This document shows positions 1 to 42,765 of a stretch of DNA of 42,765 nt, one piece after another. Position 1 is the stretch's first letter; each line of letters starts with the position of its first letter. The translations under genes were made by a program, and so were the position numbers. The notes under the pieces were generated by a model. That model worked only from the letters and a program-made list of their open reading frames with translations. It was not told the DNA's origin and searched no databases. This DNA comes from an uncultured Spirochaetota bacterium (GTDB lineage Bacteria; Spirochaetota; Spirochaetia; Treponematales; UBA12059): contig CALMRC010000110.1 in assembly GCA_937873275.1 (NCBI GenBank), positions 1 through 42,765 on the forward strand, written 5' to 3'.

Positions 1-1
1 C

Positions 2-1594
2 CTGTTCGAGCTGGAGCCCCACAACCTGGACCGGAGCGCCTGGATCGCCCAGCGGCTTCGCGCGCGGTCCCCCCGGACCATCCTGGCGGCCCAGGGGCCG
101 GAAGCCCGCCGGGACATGCCGATCTTCCGGGCCTCCACCTTCGACTCGATCCTGGAGGGGGAGGCCGAGGAGGCCTTCTGCGCCTTCCTGGCGGATCTCG
201 GCGCCGGCTCCGTCCGTCCCCATTACCTCGCGGAACCGGCCCGGGATATCTCCGCCTGGCCGGACCCCTACCTGGCGGGCACCCTGGCGGTGGACACCGA
301 CCGTCCCGTGTTCCTGGAAACCGTGCGGGGCTGTCCGGCCCCCTGCCCGGAGGGTCCCCAGTCCGAGGGCGCGCTGCGCTTCCGGCCCGAGGACCAGGCT
401 GCCCGGATCGTCCGCCTGGCCTCCAAGCGGGGCGCCCCGGAGATACGGTTCCAGGACCGGGCCCTCTCCCTGCGTCCGGACCTGCCCAAGTTCTTCCGGG
501 AGGCCGCGGGGGCCAACGACGCGGGGGTGCCCGTCGAGCTGGAGCTGGACCCCTCCGTCGTCACCGAGGATCTGGCGGGGCTCATGGCGGACGCCGCGGT
601 GGAAACCGTCCGCACCGGCCCCCTCTCGACGAACCCCGCGGCCCTGGCCGCCCTCGCCTCCTCCTGGAACCGGGAGGAGTTCGAGCGGGGATGCGGCATC
701 CTTACCGCCCTGGGTATCCGCGTGCGGCCTTCCCTCCTGCTGGGCCTGCCCTTCGACGACTACGACGCGGTCATCGATTCCTTCGATTTCCTGGGGATGG
801 CCGGCCTGGGGCAGGATGCCCTGGTGTCGCCCCTGGCGGTCCTGCCGGGCACCCGCATCCGGGACCGGGCGGAGGAGATGGGGATCAAGGAGTACCTCCG
901 CCGCCCGCCGTACTACGTCATGGAGACGGACTGGATCGACGAGGACGGGATCGCCGACGCCGCCGCGGCCTTCGAGGAGAGCTTCGACGTATCCCTGGCA
1001 CCCCCGGTGGCCCCCGTATTCGAGGAGACGATCCGGGGCTTCCGGGCCTTCGCGGACCTCCGGAAGCCCGGGAGCCTCGACGGCCTCCTGGTCAACCCGG
1101 AGACCCTGGGCAGTTCCCTCTCCATCCTCCTTTCCGGGGACGACGAGGAGGGGATCCTACGGCTCGCCCGAGCCGCCCGGGAACTCCGGAAGGAGAATCC
1201 CTACGGGCTCTACCAGATCGTCCTGTACTCGGACAAGAAAATACCCGGAGAGGACATCCAGAGGAGGATCGCGGACGCCTTCATCGAGCCGGACCACTGG
1301 TACGAGCTCTCCCGCATCTACTCCCTGGATCCCCAGCGGTCCTTCCAGACCCGGGTATTCTTCGCCACCCGCAAGCCCTCCCTGGCCCTGGCGGCCCTCC
1401 GGGAGGCCCAGGACCTGGAGACGATCTTCGTCCTGGACGCCGATCCCGCCCGGGGCTGGGAGAGGGTGTTCGACGCCCTGCCCTTCCTGGCCTTCGACCG
1501 GGACTCCGTACCCTTCGGGCTCCTGTACGACGCGATGAACGCCTACCGGGCCTACCCGGACCTTTTGATTGAGGCGAGGGCGGAGGTTTGGTAG
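2..1594 (+). CDS. B12-binding/radical-SAM-like protein, 5' end outside window
   Basis: The reading frame is open from base 2, so the gene begins before the window and the ATG at 116 is probably internal. About 530 residues are visible. The first part ends like a cobalamin-binding domain (SILEGEAEEAF, resembling the family's GEGE turn). A radical-SAM-like barrel follows, with the cue VRGCP at 326-340 and a typical later segment (LLLGLPFDDYDAVIDSFDFL, then SPLAVLPGTRIRDRA). The cluster motif should be CxxxCxxC, but here it reads C-PAP-C-PE-G: the third cysteine codon is GGT at 353-355. The protein may have lost the 4Fe-4S cluster and be a non-enzymatic relative, or may use another ligand. The stop lies at the edge of an intergenic repeat shared with the convergent gene. 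Substrate unknown. Confidence 0.75.
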   Translation: MFELEPHNLDRSAWIAQRLRARSPRTILAAQGPEARRDMPIFRASTFDSILEGEAEEAFCAFLADLGAGSVRPHYLAEPARDISAWPDPYLAGTLAVDTDRPVFLETVRGCPAPCPEGPQSEGALRFRPEDQAARIVRLASKRGAPEIRFQDRALSLRPDLPKFFREAAGANDAGVPVELELDPSVVTEDLAGLMADAAVETVRTGPLSTNPAALAALASSWNREEFERGCGILTALGIRVRPSLLLGLPFDDYDAVIDSFDFLGMAGLGQDALVSPLAVLPGTRIRDRAEEMGIKEYLRRPPYYVMETDWIDEDGIADAAAAFEESFDVSLAPPVAPVFEETIRGFRAFADLRKPGSLDGLLVNPETLGSSLSILLSGDDEEGILRLARAARELRKENPYGLYQIVLYSDKKIPGEDIQRRIADAFIEPDHWYELSRIYSLDPQRSFQTRVFFATRKPSLALAALREAQDLETIFVLDADPARGWERVFDALPFLAFDRDSVPFGLLYDAMNAYRAYPDLLIEARAEVW

Positions 1595-1728
1595 CCGGTA
1601 GCCGGTGGACGGTGGACAGTGAACGGAAGGGTTGACCGATTCCGGCCGCCTCGACCGCTGATTCGGTGAGCTATCCGGACGCCGGCCCACGATTCACCGA
1701 CCACCGTCCACAGTTTACCGTTCAGTAA
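1590..1728. repeat. Heptamer-based inverted repeat, copy A
   Basis: The gap between two convergent genes is built of 7-bp units. On the left arm (about 1590-1626) the + strand reads GGTAGCC twice, GGTGGAC twice, then AGTGAAC. On the right arm (about 1700-1728) the minus strand reads TGAACGG, TAAACTG, TGGACGG, TGGTCGG. The arms are thus in opposite orientation around about 75 bp of unrelated sequence. The right arm supplies the TGA stop of the dehydrogenase gene (1722-1724). A second copy of the same unit family lies at 19891-20018. Confidence 0.7.
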
Positions 1729-2702
1729 CTCGCCCGCAAGTCCACCTTCGACCCGCAGCTTCCCGTCCGCAGCCACTCGGCCACGTTGTCGACGGTCTGG
1801 ACGGCGTTGTTCGCCACCGCCTCCCAGGTGGATCCGGCCACGTGGGGGGAAAGGACCACGTTCGGAAGCTCGTGGATCGGGAAGCGGGAAGGGGCTCCGA
1901 CGGTCTCGCCCTTGGCGGGGTAGGTGTACCAGGTGTCGATGGCGGCCCCGGCCAGGATCCCGTCCGCCAGGGCCCGGTAGAGCCCTTCCTCGTCCACGAT
2001 GCCCCCCCGTCCCACGTTCACCAGGAACTTCCCCTTCATGGACCCCAGGATCCGCCGGGAGAGGAGCCCCTCGGTCTCCGCCGTCAGGGGCAGGGCCACG
2101 AAGACGACCTCGGCGTCCCGGATCGCCTCCTCCAGGTCGTGGACGACCCGGTCGAAGTGCGGGGGCGCTTCGGCGTCGGTCTTGCGTCGGTAGCCCGTGA
2201 CGGGGCAGTCGAAGGCCGAGAGGAGCCGGGCCAGGGCCCGGCCGATGGCCCCAGTGCCCAGGACCGCGCAGGGCTTGCCTTGGAGGGAGTGCCAGAAGTC
2301 CTCGTGCCCCTTGCCCACCCAGAAGCCGTGCCACGTCCCCTTCCGGAGGTCGTTGTGGAACTCGATGATCCGCCCGTAGGCGGCCAGGGTCATGGCCAGG
2401 GCGCGCTCCGCCACGCTGAAGGCGTTCCCGTGGCAGTTGAACACCTCCACCCCCCGGTCCAGTAGGAGGTCCGCGGGCAGGTGGTTGATCCCCACGAAGG
2501 GCACGAAGAGGGCTTTCAGGTTCCGGGCGGCCTCGAATTTCTCCCGGGGAACCGGGTTGGAAACGACGGCGTCCAGACTGTCGAATTCCGCGAGAGAACG
2601 GTCGGGATCCGCGACGAACTCGACGTCCGGAAAGCCCCGGGCCAGGCGCTCGATGTTGGATTTCCAATGCTGGTTGAGGGGAAGGCAGAAACCGATCTTC
2701 AC
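1722..2702 (-). CDS. D-isomer-specific 2-hydroxyacid dehydrogenase family protein
   Basis: This is an NAD(P)-dependent 2-hydroxyacid dehydrogenase of 326 residues, a normal family length. I chose the GTG at 2700-2702 because a GGAGG (2708-2712) lies 5 bp upstream; the ATG at 2762 would add 20 residues unlike the family. The nucleotide-binding loop is GTGAIG (residues 149-154). The substrate/catalytic Arg is in NVGRGG (R232) and the His in LSPHVAG (H287). Where most members have the catalytic Glu (D-V-F-E), this one reads D-T-W-Y, so Tyr259 takes that place. This may mark a distinct subfamily rather than an inactive protein. Substrate cannot be told. It converges on the upstream radical-SAM-like gene and diverges from the ankyrin lipoprotein gene. 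Confidence 0.85.
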   Translation of the reverse strand: MKIGFCLPLNQHWKSNIERLARGFPDVEFVADPDRSLAEFDSLDAVVSNPVPREKFEAARNLKALFVPFVGINHLPADLLLDRGVEVFNCHGNAFSVAERALAMTLAAYGRIIEFHNDLRKGTWHGFWVGKGHEDFWHSLQGKPCAVLGTGAIGRALARLLSAFDCPVTGYRRKTDAEAPPHFDRVVHDLEEAIRDAEVVFVALPLTAETEGLLSRRILGSMKGKFLVNVGRGGIVDEEGLYRALADGILAGAAIDTWYTYPAKGETVGAPSRFPIHELPNVVLSPHVAGSTWEAVANNAVQTVDNVAEWLRTGSCGSKVDLRASY

Positions 2703-2831
2703 GGGATCCTCCGGATGGATGGGCTTGAGATACAAGGTACCAAAGGGGATGCGGGGCGGCAACCGGTTCCGGGTTCGGACGGAGGCTCCCGCCCGGGTCG
2801 GCCAAAAACGGCGGCCGGCGCGGCAAACCCG

Positions 2832-2860
2832 TCGACGATTCGCCCCGGGTGCGGTACTAT
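2832..2860 (+). promoter_or_regulatory. Putative sigma-70 promoter of ankyrin lipoprotein gene
   Basis: TCGACG (2832-2837) and TACTAT (2855-2860) are separated by 17 bp. The predicted start is about 65 bp before the ATG at 2935. This is the only promoter-like element I find in the 232-bp divergent gap 2703-2934; the rest of the gap shows nothing recognisable. Confidence 0.45.
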
Positions 2861-2934
2861 CCTATCCAGATGAACGTACCCGGCGGCGCGGGCCTTCCGG
2901 CCTCGATCCGGCGCCCCGGGACCTGGGGGTGGCG

Positions 2935-5730
2935 ATGAAAAAACGTATGTCCCGGGCTATCGGGATCCTCCTTGCCTGGGCGGCCCTGTCCGCCTGCGTT
3001 TCCTCCCCTCCTCCCCCGGAGGAGACGGCGCCCGTCGAACCCGTGGAGCCCGACGTCACGTCCCTGGCGAGGTCCGGGGACCTGGCGGCCATCCGGGACC
3101 TGGGACGGGGTCGGGAACTGGTCAACAAGCCCGGCGCGAACGGGGACTATCCCCTCCACGCGGCCGCGGCGAGGCCGGAGCCCGAGATGGCGGTCCTCCT
3201 GCTGGACCAGGGGGCCGAGATCGATCCCCGGGACTCGGCGGGCAAGACCCCCCTGAAGCGGGCCCTGGAAGCCGGTTCCCTCCGGACCGCCGAACTCCTC
3301 GCGGCCCGGGGAGCGGACCTCTTCGCCGCGGACGCCTCCGGGGTCACCCCCCTGGACGACGCCCTGGCCAAGGGCGCGGATCCCCTGACCGCGGTCGTAA
3401 AGGCGGACAACGTCAACCGCCGGGGGCCCGACGGCCGGACCGCCCTTCACGCCGCGGCGGACCGCCTCCTTCTCCCCGCGGTGACCTACCTGCTCACCCT
3501 CTCCCCGGACCTCTCCGTCCGGGATAACGCGGGCCGCACAGCCCTGGACTGCGCCCTGTTGCATCCCTCCCGCAAGGAAAGCGCCCAGATCTCCCGCCTC
3601 CTGGTCCTTCGGGGCGCGGTCCCGGGATTCGGCGACTTCGACTGGTTCATCCTGGCGGCCCGGTCCGGGGACTGGGCCCGCCCCCGGTTCTCCGAGGGGG
3701 ATTCGGTCCTGCATCGGGCGGTCCGGAACAACCTCCGGGGCTTCGTGGAGTACTTCCTGGACGAGAACGTGCCCGTGGACCTCAAGAACGCCGCCGGGGC
3801 CACCAGCCTCCACGAGGCGGTCCGGGCGGGCCGCTACGACATCGCGGAGCTCCTCCTGGCCCGGGGGGCCAACCCCAACGCCCGGGACGGGTTCGGGAAC
3901 ACGGCCCTCCACATCGCCCTCCCCGAATCGAGCCGGAAGGAGGGGGTCGAGCTCCTCATCCGGTACAAGGCGGATCCCTCCCTGAAGGACCGGAGCGGGA
4001 ACACCCCCCTCCACGTCGCGGTCCAACTGGGTTACGGGACGGACACCGCCCCCCTCTTCCTGGACGCCGGGGCCTTCGTGGATTCCGCGAACGCCGAGGG
4101 CGACACGCCCCTGGCCCTGGCGGTCCGCAAGATGCGCCCCGACTGGAGCCGCCTCCTGGTGGAGAAGGGGGCCAACGTCTTCGCCCGCAACAGCACCGGC
4201 CTGACGCCCCTGTCCGCGGCCGTCGCCATCGGGCCCGAGGCGGTGGATCCCCTCCTCATCCCGGGGACGGCGAGGACCCGGGACGACTCCGGGAACGGCC
4301 TTTTGCACGCCGCGGTGACCCTGCGGGCCATCCCGGAAACCCTGGCCCTGATGATGGAGCGGGGCGTCGATCCGACCACCCGGAACAACGCCGGGGACAC
4401 CCCCCTGCACATCGCCGTCCGGACCGACCAGGCGGACTCCGCCCGGACCCTCCTGGCCGCGAAGGTCGACATCTTCGCGGCCAACGTGAAGGGCGAGACC
4501 CCCCTGGGACTCGCCCTGGCCTCCCCGTCCAATCCCAAGCGCTGGTTCTTCACGGAGGCCGTCCTGGCGGCCCGGGACGGGGCGGGGAACACTCCCCTCC
4601 ACTACGCGGCCTCCGAGGGACTCGCCCCGGCCGTCGCGTTCCTGGTCTCCGTCGGGGCTTCCCCGGAAGCCCGCAACGCGGACGGCCAGACTCCCCTGCA
4701 CCAGGCGGTCCGCAAGGACTCCCCGGACTGTGTCCGGGCCCTCGTGGCGGCGGGCGCGGACCTGTCCGCCCGGGATCTGACGGGCGCCACCCCCCTGCAC
4801 CAGGCGGTGTACTGGAACGCCCGGAAAAGCATGGACGCCCTGGTCCTGGCCGGGGCGGATATCGACGCCCGGGACTTCGCGGGGGCTTCCCCGGTGTTCG
4901 AGGCGGTCCGAAGGCAGGACGCGTCCGCCGTTCGCTGGCTCCTGGACCGGAAGGCCGATCCGGCGGCCCGCAACGACGCCGGCCGCACGCCCCTGCACGA
5001 CGCGGCGGCGAACGGGGACCTGGCCACGGTCCAGCTGCTCCTGGCCGCCGGGGCCGCGCCGAACGCCCGCGGAGACGGGGGCTCCACCGCCCTCCACGAG
5101 GCCGTGGCCGCGGACCGGGTCGACGTCATACCGGCCCTGATAGCCCGGGGGGCGGACATCCACGCCCGCAACTTCGCCGGCGAGACCCCCCTCACCCTGG
5201 CCCTGGGCCGGGGTTCCGAAGTGCTCAAGGCCCTCCTGAGCGGGGACGCGGTGCGATCCGTGGACTCCGACGGACGGTCCGTCCTGCGGGTCATCCTGGA
5301 GGCGAAGCCCTCCGCGGGCTTCGTGGACATCGCCCTGGCCGCGGGGGCCCGGACCGGGGACCGGGACCGGGCCGGCGCCACCGCCCTCCACGCGGCGGTG
5401 TCCCAGGGCTACACGGAGATCGTCCGCCGCCTGGTCGCGGGCGGGGCGGACATCTTCGCCCGGGACCGGGACGGCAACTCCCCCCTCTCCCTGGCCCTCG
5501 CCGCGGGCCCGGAAGCCCTGGACGCCCTGGTATCGGCGTCCAACGTCAACGCCCGGGACCTCCTGGGGAACCGGCCCCTGCACTACGCGGCCCAGGCCGG
5601 CGACGCGAAGGCGGCAGAATTCCTGTTGAGCCTGGGTGCCGACCGGGGCGCCCGGAATTCCGCGGGGGATACCGCGGCGGAGGTGGCTTCGAAACGGGGA
5701 TTCGCGGACCTTGCGGGGAAATTGAAGTAG
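2935..5730 (+). CDS. Ankyrin-repeat lipoprotein (about 26 repeats)
   Basis: The predicted lipoprotein has 931 residues. The start is the ATG at 2935 because it opens a signal peptide (MKKRMSRAIGILLAWAALSA) with lipobox LSAC and lipidated Cys21. The frame is open back to 2392, but that upstream part is antisense to the dehydrogenase gene. After a short Pro/Glu linker the rest is about 26 ankyrin repeats (consensus N/D-xxGxTPLHxA), ending with the protein. Ankyrin stacks bind proteins, so a role as an envelope scaffold is an inference. A shortened repeat type that follows an A-D-I-F-A motif recurs at repeats 3, 11, 14, 21 and 24, implying growth by duplication of blocks. Convergent with the sigma-factor gene. 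Confidence 0.9.
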   Translation: MKKRMSRAIGILLAWAALSACVSSPPPPEETAPVEPVEPDVTSLARSGDLAAIRDLGRGRELVNKPGANGDYPLHAAAARPEPEMAVLLLDQGAEIDPRDSAGKTPLKRALEAGSLRTAELLAARGADLFAADASGVTPLDDALAKGADPLTAVVKADNVNRRGPDGRTALHAAADRLLLPAVTYLLTLSPDLSVRDNAGRTALDCALLHPSRKESAQISRLLVLRGAVPGFGDFDWFILAARSGDWARPRFSEGDSVLHRAVRNNLRGFVEYFLDENVPVDLKNAAGATSLHEAVRAGRYDIAELLLARGANPNARDGFGNTALHIALPESSRKEGVELLIRYKADPSLKDRSGNTPLHVAVQLGYGTDTAPLFLDAGAFVDSANAEGDTPLALAVRKMRPDWSRLLVEKGANVFARNSTGLTPLSAAVAIGPEAVDPLLIPGTARTRDDSGNGLLHAAVTLRAIPETLALMMERGVDPTTRNNAGDTPLHIAVRTDQADSARTLLAAKVDIFAANVKGETPLGLALASPSNPKRWFFTEAVLAARDGAGNTPLHYAASEGLAPAVAFLVSVGASPEARNADGQTPLHQAVRKDSPDCVRALVAAGADLSARDLTGATPLHQAVYWNARKSMDALVLAGADIDARDFAGASPVFEAVRRQDASAVRWLLDRKADPAARNDAGRTPLHDAAANGDLATVQLLLAAGAAPNARGDGGSTALHEAVAADRVDVIPALIARGADIHARNFAGETPLTLALGRGSEVLKALLSGDAVRSVDSDGRSVLRVILEAKPSAGFVDIALAAGARTGDRDRAGATALHAAVSQGYTEIVRRLVAGGADIFARDRDGNSPLSLALAAGPEALDALVSASNVNARDLLGNRPLHYAAQAGDAKAAEFLLSLGADRGARNSAGDTAAEVASKRGFADLAGKLK

Positions 5731-5789
5731 TCGGATCCGGACGACGGGACCCGGGATCCGGACGGCGCGCCGTGATCGGGACGATGGAG

Positions 5790-5821
5790 GAAAGCAAAGG
5801 GCATCCGTCCTCCGGATGCCC
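5790..5821 (-). terminator. Intrinsic terminator of sigma-factor gene
   Basis: Read on the minus strand, GGGCATCCG, a 5-base loop and CGGATGCCC form a perfect 9-bp stem (5799-5807 with 5813-5821). It is followed by the T-rich run TTTGCTTT. It lies about 27 bp after the sigma-gene stop and also separates it from the convergent ankyrin gene. Confidence 0.8.
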
Positions 5822-5847
5822 TCCCGAATCCTGAGTCCCGACCTCGG

Positions 5848-6864
5848 CTAGCGGTCCGCGGTTTCCTGGTACTCCGAGAGCTGCTGGAGCTCCTTGAGCT
5901 TCTGGATGGCCTTCTCCTGGATCTGGCGGACCCGTTCCCGGGTGATGCCCAGGATCTTTCCGGTCTCCTCCAGGGTGCGGGGGCCCTCCCCGTTGAGCCC
6001 GTACCGGAGGGTGATGATGGTCATCTCCCGTTGGTTCAGGTTCTTGAGGACGCTGCCCAGGGTGTCCTGGAGGGTCATGGAGAAGACTTCCTCGAAGGGT
6101 TCGACCGCCGTCTCGTCCTTGATGAGGTCGGATAGGTGGGTGACGTTGTCCTCGTCCACCGTGGTGTCCAGGGAGGCGGTCTCCTGGGAGAGCTTCATGA
6201 TCTCCTTGACCTTGCGGGAGTCCATGCCGAGCTTCTCCCCGAGCTCCTCGGGATTCGGATCCCGGCCGAGCTCCTGGGTCAGCTGCTTGGCCACGAAATA
6301 GCATTTCTTTATGGTATTGAGCATGTGGATGGGGATGCGGATGACCCGCCCCTTGTCGGCCAGGCTCTTGATGATGGCCTGCCGGATCCACCAGGTGCCG
6401 TACGTGGAGAACCGGCAACCTCGGGTATAGTCGAACCGCTCGACGGCCTCGATGAGACCGATGTTGCCCTCGTCGATCAGGTCGAGGAGGGAAAGCCCCC
6501 GGTGCTGGTAGTTCTTCGCGATGGAGACGACCAGCCGGAGGTTCGAGGAGATCATCCGGTTCTTGCAGTGCACCAGTTCCCGGTCCGAATCGAGCCGCTC
6601 CGCGACGCGGGCGGCGGGGACATGCCCTTCCCGGGATTCCTCGTCGATCCGTTGCACCGCCGATCGGCATCGGACGATCCGCTCGCCCAGGGCCAATTCC
6701 TCCTCCGCGGTGAGAAGGGGGTACCTCGAGATCTGCTTGAGGTAGAGGGCCAGGGGATCCGTTTCCTTGGGGTGTTTCGGCTTCTTGTGTTTTTTCAGGA
6801 TGAAGGCGGGTGTCGCTTTTTTCTTCTTGGGTACGGTTCGAGTCGGGAAGGCGCTTTCACTCAT
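5848..6864 (-). CDS. RNA polymerase sigma-70 family factor (RpoD/RpoS type)
   Basis: A 338-residue sigma factor. A Lys-rich N-terminal tail (residues 12-34) replaces region 1.1. Region 1.2 starts at DPLALYLKQI (36-45). Regions 2.1-2.4 span about 98-170, including DLIDEGNIGLIEAVERFDY and RFSTYGTWWIRQAI. Region 3 is about 180-260. Region 4 is about 265-328, with a DNA-contact helix GITRERVRQIQEKAI. The size fits a short primary or group 2 sigma (RpoS-like) rather than a full-length housekeeping RpoD; I cannot tell which without the rest of the genome. An AAGGGAG ribosome-binding site precedes the ATG. It is the last gene of a leftward group, with its own promoter and terminator. Confidence 0.93.
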   Translation of the reverse strand: MSESAFPTRTVPKKKKATPAFILKKHKKPKHPKETDPLALYLKQISRYPLLTAEEELALGERIVRCRSAVQRIDEESREGHVPAARVAERLDSDRELVHCKNRMISSNLRLVVSIAKNYQHRGLSLLDLIDEGNIGLIEAVERFDYTRGCRFSTYGTWWIRQAIIKSLADKGRVIRIPIHMLNTIKKCYFVAKQLTQELGRDPNPEELGEKLGMDSRKVKEIMKLSQETASLDTTVDEDNVTHLSDLIKDETAVEPFEEVFSMTLQDTLGSVLKNLNQREMTIITLRYGLNGEGPRTLEETGKILGITRERVRQIQEKAIQKLKELQQLSEYQETADR

Positions 6865-6931
6865 GTTGGCTCCCTTCCGGATTTCAACCCCGGAGGACGG
6901 CCAATTGGCTTGGCCCTCTAGAGCGTGCTTG

Positions 6932-6959
6932 AATATACCGCATCCGACAAAAAAAACAA
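6932..6959 (-). promoter_or_regulatory. Promoter of sigma-factor gene in AT-rich island
   Basis: On the minus strand, TTGTTT (6954-6959) and TATATT (6932-6937) are 16 bp apart, with a run of eight T after TTG. The start would fall near 6925, giving a leader of about 60 bases. The surrounding 6925-7015 stretch is strikingly AT-rich for this genome, with further A/T tracts upstream that could act as an UP-type element. Confidence 0.65.
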
Positions 6960-7021
6960 GCTATATTTTACCTCGAATTTACATTTTATCAATTTTTATT
7001 CCTGGTTTCGGATTTTTCGGT

Positions 7022-7894
7022 TCACTCCCGGGGAACCTTGGCGGGATCCAGGGGGTTTCCTTGCTTGAAGACCAGGAAGTACACGATGGGCCGTCCCTCC
7101 TTGAGGTCCACCCCGGCCCGCCCGATCTCGGTGCCGGACCGCACGGACTCCCCGATCCGCACGGCCAGGGTCTGGGCGCCCCCGTACACGTACACGAGCC
7201 CGTCCTTGGCCTGGACGAAGGCGACCCGGCCGTATCCCCGGAAGGGCCCCGCGGAGATGACCGTCCCGGATCGGACCGCCCGGATCGGGGCGTTCTCCTC
7301 GGACCGGATTCCCACCCCGAAGAGCTTTCCGTCCAGGTAGACCGCGTCCCCCGGGGAAGGCCAGGCCCCCCCGGCGGGAGGCCGGGCGGGGGGAACCGAG
7401 GGGGGCGGAACCGGCTTGACCGGGGTCTCCGCGACCGGCGGGACGACCGGCTTGGAACCGGCGCTTCCGGACGTCCCGGGAGCGCCCGGCGTCGAACCGG
7501 AGGATCCGGGAGAGGCGGAGGCGGAACCCGACGCCTTTCCGGCGCCGGGGATCACCAGGACCTCCCCGGGCTTGATCACCGAACCCGAGGACAGCTTGTT
7601 GACCCGCAGCAGGTCCTCCAGGGGGATGCCGTAGGACCGGGCGATGCCGTACAGGGTCTCCCCCTTGGCCACCTTGTGGGAGGAGGGGATGACCAGACGG
7701 GTCCCGGGGAGGATCTTCCGGGGGTCCTCGATCCCGTTGGCCGCCAGGATGGACTCGTAGGGTACCGCGTAGGTCCTCGCGATGCCGTAGATCGTCTGGC
7801 CCTTCTGGACGACATGGACCAGGGATTCCGGGCGCGCGACCGCCGCGGAAAGAAGGAGGAGGGGAAGGGAGAGGAAGGATCGTCTGGGTCTCAT
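7022..7894 (-). CDS. LysM-LytM envelope protein with degenerate peptidase site
   Basis: The protein has 290 residues: signal peptide (1-20), two LysM peptidoglycan-binding repeats (about 26-71 and 73-117), a Ser/Gly/Pro-rich linker (118-178) and a C-terminal M23/LytM-type fold (about 180-286). Active M23 enzymes carry HxxxD and HxH. Here the equivalent positions read FGVGIR and IVYFLVF, so the zinc ligands are missing. By analogy with NlpD and EnvC it may activate cell-wall amidases rather than cut peptidoglycan itself; that role is inferred. There is no clear Shine-Dalgarno site. A TATAAG lies just before the ATG, so translation may be leaderless. It sits between a membrane-protein gene and the sigma-factor gene, all leftward. 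Confidence 0.88.
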   Translation of the reverse strand: MRPRRSFLSLPLLLLSAAVARPESLVHVVQKGQTIYGIARTYAVPYESILAANGIEDPRKILPGTRLVIPSSHKVAKGETLYGIARSYGIPLEDLLRVNKLSSGSVIKPGEVLVIPGAGKASGSASASPGSSGSTPGAPGTSGSAGSKPVVPPVAETPVKPVPPPSVPPARPPAGGAWPSPGDAVYLDGKLFGVGIRSEENAPIRAVRSGTVISAGPFRGYGRVAFVQAKDGLVYVYGGAQTLAVRIGESVRSGTEIGRAGVDLKEGRPIVYFLVFKQGNPLDPAKVPRE

Positions 7895-7991
7895 CCGACT
7901 TATATTCTCGGCGGGGAGGAGGGGAATCCTTACCGTCCCCCGGGACCGTCGGGAAGCCGGATTCCGGATTCCGGGGGCCGGGTTCCGGCCT

Positions 7992-8864
7992 CTAGGCTCG
8001 GGCGTCCCGGGCGGGGGCCGGGGAGTCCGGATCCCGGGCGGCCGGGCGGTCGAAAAGCCAGCGCCCGGAATCGTCGAGGAGCCGGGAAAGGATCACGACG
8101 TGGACGTCGTTCTTGGCCTTCTCGACCTCCCGGCTCCAGCGCTCCGGATCGAACCGCTTCCGCAGGCCGTCCCGGATTTCCTCCGCGGCGGACCGGGCCG
8201 CGGTCCGGTCCGGTTCGGAGGCCAGGGCCGGGGCCGCGATGTTCGCCGTCAGGTAGGCGGCCAGGAGGGTAAGGACGGGATCCTTCCGTGCCGAGGCCCG
8301 CCGGAGCCACGGCAGGGACTCGGGAGCCCGGTTCCGGAGAATGAGGCAGAAGGCGTAGTCCAGCCAGAGCCATCCCCGGGCTTCGACCTCCGGGGACTCC
8401 AGGAAGGGCTCGAAGAAGGCCAGGGAGGATTCCGCCTCGTTCCGGAGGAGGTAGCCGACACCGAACAGTACCGCCAGACGCCGTAGGAGGGCCGGTTTCC
8501 GTTCCCGGAGCAGGGCTTCCAGCCGGTCGATGGCCGCCAGGTCGGAACGCAGCATGGCCGAGTTCACGTAGAGCCGGACGTACTGGCCCCGGAGGGAGCC
8601 CTTCTTGAACATCCGGTCCTCCAGCCAGGTCGTCAGGGCGGACCAGTCCTCGCGTTCCACGAGCTGGAAAAGCTTCCAATTCGACAGGAAGAAGCCGTTC
8701 AGGACCCCCAGGATGACGAGGAAGAAGACTCCCAGGAACCAGTTGGCCTTCCAGAAACCCGCGGCGTACTCCCCTCCCAGGATGAAGAGGGGAAACAGGA
8801 AGATGAACAGGAAGGAGAACGCCACCACGGCGTTGAAAAGGAAAAAAATTGTCTTAAACTTCAT
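7992..8864 (-). CDS. Two-TM membrane protein with helical repeat domain
   Basis: I do not recognise a named family. The 290 residues begin with two strongly hydrophobic segments (about 5-30 and 42-62). A soluble, Leu/Ala/Arg-rich helical part follows (about 70-260) that looks TPR-like, for example repeated L-x3-G-x2-L-x8-A-L-x-F spacing. A charged Asp/Pro/Ala tail ends the protein. The C-terminal part should lie in the cytoplasm. GGAG is about 10 bp before the ATG. It is 97 bp upstream of the LysM-LytM gene, probably co-transcribed, which suggests an envelope role. The 97-bp gap is rich in short GC palindromes with no clear terminator. Confidence 0.75.
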   Translation of the reverse strand: MKFKTIFFLFNAVVAFSFLFIFLFPLFILGGEYAAGFWKANWFLGVFFLVILGVLNGFFLSNWKLFQLVEREDWSALTTWLEDRMFKKGSLRGQYVRLYVNSAMLRSDLAAIDRLEALLRERKPALLRRLAVLFGVGYLLRNEAESSLAFFEPFLESPEVEARGWLWLDYAFCLILRNRAPESLPWLRRASARKDPVLTLLAAYLTANIAAPALASEPDRTAARSAAEEIRDGLRKRFDPERWSREVEKAKNDVHVVILSRLLDDSGRWLFDRPAARDPDSPAPARDARA

Positions 8865-8912
8865 GCGGGGACACTCCGAAAGGTATGCGGGATGCGCTAT
8901 CCTGGAAACGAG

Positions 8913-8955
8913 GGTTGATTCAACCTTGCCGGAAACCTCGACGGTAGTCTAGTAT
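8913..8955 (+). promoter_or_regulatory. HD-GYP gene promoter with upstream palindrome
   Basis: TTGCCG (8926-8931) and TAGTAT (8950-8955) are 18 bp apart, giving a short leader before the ATG at 8974. Immediately upstream lies a perfect 13-bp palindrome GGTTGATTCAACC (8913-8925). It sits midway between the divergent genes and could be an operator for both. Confidence 0.55.
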
Positions 8956-8973
8956 GAAGGATTCGGGGGGTCA

Positions 8974-10149
8974 ATGGGGAACATGAACGAGATACCCGTC
9001 AAGGACCTGGTGCAGGACACATATTTTTCCAAGCCGGTCCTCCTGGACCAGGACTACATCCTGCTCTCAACGGAAACCCCGGTCTCCCAGACCCTCATCA
9101 AGCACCTGATCGAGTGGGGATACCGGAAGGTATACTCCGAGGGGGTCCCCCAGCAGATCATCCCGGACGCGGACGAGGAGGGGGCGACCTCCGCGGAGAA
9201 CGGGAACCCTGTCGTGGCGGTCAACGCCGGGGACGGAGAGCGGCTGGAACGGGTCCGGGCCTTCTACGAGCAGTTCGCCGCCTTCGTGGAGTCCGTCTAT
9301 GACCGGTACGTCACGAAGAGCGAACTCGTCCTGGCGGAGATCTCCGTCCGGATCAAGGCCCTCTGCGAGCTCATCGCGGAGAACCGCCGATTCATCCTCC
9401 GGGTGCAGTCCCTGGTCCAACCCCACCCCAATTACCTGGTGTCCCACTCGACCCGGACGACGGTGCTCTCCATCGTGGTGGGTTCCGCGCTGAAGCTTCC
9501 GAACCACCGGCTGATCGAGCTGGGAACCGCCGCCCTCCTCCACGAGATCGGGATGGTCCGGCTGCCGCCCCAGCTCTACATGGCCAGCCGACAGCTGAGC
9601 CCGCAGGAACGCAAGTCCATCACCGCCCACCCCATCCTGGGATACAACGTGCTCAAGGATAAGCAGGTTCCCCTGGCCATCAGCCTGGCGGCCCTGGAGC
9701 ATCACGAGAGGATGAACGGAACCGGGTATCCCCGGGGCCTCGCGGGGGACAAGATCTCCCTCTATTCCCGGATCATCGCCGTGGCCTGCTCCTTCGACGC
9801 CGTGACCGCCAGTCGGCCTTTCAAGGAGGCCAAGACCGGTTACTCCGGGATGGTGGACCTCCTTAAGAACGAAGGGAAGCGCTACGACGACACCGTCATC
9901 CGGGCCCTGGTCTATTCCCTCTCGATCTACCCCATCGGGTCCTACGTCCTTTTGACGAACGGAAAGCCCGCCCAGGTCGTGGACGTGAACCCGGAGAATC
10001 CCCGGTTCCCGATCGTCCAGATGGTGGGGATGCGCACCCCCGACGGGAAGGACCTGATCGCCCGCACGGCGGAAACGGGCGTCCGCATCCTCCGTCCCAT
10101 GACCCCGGAGGAGATCCGGGAACTCTCCAAGGACGCCTCCCCCTCCTAG
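8974..10149 (+). CDS. HD-GYP domain protein with HE variant site
   Basis: The protein has 391 residues: an N-terminal domain (1-75) typical of many HD-GYP proteins, a helical linker (85-150), an HD-GYP domain (about 150-300) and a C-terminal small beta domain (about 318-375). HD-GYP enzymes hydrolyse cyclic di-GMP at a di-iron centre. Metal-ligand positions seen are H158, H219, H243-H244 and D275, and the GYP signature is intact (NGTGYP, 248-253). However, the HDxGK motif reads H190-E191-IGM, so Asp is replaced by Glu and the Lys by Met. Activity is therefore uncertain; it may be a slow enzyme or a c-di-GMP sensor. An alternative ATG is at 8983. Divergent from the two-TM gene. Confidence 0.9.
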
Positions 10150-10200
10150 GTAGAACGCCTTCCCTATCCCGGCCGCTTGCGCTACACTCGACGCGAAAAA

Positions 10201-10232
10201 CCGCCCGGGACCCTCCGAGGACCGCCGGGCGG
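10201..10232 (+). promoter_or_regulatory. Hairpin in pfp 5' leader
   Basis: CCGCCCGG (10201-10208) pairs perfectly with CCGGGCGG (10225-10232) around a 16-base loop, preceded by five A. Read on the minus strand it is a stem followed by TTTTT, which is terminator-like, although no leftward gene ends here. Read rightward it lies 30 bp before the pfp ATG. A possible -10 TACACT is at 10183-10188, with only a weak -35 (TTCCCT). Confidence 0.5.
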
Positions 10233-10262
10233 ACACAAACGCTCGACGGAAGGAGTCCCCCC

Positions 10263-11930
10263 ATGGATGAATCCCCCCTCCAGAACGTCCGCTACCAATA
10301 CAAGCCGAAACTCCCCGCGATCCTGCGCGGCGACGTCGATCGGATCTCCCTCCATCTCGAGGGGCCCGCCGGGGCGGCCCCGGACCCCGAAGGGATCCGG
10401 GAACTCTTCCCCAAGACCTTCGGCAAGCCCGTCGCCCGGTTCGTCGAGGGCTCCAATACCGGCATGAAACGAAAGCTGACGGTCGGCGTCATCCTGTCCG
10501 GAGGGCAGGCCCCGGGGGGCCACAACGTCATCGCCGGACTCTTCGACGGACTGAGGAAGGGCAACCCCGAATCCCGTCTGATCGGCTTCGCCGGAGGTCC
10601 CGGGGGGCTGGTGAACGACCGTGCCGTGGAAATCACCGGGGACCTCATGGACCGGTACCGGAACACCGGGGGCTTCGACATCATCGGCTCCGGGCGGGAC
10701 AAGATCGAGACCCCCGAGCAGTTCGAGAAGGCCGCGGCGGCCGTGCGCGCCCGGGGCCTGGACGCGGTCGTCGTGGTCGGAGGGGACGACTCCAACACGA
10801 ACGCCGCCCTTCTGGCCGAATTCTTCGCGGGCCGGGGACAGGCCGTATCGGTCATCGGGGTCCCCAAGACCATCGACGGGGACCTCAAGAACGAGTACAT
10901 CGAGACCAGCTTCGGGTTCGACACCGCCGTGAAGACCTACTCCGAGCTGATCGGGAACATCGAGCGGGACGCCGCCAGCGCCCGCAAGTACTGGCACTTC
11001 ATCAAGCTCATGGGTAGGTCCGCCAGCCATATAGCATTGGAGTGCGCCCTCCAGTGCCGGCCCAACATCGCCCTGGTGTCCGAGGAGGTCGAGGCCCGGG
11101 GATGGACCCTGGCCCGGATCACCGACTACATCTGCGACGCCGTCTCGGCCCGGGCGGAGAAGGGGGAGAACTTCGGCGTGGTCCTGGTGCCGGAGGGACT
11201 CGTGGAGTTCATCCCCGAGTTCAAGGCCCTGATCTCCCAGCTGAACGACCTCCTGGCCGCCGAGGCCGAGGCCTACGGAGCCCTTCGGGACGCCGGCGCC
11301 CGGATCGAGTTCGTGGCCGCCCGCCTGTCCCCGGATTCCGCCTCCCTCTACCGCAGCCTTCCGGCGGACATCAAGCTCCAGCTGATCATGGACCGGGACC
11401 CCCACGGCAACGTCCAGGTCTCCCGGATCGAGACGGAGAAACTGCTGATCGCCCTGGTCGAATCGAGGCTGGCGGAGCGGAAGGCTGCGGGTACCTACAA
11501 GGGCAAGTTCAGCTCCCAGAACCATTTCTTCGGGTACGAGGGCCGCTGCGCCTTCCCGTCCAACTTCGACGCGGACTACTGCTACTCCCTGGGTTACACG
11601 GCCTTCGCCCTGATCGCCTCGGGGCTGACGGGCTACATCTCCTCGGTGAGGAATCTCACCGCCAAGGCCGAGGACTGGACGGCCGGGGGCGCGCCCCTGA
11701 CCGGGATGATGAACCTGGAGCGCCGCCACGGCTCCCGGAAGCCGGTCATCCGAAAGGCCCTGGTCGAGCTGGACGGGGCCCCCTTCCGGGCCTTCGCGGC
11801 GGAGCGGGAGGACTGGGCCGTCCGTACGGCGTACCGCTTCCCCGGGGCCATCCAGTACTTCGGTCCGCCGGAAATCTGCGACTCCGTAACCCGGACCCTG
11901 GAACTGGAGTCCGCGGCCCGCACGGGCTAG
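10263..11930 (+). CDS. pfp: Diphosphate--fructose-6-phosphate 1-phosphotransferase
   Basis: A 555-residue PPi-dependent phosphofructokinase, the long form known in spirochaetes and plants. It phosphorylates fructose 6-phosphate reversibly with pyrophosphate in glycolysis/gluconeogenesis. Visible motifs are [15 protein letters not shown] (78-92, phosphate loop), GGDDSNT (173-179), [10 protein letters not shown] (201-210, catalytic Asp and substrate contacts) and [11 protein letters not shown] (250-260). The GGDD signature, rather than GGDG, marks pyrophosphate instead of ATP use. A strong GGAAGGAG lies 6 bp before the ATG. The gene stands alone between the HD-GYP gene and a convergent lipoprotein gene. 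The 41-bp gap downstream has a short CCGCCG/CGGCGG stem (11950-11964). Confidence 0.96.
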
Positions 11931-11971
11931 CCTTCGTCCAGGGGGCGGTCCGCCGTTCCGGCGGCCGCCGC

Positions 11972-13969
11972 CTAGAGCGGCAGCTTGGCCACGTCGATCC
12001 GGACGAGCTGGCCGCCCCGGGTGCCCACGTAGAGGGTTTCCCCCACCAGGAGGGGACGGACGCTGGCGACGTCCCCCAGGGGAACCGCCCCGCGGATCCG
12101 CCAGGGGGACGCCTGGGCCGCCACGATCTCCCCCTTCTCGGTCCCGTAGTACACCACCCCCCGGGACAAGAGGGGCGGGGCGCTCACCCCCGGGACGGGG
12201 GGCATGAGGGGCTCCCCGTCCAACCGGTACCCGAAGAGGGTTCCCCCGCCGTAGACCAGGACCCCCTCCCGGGCGATCTCCAGGTCCGTGAGCACCGGCA
12301 CCCCCGTGCGCCGTTCCCAGAGTACCGCCATCCTCTCCAGGTCCACCATCACCACCAGGCCCGTACGGTCCGCGAAGCAGGCCTTTTCCTCCAGGATCCG
12401 GGGGGATACGGCCGTATACCCTCGGGACCCCGTGGAGGTCCGGGCCTGGATCGTGCCGGACACGGGATCCACCACGAGGAGGGTCCCCTCGCGGTCCACC
12501 ACCAGGGCGAAGGAGTCCCGCTGGACCGGCAGGGTGCCGGGCCCGGCGGCCAGGGGTATCGTGGTCTTCGTCTTCAGGGTCCGGGGATCCAGGACCTCGA
12601 TTCCCCCGGAAACCGGCAGGAGCAGGGAATCCGGGAAGGGCACGGGTCGGGTCCCCGGATCGGTGCCCGGATCCAAGGTCCTCCGGGCCAGCACGGTGCC
12701 TGTGATCCCGTCCACGGCCAGGATGTCCCCGGTTCCCGCGGAATAGACCGCGTCCTTGAAGGTTACCGGGTAGCCCCGGGGCTGGCCGGGATCCCCCGCC
12801 CGGAGGCTCCACCGGATCTCCCCGTCCGGGCCCAGGGCGAAGAGGCCCCCCGATTCGTCCGCCGCGAACAGGAGCCCCGAGTCCGGGGACCGGACCAGGG
12901 ATCCCGCCAGGGCTCGGGCGGCGACCTTCGTCCGCCCCGACTCCGCGGCATGGACCGTCCGGACGACGGGCCCCGGGACCGGGACGCCTCGAAAGGAGGG
13001 TCCGGAACGGAGGTCCCGGAACCGCTCGAAGCCCCTCAGGGTCTCCGGACCCGCGGTGACGGGCACCGGGAGCGCGGAACGCGCGGCGGCCGCGGAGGCC
13101 CGGGCCCGGGCCAGGGCTTCCCGGGCTCGACCGTCCGGCTCCGGCAGGTCCGGAAGATCCCCGGAGAACCAAGGATCCCCGGGGAAGTCCGGGGGGAGGG
13201 GGACCGGGGGAAGGACGGCCAGGGCCGTCTCGATACCCCGGTAGGCCGCCTCCGCCCGGTCCCGGGCGGCCCCGTCCACCCGGATCTCCCGCCCCGGATC
13301 CGCCACGGGGGCCAGGGAGACCAGGGTCCGCAGGGCGGCCCGGGCCGTCCCGTCGGTGCGGGCCGCCTCGGCCAACCGCTTGAGAACCGGTCCCGCGGGC
13401 AGGACGGCCACCCGGCCCTCCCGGACCGCCGTGCCGGAGACCTCCCCCGCGGACACCCGGAACCGGGTGCCCCGCACCCCGGAGAGACTCCGGTCCGTGG
13501 AGACCAGGAAGGACTCCCGGCCCGACAGGGTCCGGACGTCGAAGAGGACGGAGCCCGCGGCCACGAAGACCTCCGCGTGGGCGGCGCCGGGGAAGAGGCG
13601 GGCGGCCCGGATCTCCGCCTCCGAGTCCGGCGGAAGGAGGAAGGACGCGAGGCCGGTGAGGCGTATCTCCACGGAACCCTCCGCCCCGGTTCGGATCCGG
13701 TCTCCCAGGGCCAGGAGGGCGCCGGGTACCGCGGGAAGGGACGACCCGCTCCGAAGGATCTCGACCCCGCCCCCGATCCGGACCACCTCGGCCTGTCCGT
13801 CCTCGGGGAACACGGGCCCCGAAACCGGGGAGACTTCGGGAAGGGGGGCGGCCGGACCGGATCCGGAGGACGAGCCGGGGGCCGGGGCGGGACCGGCGCC
13901 CCGGGAGCACGAGGCCAGGACCGCCGCCGCGAGGATAAGTATCGCCGTTCGCTTCACCATCGCCCCCAT
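11972..13969 (-). CDS. FecR-domain and beta-propeller lipoprotein
   Basis: The predicted lipoprotein has 665 residues, with signal peptide and lipobox LASC (Cys21, counting from the ATG at 13969; a second ATG at 13960 is equally plausible). Residues about 60-175 match a FecR-type domain: a G-D-x-I-x-T turn, a beta-sandwich and VRGTRFRVS at its end. A helical linker spans about 180-310. From about 345 to the end come repeated beta strands with SGxIxAxxxxTG-like turns, resembling a PQQ/BamB-like propeller. Such propellers scaffold protein complexes; no enzyme site is visible. Combining both modules on a lipid anchor suggests an envelope sensor or assembly factor (inference). A TATACT at 13991-13996 (minus strand) could be its -10. 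Confidence 0.85.
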   Translation of the reverse strand: MGAMVKRTAILILAAAVLASCSRGAGPAPAPGSSSGSGPAAPLPEVSPVSGPVFPEDGQAEVVRIGGGVEILRSGSSLPAVPGALLALGDRIRTGAEGSVEIRLTGLASFLLPPDSEAEIRAARLFPGAAHAEVFVAAGSVLFDVRTLSGRESFLVSTDRSLSGVRGTRFRVSAGEVSGTAVREGRVAVLPAGPVLKRLAEAARTDGTARAALRTLVSLAPVADPGREIRVDGAARDRAEAAYRGIETALAVLPPVPLPPDFPGDPWFSGDLPDLPEPDGRAREALARARASAAAARSALPVPVTAGPETLRGFERFRDLRSGPSFRGVPVPGPVVRTVHAAESGRTKVAARALAGSLVRSPDSGLLFAADESGGLFALGPDGEIRWSLRAGDPGQPRGYPVTFKDAVYSAGTGDILAVDGITGTVLARRTLDPGTDPGTRPVPFPDSLLLPVSGGIEVLDPRTLKTKTTIPLAAGPGTLPVQRDSFALVVDREGTLLVVDPVSGTIQARTSTGSRGYTAVSPRILEEKACFADRTGLVVMVDLERMAVLWERRTGVPVLTDLEIAREGVLVYGGGTLFGYRLDGEPLMPPVPGVSAPPLLSRGVVYYGTEKGEIVAAQASPWRIRGAVPLGDVASVRPLLVGETLYVGTRGGQLVRIDVAKLPL

Positions 13970-14017
13970 GTCGGATTCATTCCAGCCTTCAGTATATCCC
14001 GCCGGGGGACCCGGAGC

Positions 14018-14046
14018 TTGCCGGGCGGACGGAATCCGGCTAGTAT
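14018..14046 (+). promoter_or_regulatory. Promoter of TPR/zinc-ribbon gene
   Basis: TTGCCG (14018-14023) and TAGTAT (14041-14046) are 17 bp apart. This is nearly the same pair as in front of the HD-GYP gene. The predicted start is about 38 bp before the ATG at 14092, which follows GGGAGGGAG. It is divergent from the FecR lipoprotein gene. Confidence 0.65.
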
Positions 14047-14091
14047 GGCCCCGGCGAAGGACGAATTCGGGGAATCGGGAGGGAGCGGGGA

Positions 14092-16572
14092 ATGTTCGAG
14101 TTCCTGAAGAGGATGTTTCGCAGGGCGCCGGAGCCGGAATCCCGGCTGATCCCGGAGGAGCTGTGGACTTCGGAACTCGACAAGCCCGGGGACGGCCGAT
14201 TCCGTCCGGTTTCCGAGGAGCGGTACCGGGGCGCTTACCGCCGGGAGGGGGGCTTCGAGCTGACCCTGCTCCGGAGGAACCTCTTCGCCTGGGCCGACGC
14301 CCCGGAACCCCGGCACGAGGACCTGGCCCTGGAGGCGGAGATCGAGTTTCCGGGTGCTGGAGGCCACCGGGCCGCCGGTTTCCTCCTGCGCGCCGAGGGG
14401 GACCGGGACTTCCTGTACGTCCTGGTCTCGAACCGGGGCTTCCTGCGGGTGGACGCGGTCTTCAACGGCAAGCCCCATGCGGTGGTTCCCTGGACCGAGA
14501 CCCCCGGTCCCGTCGGTCCGTCCTTCAACCTGAAGATCGTGTTGACCGGGTCCCTCCTCGTGGCCGCGGTGGACGACCGGTGGACCGCGGAGTGCGAGGA
14601 CGAGACCGTGCGCCAGGGCCGTCTGGCCTTCGCGGCCCAGAACTACGACGAGTCCGACGAGGCGGCCTGCGTCCTGCGGTACGTCCTCCTGGAGACCCGC
14701 CCCCTGGAGGTGGATGCCTGGCGCCTTCGCTGGTCCCGGCTGGAGAGGGCGGATCCCGATCAGCGGGTCCGGTTGGCCCGCAGCCTGGCCGCCGGAGGCC
14801 AGGACGTCGCGGCCCTGGTCCAGCTCCGGAAGGCCGAGAAATCCCGCCCCCTGGACGGGGATGAGCTCTTCCTCCGGGCCGAGTGCTCCCTGCGCCTGGG
14901 TCTCCTCGAGGACGCGGAGCCCGCCCTCCGGGCCTGCCTCGAGGCCTCCGGGGACGCCCCGGAGGAGAGGATCCGACTGGCCCGGGAGGAACTGGCCAAC
15001 CTCCTTTACCTCCGGGGCCGGTACCTGGAATTGCGGGACGAGCTGGCCGGGCGGGACCTCTCCGACAGCCCCCGGCTCTCGGGCCTCCTGGGGCACGCGT
15101 ACTGGAACCTGGGGGATTGGGAGAAGGCCGCGGGGGCCTACGGCCGGGCCGCGCGAGGGGAGCCGGAGATGCCCATCTTCGCCCTGAACGAGGCCCGGAG
15201 CTGGGACCAGGCCCGGCGGGGAGACGAGGCCGCGGAGGCCTACGAGCGGGCCGCCCGGGGCTTCCTGGCCCAGGAATCCGAGCCGGACCTGGAGGAATGC
15301 CTCGGTCGGCTCAAGGCGCTCCGGCCCCGGGCGGACTCCACCGCCGCCCTTGCGGGCAAGCTCCTCTACCGGGATGGACGGAAGGCCGAGGCGGAGCGCA
15401 TCTTCCGCCGCCTGGCCGCCAAGGGCACCGGGGACTCCGCGGTCCTCTATCTCCTGGGGCTCCTCCTCTCGGAGCGGGGGGACCGCGCGGAGGCGGTGGA
15501 ATATCTGAAAAAGGCCTGCGCCTTGGAATCGGGCTTCCCCCTCTACTGGTTCCGCCTCGCGGAGGCCCTATTCCTCTCCGGGAATTCCGAGGCCGCCGAG
15601 GATCCCTGGAAGCGCGCCCGGGACCTGGCCCCCGAGGACGGCTGGATCCTGAACCTGGGGGGCCTCCTGGCGGAAAAACGGGGAGACCGGAGGGAAGCGG
15701 TCGGATACTTCCGGGCCGCCCGGGAACGCCTCCCGGACCAGGTCGAGCCCGCGGTCAACCTCTCGGAAGCCCTGGACGCCTCGGGGGAGCCCGGGGAAGC
15801 CCAGGAGATCCTGGCGGCCTTCCCGGAGTCTCCGGCGGCCCGGAACCAGGCGGGCAACCTCCTGGCCCGACGGGGACGGCTGGAGGAGGCCGCGGCGGAG
15901 TACGAGCGGGCGGTACGCCACGCGGGGTCGGCATCCCCGGAAGCGGAGTCCGAATACCGGGTGAACTACGCGGCCTGCTGCCTGGAGCTGGACCGGTACT
16001 CCGACGCGGAGGAGCAGCTCCGACGCGCCCTCCTCCGGTCGCCCTCGAGGCGGGCCTACCTGCTGACCGGGGACCTGGCCTCCCGGTACGGCGACCGGTA
16101 CCGGGCGGAAACCGCCTGGAGGGCCGGCCTGGAGCTCTTTCCGGGGGACCCGGACCTCCTGGAGCGCCTCTTCCGGCACCGCCTGTACCGGGGCGCCCTC
16201 GGGGAGGCGGAGGAGACCGCCCGGGAACTCGAACGGGCGGACCCGGACCGGGGCGCCCGGGCCCGGGAGAGTCTCCGGGACGCGGTGACCGTGCGCTACG
16301 AGTGCGCCTCCTGCGGCCGGGAATGGCGGGCCCCGAAGGATCCCCCCGCCGGGGCCGGGAAGGCCATCCGGGCCCAGCCCCCGGACGAATCCCCCGCCGG
16401 GGCCTGCCCCTCCTGCGGGAAGGTCTACTGCGTAGGATGCCGGAAGGACCACCTGGAGGACCTGCGTTTCACCTGCCCGGACTGCAACACCTTCCTGAAG
16501 CTCTCGGACGACCGGCTCCGCCACCTCGTGCTCGAGAGCCTGGGACGGAGGAAGGGCCGGGGCGCCGGCTAG
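14092..16572 (+). CDS. TPR protein with beta-sandwich N-terminus and C-terminal zinc ribbons
   Basis: The protein has 826 residues and no signal peptide, so it is probably cytoplasmic. Residues about 40-205 look like a jelly-roll/concanavalin-type domain (FRPVSEERYRGAYRR, HRAAGFLLRAEGDRDFLYVL, FNLKIVLTGSLLVAAVDD). About 215-730 is a long row of tetratricopeptide repeats. Residues about 738-800 carry four CxxC pairs (CASC, CPSC, CVGC, CPDC), enough for two zinc-binding ribbons. TPR arrays bind partner proteins. I cannot name a function; a scaffold or assembly factor is the simplest reading. A GC hairpin overlaps its stop codon. Confidence 0.85.
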   Translation: MFEFLKRMFRRAPEPESRLIPEELWTSELDKPGDGRFRPVSEERYRGAYRREGGFELTLLRRNLFAWADAPEPRHEDLALEAEIEFPGAGGHRAAGFLLRAEGDRDFLYVLVSNRGFLRVDAVFNGKPHAVVPWTETPGPVGPSFNLKIVLTGSLLVAAVDDRWTAECEDETVRQGRLAFAAQNYDESDEAACVLRYVLLETRPLEVDAWRLRWSRLERADPDQRVRLARSLAAGGQDVAALVQLRKAEKSRPLDGDELFLRAECSLRLGLLEDAEPALRACLEASGDAPEERIRLAREELANLLYLRGRYLELRDELAGRDLSDSPRLSGLLGHAYWNLGDWEKAAGAYGRAARGEPEMPIFALNEARSWDQARRGDEAAEAYERAARGFLAQESEPDLEECLGRLKALRPRADSTAALAGKLLYRDGRKAEAERIFRRLAAKGTGDSAVLYLLGLLLSERGDRAEAVEYLKKACALESGFPLYWFRLAEALFLSGNSEAAEDPWKRARDLAPEDGWILNLGGLLAEKRGDRREAVGYFRAARERLPDQVEPAVNLSEALDASGEPGEAQEILAAFPESPAARNQAGNLLARRGRLEEAAAEYERAVRHAGSASPEAESEYRVNYAACCLELDRYSDAEEQLRRALLRSPSRRAYLLTGDLASRYGDRYRAETAWRAGLELFPGDPDLLERLFRHRLYRGALGEAEETARELERADPDRGARARESLRDAVTVRYECASCGREWRAPKDPPAGAGKAIRAQPPDESPAGACPSCGKVYCVGCRKDHLEDLRFTCPDCNTFLKLSDDRLRHLVLESLGRRKGRGAG

Positions 16573-16605
16573 GAGCCCGGCGCCCCCCGGGACCGCCCCC
16601 GGTCC
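16561..16605 (+). terminator. Two GC hairpins after TPR gene
   Basis: GGCGCCGG (16561-16568) pairs with CCGGCGCC (16577-16584) around the stop codon. GGACCG (16590-16595) pairs with CGGTCC (16600-16605). There is no T run, so termination is only probable. The lolA promoter follows within 15 bp. Confidence 0.45.
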
Positions 16606-16618
16606 GTCCCCGCGAGCC

Positions 16619-16647
16619 TTGTCATTTTCATACCCCCGGGATACTAT
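16619..16647 (+). promoter_or_regulatory. Promoter of lolA-rodZ-rimO operon
   Basis: TTGTCA (16619-16624) and TACTAT (16642-16647) are 17 bp apart, the best match to consensus in the window. The start would fall near 16654, about 50 bp before lolA. Confidence 0.75.
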
Positions 16648-16703
16648 ATCCAGACGGCGTCCCTTCGGTTCCGACGCCGGAAATCTTCCTGCAGGATCGT
16701 CCC

Positions 16704-17381
16704 GTGAAGCGCAGCATCCTTTCCATCTCGATGGCCGTCCTCCTGGCCGCCGCGTCCTGGGCCCAGGATATCGTCACCGCGGAACAATTCTTCTCCGGGG
16801 TCTCCGAGCGATACGCGGAGATCTCGGATTACGAGGCCCGGATCTCGATCCGCACCCAGAAGACGACCATGCTGGGCACGGTCTGGTACAAGGCCCCCGG
16901 CCTCCTTCGCATCGACTTCACCCAGCCCGCGGACCAGGTGATCTGCTTCAACGGGGAGAACCTGGTGGTCTACGTCCCGGAATACCGGGCCGTCCTGTCC
17001 CAGTCGGTTTCCTCCAGCGGTTCCGGGGGCGCGGGACTGGCCACCGCGGACGGCCTTCGGACCCTTCGCAGGAACTATACCGTCGCCTACGAGCAGAGCC
17101 CGAACCCGGTCCCCCTGGAGGACGGAAGCCCGGAAATGGTCGTGAAACTGCTTCTCAATCGTCGGACCGTGGCGGAGGGATTCCGGACCATCGTGCTCTC
17201 CATCCGGCCCGACACCCGGACGATCCGCAGGATCTCCGGCGTAACCGTCTCCAACGAGTCCTTCACCTTCGACTTCTCGGACATCCGGACGAACCAGGGC
17301 ATCCCGGAGACCCGGTTCGTTTACGATTCCCCGGCCTCGGCGAACGTGTACAACAATTTCCTCTTCAAAACGGAAAACTGA
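16704..17381 (+). CDS. lolA: LolA-like outer-membrane lipoprotein carrier
   Basis: The 225-residue exported protein has a signal peptide ending in ASWAQ (about 1-22). I chose the GTG at 16704 because it begins VKRSIL, gives a normal signal peptide, and has AGGA 7 bp upstream. The frame is open much farther left only as a shadow of the TPR gene. The body has the LolA barrel pattern: ISDYEARISIRTQ, GTVWYKAPGLLRIDFTQP, ICFNGENLVVYVPEYRAVLSQ. LolA shuttles lipoproteins through the periplasm to the outer membrane, fitting a window with several lipoproteins. It is first of a tight operon: 18 bp to the RodZ-like gene, then rimO. Confidence 0.85.
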   Translation: MKRSILSISMAVLLAAASWAQDIVTAEQFFSGVSERYAEISDYEARISIRTQKTTMLGTVWYKAPGLLRIDFTQPADQVICFNGENLVVYVPEYRAVLSQSVSSSGSGGAGLATADGLRTLRRNYTVAYEQSPNPVPLEDGSPEMVVKLLLNRRTVAEGFRTIVLSIRPDTRTIRRISGVTVSNESFTFDFSDIRTNQGIPETRFVYDSPASANVYNNFLFKTEN

Positions 17382-17399
17382 AAAACCAGGAAGAATGCG

Positions 17400-18563
17400 A
17401 TGATAGCGATCGGCGAGCAATTGAAGGCGGCCCGGGAACGAAACGGCCTGGACCTGGATCGCGTGAGCGACGACACCAATATCGCCAAACGGTTCCTCTC
17501 CGCCCTGGAAGAGGAGAATTTCACCGTGTTCCCCGGGGATCCCTACGTGATCGGGTTCCTCCGCAACTACGCGGAATACCTCGGCCTCGACGCCCGGGAG
17601 CTGATCTCGGCCTTCAAGAACATACGAATCCAGGAGCAGCCGGTCCCCGTCGAGTCCCTGATCCCGAAACGGGGCCCCTCCCCCTGGATCTTCGCCGGCG
17701 GGGGCTTCGCCGTCCTGGCGGCCGTCGCGGCCCTCTTCCTGATCCTGGGCCGAAAGGACCCGGCGGACGCGATCGCGGCCGCCCAGGCCGCCTCCCGGAC
17801 CCCCCAGGAATACTCCATGGACACCCCGACCCTGGAAAAACGCTTCTACGAGGGGGACACGATCCTCGTACCCCTCGGGGACCAGAAATACCGCCTCCTG
17901 ATCGCCCGTATCTCCGACCGGGTGGCCGTGGAATCCCCGATCGGCCGCGCCCTCTTCATGCTCGGGGAGAAAGGCACCCTGGACCTGGACAAGGACACTT
18001 CGCCGGAGCTGCAGATCTTCGTGAACGACTTCCAGAAGGACGACCCCTCCAAGGGCGTCCTGATCACCCTGAGCGCCGAAGGAACCCTGTCCGCGGCCTT
18101 GGCCGCGCCCGTCCCCGCCGCGGTTCCCGCCCCGGGCGAGGCACCGGACGCCGCGGCCGCCGCCGAACCGGACTTCGCGGTTCCGGCCTCGGCGCCGGTC
18201 GCCCCGGAGACAACCCTCTCCGCGGACGGCAAGACGGTGGTGATCTTCGACAAGGTGAGCTCCCCCTTCCCCGTCGTCCTGACCACGGTCTTCCGAAACT
18301 ACTGCATGTTCCGCTACGAGGCGGACCGGCGGGAGCGGGAGGAGCGGTACTACCACAAGGGCGACCAGATCACCGTCAACGTCACGAACACCGTCAAGTT
18401 CTGGACCTCCAACGCCGCCGCGTCCAAGACCACCATCCAGGCGACCGGGGGCCGTTCCGCGGACCTGGACCTGGGGGGCCAGGGCGAGGTCGCGGTGAAG
18501 CAGGTACGGTGGGTACAGGCCGAGGGGGGCGGGTGGAACCTCGTCCTCGCGGACGTACCGTAG
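17400..18563 (+). CDS. RodZ-like helix-turn-helix membrane protein
   Basis: The protein has 387 residues. An N-terminal HTH_25-type helix-turn-helix (about 3-72, including YVIGFLRNYAEYLGLD) is followed by a single transmembrane helix (about 96-117). An Ala/Pro-rich periplasmic linker comes next. The C-terminal beta domain (about 280-385) has the pattern of the RodZ C-terminal domain (FRYEADRREREERYYHKGDQ, then VKFWTSNAAA). RodZ links the MreB cytoskeleton to the cell-wall machinery. The extra 180-residue middle segment is larger than usual, so function may differ. AGGAAGA precedes the ATG, 18 bp after lolA. It is 7 bp from the next gene. Confidence 0.85.
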   Translation: MIAIGEQLKAARERNGLDLDRVSDDTNIAKRFLSALEEENFTVFPGDPYVIGFLRNYAEYLGLDARELISAFKNIRIQEQPVPVESLIPKRGPSPWIFAGGGFAVLAAVAALFLILGRKDPADAIAAAQAASRTPQEYSMDTPTLEKRFYEGDTILVPLGDQKYRLLIARISDRVAVESPIGRALFMLGEKGTLDLDKDTSPELQIFVNDFQKDDPSKGVLITLSAEGTLSAALAAPVPAAVPAPGEAPDAAAAAEPDFAVPASAPVAPETTLSADGKTVVIFDKVSSPFPVVLTTVFRNYCMFRYEADRREREERYYHKGDQITVNVTNTVKFWTSNAAASKTTIQATGGRSADLDLGGQGEVAVKQVRWVQAEGGGWNLVLADVP

Positions 18564-18570
18564 GAAGACC

Positions 18571-19908
18571 GTGAACCCGAGCAACGCCGAACCGCCCCGC
18601 ACCTTCTGGATCGACCTCCACGGCTGCGCCAAGAACCAGGTGGACGCCGAGGAGATCCGGGCCCGGCTGGAGGCCGCCGGATGGACGGCCCGGGAAGGCC
18701 CCGAGGGGGCCGGAATCCTCGTCGTCAACACCTGCGGGTTCATCGAGTCCGCCAAGAAGGAGAGCCTGGACGCGGTCTTGGCGCTGAAGGCCCGGTACCC
18801 GGAATCCCGCGTCCTCCTGGCCGGCTGCCTGGCCCAGCGGTATTCCGAGGACCTGGCCGCGGATCTTCCGGAGGCGGACGGGATCTTCGGCAACGGGGAC
18901 CTGTCCCGGGTCGTCGAGACGGCGGACGCCCTCCGCCGGGGCGAGCGCCCCGTCCGGGTCCCGGAGGCGGCCCGACCGGCCCGGGCTCCCCGGGACACCC
19001 TCTATTCCTATCCCCGGAGCGCCTACCTCAAGATCTCCGAGGGCTGCTCCAACCGCTGCACCTACTGCGCCATCCCCCTTATCCGGGGGGACGCCCGCAG
19101 CCGGGATGTCGCCGACGTCGCGGGGGAGGCCCGGGATCTCGTGTCCCGGGGCATCTTCGAGATCAACCTCATCGGCCAGGACCTGGGGGCCTACGGGGCG
19201 GACAGCCTCGGCCGGCCGGCCCTCCCGGACCTTCTGGAGGAGCTCCTCCGCATCGACGCGGACTTCCGGGTCCGCCTGCTGTACATCCATCCGGACCACT
19301 TCCCCAGGGCGATCCTGGACCTCTGCGCCCGGGATCCCCGGATCCTCCCCTACTTCGACCTCCCCTTCCAGCACGCCTCCCGGCGGATCCTCTCGGCCAT
19401 GAACCGTCGGGGGGACGCGGAAACCTACCTCCGGCTGATCGGGGACATCCGGGACCGCCTCCCGGACGCGGTCCTCCGGTCGACCTTCCTGGTCGGCTTC
19501 CCGGGGGAGACCGAGGAGGACTTCGCGGCCCTCCGGGACTTCCAGGACCGTGCGCGCCTCACCTGGCTGGGGGCCTTCGAGTACTCCCGGGAGGAGGACA
19601 CCCCGGCCGCCGCCTTCAAGGGACGGGTGCCCCGGAAGACCGCCTCCGAGCGCCGCCGCCTCGTGGAGGAGGCCCAGAGACCGATCACGGAGGCCGCCTT
19701 GACGACCTTCCTGGGCCGGGACCTGGAGGTCCTGGTGGAGGAGCCCGTGGAGGGCGAGGAGCTCTCCCTGGGCCGGAGCTACGCCCAGGCCCCGGAGGTG
19801 GACGGCCTTACGGTCCTGAACGCCCGCCTGGAACCCGGCCGGGTCGTCCGGGCCCGGGTCGTCGCCGTGAACGGGGTGGACGTGGAAGCGGTGGTCCGTG
19901 GACAGTAA
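18571..19908 (+). CDS. rimO: Ribosomal protein S12 methylthiotransferase RimO
   Basis: A 445-residue radical-SAM methylthiotransferase that adds a methylthio group to the conserved Asp of ribosomal protein S12. The N-terminal domain carries C19 (HGCAKN), C55 (NTCGF) and C86 (AGCL), ligands of the second cluster. The radical-SAM cluster is C159-SNR-C-TY-C166. A TRAM domain closes the protein (about 375-445). RimO rather than MiaB is favoured by HGCAKNQVD and by SEGCSNRCTYCAIP. The start is the GTG at 18571, with GGAAG just upstream, 7 bp after the RodZ-like gene. Its last codons and TAA stop lie inside an intergenic heptamer repeat. Confidence 0.95.
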   Translation: MNPSNAEPPRTFWIDLHGCAKNQVDAEEIRARLEAAGWTAREGPEGAGILVVNTCGFIESAKKESLDAVLALKARYPESRVLLAGCLAQRYSEDLAADLPEADGIFGNGDLSRVVETADALRRGERPVRVPEAARPARAPRDTLYSYPRSAYLKISEGCSNRCTYCAIPLIRGDARSRDVADVAGEARDLVSRGIFEINLIGQDLGAYGADSLGRPALPDLLEELLRIDADFRVRLLYIHPDHFPRAILDLCARDPRILPYFDLPFQHASRRILSAMNRRGDAETYLRLIGDIRDRLPDAVLRSTFLVGFPGETEEDFAALRDFQDRARLTWLGAFEYSREEDTPAAAFKGRVPRKTASERRRLVEEAQRPITEAALTTFLGRDLEVLVEEPVEGEELSLGRSYAQAPEVDGLTVLNARLEPGRVVRARVVAVNGVDVEAVVRGQ

Positions 19909-20018
19909 ACGGTTACCAGTGAACGGTAAACGGAAGTGCCCTCGGATTGCAGCAACCGTATATGCGATAGCATCTGAATAAATCCGATTTTCGAACTGTC
20001 CACCGTCCACTGTCCACC
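19891..20018. repeat. Heptamer-based inverted repeat, copy B
   Basis: The left arm (19891-19934, + strand) reads in 7-bp steps GTGGTCC, GTGGACA, GTAAACG, GTTACCA, GTGAACG, GTAAACG. The right arm (19996-20018, minus strand) reads TGGACAG, TGGACGG, TGGACAG. The arms are inverted around about 60 bp of AT-richer sequence. The rimO stop codon (19906-19908) is inside the left arm. Same unit family as 1590-1728. Confidence 0.72.
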
Positions 20019-20023
20019 TCCCC

Positions 20024-20053
20024 TTTACACTCTACCCTCCCACGTACCATATT
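20024..20053 (+). promoter_or_regulatory. Possible pcrA promoter
   Basis: TTTACA (20024-20029) and CATATT (20048-20053) are 18 bp apart. The predicted start is at or next to the ATG at 20061, and no Shine-Dalgarno site is seen. If correct, the mRNA is leaderless. Confidence 0.4.
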
Positions 20054-20060
20054 CAACTTC

Positions 20061-22172
20061 ATGCCCGACCTTCCCGAGTACCTTCGAGACCTCAATCCCG
20101 AGCAGCTGGCCGCGGTGCGCCACGAGGGGGGAAACCTCCTGATCCTGGCCGGGGCGGGGTCCGGAAAGACCCGGGTGATCACCACCAAGATCGCCTGGCT
20201 CGTGCGGGAGCGCGGGGTGGCCCCGGAGTCCGTCCTGGCGGTCACCTTCACGAACAAGGCCGCCCGGGAGATGCGGGACCGGGCCGCGGCCATCGACCCC
20301 GCCTGTTCCCGGGCCTTCCTGCGGACCTTCCATTCCTTCGGGGCCTGGTTCCTCCGGCGCAACGCCGCGGCGGCCGGCCTGGATCCCAACTTCACCATCT
20401 ACGACGACGACGATTCCGTGACCCTCCTGCACGGCACGGCCCCGGAGCTGACCCGGGTCGAGTGCGGGCGGGTCGCCTCCCGGATCGCCCGGGCCAAGGA
20501 CTACGGCCTGGCACCGGACGCCCCGGACCTGGACGCCCGGTTCCCGGACCGGAATTTCCGCCGACTGTACGCGGACTACGAGCGCAGGCTCCGGGAGACC
20601 GGGAACGTGGACTTCGGGGACCTCATCCTCCTGCCCTCCCGGGTCCTGCGGGCCGAGGAGGCCATCCGGACCCGGTTCCACCAGCGGTTCCGGGTCATCC
20701 TGGTGGACGAGTACCAGGACTCCAACGTAGCCCAGTTCGAGCTGCTCAAGGCCCTGGCCGGCGAGGGGGCCTACGTCTGCGTCGTGGGGGACGACGACCA
20801 GTCCATCTACCGCTTCCGGGGCGCCGAGGTCCGGAACATCCTGGAATTCCCGGAGGTCTTCCCGGACACCCAGATCGTCCGGCTGGAGCGGAATTACCGG
20901 TCCTTCCAGAGCATCCTGGACGTGGCCGGAGCCGTGGTCGCCCGGAACGAGGGCCGGCTGGGAAAGACCCTGAAGGCCGTCAAGGCGGGAGGGCCCCCGG
21001 CCCGGCTCGCCCTGCTTTCCGACGAGGCCGAGGAAGCCGCCTACGCGGCCCGGATCGCGGAGGCCCGGGCGTCCCGGACCGGCCGCTGGTCGGACACGGC
21101 GGTCCTATACCGCACGAACGCCCAGTCCCTGGCCTTCGAACATCACTTCAACAAGCGGGGGATCCCCTACCGCATCGTCGGCTCCGTGCGGTTCTACGAG
21201 CGCGAGGAGGTCAAGGACGCCCTCGCCTACCTGGCCGTCCTTTCCAATCCCCGGGACGAGGTGAATTTCCGCCGGGTGGTCAACAAACCCACCCGGGGGG
21301 TCGGGGACACGAGCCTCGAGATCGTGCTGGAGGCGGCCTACGCCGCCGACGGGAACCTCCTTTCCGCCGCCCGGGGAGCGGGCCCCCTACTGAAAACCGC
21401 CAAGTCCCGCTCGGGCCTTTCCTCCTTCGTCTCCCTGGTCGAGGGTCTGCGGAAGCTCCTGGAAACCCCCGCCGCCGCCAAATCCCTGTCCGGCCTGGTG
21501 GAGCGGGTGGTCAAGGATTCCGGCCTGGCGGAATACCACCGGGACCAGGACGAGATCGCGGGAACCCAGCGGGCCGCCAACCTGGACGAGCTCGTGAACG
21601 CCGCCGCGGACTTCGAGCTGTCCCCGGCGGGACTGGCGGAATTCCTGGAGACCATCGAGCTGGACCGGAGGCTGTCCGACCAGGAGGAGAGCCTGGAGGC
21701 GGTGACCCTCATAACGATGCACAACACCAAGGGCCTGGAGTTCCCGGTCGTGGTCGTCACGGGCCTGGAGCAGGGACTCTTTCCCCGGGACGACGACGAG
21801 GGGGAGGACCTGGAGGAGCAGCGCCGGCTCTTCTACGTGGCCGCCACCCGGGCCAAGGAGGAGCTCCACCTCTGCTCCTGCCGCAGCCGCCTGCTGCGGG
21901 GACGCCGGGCGGACTTTCTGCCCTCCCGGTTCATCCACGAGATCCCCCCGGGGCTCTACGAGACCCTGGGGGGCCGCCTGCCCGCCCCCGCCCCGGAAGG
22001 GCCCTGGAAGCCGGGACTGGCGGTCTACCACGACGACAACGGACCGGGACAGGTGATCCAGGTGAAGCCGGGGACCCCGGAGTCCGGCCCCCTCGTGTTC
22101 GTGCGGTTCGAGACGGGACGGGTGCTCCAGTTCTTCCCCAAGTTCACCCGGAAGCTGGAGGCCCTGGGATGA
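20061..22172 (+). CDS. pcrA: ATP-dependent DNA helicase, UvrD/PcrA/Rep family
   Basis: A 703-residue superfamily 1A 3'-5' helicase used in repair and removal of stalled complexes. The start is supported by the family opening LRDLNPEQLAAVRHEGG. Motif I is AGAGSGKT (30-37) and motif Ia is AVTFTNKAAREM. Motif II is VDEYQDSN (215-222), motif III GDDDQSIYRFRGA, motif IV LERNYRS, motif V TLITMHNTKGLEF and motif VI RRLFYVAATRAKEEL. The C-terminal basic tail ends in a Tudor-like stretch (GLAVYHDDNGPGQVIQV onward), as in PcrA. It follows rimO after a repeat-bearing gap and precedes an unrecognised gene by 37 bp. Subfamily (PcrA, UvrD or Rep) is not certain. Confidence 0.95.
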   Translation: MPDLPEYLRDLNPEQLAAVRHEGGNLLILAGAGSGKTRVITTKIAWLVRERGVAPESVLAVTFTNKAAREMRDRAAAIDPACSRAFLRTFHSFGAWFLRRNAAAAGLDPNFTIYDDDDSVTLLHGTAPELTRVECGRVASRIARAKDYGLAPDAPDLDARFPDRNFRRLYADYERRLRETGNVDFGDLILLPSRVLRAEEAIRTRFHQRFRVILVDEYQDSNVAQFELLKALAGEGAYVCVVGDDDQSIYRFRGAEVRNILEFPEVFPDTQIVRLERNYRSFQSILDVAGAVVARNEGRLGKTLKAVKAGGPPARLALLSDEAEEAAYAARIAEARASRTGRWSDTAVLYRTNAQSLAFEHHFNKRGIPYRIVGSVRFYEREEVKDALAYLAVLSNPRDEVNFRRVVNKPTRGVGDTSLEIVLEAAYAADGNLLSAARGAGPLLKTAKSRSGLSSFVSLVEGLRKLLETPAAAKSLSGLVERVVKDSGLAEYHRDQDEIAGTQRAANLDELVNAAADFELSPAGLAEFLETIELDRRLSDQEESLEAVTLITMHNTKGLEFPVVVVTGLEQGLFPRDDDEGEDLEEQRRLFYVAATRAKEELHLCSCRSRLLRGRRADFLPSRFIHEIPPGLYETLGGRLPAPAPEGPWKPGLAVYHDDNGPGQVIQVKPGTPESGPLVFVRFETGRVLQFFPKFTRKLEALG

Positions 22173-22209
22173 CCCGCGCGCGGACGACCGTCCCCGGGAG
22201 GATCGAACC

Positions 22210-23100
22210 ATGAATGAACCGCGGATCGAACCGTCCGCCCTGCCGCCCGTCCGGCGCATGCGGGGGTGGAGGCTCTACACCGAGGACGGAAGGCGCTTCC
22301 TGGATCTTCGGCTCCTGGACAATCGGGGCTTCCTGGGCGCCAAGGGCCGCTACGCGGGCACCCGGGCCAAGAACGGTATCGACCTGGGGCTGCTCAAGGA
22401 AGCCCCGGGCCGCCACCTGGACCGCCTCCGGAAAGCCCTGGCCGCGGATTTCCCCGGGGTCGCCTTCCGGTTCTACCGGAACGAGGAACGGGCCCTGGCG
22501 GCCCTGGACCTACCCCGGTCGGCCCTCCGGGATCCCCTGGCCCGGGAGGCCGGGCGAACCGCGCCGACGTCGGGCGCCCCGGGCGCGGCCGCCTCGGAAA
22601 CGACCGCCGCGGTGCAGCGATTCTTCCTGTCCCCGGAGGAGGACGCCCGGCTCGCGGCCTCCCCGGTCCGCCTGCTCCCCCTGCCCTGCCCCCTGCCCTT
22701 CGGCCCCGGGATCCTGGCCTTCTCGGACCCGGCCGCCGCGGCCTCCGTCGCCGAGGACGAACTGCCGCCGATCCAGCCCTTCGCGGCCATACGGGCCTGG
22801 GAGGATTTCCGGGGCATGACCGTCCGCCTGGCCGGCGGCCGCCGGGCCCGGAGCGGCGAGGGGGCCCCGGCTTACACGGAAGATTTTTGGAAGCGGACGG
22901 ACCGCAGGCTTTCCCCCTTCTTCGAGCGCCGGGGGCCCTACCTCTACGCCCGCTGTCCCCGGACGGACTGGGAGTCCTTCCGGGCCCGGGCCCTGGAGGC
23001 GGGGTGCGTCCTCACCCCGGAGTGGGACCTTCCCTCCATCGTGCCCGGGGAGTTCGACGACGGGGAGCTCAAGAACCTGGCGAAGGCGTTGGGCGGCTGA
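22210..23100 (+). CDS. Unrecognised protein with class-III-aminotransferase-like ends
   Basis: The protein has 296 residues. I do not recognise a named family. The N-terminus RRMRGWRLYTEDGRRFLDLR resembles the opening of class III aminotransferases (G-x-x-L-x-D-x-x-G-x-x-Y-L-D). The last part (FRARALEAGCVLTPEWDLPS) resembles their C-terminal small domain. The central PLP-binding domain with its lysine is absent; a Pro/Ala-rich segment (about 100-185) lies between. It could be a reduced paralogue that keeps only the small domain. That is an inference. GGGAGG precedes the ATG. Probably co-transcribed with pcrA. Confidence 0.72.
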   Translation: MNEPRIEPSALPPVRRMRGWRLYTEDGRRFLDLRLLDNRGFLGAKGRYAGTRAKNGIDLGLLKEAPGRHLDRLRKALAADFPGVAFRFYRNEERALAALDLPRSALRDPLAREAGRTAPTSGAPGAAASETTAAVQRFFLSPEEDARLAASPVRLLPLPCPLPFGPGILAFSDPAAAASVAEDELPPIQPFAAIRAWEDFRGMTVRLAGGRRARSGEGAPAYTEDFWKRTDRRLSPFFERRGPYLYARCPRTDWESFRARALEAGCVLTPEWDLPSIVPGEFDDGELKNLAKALGG

Positions 23101-23108
23101 CGCCGCCC
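23091..23108. terminator. Hairpin between convergent genes
   Basis: GGGCGGC and GCCGCCC (23091-23097 with 23102-23108) flank TGAC, which contains the stop codon. A bidirectional terminator is possible, but no T run follows. Confidence 0.4.
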
Positions 23109-23113
23109 GGAGT

Positions 23114-24052
23114 CTAACGCCGGCGGCGCGCGGCGGCCTGGATCAGCACTACCGCCGCGACGATCAGGACCCCCCCGGCGACCTGCTGGATCCCGAAGCG
23201 CTCCCCCAGCACCAGGGCGGACAATAGGACCGCCATCAGGGGTTCCACCGTGGAGACCAGGGACGTGTTGGACGCCCCGATCCTCTGCATGGCCCCGAAG
23301 AGGGTGACGATGGGGATGACCGTGGCGACCACCGAGATCCCCGCCAGTCCCAGGACCGAGGAAGCCGACCCGGGAACCTTGAAACCCCCGGCGGCCGCCG
23401 TCAGCGCCCAGTAGGCCGCCGAGGCCGCGGTCATGATGAAGGCCGTGGAGTGGACCGGATTCCTGCCCTCCAGCACCCGTTCCCCGACGACCAGGTAAGC
23501 CGCGTAGGTCAGGGCGACCAGGATCCCGAAGCCGATCCCGACCGCGGGGTACCGGCCGGTCCGGAAGAAGGTGGCCACGCAACCCGTCAGGGACAGGGCC
23601 AAGGCGGCCAGCTGTACCCTCGAGGGCCTGCGCCGCAGGAAGGCCGCGGACAACAGGACCACGAAGGACGGGTAGAGGTACAGTAGGAGCGAGGTGATCC
23701 CCGCGTCCAGGAACCGCAGGGTGACGAAGTACAGGCCCGCCTGGGGGGAAAAGCCCAGGAGTCCCAAAGCCAGGATCGGAAGGTTGGGCCGCAGGGGGGG
23801 AAGGCGCCGTTCGGACAGGAGGATCCAGGCCCAGAGGAAGGCCGCGGCGCCGGTGAAACGCCAGGCCAGGACCTGGGAGGTGGAGAAGCCCTCGGCGTAG
23901 ATCAGCTTGGCGAAGATGCCCAGGGTCGAAAAGCTCGTGGCCGATAGGAGGGCCAGGAGCACCCCCGCCCCGGCGCCTCGGGAGGGGGCGGCCGGAAGGG
24001 CCCGCGATTCCGGTACCGGTTCGCCCCGGGCCGCCGTCGTCGAGTTCCGCAT
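23114..24052 (-). CDS. EamA/DMT-family transporter
   Basis: A 312-residue integral membrane protein with about ten hydrophobic helices in two EamA halves, roughly 30-165 and 172-305. The first half opens LLALLSATSFSTLGIFAKLI. The second contains the family-like stretch STVEPLMAVLLSALVLGERF near its end. Members export or import small metabolites such as amino acids or nucleotide sugars; the substrate cannot be read from sequence. AAAGGAA lies 7 bp before the ATG. It is third in a leftward run after glgA and the 504-residue membrane protein (31-bp gap). It is convergent with the unrecognised gene. Confidence 0.9.
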   Translation of the reverse strand: MRNSTTAARGEPVPESRALPAAPSRGAGAGVLLALLSATSFSTLGIFAKLIYAEGFSTSQVLAWRFTGAAAFLWAWILLSERRLPPLRPNLPILALGLLGFSPQAGLYFVTLRFLDAGITSLLLYLYPSFVVLLSAAFLRRRPSRVQLAALALSLTGCVATFFRTGRYPAVGIGFGILVALTYAAYLVVGERVLEGRNPVHSTAFIMTAASAAYWALTAAAGGFKVPGSASSVLGLAGISVVATVIPIVTLFGAMQRIGASNTSLVSTVEPLMAVLLSALVLGERFGIQQVAGGVLIVAAVVLIQAAARRRR

Positions 24053-24083
24053 GGGGTATTCCTTTCGGTGTCCGGCGGCGCCG

Positions 24084-25598
24084 TCAGCCGGCGCCGGGGC
24101 TCTCGGAGTCGAAGACCGCCCCGCCCAGCCGGTAGTCCTCGGCCCGCACGGACGTACGGGCGGCCTCCAGGTCCGCCTTCCGGCGTACGAGTTCCGGGAA
24201 GGCCCAGGTCCCGCCCGATCCGGGATCCCCGCCGGCCCAGGCCGCCAGTTCCTCCACGGTCTTTTCCGCGGCCTTCCGATCCGAGGGCCGGGCCGACTCG
24301 TCCGGGGCCCGGACCTCCGCCGGATCCACCCGTCCGGGGTCGTCCCAGGCCCGGGCGTAGACCAGTTTCCGGAGGTTCCGCCGCTTGATCTCCTCGTTGG
24401 TCCGTGCCAGACGCAGGGAGCGCAGGAAGGGAACCAGGTAGAAGAGGACCGCGAAGGCCGCGGGGACGAAGCCCAGGCCCCAGAGGATCGCGGACAGGGG
24501 GTCCGCGGCCACCTGGGAGATCAGGGCGTATACGATGAGATAGAAGTCCGCGGGCAAGCGCTCCGCCCCGGGAGGGAGGCGGGGAACGCCCCGGGACAGG
24601 GCGTTGACCAGGAAATAGGAGCCGAAGGCCAGGTTCACCCCGTTCAGGGCGGCGAACCAGACGTTCGCCTTCCGGGGGTTGGAGGAGAAGGGCACCAGGC
24701 GCTTCAGGGGGGCCGAGCCGCCGAAGGTCCGGTCCCGCTCGTCCTTCCTCCGCAGGAGGGCGGGGAAGAAGAAATAGATCGTGCCGTTCGCGGTTACCTC
24801 CGGACTCCCCTCGAACTCGACGAGGTAGCGGTTGATCGCGTCCTGGGCCTCCTCGGGGCGCAGGCCCGTGAGGATCATGAACTCCTCCAGGGAGATCACC
24901 CCCCGGTTGGCCTGGATGAAGGCCACCACCGCCTTTTTCTCCGTCTCCGACCAGGGCTCGTCGGGATCCCCGTCCCCGAAGACGAAGGAGAAGACCGCCT
25001 TGTGCAGGGGGCGGCGGTCCCGGGACCGGGCTATACGGCGTTCCCGGTCGTAATAGCGCTGTTCCGGGCTCTTGAAGAGTTCCCCGTAGAACCAGATCCG
25101 GACGAAGAGCTCCAGGATCCGGCCCGTGAAGACCAAGCCCCCTCCGCCCCCCCGGCTCCGGCCCCGGGAATCCCGGTTCCCCGCGGTCTGGGCGGCGATG
25201 GAGGCCGCCAAGGCCGCCAAGGTCAGGACCAGGAAGAGTACGAAGTAGCCCACCAGCATGACGACGATCCAGATCTTGAAGAGGAAGGCCGCCGCCGCGG
25301 CGATCGCCGTTCGAAGGCCCCGCCAGAAGCGCTTCAGGGCCGGGCCGAGGCCCCGGTACCGGCTGCGCAGGCCCCGGGGGAAGGAATAGAGGATCTCCCC
25401 GCTCTCGGTGACCCGCAGGCGGGCCCCATACTCGTCGGCCACCGACCGGACCTCGGTCTCCACCTGGTATTTCGGCAGGCCCGTCCGCGCCACGAGGTCC
25501 GCCACCGTGGCCTCCCCGCGGCTCTTCCGGAACTCCGAGGCCAGACGGTCCCGGACCGGCTGGGGCTTGTAGTCGTAGACCTTCGTTTCCTTCGCCAT
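24084..25598 (-). CDS. Membrane protein with duplicated winged-helix-like module
   Basis: The protein has 504 residues with no family name I can give. Two soluble segments are homologous to each other: residues 24-80 (GEATVADLVARTGLPKYQVE then GEILYSFPRGLRSR) and 229-285 (GVISLEEFMILTGLRPEEAQ then GTIYFFFPALLRRK). Each looks like a helix-helix-helix-beta-hairpin winged-helix fold. A hydrophobic block at about 97-137 separates them, and two or more membrane segments lie at about 315-410. The C-terminal 90 residues are charged and soluble. The modules should face the cytoplasm. GGAGAG lies 5 bp before the ATG. It is 29 bp after glgA, so the genes are co-expressed. Confidence 0.82.
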   Translation of the reverse strand: MAKETKVYDYKPQPVRDRLASEFRKSRGEATVADLVARTGLPKYQVETEVRSVADEYGARLRVTESGEILYSFPRGLRSRYRGLGPALKRFWRGLRTAIAAAAAFLFKIWIVVMLVGYFVLFLVLTLAALAASIAAQTAGNRDSRGRSRGGGGGLVFTGRILELFVRIWFYGELFKSPEQRYYDRERRIARSRDRRPLHKAVFSFVFGDGDPDEPWSETEKKAVVAFIQANRGVISLEEFMILTGLRPEEAQDAINRYLVEFEGSPEVTANGTIYFFFPALLRRKDERDRTFGGSAPLKRLVPFSSNPRKANVWFAALNGVNLAFGSYFLVNALSRGVPRLPPGAERLPADFYLIVYALISQVAADPLSAILWGLGFVPAAFAVLFYLVPFLRSLRLARTNEEIKRRNLRKLVYARAWDDPGRVDPAEVRAPDESARPSDRKAAEKTVEELAAWAGGDPGSGGTWAFPELVRRKADLEAARTSVRAEDYRLGGAVFDSESPGAG

Positions 25599-25627
25599 TG
25601 AACTCTCCTACTCCCCGGTCCGGCCGG

Positions 25628-27100
25628 TCAGTCCGCCCGGACCCTCCGGAGGGCGCGGGCGTACAGCTCCCCGTATTCCCCCGCGGCCCGGTCCCAGGAG
25701 AACTCCCGGGTCATCGCCCGGGCCCGCATGGCGGCGATATGATCCTTCTTGTTGTAATAGGCCCAGACCGCCCATCCGACGGTGTCGTAGATGGCCCGGG
25801 GGGTCAGGAGGTCGAAGAGGAAGCCCGTCCCCTCCCCCGTGTCCTGCCGGTAGTTCTCCACCGTATCCGCCAGCCCCCCGGTACGCCGGACGATGGGCAG
25901 GGTCCCGTACCGCAGGGAGTACATCTGGTTGAGCCCGCAGGGCTCGTACCGGGAGGGCATGAGGAAGAAATCCGCCCCCGCCTCGATGAGGTGGGAAATC
26001 TTGTCCGAGTACCCGATCCGCGCCCGGAAGTTCGGCAGCCGTGCGGACAGGCTCTGGACCTCGTCCTCGCACCAGCGGTCCCCGGAGCCCAGGAGAACCA
26101 CCTGCAGGATCATGTCCGTGCAGATCCGGAAGGCGCTGCCGTACAGGGGGCCGAAGAGTTCCCCGATCCCCTTCTGGTCCGTGAGCCGGGTCACCATGCC
26201 GATCAGGGGCACCTCGGGGTCCTCGGGAAGGCCGAACTCCCGTTGGAGGGCCGCCTTGCAAGCGGCCTTTCCGGAGAGGTCCGAGGCCGAGTAATGGGCG
26301 GGAAGGTACCGGTCCGTGGAGGGATCCCAGTCGTCGAAGTCCACCCCGTTCAGGATGCCCACCAGGTCCGAGCTCCGGGTCCGCAGAAGGCCGTCCAGGG
26401 AGCACCCGAACTCCGGGGTCTGGATCTCCCGGGCGTAGGTGGGGGAAACCGTGGAAAGCTGGTCCGAGGACGCCAGGGCCCCCTTGAGGAGGTTGATGGC
26501 GTCGTAGTACTCCAGGCCCGCCTTGTGGAAGAGGTCCCAGGGGAGACGGAAGTAGGGGAAGATCTCCTTGGAGTAGATCCCCTGGTAACCCAGGTTGTGG
26601 ATGGAGAAGACCGTGGCGGTCCGGGCGAACTCCGTGGAGGACTCCACGTAGCGCCGATAGATGGGGACCAAGCCCGCGGGCCAGTCGTGGGCGTGGAGGA
26701 CGTCGGGGATCCAGTCCAGCTTACGGCAGAGCTGGAAGGCCGCCCGGGAGAAGAAGGAGAACCGCTGGGGATTGTCCCGGAAGTCCGTCTCCTCCCGGGT
26801 GCCGTAGATCCCGTCCCGGCCGAAGAACCGCTCGTGGTCCAGGAAGTAAACCGGGGCCTTGCAGCCCGGCAGGGTCGACTCGTAGACCGCGCACCACTCC
26901 TCCCCCCAGCCCACGGGGACGCAGAGGGGACCGTCCAGCTTCTTCAAGGTGGCCTTGGGAACGCAGTAGTACCGGGGAAGGACGATCCGGACGTCGTGCC
27001 CCGCCCGGTCCAGGGCCCGGGTCAACGCTCCGACCATGTCCGCCAAGCCGCCGGACTTCGCGAAGGGGGTCGCTTCGCTGGATACCATGAGGATCTTCAC
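25628..27100 (-). CDS. glgA: Glycogen synthase (ADP-glucose type)
   Basis: A 490-residue GT5 glycosyltransferase that adds glucose from ADP-glucose to glycogen. The N-terminal ADP-glucose-binding KSGGLAD is at residues 15-21. HAHDWPAGLVP, SIHNLGYQG and STVSPTYAREI follow in the expected order. The C-terminal catalytic lobe has RLTDQKG, FLMPSRYEPCGLNQ and RRTGGLADTV. Length is normal. The start is the GTG at 27098-27100, with GGAGGG 6 bp upstream, giving the standard opening MKILMVSSEATPFAKSGG. It heads a leftward operon with a membrane protein and a transporter. No other glycogen gene is in the window. Confidence 0.96.
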   Translation of the reverse strand: MKILMVSSEATPFAKSGGLADMVGALTRALDRAGHDVRIVLPRYYCVPKATLKKLDGPLCVPVGWGEEWCAVYESTLPGCKAPVYFLDHERFFGRDGIYGTREETDFRDNPQRFSFFSRAAFQLCRKLDWIPDVLHAHDWPAGLVPIYRRYVESSTEFARTATVFSIHNLGYQGIYSKEIFPYFRLPWDLFHKAGLEYYDAINLLKGALASSDQLSTVSPTYAREIQTPEFGCSLDGLLRTRSSDLVGILNGVDFDDWDPSTDRYLPAHYSASDLSGKAACKAALQREFGLPEDPEVPLIGMVTRLTDQKGIGELFGPLYGSAFRICTDMILQVVLLGSGDRWCEDEVQSLSARLPNFRARIGYSDKISHLIEAGADFFLMPSRYEPCGLNQMYSLRYGTLPIVRRTGGLADTVENYRQDTGEGTGFLFDLLTPRAIYDTVGWAVWAYYNKKDHIAAMRARAMTREFSWDRAAGEYGELYARALRRVRAD

Positions 27101-27139
27101 GGAGAACCCTCCTAGGGAATGGGACCAGGATCGGGATCG

Positions 27140-27168
27140 AGTATAGCCAGAAACCCGCCGGGGGGCAA
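27140..27168 (-). promoter_or_regulatory. Promoter of glgA operon
   Basis: On the minus strand TTGCCC (27163-27168) and TATACT (27140-27145) are 17 bp apart. The start would fall near 27133, a leader of about 33 bases. Confidence 0.7.
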
Positions 27169-27190
27169 GGAAAGAGTTTTCCGGGACTCA

Positions 27191-27338
27191 CCACGGAGGG
27201 CACGGAGGATACGGAGGAACAACGGCGCCCGAAGCCCTGCGACAAGATGGACAAGATGGGAACGGATGAACAGGATAGATTCCGAGTACGGATTCTACGT
27301 AATCTACCCTGTCCATCCTCTCCAAATCCTGTTCATCC
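27191..27338. repeat. Intergenic 9-mer repeats and 13-bp inverted repeat
   Basis: Between the end of the giant gene and the glgA promoter lie three 9-bp units (CACGGAGGG, CACGGAGGA, TACGGAGGA; about 27192-27218) and two GACAAGATG units (27241-27258). A 13-bp sequence GGATGAACAGGAT (27264-27276) recurs inverted at 27326-27338, and AGATT (27277-27281) recurs inverted at 27301-27305. The arrangement could fold as a large hairpin. It is a different unit family from 1590-1728 but has the same inverted layout. Confidence 0.68.
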
Positions 27339-27373
27339 AGTCCGCCCTATGGTTCCGAGGCCGGCGCGGTGGC

Positions 27374-30300
27374 CTAATACCTCACCACCAACACCTTCCG
27401 GATCTCGTCGATCCCGGGGGCCACGATGCGGATGAAGTACATCCCCCGGGCCACGGGATCCCCGGACCGGTTCCGGCCGTCCCAGGAGGCCGTGTAGTCC
27501 CCGGGGGTCATCGTCCCCCGCTGGAGGGAGCGCACCACGTCCCCGTCCAGGGTGAAAACCGTGATGGTCACCGGCCCCGCCTGGCCGATCGTGTAGTGCA
27601 GGCGGACCCGTTCCCCCCCGATCGGGTCGATCACGTTGTTCAGGATCGTGACTCCGCCCTTCTGGGTTACCAGGTCCCGGATGTAGATCCCGAAGGGCCG
27701 CACCCGCCGGAACCAGTCCGCGGGCAGGGCCGCGGCATCCGGGTCCATGTCCAGGCGGCCCGCGTAGAGGTCCGCGGGATACGGTCCGGGCAGGCGGAAG
27801 TAGAACTCGAACCGGGCCCGGTCGTAGATCTCCGTATCCGAGGCCAGGAACGAGTAGTCCCAGATCGGCGACGATCCGGCTCCCGAGTTCGTGGAGAATC
27901 CCGCGAAAGAATAGGAAGCCAGACCGGAGAAGTCCGGCTCGGCAAAGGTGGGCAGCCAGATCCCCGGAACCGCGCTGAGATACGCGGCCGGGACGTCGGA
28001 TTTATACAGGATCTGCGGCGCCGAAGCCAGCCCCAGGGCGTCCTCCGCCTGCAGGTCGAAATCCTGGTCCCGGAGGAACCGGGACCCGTCGAACAGGCGC
28101 ACGAAGCCCACGTACTGGCCCGAGGCGTCCAGCTCCGGGATCGTCGGGTAGTCAACGTCCGGCACGCCCGGCACGTAGGCCGAGTCCTTGGCCCAGAGGG
28201 GCCACACGAAGAAGGAGTTCGCATTAGCGCCACCCGAATAGCTCCAGGCTGTCGGTGTGTCCGAGGGGGGCACGGAGACGAGGAGGTCGGAGACGCGGTG
28301 GATGTTTTCCCCTCCGCGATCGAGCTGGAATGCCGGCCGGGTCATAGGACCCGGATTCGGTCCCGGGCTCCCGAAGGAACCGTACGTGTTCGGGTCGGCA
28401 AGGTAGCCGGTTGCGGGATCCGGGTAGGTCGGAGGGGGCGGACCGATGATCTGTCCGTTATAGGCGCCCTCCCAATACGGCGGAGAGCCTAGGTCCCGGG
28501 TCGTCGCGGTCACCGTCAGGTTCGTGGCCCCCGCCGCGAGAGCCGCTACGGTGTAAGGTCCTAGCCCAACGACGGCCTCTCGGGTCTGGGGGGCGGTTCC
28601 GGACACTCGGGCAAAGGATCCGGCGCCGAAGTCCCCGGCCACTAAAGTGCCGCCCCCGGTTTGCACCACCGGCTCGGAGAAGTGAACGAAAGTATCGCCG
28701 AAGGCGGGGACGCTCAGGGTATACCCGATGACCGGCCACGCCGTGTCGGAGGGAGTCATCCAGTCGGAGCCGCCCGCTCGGGAGAGAGTTCCCACGCGTT
28801 TGATTCCGGAGGTGGTATCAAAAAGCGTCTCGTTCCGTACGATGCGCCAATCGGGAGTGGTATCGGTGTCCAGATAAGGCTTTTCCACAAGATGGATATA
28901 GAAGGTGACTCCCGGTACAGGTCGTTCATAGCCGTTGACACCTTTGGAAACATCTACCTCGTAGCCGTCGACCTCGACGAGGAAATCCGAGAAGTCCGAG
29001 ACCGGCCCGGGAACCAGGGTTCCGATCGCGCCTTCCGCGGTCACCCGGATCCGGTCGATCTTGCCGTTGTAGTCCGAGTCCTCGGTGTAGCTGTAGATGA
29101 GGTACAGGTAGTCCAGCCACTTGAAGGAGAAGTACGTCGAGTATGGCGTGGCCGAGACGTTCGCGGGCACGGATATGGGGTTGGACCGGGCGTTGCTGTA
29201 GTAGACTTCGACGTATTGCATGTCCAATGTGGCTCCAGGCGTCAGGTCCAGGAACCAGAAATGGATATCGTCCCCGGGATCCGCGGGGGGATTACCGGGG
29301 TCGATGCCTGTGTCCGTCAATCTGTCCAGACGAATCGTGTTCGCCAGGTTGCTTCCCCTCACACGGAAGATTCCGCCCACGGAGATCTTCTGCCGGATCT
29401 GGATGCCCGCCCCGGCCAGGTCGTTCTCGAAGTGCACTTCCAGGCCCGGAGCCGCGGAGAGGACCTGGAATACGTACCAGGTGTTGTTGCCCCGGATCTC
29501 GATGGTCCCCGTCGATTTGTTGAAATCCACCGTTCCCGAGCGGGACACGAACCCGGCATCCCCCTCGTCGTTCCGCCAGTTCCCGTTTACCGTCAGCAGG
29601 TGGTTCGCCCCGCTCACGTCCAGGACACCACCCGCGGCGATGTGCAGGTCGTTGTTGACGGTGACCGGATTCTGCAGGGTGTGGACCCCCGCACCGGAAC
29701 TCGCTATGCGGAGGTCCCAGTAGGTGCCGCCCGCGAATCCCGTCGTGAATACCAGGCTTCCCGCCCCGGTGCCATAATATTCGGTGATCCCCGAGTCCGT
29801 GTCGAAGGTCGTGAAGGCATGGGTCGCCTGAAGTCCCGTCAGCCTAAGGGTTCCCAGATTTGACAGGGTCCCGATCGTAAAGCCCGAGGAACCCAGGTCC
29901 ATGATGCTGTTGGCTCCGGCCAAGGCGAGGGTGTTCAGGGTTATCGAGGACGAGTTCAAGATATTTACCCGGGCTCCGTCCTGGATCGTGAGGGAGGTCC
30001 CCGGCGCGCTGACCAGGTCCGCGGTCACAGAAAGGTCCGTGGCGGCCGCGAAGTCCGGTACCGTGACGGGCGCCGAGAACACGAGGTTCCCGTTCGCCCC
30101 CGCGTTCAGGGTCGTGACCCCCGCCATCGTGAAGGTGTCGAACACGAGGTTCTGCCCGGCTCCCCCGCCGGTGGCTATGGTTCCGCGGATCCAATTCGTA
30201 TTCGTCAGCGTCGCGGTCAGCCCGCCCGTGAATGTGAAGGAATCCGCATCCGCGTCCCCCAGAGTGAGGTTTCCGGTATTATCAAAAGTGCTGGATCCGG

Positions 30301-33300
30301 AAATCGAGTTGACGGCGCCCGTGAGGGAGACGTGATACGCGGTCGGTCCCGAGGCGAACAGATTACCACCCGAAAGGACAAGATTGCCCAGCACCAAAAC
30401 CGTCTGGCCGGCCTGGGTGTCCGAAACGGTCAGGGCGGCCGCGTTCACGTTCCCGGAGAAGGTCGTCCCGTTGGACTGGGTGATCGTGATCGTCCCGGGG
30501 GGCGTCGAGGCTCCTACGGCCCCGGTCACGGAAATCGTCCCGGCAGCCCCCGCGTTGATGCCCAGGTTCTGGGCGCCGTCGATGGTCGCGAATGTTACCG
30601 AGCTGCCGTTCGAGGTCACCGACACGGCGGCGCCGGACAACGATGTGGCCCCGAAGGATAGACCGCCCCAACCGGAAAAGTTCAATCCGTCGAAGAGCAC
30701 CGCCGCGATCGAAGTCCCGGTATCCCCGTTGCCCAGCGTGACGTTCCCGTCGAAGCGGACCTGGTTTCCCGCATTTGCGGCTTGGATCCCGGAAGCCCCG
30801 GCGAGGGTGTTCGAGAACCGCACGAGCCCGGTGACCCCGTTGGAGACCGTCAGGGCGGGTCCGAATCCGTCCCCGAGGTTGGAGACAGCGCCCGTAAAGG
30901 TGGTCGTCCCGGCAGCGATGCCCGCGGCCAGGATCAAGTCATGGTTGCCGGCGTTGAAGGTGGTGGAAAAGAGGATCACCCCGCCGCCGGAATTCAGGAT
31001 GGTATCTGCCCCGAGGGTGACGGCGTCCCCGAAGGTCATCGGTCCGGTGGTGCGCAGAGAACCGCCGTTCAAGGCGGTCGTTCCGACAGCGTTCGTCGTA
31101 AGGGAAGCCAGGGGGGTAATGCCGCCGATCGCGGCGCTCAGGGTGGTGGAACCCGTGCTGTTCAGGGTCAATCCAGGATTGCCGTTGACCGTTCCTCCCA
31201 GGGTGATGTTCCCGGCCCCTGCGCTCAGGATCGAGGTGTCCGACAGGACTACGCCCGTATCCCCGTCCCCCAAGGAGATGTTTTGGCCGGCTCCCAGGCC
31301 GGTCGCCACGGTGCCGGCTACATTGATACCGGATGGAAGAAGCGCCGTAACCCCGCCTGTAAAGGTCAGGCTGTCCCCCGCGTCGTTTCCGAGAGTCAGG
31401 GCCCCGGAGATCGAGAAGGTCGTCAGGTTCGTCACGGTCCCGCCGCCGTTCAGGGAGACGGCGCAGGCCGCCCCGACGGTCGTTAGCGCCTGGGCCGTGA
31501 GAGATCCGGTGACCGTCACGGATCCTCCGGTCTTGCCAGTCAGGTTCAAGGTTCCCGCGCCGAGGGCGGCGGAGGCTATCGTGTCCGCGCCGCTTCCCTG
31601 GAGGACCAAATCGAAGCCCGCCGAGGTCGTCGGACCCAGGGTGATGTTTCCCGTCCCCGTGGAGAGCGTGGTCGCATCCGTCAGGGTGACGTTCGAGACT
31701 CCGAAATCGAGGGCGTCATTGGAAGTGGTGATCGTGCCCTCGATGCTCTTGGGCCCCTGGGTCGCCGTCGCTCCGCCGTTGAAGGTGAGTCCGTTCGGTA
31801 TGGTCAGGGTCCCTGTATTCGAGAAGGTGACCGCGTTCGTAATCGTCCCGCCGTTCCCGAACCGGACATTATAGCCTTGGGCCGCGGTGTTTAAGGTTCC
31901 GATCGTCACGGCGTCCTGGAAATCGATGGTGCCCGCCGTGTTCGATGCGGTGACGGTCGTCGCGTTCAGGGTGGACTGGAAGGTCGTCCCGCCGGACTGG
32001 GTGACCGTGACCGTATTCATGGCCGTGGATCCCAGGGCACCGGAGATCGTGACCACGCCGGTCGTGTTGATGACGATTCCGGACGTGGCGGTTCCGTCGA
32101 CGGCCCCCGCGTTCACGGTGGTTGCGGCGCCGTTCCCGAGAGTCAGGGTCGCGCCCGCGTTGACCGTCACCCCGGCCAACGTGACGGTCCCGACGCCCGT
32201 CGTCCGGAGCACTGCGTTCGCGGTGATGGTCGTCGCGCTTCCACCAAAGTCCAGGTCGTTCGCTCCTGTCGCCTGTATAGTCCCCGCGAAACTTTGCGAG
32301 GCCGGTGCCGTAGCGGCGGCACCTCCGTCGAAGATGAAGCCGTTCGTGATGGTGAGGGCACCCGTGTTGGAGAAGGTCACGGTGTTCGTGACCGTGCCGC
32401 CGGCGATGGTGACGGCATATGCGGCGGCCGCCGTGGTCAAGTTCGTCGAGGAGAACGACGCCGAGGCGGTGAGGGATCCCCCGGTCTTGTTTATCGAGAT
32501 AGTCGAGAAGGTCGAGCCGGTCGGATTGAAGGACTGGGCCGCGCCTCCCGTGAACTCGAGGGTCCCCGTGGAAGCGAGGGTACCTCCCGCGGCCGCGAAA
32601 TTCCCCGCCACGCTGACGGTTCCGGAACTCGTAACGGATCCGGAATTGAGATTCAGGTTCCCCGTCACGGTCAGGGTCTGGGCTCCCGCGACGAGAGGAC
32701 CGCCTGCGATCGTTAGGTCCGTCGCCGTCAGGGCCGTGGAGAGAGTCTTCGAGAACCCCCCGCTCACCGTGACGGTCCCCAGGTTCACCTTGACCGCGTT
32801 GTTGTCCGTATATGTACCGGCGGCGACGCTGCTCGCCCCGCCCAGCACGAGGGTCGGATTATTGGCGATGGAATAGTTGCCAGTGTTCTGTATCGTCATG
32901 CTTCGGCGAACGGTTATCGTAGAGCCGACCAATGGGGTGAGCGTAACGCCCGCGGGAATGACTAGGTCGTAGAACTCGATCGAACCGGAGAACCCGGTGC
33001 CCAACGTGACGTTCTTCAGGTTGAAGGCGAGTGTCCCGCCGCTCTGGGAACAGAGCCCCGAGATCGTCAGGGTGCCTCCGTTCAAACCCGCATCCCAGGT
33101 GCAGGTCCCTCCGCTCACGGATAGGCTCGCGACCGTATTGGCGCCACCGTTGACGCCGGTCTGGGAGAACGTTCCGGAACTGACGATCATCGCGCCCGTG
33201 ACGAAGGCGTTCGTACCGACGGTGACGGTGCCGTTGAGGCCGTTCACCGCGAAACCCGCTCCGCCTCCGGCATAGGATCCCGCCAAGCCCAAGGTGCCTG

Positions 33301-36300
33301 CGGTCACGGTCGTCGAAGCCGTGACCGTCATCGTCCGGGCCGCTGGCAGCGAGAATATCCCTCCGACTCCCGTTTGCGAATACGATGCGACGCTGAAATC
33401 CGATCCCGCCGTGGCCGTGCCTCCGGTCTTCGTTACCGACAAGGTCGAAAGGGCGGATCCGCTGAAATCAAGCGCCTGGGCGGCCGTACCCGACAAGACC
33501 AGGGATCCCGTGGAAGACAGGCCCCCGCCGGAACGGACTATGTCCCCGGAGACCGTCACGGTTCCGGAACTCGTGACGAAGCCTCCCGCGAAATCCAGGG
33601 TTCCGGTGACCGACAGGGCAAAGCCGGCCGCCGACAGGGTCCCCGAGGTCAGGGTCAATGTCCCTGCCACGGTGACGGGTGCCGCCGAGACGGACACTCC
33701 GGCCGCGTTGGAGATCTCGAGGTTGTTGAAGGTATAAGCTCCGAAGCTTTGCGCGGCCCCCCCGTCGAACAGGAAAGCCGAGCCGGTGTTGTGGTTGAAC
33801 GTAGCCGGAGCGAACGTCCCACGGACATTCGTAGTACCGGAGGACGCCGTGAACGTTCCGCCGGATATCCCCGCTGTCAGGATGAGTGTCCCCGAACCGC
33901 CCGTCAGGACTCCCGTGTTGGTCACGGCCCCCGTCAGGGTCGCCGCCGCCGTCCCCAGGGTGATCGTCCCCGCGTTCCCCGTAGTCCCCGTAACCGACAG
34001 CACGTTGTTCCCCACCGCCAGCGTCTGGTTCGCCTGCACGTCCAGGTTCCCCAGCACCGTCAAGGCTCCCGTCACCGTCGTCGTATCCGTCCCCGAGTTC
34101 GTGACCGTCAGGTTGTTGAAGCTCTGGACGTTCGTCGTCAGACCCTGCGCCCCGTTCCGGGTCAGCTGCACCGTCCCGTTGTTGTGCCCAAAGGTCGACA
34201 GCGTCACAACCGCCCCGCCGAGGCTCGTCGTCCCGGAGGTGGCCTGGTAGTTCGGTATCGTGAAGTCTCCGTTGATCGTGACCCCCGCCGTCCCCCCGTT
34301 CAGGGTCCCCGTACCCGCCCCCGTCGCCGCACCCGTGATCGTCGCCCCAAGCCCCGCCAGCGACACGCTCGTCCCCGTCCCGACCGTCAGCGCCCCCGCC
34401 AGGTTCAACGCGTTCCCCGTGGCCGTCACCGTCGCCGCCCCGCCCGTCGTCAGGTTCCCCACCTGCACCGCCGTGTTGACCGTCGTGCCCGCGCCCGTCA
34501 TCGTGATCGTCGAGTTACCCGGAGTGTTGAACGTCCCCGACACGGCCAGGTTCCCGGACACGGATAGCGTGTTCGCCACCGTGTTCGTCACCGTCCCGGA
34601 GCTCGTGAAATTCCCCGTAACCGTCCACGACGCCCCCGCGGTCACCGTGAACGAGATCGTCCCGGTGTTCGTCACCGCGCCCGAGGCGATCGTGCTCCCG
34701 CCCGTCCGCGATATAGTCCCGGAGTTCGTCACGGCCCCCGTCAGGGTCGCCGCCGCCGTCCCCAGGGTGATCGTCCCCGCGTTCCCCGTAGTCCCCGTAA
34801 CCGACAGCACGTTGTTCCCCACCGCCAGCGTCTGGTTCGCCTGCACGTCCAGGTTCCCCAGCACCGTCAAGGCTCCCGTCACCGTCGTCGTATCCGTCCC
34901 CGAGTTCGTGACCGTCAGGTTGTTGAAGCTCTGGACGTTCGTCGTCAGACCCTGCGCCCCGTTCCGGGTCAGCTGCACCGTCCCGTTGTTGTGCCCAAAG
35001 GTCGACAGCGTCACAACCGCCCCGCCGAGGCTCGTCGTCCCGGAGGTGGCCTGGTAGTTCGGTATCGTGAAGTCTCCGTTGATCGTGACCCCCGCCGTCC
35101 CCCCGTTCAGGGTCCCCGTACCCGCCCCCGTCGCCGCACCCGTGATCGTCGCCCCAAGCCCCGCCAGCGACACGCTCGTCCCCGTCCCGACCGTCAGCGC
35201 CCCCGCCAGGTTCAACGCGTTCCCCGTGGCCGTCACCGTCGCCGCCCCGCCCGTCGTCAGGTTCCCCACCTGCACCGCCGTGTTGACCGTCGTGCCCGCG
35301 CCCGTCATCGTGATCGTCGAGTTACCCGGAGTGTTGAACGTCCCCGACACGGCCAGGTTCCCGGACACGGATAGCGTGTTCGCCACCGTGTTCGTCACCG
35401 TCCCGGAGCTCGTGAAATTCCCCGTAACCGTCCACGACGCCCCGGCCGCGGTGCCGAAGGTTACCGTTCCCGAGTTGTTCACGGTCCCCGTGGACGCGGT
35501 TCCTCCGGCCAGGGTGATGGACCCGGCGTTCGTGACAGCACCGGAGGACATGGAACCCGCGCCGGAGAAGGTGACGGCACCGCTGGCTCCGGTGTTCACG
35601 GCGGATGCGCCCGCGGCGATGGACCCCGTTGAAACGGTCACGGTTCCCGTCGTGACGGTGAGCCCCGTGACGGTCAGGGTCTGCGTCCCGACCTGCACCT
35701 GCGAGCCCGCGCCGCTCAGTGTAAGGCCGCCGGAGAAGGTCGCGGAGCCGGTCAGGACCAGGGTGTCGTTGGCTCCGTTCAGGGTGTGCAGGACGTTCGT
35801 GGAGAATCCGCCGATCCGCAAGGTCCGGCTGTTCAGGTCGATCTCGTTGCCCGACAGCGTCGTCGTTCCCGGGGACGAAAGGGTCACGTTGGCGGTCGAG
35901 GAGGAGACCCGGAAGGTCCCGCCCGTGTTGTTGATCGAAGTTCCGGCGGCCATGCTCAGGAGGACCGTGCCCGCCGCGGCCGTGGAGTTGAGGTTGAAGG
36001 TGGCGGAGTTCGCCAGGTTTCCGTTGACAGTCAGGCTGGTGGCCGTCGCGCCTCCCAGGGTGAAGGTACCGCCAGTTACGGACAGACTCGCGAAGGTCGC
36101 GGTCCCGAGCAGGTTCGTGGTCCCCGCCCCGGTCTTCTGGACGGCCCCGAAGGTCTGTCCGGCGGGCGTGATCGCCTGGGCGCCGCCGCCGTTCAGGACC
36201 AGTGTCGACCCGGCGGCGTTCGATAGGGCGCCGAAACTAAGGTTCCCCCCGACGGTGAAGGTGCCTGCTCCACCAAGATCGAGGGTCCCGGTCACTCCGA

Positions 36301-37198
36301 CGGCCCCTCCCACCGTAAGAACATTTCCTCCGGTGGCCAGGATACCCGTCACGCTCAAGGTCCCGGACAGGGAGGCCGCGGCCTGGAGGGTCACTCCTAC
36401 CGTGTTGGAGACTGTAAGGTTCGCGAGCGTGGATGTCGAGAGGTCCGCGGTCAGGGCGATGGCACCGGAAAGGGTCAAGGTTCCGGTCGAAGTGATGGAA
36501 CCTCCGGTTTGGGTAATGTTGCCCGTCACCGAAACGGCCTGCGCGCCAATATCCAGGGTGCCGTTTGCGAGATCCAAAGCGCGCATGGTGAAGCCGGCGG
36601 AAGCCGTGATCGTCGCCCCTCCGGAATTGCTCACTGTGACGTTGCGGAACGTGGATCCTGTCGGGTTGAAGGCCTGGGCGGCCCCGCCGTTGAAGACGAG
36701 CAGGCCGGAAGCGCCAGTGCCCGTGAAGGTCAGGCTTCCCCCCGTCCGGACCAGGTCACCGGCCAAGTTCAGGGTCCCTCCACTCGTGGAATAGGTGCCG
36801 CCTGTGCAGTTGAAGTCGCCGCCGACCGTCAAGGCGATCGTATCCGCGGTGAGGGTGCCCGTCAGGTTGACGTTGCCGTTGATAGTCAGGTTAGCGTTCG
36901 CCGTGAGGGTGCCCGTCAGGTTGACGTCGCCGGTTATCGTCATGGCCCCGGTCACCGTGACCGAGGCCCCGGTGTCGATCGTCAGGCTGGCGAAGGTGCC
37001 ATCGACTCCGGTGGAGGGGTATCTCGGCATCCCGGTCGGGATGATGACATCATCGCCGTTGCCGCTGATCGGAAGGGTGTCCCAATTCAGCGCGCTGTCC
37101 CAATTGGTGCTGTTGGCCCCCGACCAGGTACAGGTCGCGGCTGTGACGGCCAGTCGGACACCGAGGAGAATTATCGCCGCTGCAAGGAATTTCCGCAT
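27374..37198 (-). CDS. Giant secreted repeat protein with FlgD-like C-terminus
   Basis: The protein has about 3,274 residues. I chose the ATG at 37198 because it starts a signal peptide (MRKFLAAAIILLG, cleavage near residue 20) behind an AGGGGTGG site; the open frame continues upstream only as a shadow. After a TCTWSGANSTNWDSALNW opening comes about 2,600 residues of Thr/Gly/Ser/Ala/Asn-rich short repeats (G-x-L-T-x-T-G-x-x), probably a beta-helix. Two copies of a 239-residue block lie at about 586-824 and 855-1093. Near 2718 is a calcium-loop-like DSDYNGKIDRI. The last about 85 residues match FlgD-type Ig/sorting domains, ending KVLVVRY. Likely a surface adhesin or stalk protein (inference). 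A TATACT -10 is at 37235-37240 with a weak -35. Confidence 0.87.
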   Translation of the reverse strand: MRKFLAAAIILLGVRLAVTAATCTWSGANSTNWDSALNWDTLPISGNGDDVIIPTGMPRYPSTGVDGTFASLTIDTGASVTVTGAMTITGDVNLTGTLTANANLTINGNVNLTGTLTADTIALTVGGDFNCTGGTYSTSGGTLNLAGDLVRTGGSLTFTGTGASGLLVFNGGAAQAFNPTGSTFRNVTVSNSGGATITASAGFTMRALDLANGTLDIGAQAVSVTGNITQTGGSITSTGTLTLSGAIALTADLSTSTLANLTVSNTVGVTLQAAASLSGTLSVTGILATGGNVLTVGGAVGVTGTLDLGGAGTFTVGGNLSFGALSNAAGSTLVLNGGGAQAITPAGQTFGAVQKTGAGTTNLLGTATFASLSVTGGTFTLGGATATSLTVNGNLANSATFNLNSTAAAGTVLLSMAAGTSINNTGGTFRVSSSTANVTLSSPGTTTLSGNEIDLNSRTLRIGGFSTNVLHTLNGANDTLVLTGSATFSGGLTLSGAGSQVQVGTQTLTVTGLTVTTGTVTVSTGSIAAGASAVNTGASGAVTFSGAGSMSSGAVTNAGSITLAGGTASTGTVNNSGTVTFGTAAGASWTVTGNFTSSGTVTNTVANTLSVSGNLAVSGTFNTPGNSTITMTGAGTTVNTAVQVGNLTTGGAATVTATGNALNLAGALTVGTGTSVSLAGLGATITGAATGAGTGTLNGGTAGVTINGDFTIPNYQATSGTTSLGGAVVTLSTFGHNNGTVQLTRNGAQGLTTNVQSFNNLTVTNSGTDTTTVTGALTVLGNLDVQANQTLAVGNNVLSVTGTTGNAGTITLGTAAATLTGAVTNSGTISRTGGSTIASGAVTNTGTISFTVTAGASWTVTGNFTSSGTVTNTVANTLSVSGNLAVSGTFNTPGNSTITMTGAGTTVNTAVQVGNLTTGGAATVTATGNALNLAGALTVGTGTSVSLAGLGATITGAATGAGTGTLNGGTAGVTINGDFTIPNYQATSGTTSLGGAVVTLSTFGHNNGTVQLTRNGAQGLTTNVQSFNNLTVTNSGTDTTTVTGALTVLGNLDVQANQTLAVGNNVLSVTGTTGNAGTITLGTAAATLTGAVTNTGVLTGGSGTLILTAGISGGTFTASSGTTNVRGTFAPATFNHNTGSAFLFDGGAAQSFGAYTFNNLEISNAAGVSVSAAPVTVAGTLTLTSGTLSAAGFALSVTGTLDFAGGFVTSSGTVTVSGDIVRSGGGLSSTGSLVLSGTAAQALDFSGSALSTLSVTKTGGTATAGSDFSVASYSQTGVGGIFSLPAARTMTVTASTTVTAGTLGLAGSYAGGGAGFAVNGLNGTVTVGTNAFVTGAMIVSSGTFSQTGVNGGANTVASLSVSGGTCTWDAGLNGGTLTISGLCSQSGGTLAFNLKNVTLGTGFSGSIEFYDLVIPAGVTLTPLVGSTITVRRSMTIQNTGNYSIANNPTLVLGGASSVAAGTYTDNNAVKVNLGTVTVSGGFSKTLSTALTATDLTIAGGPLVAGAQTLTVTGNLNLNSGSVTSSGTVSVAGNFAAAGGTLASTGTLEFTGGAAQSFNPTGSTFSTISINKTGGSLTASASFSSTNLTTAAAAYAVTIAGGTVTNTVTFSNTGALTITNGFIFDGGAAATAPASQSFAGTIQATGANDLDFGGSATTITANAVLRTTGVGTVTLAGVTVNAGATLTLGNGAATTVNAGAVDGTATSGIVINTTGVVTISGALGSTAMNTVTVTQSGGTTFQSTLNATTVTASNTAGTIDFQDAVTIGTLNTAAQGYNVRFGNGGTITNAVTFSNTGTLTIPNGLTFNGGATATQGPKSIEGTITTSNDALDFGVSNVTLTDATTLSTGTGNITLGPTTSAGFDLVLQGSGADTIASAALGAGTLNLTGKTGGSVTVTGSLTAQALTTVGAACAVSLNGGGTVTNLTTFSISGALTLGNDAGDSLTFTGGVTALLPSGINVAGTVATGLGAGQNISLGDGDTGVVLSDTSILSAGAGNITLGGTVNGNPGLTLNSTGSTTLSAAIGGITPLASLTTNAVGTTALNGGSLRTTGPMTFGDAVTLGADTILNSGGGVILFSTTFNAGNHDLILAAGIAAGTTTFTGAVSNLGDGFGPALTVSNGVTGLVRFSNTLAGASGIQAANAGNQVRFDGNVTLGNGDTGTSIAAVLFDGLNFSGWGGLSFGATSLSGAAVSVTSNGSSVTFATIDGAQNLGINAGAAGTISVTGAVGASTPPGTITITQSNGTTFSGNVNAAALTVSDTQAGQTVLVLGNLVLSGGNLFASGPTAYHVSLTGAVNSISGSSTFDNTGNLTLGDADADSFTFTGGLTATLTNTNWIRGTIATGGGAGQNLVFDTFTMAGVTTLNAGANGNLVFSAPVTVPDFAAATDLSVTADLVSAPGTSLTIQDGARVNILNSSSITLNTLALAGANSIMDLGSSGFTIGTLSNLGTLRLTGLQATHAFTTFDTDSGITEYYGTGAGSLVFTTGFAGGTYWDLRIASSGAGVHTLQNPVTVNNDLHIAAGGVLDVSGANHLLTVNGNWRNDEGDAGFVSRSGTVDFNKSTGTIEIRGNNTWYVFQVLSAAPGLEVHFENDLAGAGIQIRQKISVGGIFRVRGSNLANTIRLDRLTDTGIDPGNPPADPGDDIHFWFLDLTPGATLDMQYVEVYYSNARSNPISVPANVSATPYSTYFSFKWLDYLYLIYSYTEDSDYNGKIDRIRVTAEGAIGTLVPGPVSDFSDFLVEVDGYEVDVSKGVNGYERPVPGVTFYIHLVEKPYLDTDTTPDWRIVRNETLFDTTSGIKRVGTLSRAGGSDWMTPSDTAWPVIGYTLSVPAFGDTFVHFSEPVVQTGGGTLVAGDFGAGSFARVSGTAPQTREAVVGLGPYTVAALAAGATNLTVTATTRDLGSPPYWEGAYNGQIIGPPPPTYPDPATGYLADPNTYGSFGSPGPNPGPMTRPAFQLDRGGENIHRVSDLLVSVPPSDTPTAWSYSGGANANSFFVWPLWAKDSAYVPGVPDVDYPTIPELDASGQYVGFVRLFDGSRFLRDQDFDLQAEDALGLASAPQILYKSDVPAAYLSAVPGIWLPTFAEPDFSGLASYSFAGFSTNSGAGSSPIWDYSFLASDTEIYDRARFEFYFRLPGPYPADLYAGRLDMDPDAAALPADWFRRVRPFGIYIRDLVTQKGGVTILNNVIDPIGGERVRLHYTIGQAGPVTITVFTLDGDVVRSLQRGTMTPGDYTASWDGRNRSGDPVARGMYFIRIVAPGIDEIRKVLVVRY
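33921..34636 (-). repeat. 716-bp direct repeat, second (C-terminal) copy
   Basis: Reads the same base for base as 34728-35443, offset 807 bp (269 codons), inside the giant gene. Identity ends sharply at both borders. Confidence 0.9.
34728..35443 (-). repeat. 716-bp direct repeat, first (N-terminal) copy
   Basis: The partner of 33921-34636, separated from it by a 91-bp stretch that encodes a variant of the same motif. I found no mismatch by eye. Neutral third-position changes would be expected if the duplication were old, so it looks recent or maintained by gene conversion. Confidence 0.9.
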
Positions 37199-37290
37199 AC
37201 CGATCCACCCCTTGGAGACAAATCGCCCTACATGAGTATACCTCAAGAGTATCGGCGCTTTCCACGGGAAGGAGCGCCCGGAACCGGCCC

Positions 37291-38982
37291 TTATCGCCAG
37301 GCCATGACCGTCGCCTTGTCGGCGGGAACCGTGTTCCCGTCCCGGAAGACCACGTAGAGGTCGCCGACGGAATCTATGGCGGTTTTCAGGCCGTTCGCGA
37401 CCCCTGCGCTGAATCCCGGCGTTCCGAGGGTTTTCCAAGATAAGCCATCGTACTCGACCGCGGTGGCCTTGCCGGCAGGGATGGTCCCGGCATCCTTGAA
37501 TACCACGAACAGGGCGCCGTCGGCCGCGACCGTCAGGGAGACGAAATCGGCGGCCCCGGAGGAAACCGGCGATCCTCCGACGATGTTCCAGTCCGCGCCG
37601 TCCCACCGCATGACCGTCGCCCGGAGGGTAGGATTCGCGCTCCCTCCGCTGAACGCAACGACGGGCGCGCCCCCGCCGTCGAACGCCAGCGATATTGAGG
37701 TGATCTCGCCGGAAGAGAACCCCGAAGTGCCCACCAGGGACCAGGACGCTCCACCCCATTTCATGACGGAGGAACCCCGGGTCGCCGTGGAGCCGTCCTT
37801 GAATGCCAGATAAAGGGCGCCGTCGGATCCGATCGCCAGGGAAGTCCCTTCGATGGTGCCCGGGGAAAAGCCTGCCGTCCCGACGGCTTCCCAGGAAGCG
37901 CCCGAATACTTCAGGACGGTGGCCTTGGCCGGGGGATCCGTCGCCCCGTCCTGGTAGGCGATATAGGGTATGCGTGTCGACCCGCTTTCATGGACAGCCA
38001 GGGACGGGAACAGAGCCTCTCCGCCGGAGATTCCCGCTCCTCCCAAGGTGGTCCATGCGCCCGCCGAGTATTTCCGGACTGTGACCTTTGCGGATACGGA
38101 CGCGTCGTAGTAGGAGAGATACACCGCGCCTTGGGAATCCACGACCAAGGACGTATCGTAGGCTCCGGCGGCCGAGACGCCCGTTCCCCCGAGGGCCGCC
38201 CAAGAGGAACCGTTGAATCTCATCACCGTGGCCTTGTTCACCACGGACCCGTCCCGATACCCCACGTACGGGGACCCGTCGGGACCCAGGTCGATGGACG
38301 GCTCGAACACCTCCCCCCCCGAGAACCCAGCGCTTCCCACGACCTCCCAGGTCCGGACATGGAATGTCCCCACAGCGGCGTCGCTGTTGCTGTAGCCCGC
38401 TGCCGCGGCGACGGCGGTGATCGTCCTGGTGTCGCCGGGATCCACGGAAATGGCCGCGGAGTAGACGGCCGAGGTGCCCACGACAGGGGTGGAACCGTCG
38501 GTCGTGTAGTATATCGTGGACCCTCCCGTGGCGCAGGTGATCGCTACGCTCTGAGTCTCGTCGTAAGTGCCGGCTGCTACAGAGAAATCCGGCGTAGCGG
38601 CCTTCCCGCTCGGGGCCGCCGGGACTGCCCGTTCCACCCCCGCGGACTTCGCCCCCTCCCCGGCCTCGTTCACGGCGGACACCTTGTACCAGCCGTAGAA
38701 CGGCAGCAGGTAGGAGATTCCCGTAGTGGAACTCACCTCGGAATAGGCCGCGATTCCATCGGATGAATGGTAAACCTTGTATGAATCCGCCTCGGAAACG
38801 GAAGACCAGGAAAGCGTAGAATTACCGTTACCATCCGTAGATATGCTCAGCCCCAGCGGCGTCCCGGGCAGGGCGGGCGGCGTGGGCCCCGTGGGCGAAC
38901 CGCAGGCGGCCAGAAGGAGGCATAGAGCAATCAGTGGTGTGGATCCGAGTTGGCGGCGGGCGACGGGATTCCGATTTTTCAT
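37291..38982 (-). CDS. Seven-repeat propeller lipoprotein with Fn3-like domain
   Basis: The predicted lipoprotein has 563 residues. The ATG at 38982 has GGAGGAG about 4 bp upstream and opens a signal peptide with lipobox LAAC (Cys27). Residues about 35-130 look like a fibronectin-III-type domain. Residues about 136-210 match a chitobiase/hexosaminidase C-terminal-type domain (STIYYTTDGSTPV). From about 215 to the end there are seven repeats of about 50 residues (W-x-x-V/L-G-x-x-G-F-S onward, then K-A-T-V-x-x-x-x-G-x-x-W), which should form a seven-bladed propeller. No catalytic site is evident. It is 92 bp upstream of the giant gene on the same strand, so the two may act together at the cell surface (inference). 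Confidence 0.88.
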   Translation of the reverse strand: MKNRNPVARRQLGSTPLIALCLLLAACGSPTGPTPPALPGTPLGLSISTDGNGNSTLSWSSVSEADSYKVYHSSDGIAAYSEVSSTTGISYLLPFYGWYKVSAVNEAGEGAKSAGVERAVPAAPSGKAATPDFSVAAGTYDETQSVAITCATGGSTIYYTTDGSTPVVGTSAVYSAAISVDPGDTRTITAVAAAAGYSNSDAAVGTFHVRTWEVVGSAGFSGGEVFEPSIDLGPDGSPYVGYRDGSVVNKATVMRFNGSSWAALGGTGVSAAGAYDTSLVVDSQGAVYLSYYDASVSAKVTVRKYSAGAWTTLGGAGISGGEALFPSLAVHESGSTRIPYIAYQDGATDPPAKATVLKYSGASWEAVGTAGFSPGTIEGTSLAIGSDGALYLAFKDGSTATRGSSVMKWGGASWSLVGTSGFSSGEITSISLAFDGGGAPVVAFSGGSANPTLRATVMRWDGADWNIVGGSPVSSGAADFVSLTVAADGALFVVFKDAGTIPAGKATAVEYDGLSWKTLGTPGFSAGVANGLKTAIDSVGDLYVVFRDGNTVPADKATVMAWR

Positions 38983-39047
38983 GAAGCTCCTCCGCGCCGG
39001 TCTGTTGCGGAGCAGGGGCCGAACCATCGGGCCGGCAAGTATCTGTA

Positions 39048-39076
39048 AGTATATCGCCTCGCGGAATGCAATACAA
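39048..39076 (-). promoter_or_regulatory. Promoter of propeller lipoprotein gene
   Basis: On the minus strand TTGTAT (39071-39076) and TATACT (39048-39053) are exactly 17 bp apart, about 65 bp before the ATG. The facing + strand carries a TTGACA (39079-39084) without a good -10. A 14-bp palindrome GGCCCCGCGGGGCC lies at 39153-39166 in the divergent gap. Confidence 0.7.
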
Positions 39077-39200
39077 TTTTGACAAATAAAATCCATTCTC
39101 CGGGGTACTCCCCGCGCAACCCTTTTCCGAGTACACTTGTCCAATATCCGGAGGCCCCGCGGGGCCCCCCATCCGTGCCGCGCCGCATCGAAGGTATATC

Positions 39201-40826
39201 GTGTACAAACTCCAGAAGATGACTCTCCGGGACGTCCTGCTCCAGAGCTCCGCGACCTACGCGGAACGTCCCGCCCTGGGAAACGTGGACGACAGCCTCA
39301 CCATCTCCTACGGGGATCTGGCTCCCATGGCCGCCGCCCTGGCCCTCCGGCTCCGGGCCTCCGGGCTGGTCCCCGGGGACCGGGTGGTCCTGCTCTCGGA
39401 AAACCGCCCGGAATGGGGCGTGGCCTACCTCGGCATAACCGCCGCGGGCTTGACGGTGGTCCCGATCCTCACGGACTTCCACCCGGACCAGGTCGCGGCC
39501 ATCGCGGCCCACTCGGAGGCCAAGGCCGCCGTGATCTCGGAAAAGCTGGCCCCCAAGCTGGGCCGGTTCGCGGGGGTTACCGTCCCCGTCGAGTCCCTGG
39601 CGGGCCCGGAGGCCCGGAAGGCGGCCGCCGGGGCCGACCTCGCGGCGGCCTTCCCCCCCCTGGAGCCGGACACCCTGGCCGCCATCATCTACACCTCGGG
39701 GACCACGGGCAATTCCAAGGGTGTGATGCTGACCCACCTCAACCTGGTCTTCGACATCCTGGCCACCCGGTCCATCATCCGCCTCCACCGCACGGACCGC
39801 TTGCTGTCCGTCCTTCCCCTGGCCCACACCTACGAGTGCTCCATCGGATTCCTGGACGGTATTCTCCAAGGCTGCTCGATCTGGTACCTGGACAAGCCCC
39901 CGGTGGCCTCGGTCCTCCTTCCGGCGCTCAAGAAGATCCGGCCCTCCATCATGCTCACGGTCCCCCTCATCATCGAGAAGGTCTACCGGTCCAGCGTCCT
40001 GCCGACCCTGGAAAAGATGGGCGCCTACCGGCACGAGGCCCTGCGCCCCCTGCTGCACCGCCTGGCGGGCATCAAGCTCAAGAAAACCTTCGGCGGTAAG
40101 CTGCGCTTCTTCGGGATCGGCGGGGCGGCGGTGGCGGCGGACGTGGAGAAGTTCCTGCTGGAAGCCCGCTTCCCCTACGCCATCGGCTACGGCCTCACGG
40201 AGACGGCCCCCCTCATCGCCGGCTGCGGGCCCTTCCGCACCCACTACCGGTCCTGCGGCCCCGCCCTCCGAGGCGTGGACCTTCGGATAGCGGACCCGAA
40301 GCCGGACACCGGCGAAGGGGAGATCCAGGCCCGGGGCCCGAACGTCATGAAGGGGTACTACAAGGATCCCGAGCGCACCGCCGAGGTCTTCACCCCGGAC
40401 GGATGGTTCCGCACCGGGGACCTGGGAGTCTTCGACCGGAAGGGCCGCCTCTACATCCGGGGGCGCCTGAAGACCATGATCCTGGGCGCCTCGGGGGAGA
40501 ACATCTACCCCGAGGAGATCGAGGCCCTGATCAACCGCTCCGCCTACGTGGCCGAGTCCCTGGTCGTCGGGGACGGGAAGGGACTGACCGCCCTGATCCA
40601 CCTGAAGCCCGAGGTGATCGAGAACCTCAAGGCCTCCGCCCGGGACGGCTTGGAGGACGTGGAGCGCTCCGCGGAGGAACTCCTGGAGAGGATCCGGAAG
40701 GAAGTGAACGCGGGACTCGCGGCCTTCAACCGCATCTCCAAGGCGGCCCTCCACCACGAGCCCTTCGAGAAGACCCCGACCCAGAAGATCAAGCGCTTCC
40801 TGTACCCCAAGAAGCAGGAGGAGTAG
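39201..40826 (+). CDS. AMP-forming long-chain acyl-CoA synthetase-like protein
   Basis: A 541-residue ANL-superfamily ligase that activates a carboxylic acid, probably a fatty acid, to acyl-AMP and then acyl-CoA. The phosphate loop is YTSGTTGNSKGVMLTH (about 164-179), the A5-type motif is YGLTETAP (about 329) and the hinge region is GWFRTGDLGVFDRKGRLYIRG. The segment GASGENIYPEEIE is typical of the long-chain branch. The C-terminal catalytic lysine is probably in PTQKIKRFLYPKK. The start is the GTG at 39201 after AAGG; the body begins at once with the family's opening (LQKMTLRDVLLQSSATYAER). Substrate chain length cannot be read. Convergent with the VOC gene. Confidence 0.92.
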   Translation: MYKLQKMTLRDVLLQSSATYAERPALGNVDDSLTISYGDLAPMAAALALRLRASGLVPGDRVVLLSENRPEWGVAYLGITAAGLTVVPILTDFHPDQVAAIAAHSEAKAAVISEKLAPKLGRFAGVTVPVESLAGPEARKAAAGADLAAAFPPLEPDTLAAIIYTSGTTGNSKGVMLTHLNLVFDILATRSIIRLHRTDRLLSVLPLAHTYECSIGFLDGILQGCSIWYLDKPPVASVLLPALKKIRPSIMLTVPLIIEKVYRSSVLPTLEKMGAYRHEALRPLLHRLAGIKLKKTFGGKLRFFGIGGAAVAADVEKFLLEARFPYAIGYGLTETAPLIAGCGPFRTHYRSCGPALRGVDLRIADPKPDTGEGEIQARGPNVMKGYYKDPERTAEVFTPDGWFRTGDLGVFDRKGRLYIRGRLKTMILGASGENIYPEEIEALINRSAYVAESLVVGDGKGLTALIHLKPEVIENLKASARDGLEDVERSAEELLERIRKEVNAGLAAFNRISKAALHHEPFEKTPTQKIKRFLYPKKQEE

Positions 40827-40891
40827 GCGCGGCCCCCGCGCGAGGCCGAGTCGGGCCGGTTCGCCGTGCAAGCCCCGCCGTTCCCCGGAAG

Positions 40892-40922
40892 CCGCCCGGA
40901 TAGCCGGGCCGCGTCCGGGCGG
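40892..40922. terminator. Hairpin between convergent ligase and VOC genes
   Basis: CCGCCCGGA (40892-40900) pairs perfectly with TCCGGGCGG (40914-40922), loop 13 bases. It is well placed to end both genes, but it lacks a T run. Confidence 0.5.
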
Positions 40923-40931
40923 CCGGGCTCG

Positions 40932-41345
40932 CTAGAGCTTCTCCACGACGTCCTTTTCGTCGATCCCCGTCTCGGGCGGCTTCCGCTTGGCGTCGCACAT
41001 CTGGAGCCTCCAACCGTCCGGATCCCGGAACCGGACGTTCGCCCGTCCGGTATGCCGATTGCGGTACGGCTCCGCGTCGAACCGGATCCCGGACGCGGAC
41101 AGCTCCCGGAAGGTTTCCATCACGTCGTCGGCCTGGAAGGCGATGTGGTTCACCCCTATGTTCTCCTCGTCCAGCACGGTATGGAACTCGAGGATCGGCT
41201 GGTTCGGACCCGGAAGCTGGACTTCCGCGGAACCTCCGTGGTGGTCCGTCCAGGTGAGGAGCTTGAAGCCGAGCTTCTGGTAGAACTCCACGTGGCGCCG
41301 GACGTCGTTGACGATGATCTCGATGTGGTCGATCCGGGTGATCAT
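40932..41345 (-). CDS. VOC-fold (glyoxalase/dioxygenase superfamily) protein
   Basis: A 137-residue single VOC module pair with two beta-alpha-beta halves (3-60 and 65-117). Metal ligand candidates are H7 (IDHIEI), E53 or H55 (LEFHTV) and H67 (NHIAF). The last usual ligand Glu in DPDGxxxE is Gln115 here (DPDGWRLQM), so the metal site may be altered. Members include glyoxalase I, dioxygenases and fosfomycin- or bleomycin-resistance proteins; nothing picks one out. The charged tail (KRKPPETGIDEKDVVEKL) is extra. Divergent from argF across a palindrome-rich gap, so the two may share regulation. Confidence 0.85.
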   Translation of the reverse strand: MITRIDHIEIIVNDVRRHVEFYQKLGFKLLTWTDHHGGSAEVQLPGPNQPILEFHTVLDEENIGVNHIAFQADDVMETFRELSASGIRFDAEPYRNRHTGRANVRFRDPDGWRLQMCDAKRKPPETGIDEKDVVEKL

Positions 41346-41421
41346 GCGCGCTCCCTCCTCGGACCGGCTTCCCGGGCGCTCCCGCCCCTTCGCGGGCCGC
41401 CGGTCGCCCTATATGATACCT

Positions 41422-41436
41422 TGTATACAGTATACA
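41422..41436. promoter_or_regulatory. Operator-like palindrome upstream of VOC gene
   Basis: TGTATAC-A-GTATACA is a perfect 15-bp palindrome around one central base. It lies 77 bp before the VOC start and would overlap a leftward promoter (TATCAT as -10 near 41411-41420). Its half-site resembles GntR-type operators; the regulator is unknown. Confidence 0.6.
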
Positions 41437-41489
41437 CTAACACGGGTATCCCGTACCGGCAACGAGTTTCCGCGGATCCCCCCGCCGCA

Positions 41490-41520
41490 CGGGAGGCCGG
41501 TTTCCGAAACCGGCCTCCCG
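41490..41520. terminator. Perfect 15-bp hairpin in VOC/argF gap
   Basis: CGGGAGGCCGGTTTC and its exact complement GAAACCGGCCTCCCG flank a single C. Rightward it is followed by CTTGTATGTTTATA, a weak T-rich run. It lies upstream of both genes' predicted promoters, so it may be an insulator or the end of a small RNA starting near 41440. Confidence 0.6.
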
Positions 41521-41522
41521 CT

Positions 41523-41560
41523 TGTATGTTTATACATCGCAATGAATAATCTCGGATTAT
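41523..41560. promoter_or_regulatory. Two palindromes abutting argF promoter
   Basis: TGTAT-GTTT-ATACA (41523-41536) repeats the half-site of the palindrome at 41422. AATAATC-TCG-GATTATT (41544-41560) has a 7-bp arm and touches the -35 hexamer. The latter's TGAAT edge recalls ARG-box half-sites, but the spacing is wrong for a standard box. Confidence 0.55.
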
Positions 41561-41589
41561 TGACCCGGACCCTCTTCCGGTGATATACC
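41560..41589 (+). promoter_or_regulatory. Promoter of ornithine carbamoyltransferase gene
   Basis: TTGACC (41560-41565) and TATACC (41584-41589) are 18 bp apart. The start is near 41596, about 50 bp before the ATG. The overlap with the palindrome at 41544-41560 suggests repression. Confidence 0.6.
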
Positions 41590-41648
41590 CGGGGTGGGCT
41601 TCGGCCCCGAACCGGCCCTCCGGCCCCAACCCGAACGAGGAGGATCCC

Positions 41649-42650
41649 ATGCCCGTCAACCTGAGAGGAAGAAGCTTCCTTACCCTTAAAGACTTCAGCC
41701 CCGAGGAGATCCGGTATCTCCTGGACCTTTCCCGCGACCTCAAGGCCAAGAAGCGCGCCGGGATCAAGGGGAATCTCCTTTCCCGGAAGAACATCGTCCT
41801 CATCTTCGACAAGGCCTCCACCCGGACCCGCTGCGCCTTCGAGACCGCGGCCTGGGACGAGGGCGGGAACGCCACCTTCCTGACGAACTCCCAGATGGGC
41901 AAGAAGGAGAGCGTCGAGGACACCGCCAAGGTCCTCGGGCGCATGTACGACGGGATCCAGTACCGGGGCTTCTCCCAGAAGCTCGTGGAGGACCTGGCGA
42001 AGTTCTCCGGCGTCCCGGTCTGGAACGGCCTGACCGACGACGACCACCCCACCCAGATCCTGGCGGACCTCCTCACCATCGAGGAACACGTCGCCAAGCC
42101 CCTCAACAAAGTGAAGATGGTCTACTGCGGGGACGCCCGGAACAACATGGGCAACGCCCTGATGATCGGCTCCACCAAGATGGGCCTGCACTTCGTGGCC
42201 CTGGCCCCCAAGGAACTCTGGCCCAACGAAGCCTTGACCGCGGAGATGAAAAAGGTCGCCGAGAAAACCGGCGGGAAGATCGAGTTCTTCGACATCGCCA
42301 AGGCCGACGAGGCCCTGAAGGGCGCCGACGTCCTCTATACGGACGTGTGGGTGTCCATGGGCGAGGAAGCCAAGTTCGCCGAGCGGATCGCCCAGCTGGC
42401 GAAGTACCGGGTGACCATGGACTTCATCCGCAAGACCGGCAACCCGGACTGCATCTTCCTGCACTGCCTGCCCGCCTTCCACGACCTGGAGACCCAGGTG
42501 GGCCGGGACGTGCAGAAGGAGCACGGCCTTAAGGAGATGGAAGTCTCCGACGAGGTCTTCCGCAGCAAGCACTCCGTGGTCTTCGACGAGGCCGAGAACC
42601 GATTGCATACAATTAAAGCAGTCATGGTGGCGACAATAGGAGACCTGTAA
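41649..42650 (+). CDS. argF: Ornithine carbamoyltransferase
   Basis: A 333-residue enzyme joining carbamoyl phosphate and ornithine to citrulline, or running the reverse reaction in the arginine deiminase pathway. The carbamoyl-phosphate loop is STRTR (57-61). HPTQ (133-136), DxxxSMG (D232, S236-G238) and HCLP (272-275) are all intact. The sequence closely resembles the E. coli ArgF/ArgI type throughout ([36 protein letters not shown]). Sequence alone does not separate anabolic argF from catabolic arcB; no arcA, arcC or other arg gene is visible. The ATG at 41649 has GAGGAGGA 5 bp upstream. Divergent from the VOC gene. Confidence 0.95.
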
Positions 42651-42656
42651 TCCCGC

Positions 42657-42685
42657 GCGGGCGGCGGATACGCGCCGCCGCCCGC
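42657..42685 (+). terminator. GC-rich terminator-like hairpin after argF
   Basis: GCGGGCGGCGG (42657-42667) and CCGCCGCCCGC (42675-42685) form a perfect 11-bp stem with a 7-base loop, 7 bp after the stop. No T run follows. The remaining 80 bp of the window hold no gene I can see. Confidence 0.6.
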
Positions 42686-42765
42686 CCTCCTTCGCCCTGC
42701 CCGGAAAGCCCCCCGCCTCCCGTATCCCCGCCCCGGCACTCTTCAGTACCTTCTATCCATGCCCG

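What the first reader, a model, noticed from the sequence alone, without database searches (positions are those of the whole stretch)
33921..35443. Apparently identical 716-bp duplication inside the giant surface-protein gene
Two blocks 807 bp apart read the same at every base I compared, including third positions, and stop abruptly at both sides. This implies recent duplication or ongoing gene conversion, and the array could expand or contract by recombination to vary protein length.
Basis: seen in the sequence. Interest (0 to 1): 0.62.

Follow-up and report, generated by a model that had tools for sequence, protein, structure and literature searches.

The report
Duplicated stalk module in giant gene
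A giant, probably cell-surface protein of an uncultured spirochaete carries two letter-perfect copies of a 239-amino-acid stretch of its stalk, most likely from recent recombination that lengthens or swaps the stalk; this is a known way for bacteria to vary surface proteins, here with an unusual sign that the duplicated piece came from elsewhere.

Summary
33921-34636 and 34728-35443 are identical over 716 bp, start-to-start spacing 807 bp (269 codons, in frame), with sharp edges. They lie inside one 3,275-aa gene (27374-37201, minus strand) with a conserved N-terminal part, a repetitive middle and a C-terminal FlgD_ig domain. It is not a plain one-step tandem duplication: the 91-bp spacer is a diverged relative of the sequence before the first copy. 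Both copies plus spacer share a codon style (ACG/GGG/GTG/GCG) foreign to the gene and to a 360-kb genome sample, and that style starts exactly at the repeat edge (35443). In the same-genus relative the neighbours and both gene ends are conserved (about 80-95%), but the middle is not. A finished genome (size matches Spirochaeta caldaria H1T) has a 57%-identical module in its ortholog, as a 2.8-copy in-frame array (lag 1,887 bp, 99.7% identical), also a codon-style island. Best reading: a recombining, variable adhesin-type stalk that acquired and duplicated a module. Copy number variation is not shown; two copies in a 200-contig draft is probably a minimum. It works like a Periscope protein; membership unproven. 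New member of a known kind.

The parts
27374..37201 (-). Giant gene, 3,275 aa: signal-peptide-like start, N-proximal part conserved in the genus, long repetitive middle (stalk), conserved C-terminal part
   Evidence: Open frame 27374-37759; start chosen from MRKFLAAAII and upstream AAGGGG; conservation against G001
34728..35443 (-). Repeat copy 1 in gene order (716 bp, codons about 587-825)
   Evidence: Zero mismatches to the other copy at lag 807; G3/C3 change point falls at 35443
34637..34727 (-). 91-bp spacer between the copies, same codon style as the copies, diverged paralogue of the segment preceding copy 1
   Evidence: Protein alignment score 70 to the left flank against 35 +/- 6 (max 57) for shuffles and at most 64 for any other stalk segment
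33921..34636 (-). Repeat copy 2 in gene order (716 bp)
33869..35443 (-). Tract of foreign codon style (third-position G among G+C 0.69 against 0.41 in the rest of the gene)
   Evidence: Two-change-point fit, LLR 68 against at most 11 in 15 shuffles; skew about +0.40 against -0.13 +/- 0.09, max +0.18 in 790 windows outside the gene
35444..36301 (-). Conserved N-proximal segment, 82-93% aa identical to the same-genus relative, ending at the repeat
27377..28381 (-). Conserved C-terminal part (80-95% aa identity to G001) ending in a FlgD Ig-like domain
   Evidence: PF13860, 37.7 bits, cut-off 27

Best explanation
The repeat is a genuine in-frame doubling of a 269-residue module (U-spacer-U) in the variable stalk of a giant adhesin-like surface protein of an uncultured Treponematales-type spirochaete. 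Homologous recombination between related stalk segments, within the gene and with incoming DNA, keeps replacing and multiplying modules while both ends of the protein are conserved. Here a module tract with its own codon style was spliced in at a conserved motif (GASWTVTGNFTSSGTVTN), bringing or then forming two identical copies. Each 807-bp step adds or removes 269 residues without breaking the frame, so further recombination between the copies would change stalk length. Shown: exact in-frame repeat, spacer, codon-style edge at the repeat edge, conserved ends with a non-conserved middle, and a parallel array in a finished genome. Inferred: surface location, import, the order of events, ongoing length change, and the adhesive or spacer role.
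For: Exact 716-bp repeat at lag 807 = 3 x 269. Codon-style segment starts at 35443, exactly the repeat edge, and ends about 50 bp past the other edge; unmatched in 790 windows of the same genome. Locus is syntenic with same-genus G001 (glgA 95%, AMP-binding 94%, OTC 94%); giant-gene ends 80-95% identical, middle mostly 25-40%. G031 (3,239,340 bp single contig, the size published for S. caldaria H1T in PMC3739177) has an orthologous gene (44% at the C-terminus) with 2.8 in-frame copies of a 1,887-bp unit, 11 mismatches in 3,440 bp, holding a module 57% identical to this one, and GC3 0.76 against a genome mean of 0.45 with a GC3 edge at the array edge. Other orthologs carry in-frame repeats of various ages (G010, G417, G025), and full-length ones range from about 2,300 to 7,462 aa. 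PF13860 at the C-terminus.
Against: No isolate or read data, so length variation is unobserved. No donor with the same DNA was found (best protein matches 57-61%), and the module tree is poorly supported. The AlphaFold2 model of this stretch has low confidence (pLDDT 59) and no significant PDB match (best E 0.27). Repeats in G001 are not exact, so the behaviour is not universal.
Confidence: 0.62

Rival explanations
1. Plain recent tandem duplication of native stalk sequence, with the spacer or left flank changed afterwards by gene conversion from another repeat of the same gene; the codon style is an old local quirk and nothing was imported.
For: Spacer is an in-register relative of the left flank; many paralogous stalk repeats at about 30% identity exist in the gene as conversion donors; the first 50 residues of the unit are still 78% identical to G001.
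Against: Codon style switches exactly at the repeat edge and includes the spacer; beyond residue 100 of the unit, G031 of another family matches as well or better (64%, 40%, 68% per 50-column block) than same-genus G001 (35%, 41%, 26%).
Confidence: 0.22
2. Assembly artefact: two similar but different modules, or a strain mixture, were collapsed so that copies look identical, or the copy number is wrong.
For: G000 is a 200-contig draft; 716 bp cannot be bridged by short reads; a homologous array in G010 holds a run of about 387 N and a contig of G008 starts inside the gene, within a repeat; published cases of identical surface-protein repeats under-counted by short reads (PMC6868369).
Against: The junctions copy 1-spacer and spacer-copy 2 need at least two copies in the real DNA; a finished genome shows the same kind of array; no other exact repeat over 55 bp in 360 kb.
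Confidence: 0.13
3. A dedicated variation system (diversity-generating retroelement, invertase, transposon or phage cassette) makes the copies.
For: None found directly.
Against: No recombinase or reverse transcriptase domain in the ten flanking proteins scanned; no related module in phages, plasmids or viral contigs; no G-quadruplex motifs in the tract.
Confidence: 0.03

Closest known systems
Periscope proteins (SasG, Rib, Sgo_0707; PMC8201768)
   Same: Surface-type protein with conserved ends and a stalk holding long repeats identical at DNA level; in-frame repeat unit allows length change by recombination
   Different: Only two copies seen, separated by a diverged spacer; no strain comparison; repeats match no known domain family, not discrete Ig/SHIRT/Rib domains; spirochaete without Gram-positive cell-wall anchor
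CdrA of Pseudomonas aeruginosa (listed as variable-length in PMC8201768)
   Same: Large Gram-negative repetitive adhesin whose repeat region varies in size
   Different: CdrA is a two-partner-secretion substrate (from own knowledge); no such secretion domain was found here
Ilm of Yersinia ruckeri (described in PMC6868369)
   Same: Repeats identical at DNA level in an adhesin, known to be misjudged by short-read assembly
   Different: More than 20 Ig-like domains of about 300 bp; here two copies of an 807-bp module
   Same: Same C-terminal part, same module family, in-frame near-exact array, same G-rich third positions
   Different: Unit 1,887 bp and 2.8 copies; module 57% identical

Membership tests
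Periscope proteins | Tandem stalk repeats highly identical at DNA level | tested here: met
   716 bp at 100%, though with a 91-bp diverged spacer and only two copies
Periscope proteins | Repeat number varies between strains | not testable with these tools
   No second isolate or reads; between species the length varies from about 2,300 to 7,462 aa, which is not the same test
Periscope proteins | Functional N-terminal domain projected from the cell surface | tested here: inconclusive
   Signal-peptide-like start by eye and a conserved N-proximal region; no known domain found in the whole protein
Periscope proteins | Anchor to the cell surface | tested here: inconclusive
   C-terminal FlgD_ig, which is not by itself an anchor
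Diversity-generating retroelement target | Reverse transcriptase and template repeat nearby, A-directed mutations between copies | tested here: not met
   Copies identical; no reverse transcriptase among the flanking proteins scanned
T9SS sorted protein | T9SS translocon (SprA) in genome | tested here: inconclusive
   No PF14349 match, but no control genome rang either

The most novel reading that the evidence does not exclude
Stalk modules with their own codon style move horizontally between spirochaete families into the variable middle of this giant gene and are multiplied on arrival: the same module lineage forms exact in-frame repeats inside a codon-style island both here and in a finished genome of another family.
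Probability: 0.33. Interest if true: 0.6.

Novelty: new member of a known kind. Interest (0 to 1): 0.38.

Why it matters
It documents a fast-changing, recombining stalk with fixed ends in a little-studied spirochaete lineage, and the match between repeat edges and codon-style edges in two families gives a testable handle on how giant adhesins gain modules. It also warns that such genes in draft metagenome assemblies probably under-report copy number.

Tried and rejected
Simple one-step tandem duplication: rejected, because it would give an 807-bp, not a 716-bp, identical run. G-quadruplex-driven recombination: no motif in the tract or the G031 array. Codon style from expansion of short repeats inside the unit: internal self-similarity is only marginal (0.484 at lag 134 against a 95% limit of 0.463). 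Phage, plasmid or viral source: no match. Another copy elsewhere in the genome: none. Structure: the AlphaFold2 model is all short strands but low confidence; its best Foldseek hits are mostly beta-helix autotransporter passengers with non-significant E-values, so it is not used as proof of a beta-helix. Module tree: closest by path to G031, then G387 and G417, rather than same-genus G001, but most forks are unsupported. The T9SS check was uninformative.

Full report
Observation. The two blocks are identical over exactly 716 bp (33921-34636 and 34728-35443), lag 807, zero mismatches, with matching falling to chance outside. The lag is 269 codons. The gap between them is 91 bp. There are 183 fourfold-degenerate codons in the block, none changed. 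In 360 kb sampled from the same draft genome (the window plus 20 contig stretches), the next longest direct exact repeat is 55 bp, so this is not a background feature. The window is contig C110 of a 3.6-Mb, 200-contig draft, 97% complete.

The gene. Minus-strand gene 27374-37201 (3,275 aa), start chosen at MRKFLAAAIILLGVRLAVTA with AAGGGG upstream. Pfam and NCBIfam find nothing credible in the whole protein, but the isolated C-terminus has FlgD_ig (PF13860, 37.7 bits, cut-off 27). The middle is Thr/Gly/Val/Asn-rich and repetitive. AlphaFold2 on a 600-aa stretch gives all short strands but pLDDT 59, and the best Foldseek hits, mostly autotransporter beta-helix passengers, are not significant. 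A beta-helix stalk is therefore an inference.

Why it is not a plain tandem duplication. A one-step tandem duplication with period 807 gives an 807-bp identical run. Here 91 bp of the period differ. The spacer's protein is nevertheless an in-register relative of the segment just before copy 1 (alignment score 70, against 35 +/- 6 and max 57 for shuffles, and at most 64 for any other stalk position). So the unit really is 269 residues long, and either the left flank or the spacer was exchanged.

Codon style. From 35443 the gene switches from C-ending to G-ending codons: in the tract ACG is 85% of Thr, GGG 75% of Gly and GCG 81% of Ala codons, against 33%, 24% and 34% upstream and 31%, 36% and 34% in a sample of the window's other genes plus one further contig stretch. 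A two-change-point fit places the segment at 35443..33869, LLR 68 against a maximum of 11 in 15 shuffles; its left edge is exactly the repeat edge. Among 790 windows of 239 codons outside the gene the highest third-position skew is +0.18; the tract has about +0.40. The simplest reading is that both copies and the spacer came in together from a different background, with the crossover in a conserved motif at the start of the unit.

Comparison with relatives. The giant gene's residues 300-600 are 82-93% and its C-terminus 80-95% identical, but residues 660-2900 fall to about 20-55%, mostly 25-40%. The transition lies at the duplicated unit. The unit's first 50 residues still resemble G001 (78%), while past residue 100 the better match overall is G031 of another family. 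G031 is a 3,239,340-bp single contig, the published size of S. caldaria H1T (PMC3739177, finished with a 12-kb paired library). Its ortholog contains 2.8 in-frame copies of a 1,887-bp unit (L034:2820-8146) with 11 mismatches in 3,440 bp. That array is also a composition island: GC3 0.76 and skew +0.36, against genome windows with GC3 0.45 +/- 0.11; the GC3 segment 2822..8056 starts at the array edge. Most other orthologs have uniform, C-leaning third positions, so the G-leaning style marks these arrays rather than the protein type, with partial exceptions in G387, G044, G085 and G023. Near-exact or diverged in-frame repeats of other periods occur in G010, G417 and G025. Full-length orthologs run from about 2,300 to 7,462 aa.

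Mechanism. Established knowledge: long, near-identical repeats inside a gene recombine and change number in surface adhesins (Periscope proteins, PMC8201768). Applied here: stalk modules are exchanged and multiplied by homologous recombination, in steps that keep the frame, while ends needed for export and function stay fixed. The exact copies are the youngest event. Import from another genome is likely but unproven, since no donor DNA was found in the more than 700 genomes searched with the module nor in phage, plasmid or viral collections.

Assembly. A 716-bp exact repeat with a 91-bp spacer cannot be bridged by short reads; an assembler would walk the loop at least once. Thus two copies is best taken as a minimum, and a few differences between copies could have been smoothed. 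The read type of this draft is not known to me. Similar arrays break or gap assemblies in relatives (G010 has about 387 N, and a G008 contig starts inside the gene). PMC6868369 documents short-read under-counting in a comparable adhesin.

Verdict. Real, well observed, and ordinary in kind: a repetitive surface-type gene with a fresh duplication. The unusual part is the coincidence of repeat edge and codon-style edge, seen in two families.

Noticed in passing
36849-36960: A 54-bp in-frame tandem repeat (2.1 copies, 81% matches) near the start of the same giant gene.
   Followed up: no
37294-39144 (minus): Upstream gene for a predicted lipoprotein-like protein with chitobiase C-terminal/Fn3-associated domain is only 56% identical to its G001 counterpart, while genes beyond it are 94% identical: variability extends to the neighbour.
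   Followed up: partly
2392-5730 (plus): 1,112-aa protein with at least a dozen ankyrin repeat matches; its start also has raised third-position G skew.
   Followed up: no
L032:5578-5963 (G010): The 7,462-aa ortholog in G010 contains a run of N inside its repeat region, so its length is not reliable.
   Followed up: partly
L101 and L100 (G085, G044): Homologous genes in single-contig genomes of another family show one short window of strongly G-leaning third positions (+0.59, +0.39); G085 also has a 70-bp exact in-frame repeat nearby.
   Followed up: no
L099 (G387): A relative from another family of the class has a 45-47% identical, G-leaning module; a TGA was counted inside one match there, so that gene may be broken or frameshifted.
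   Followed up: no
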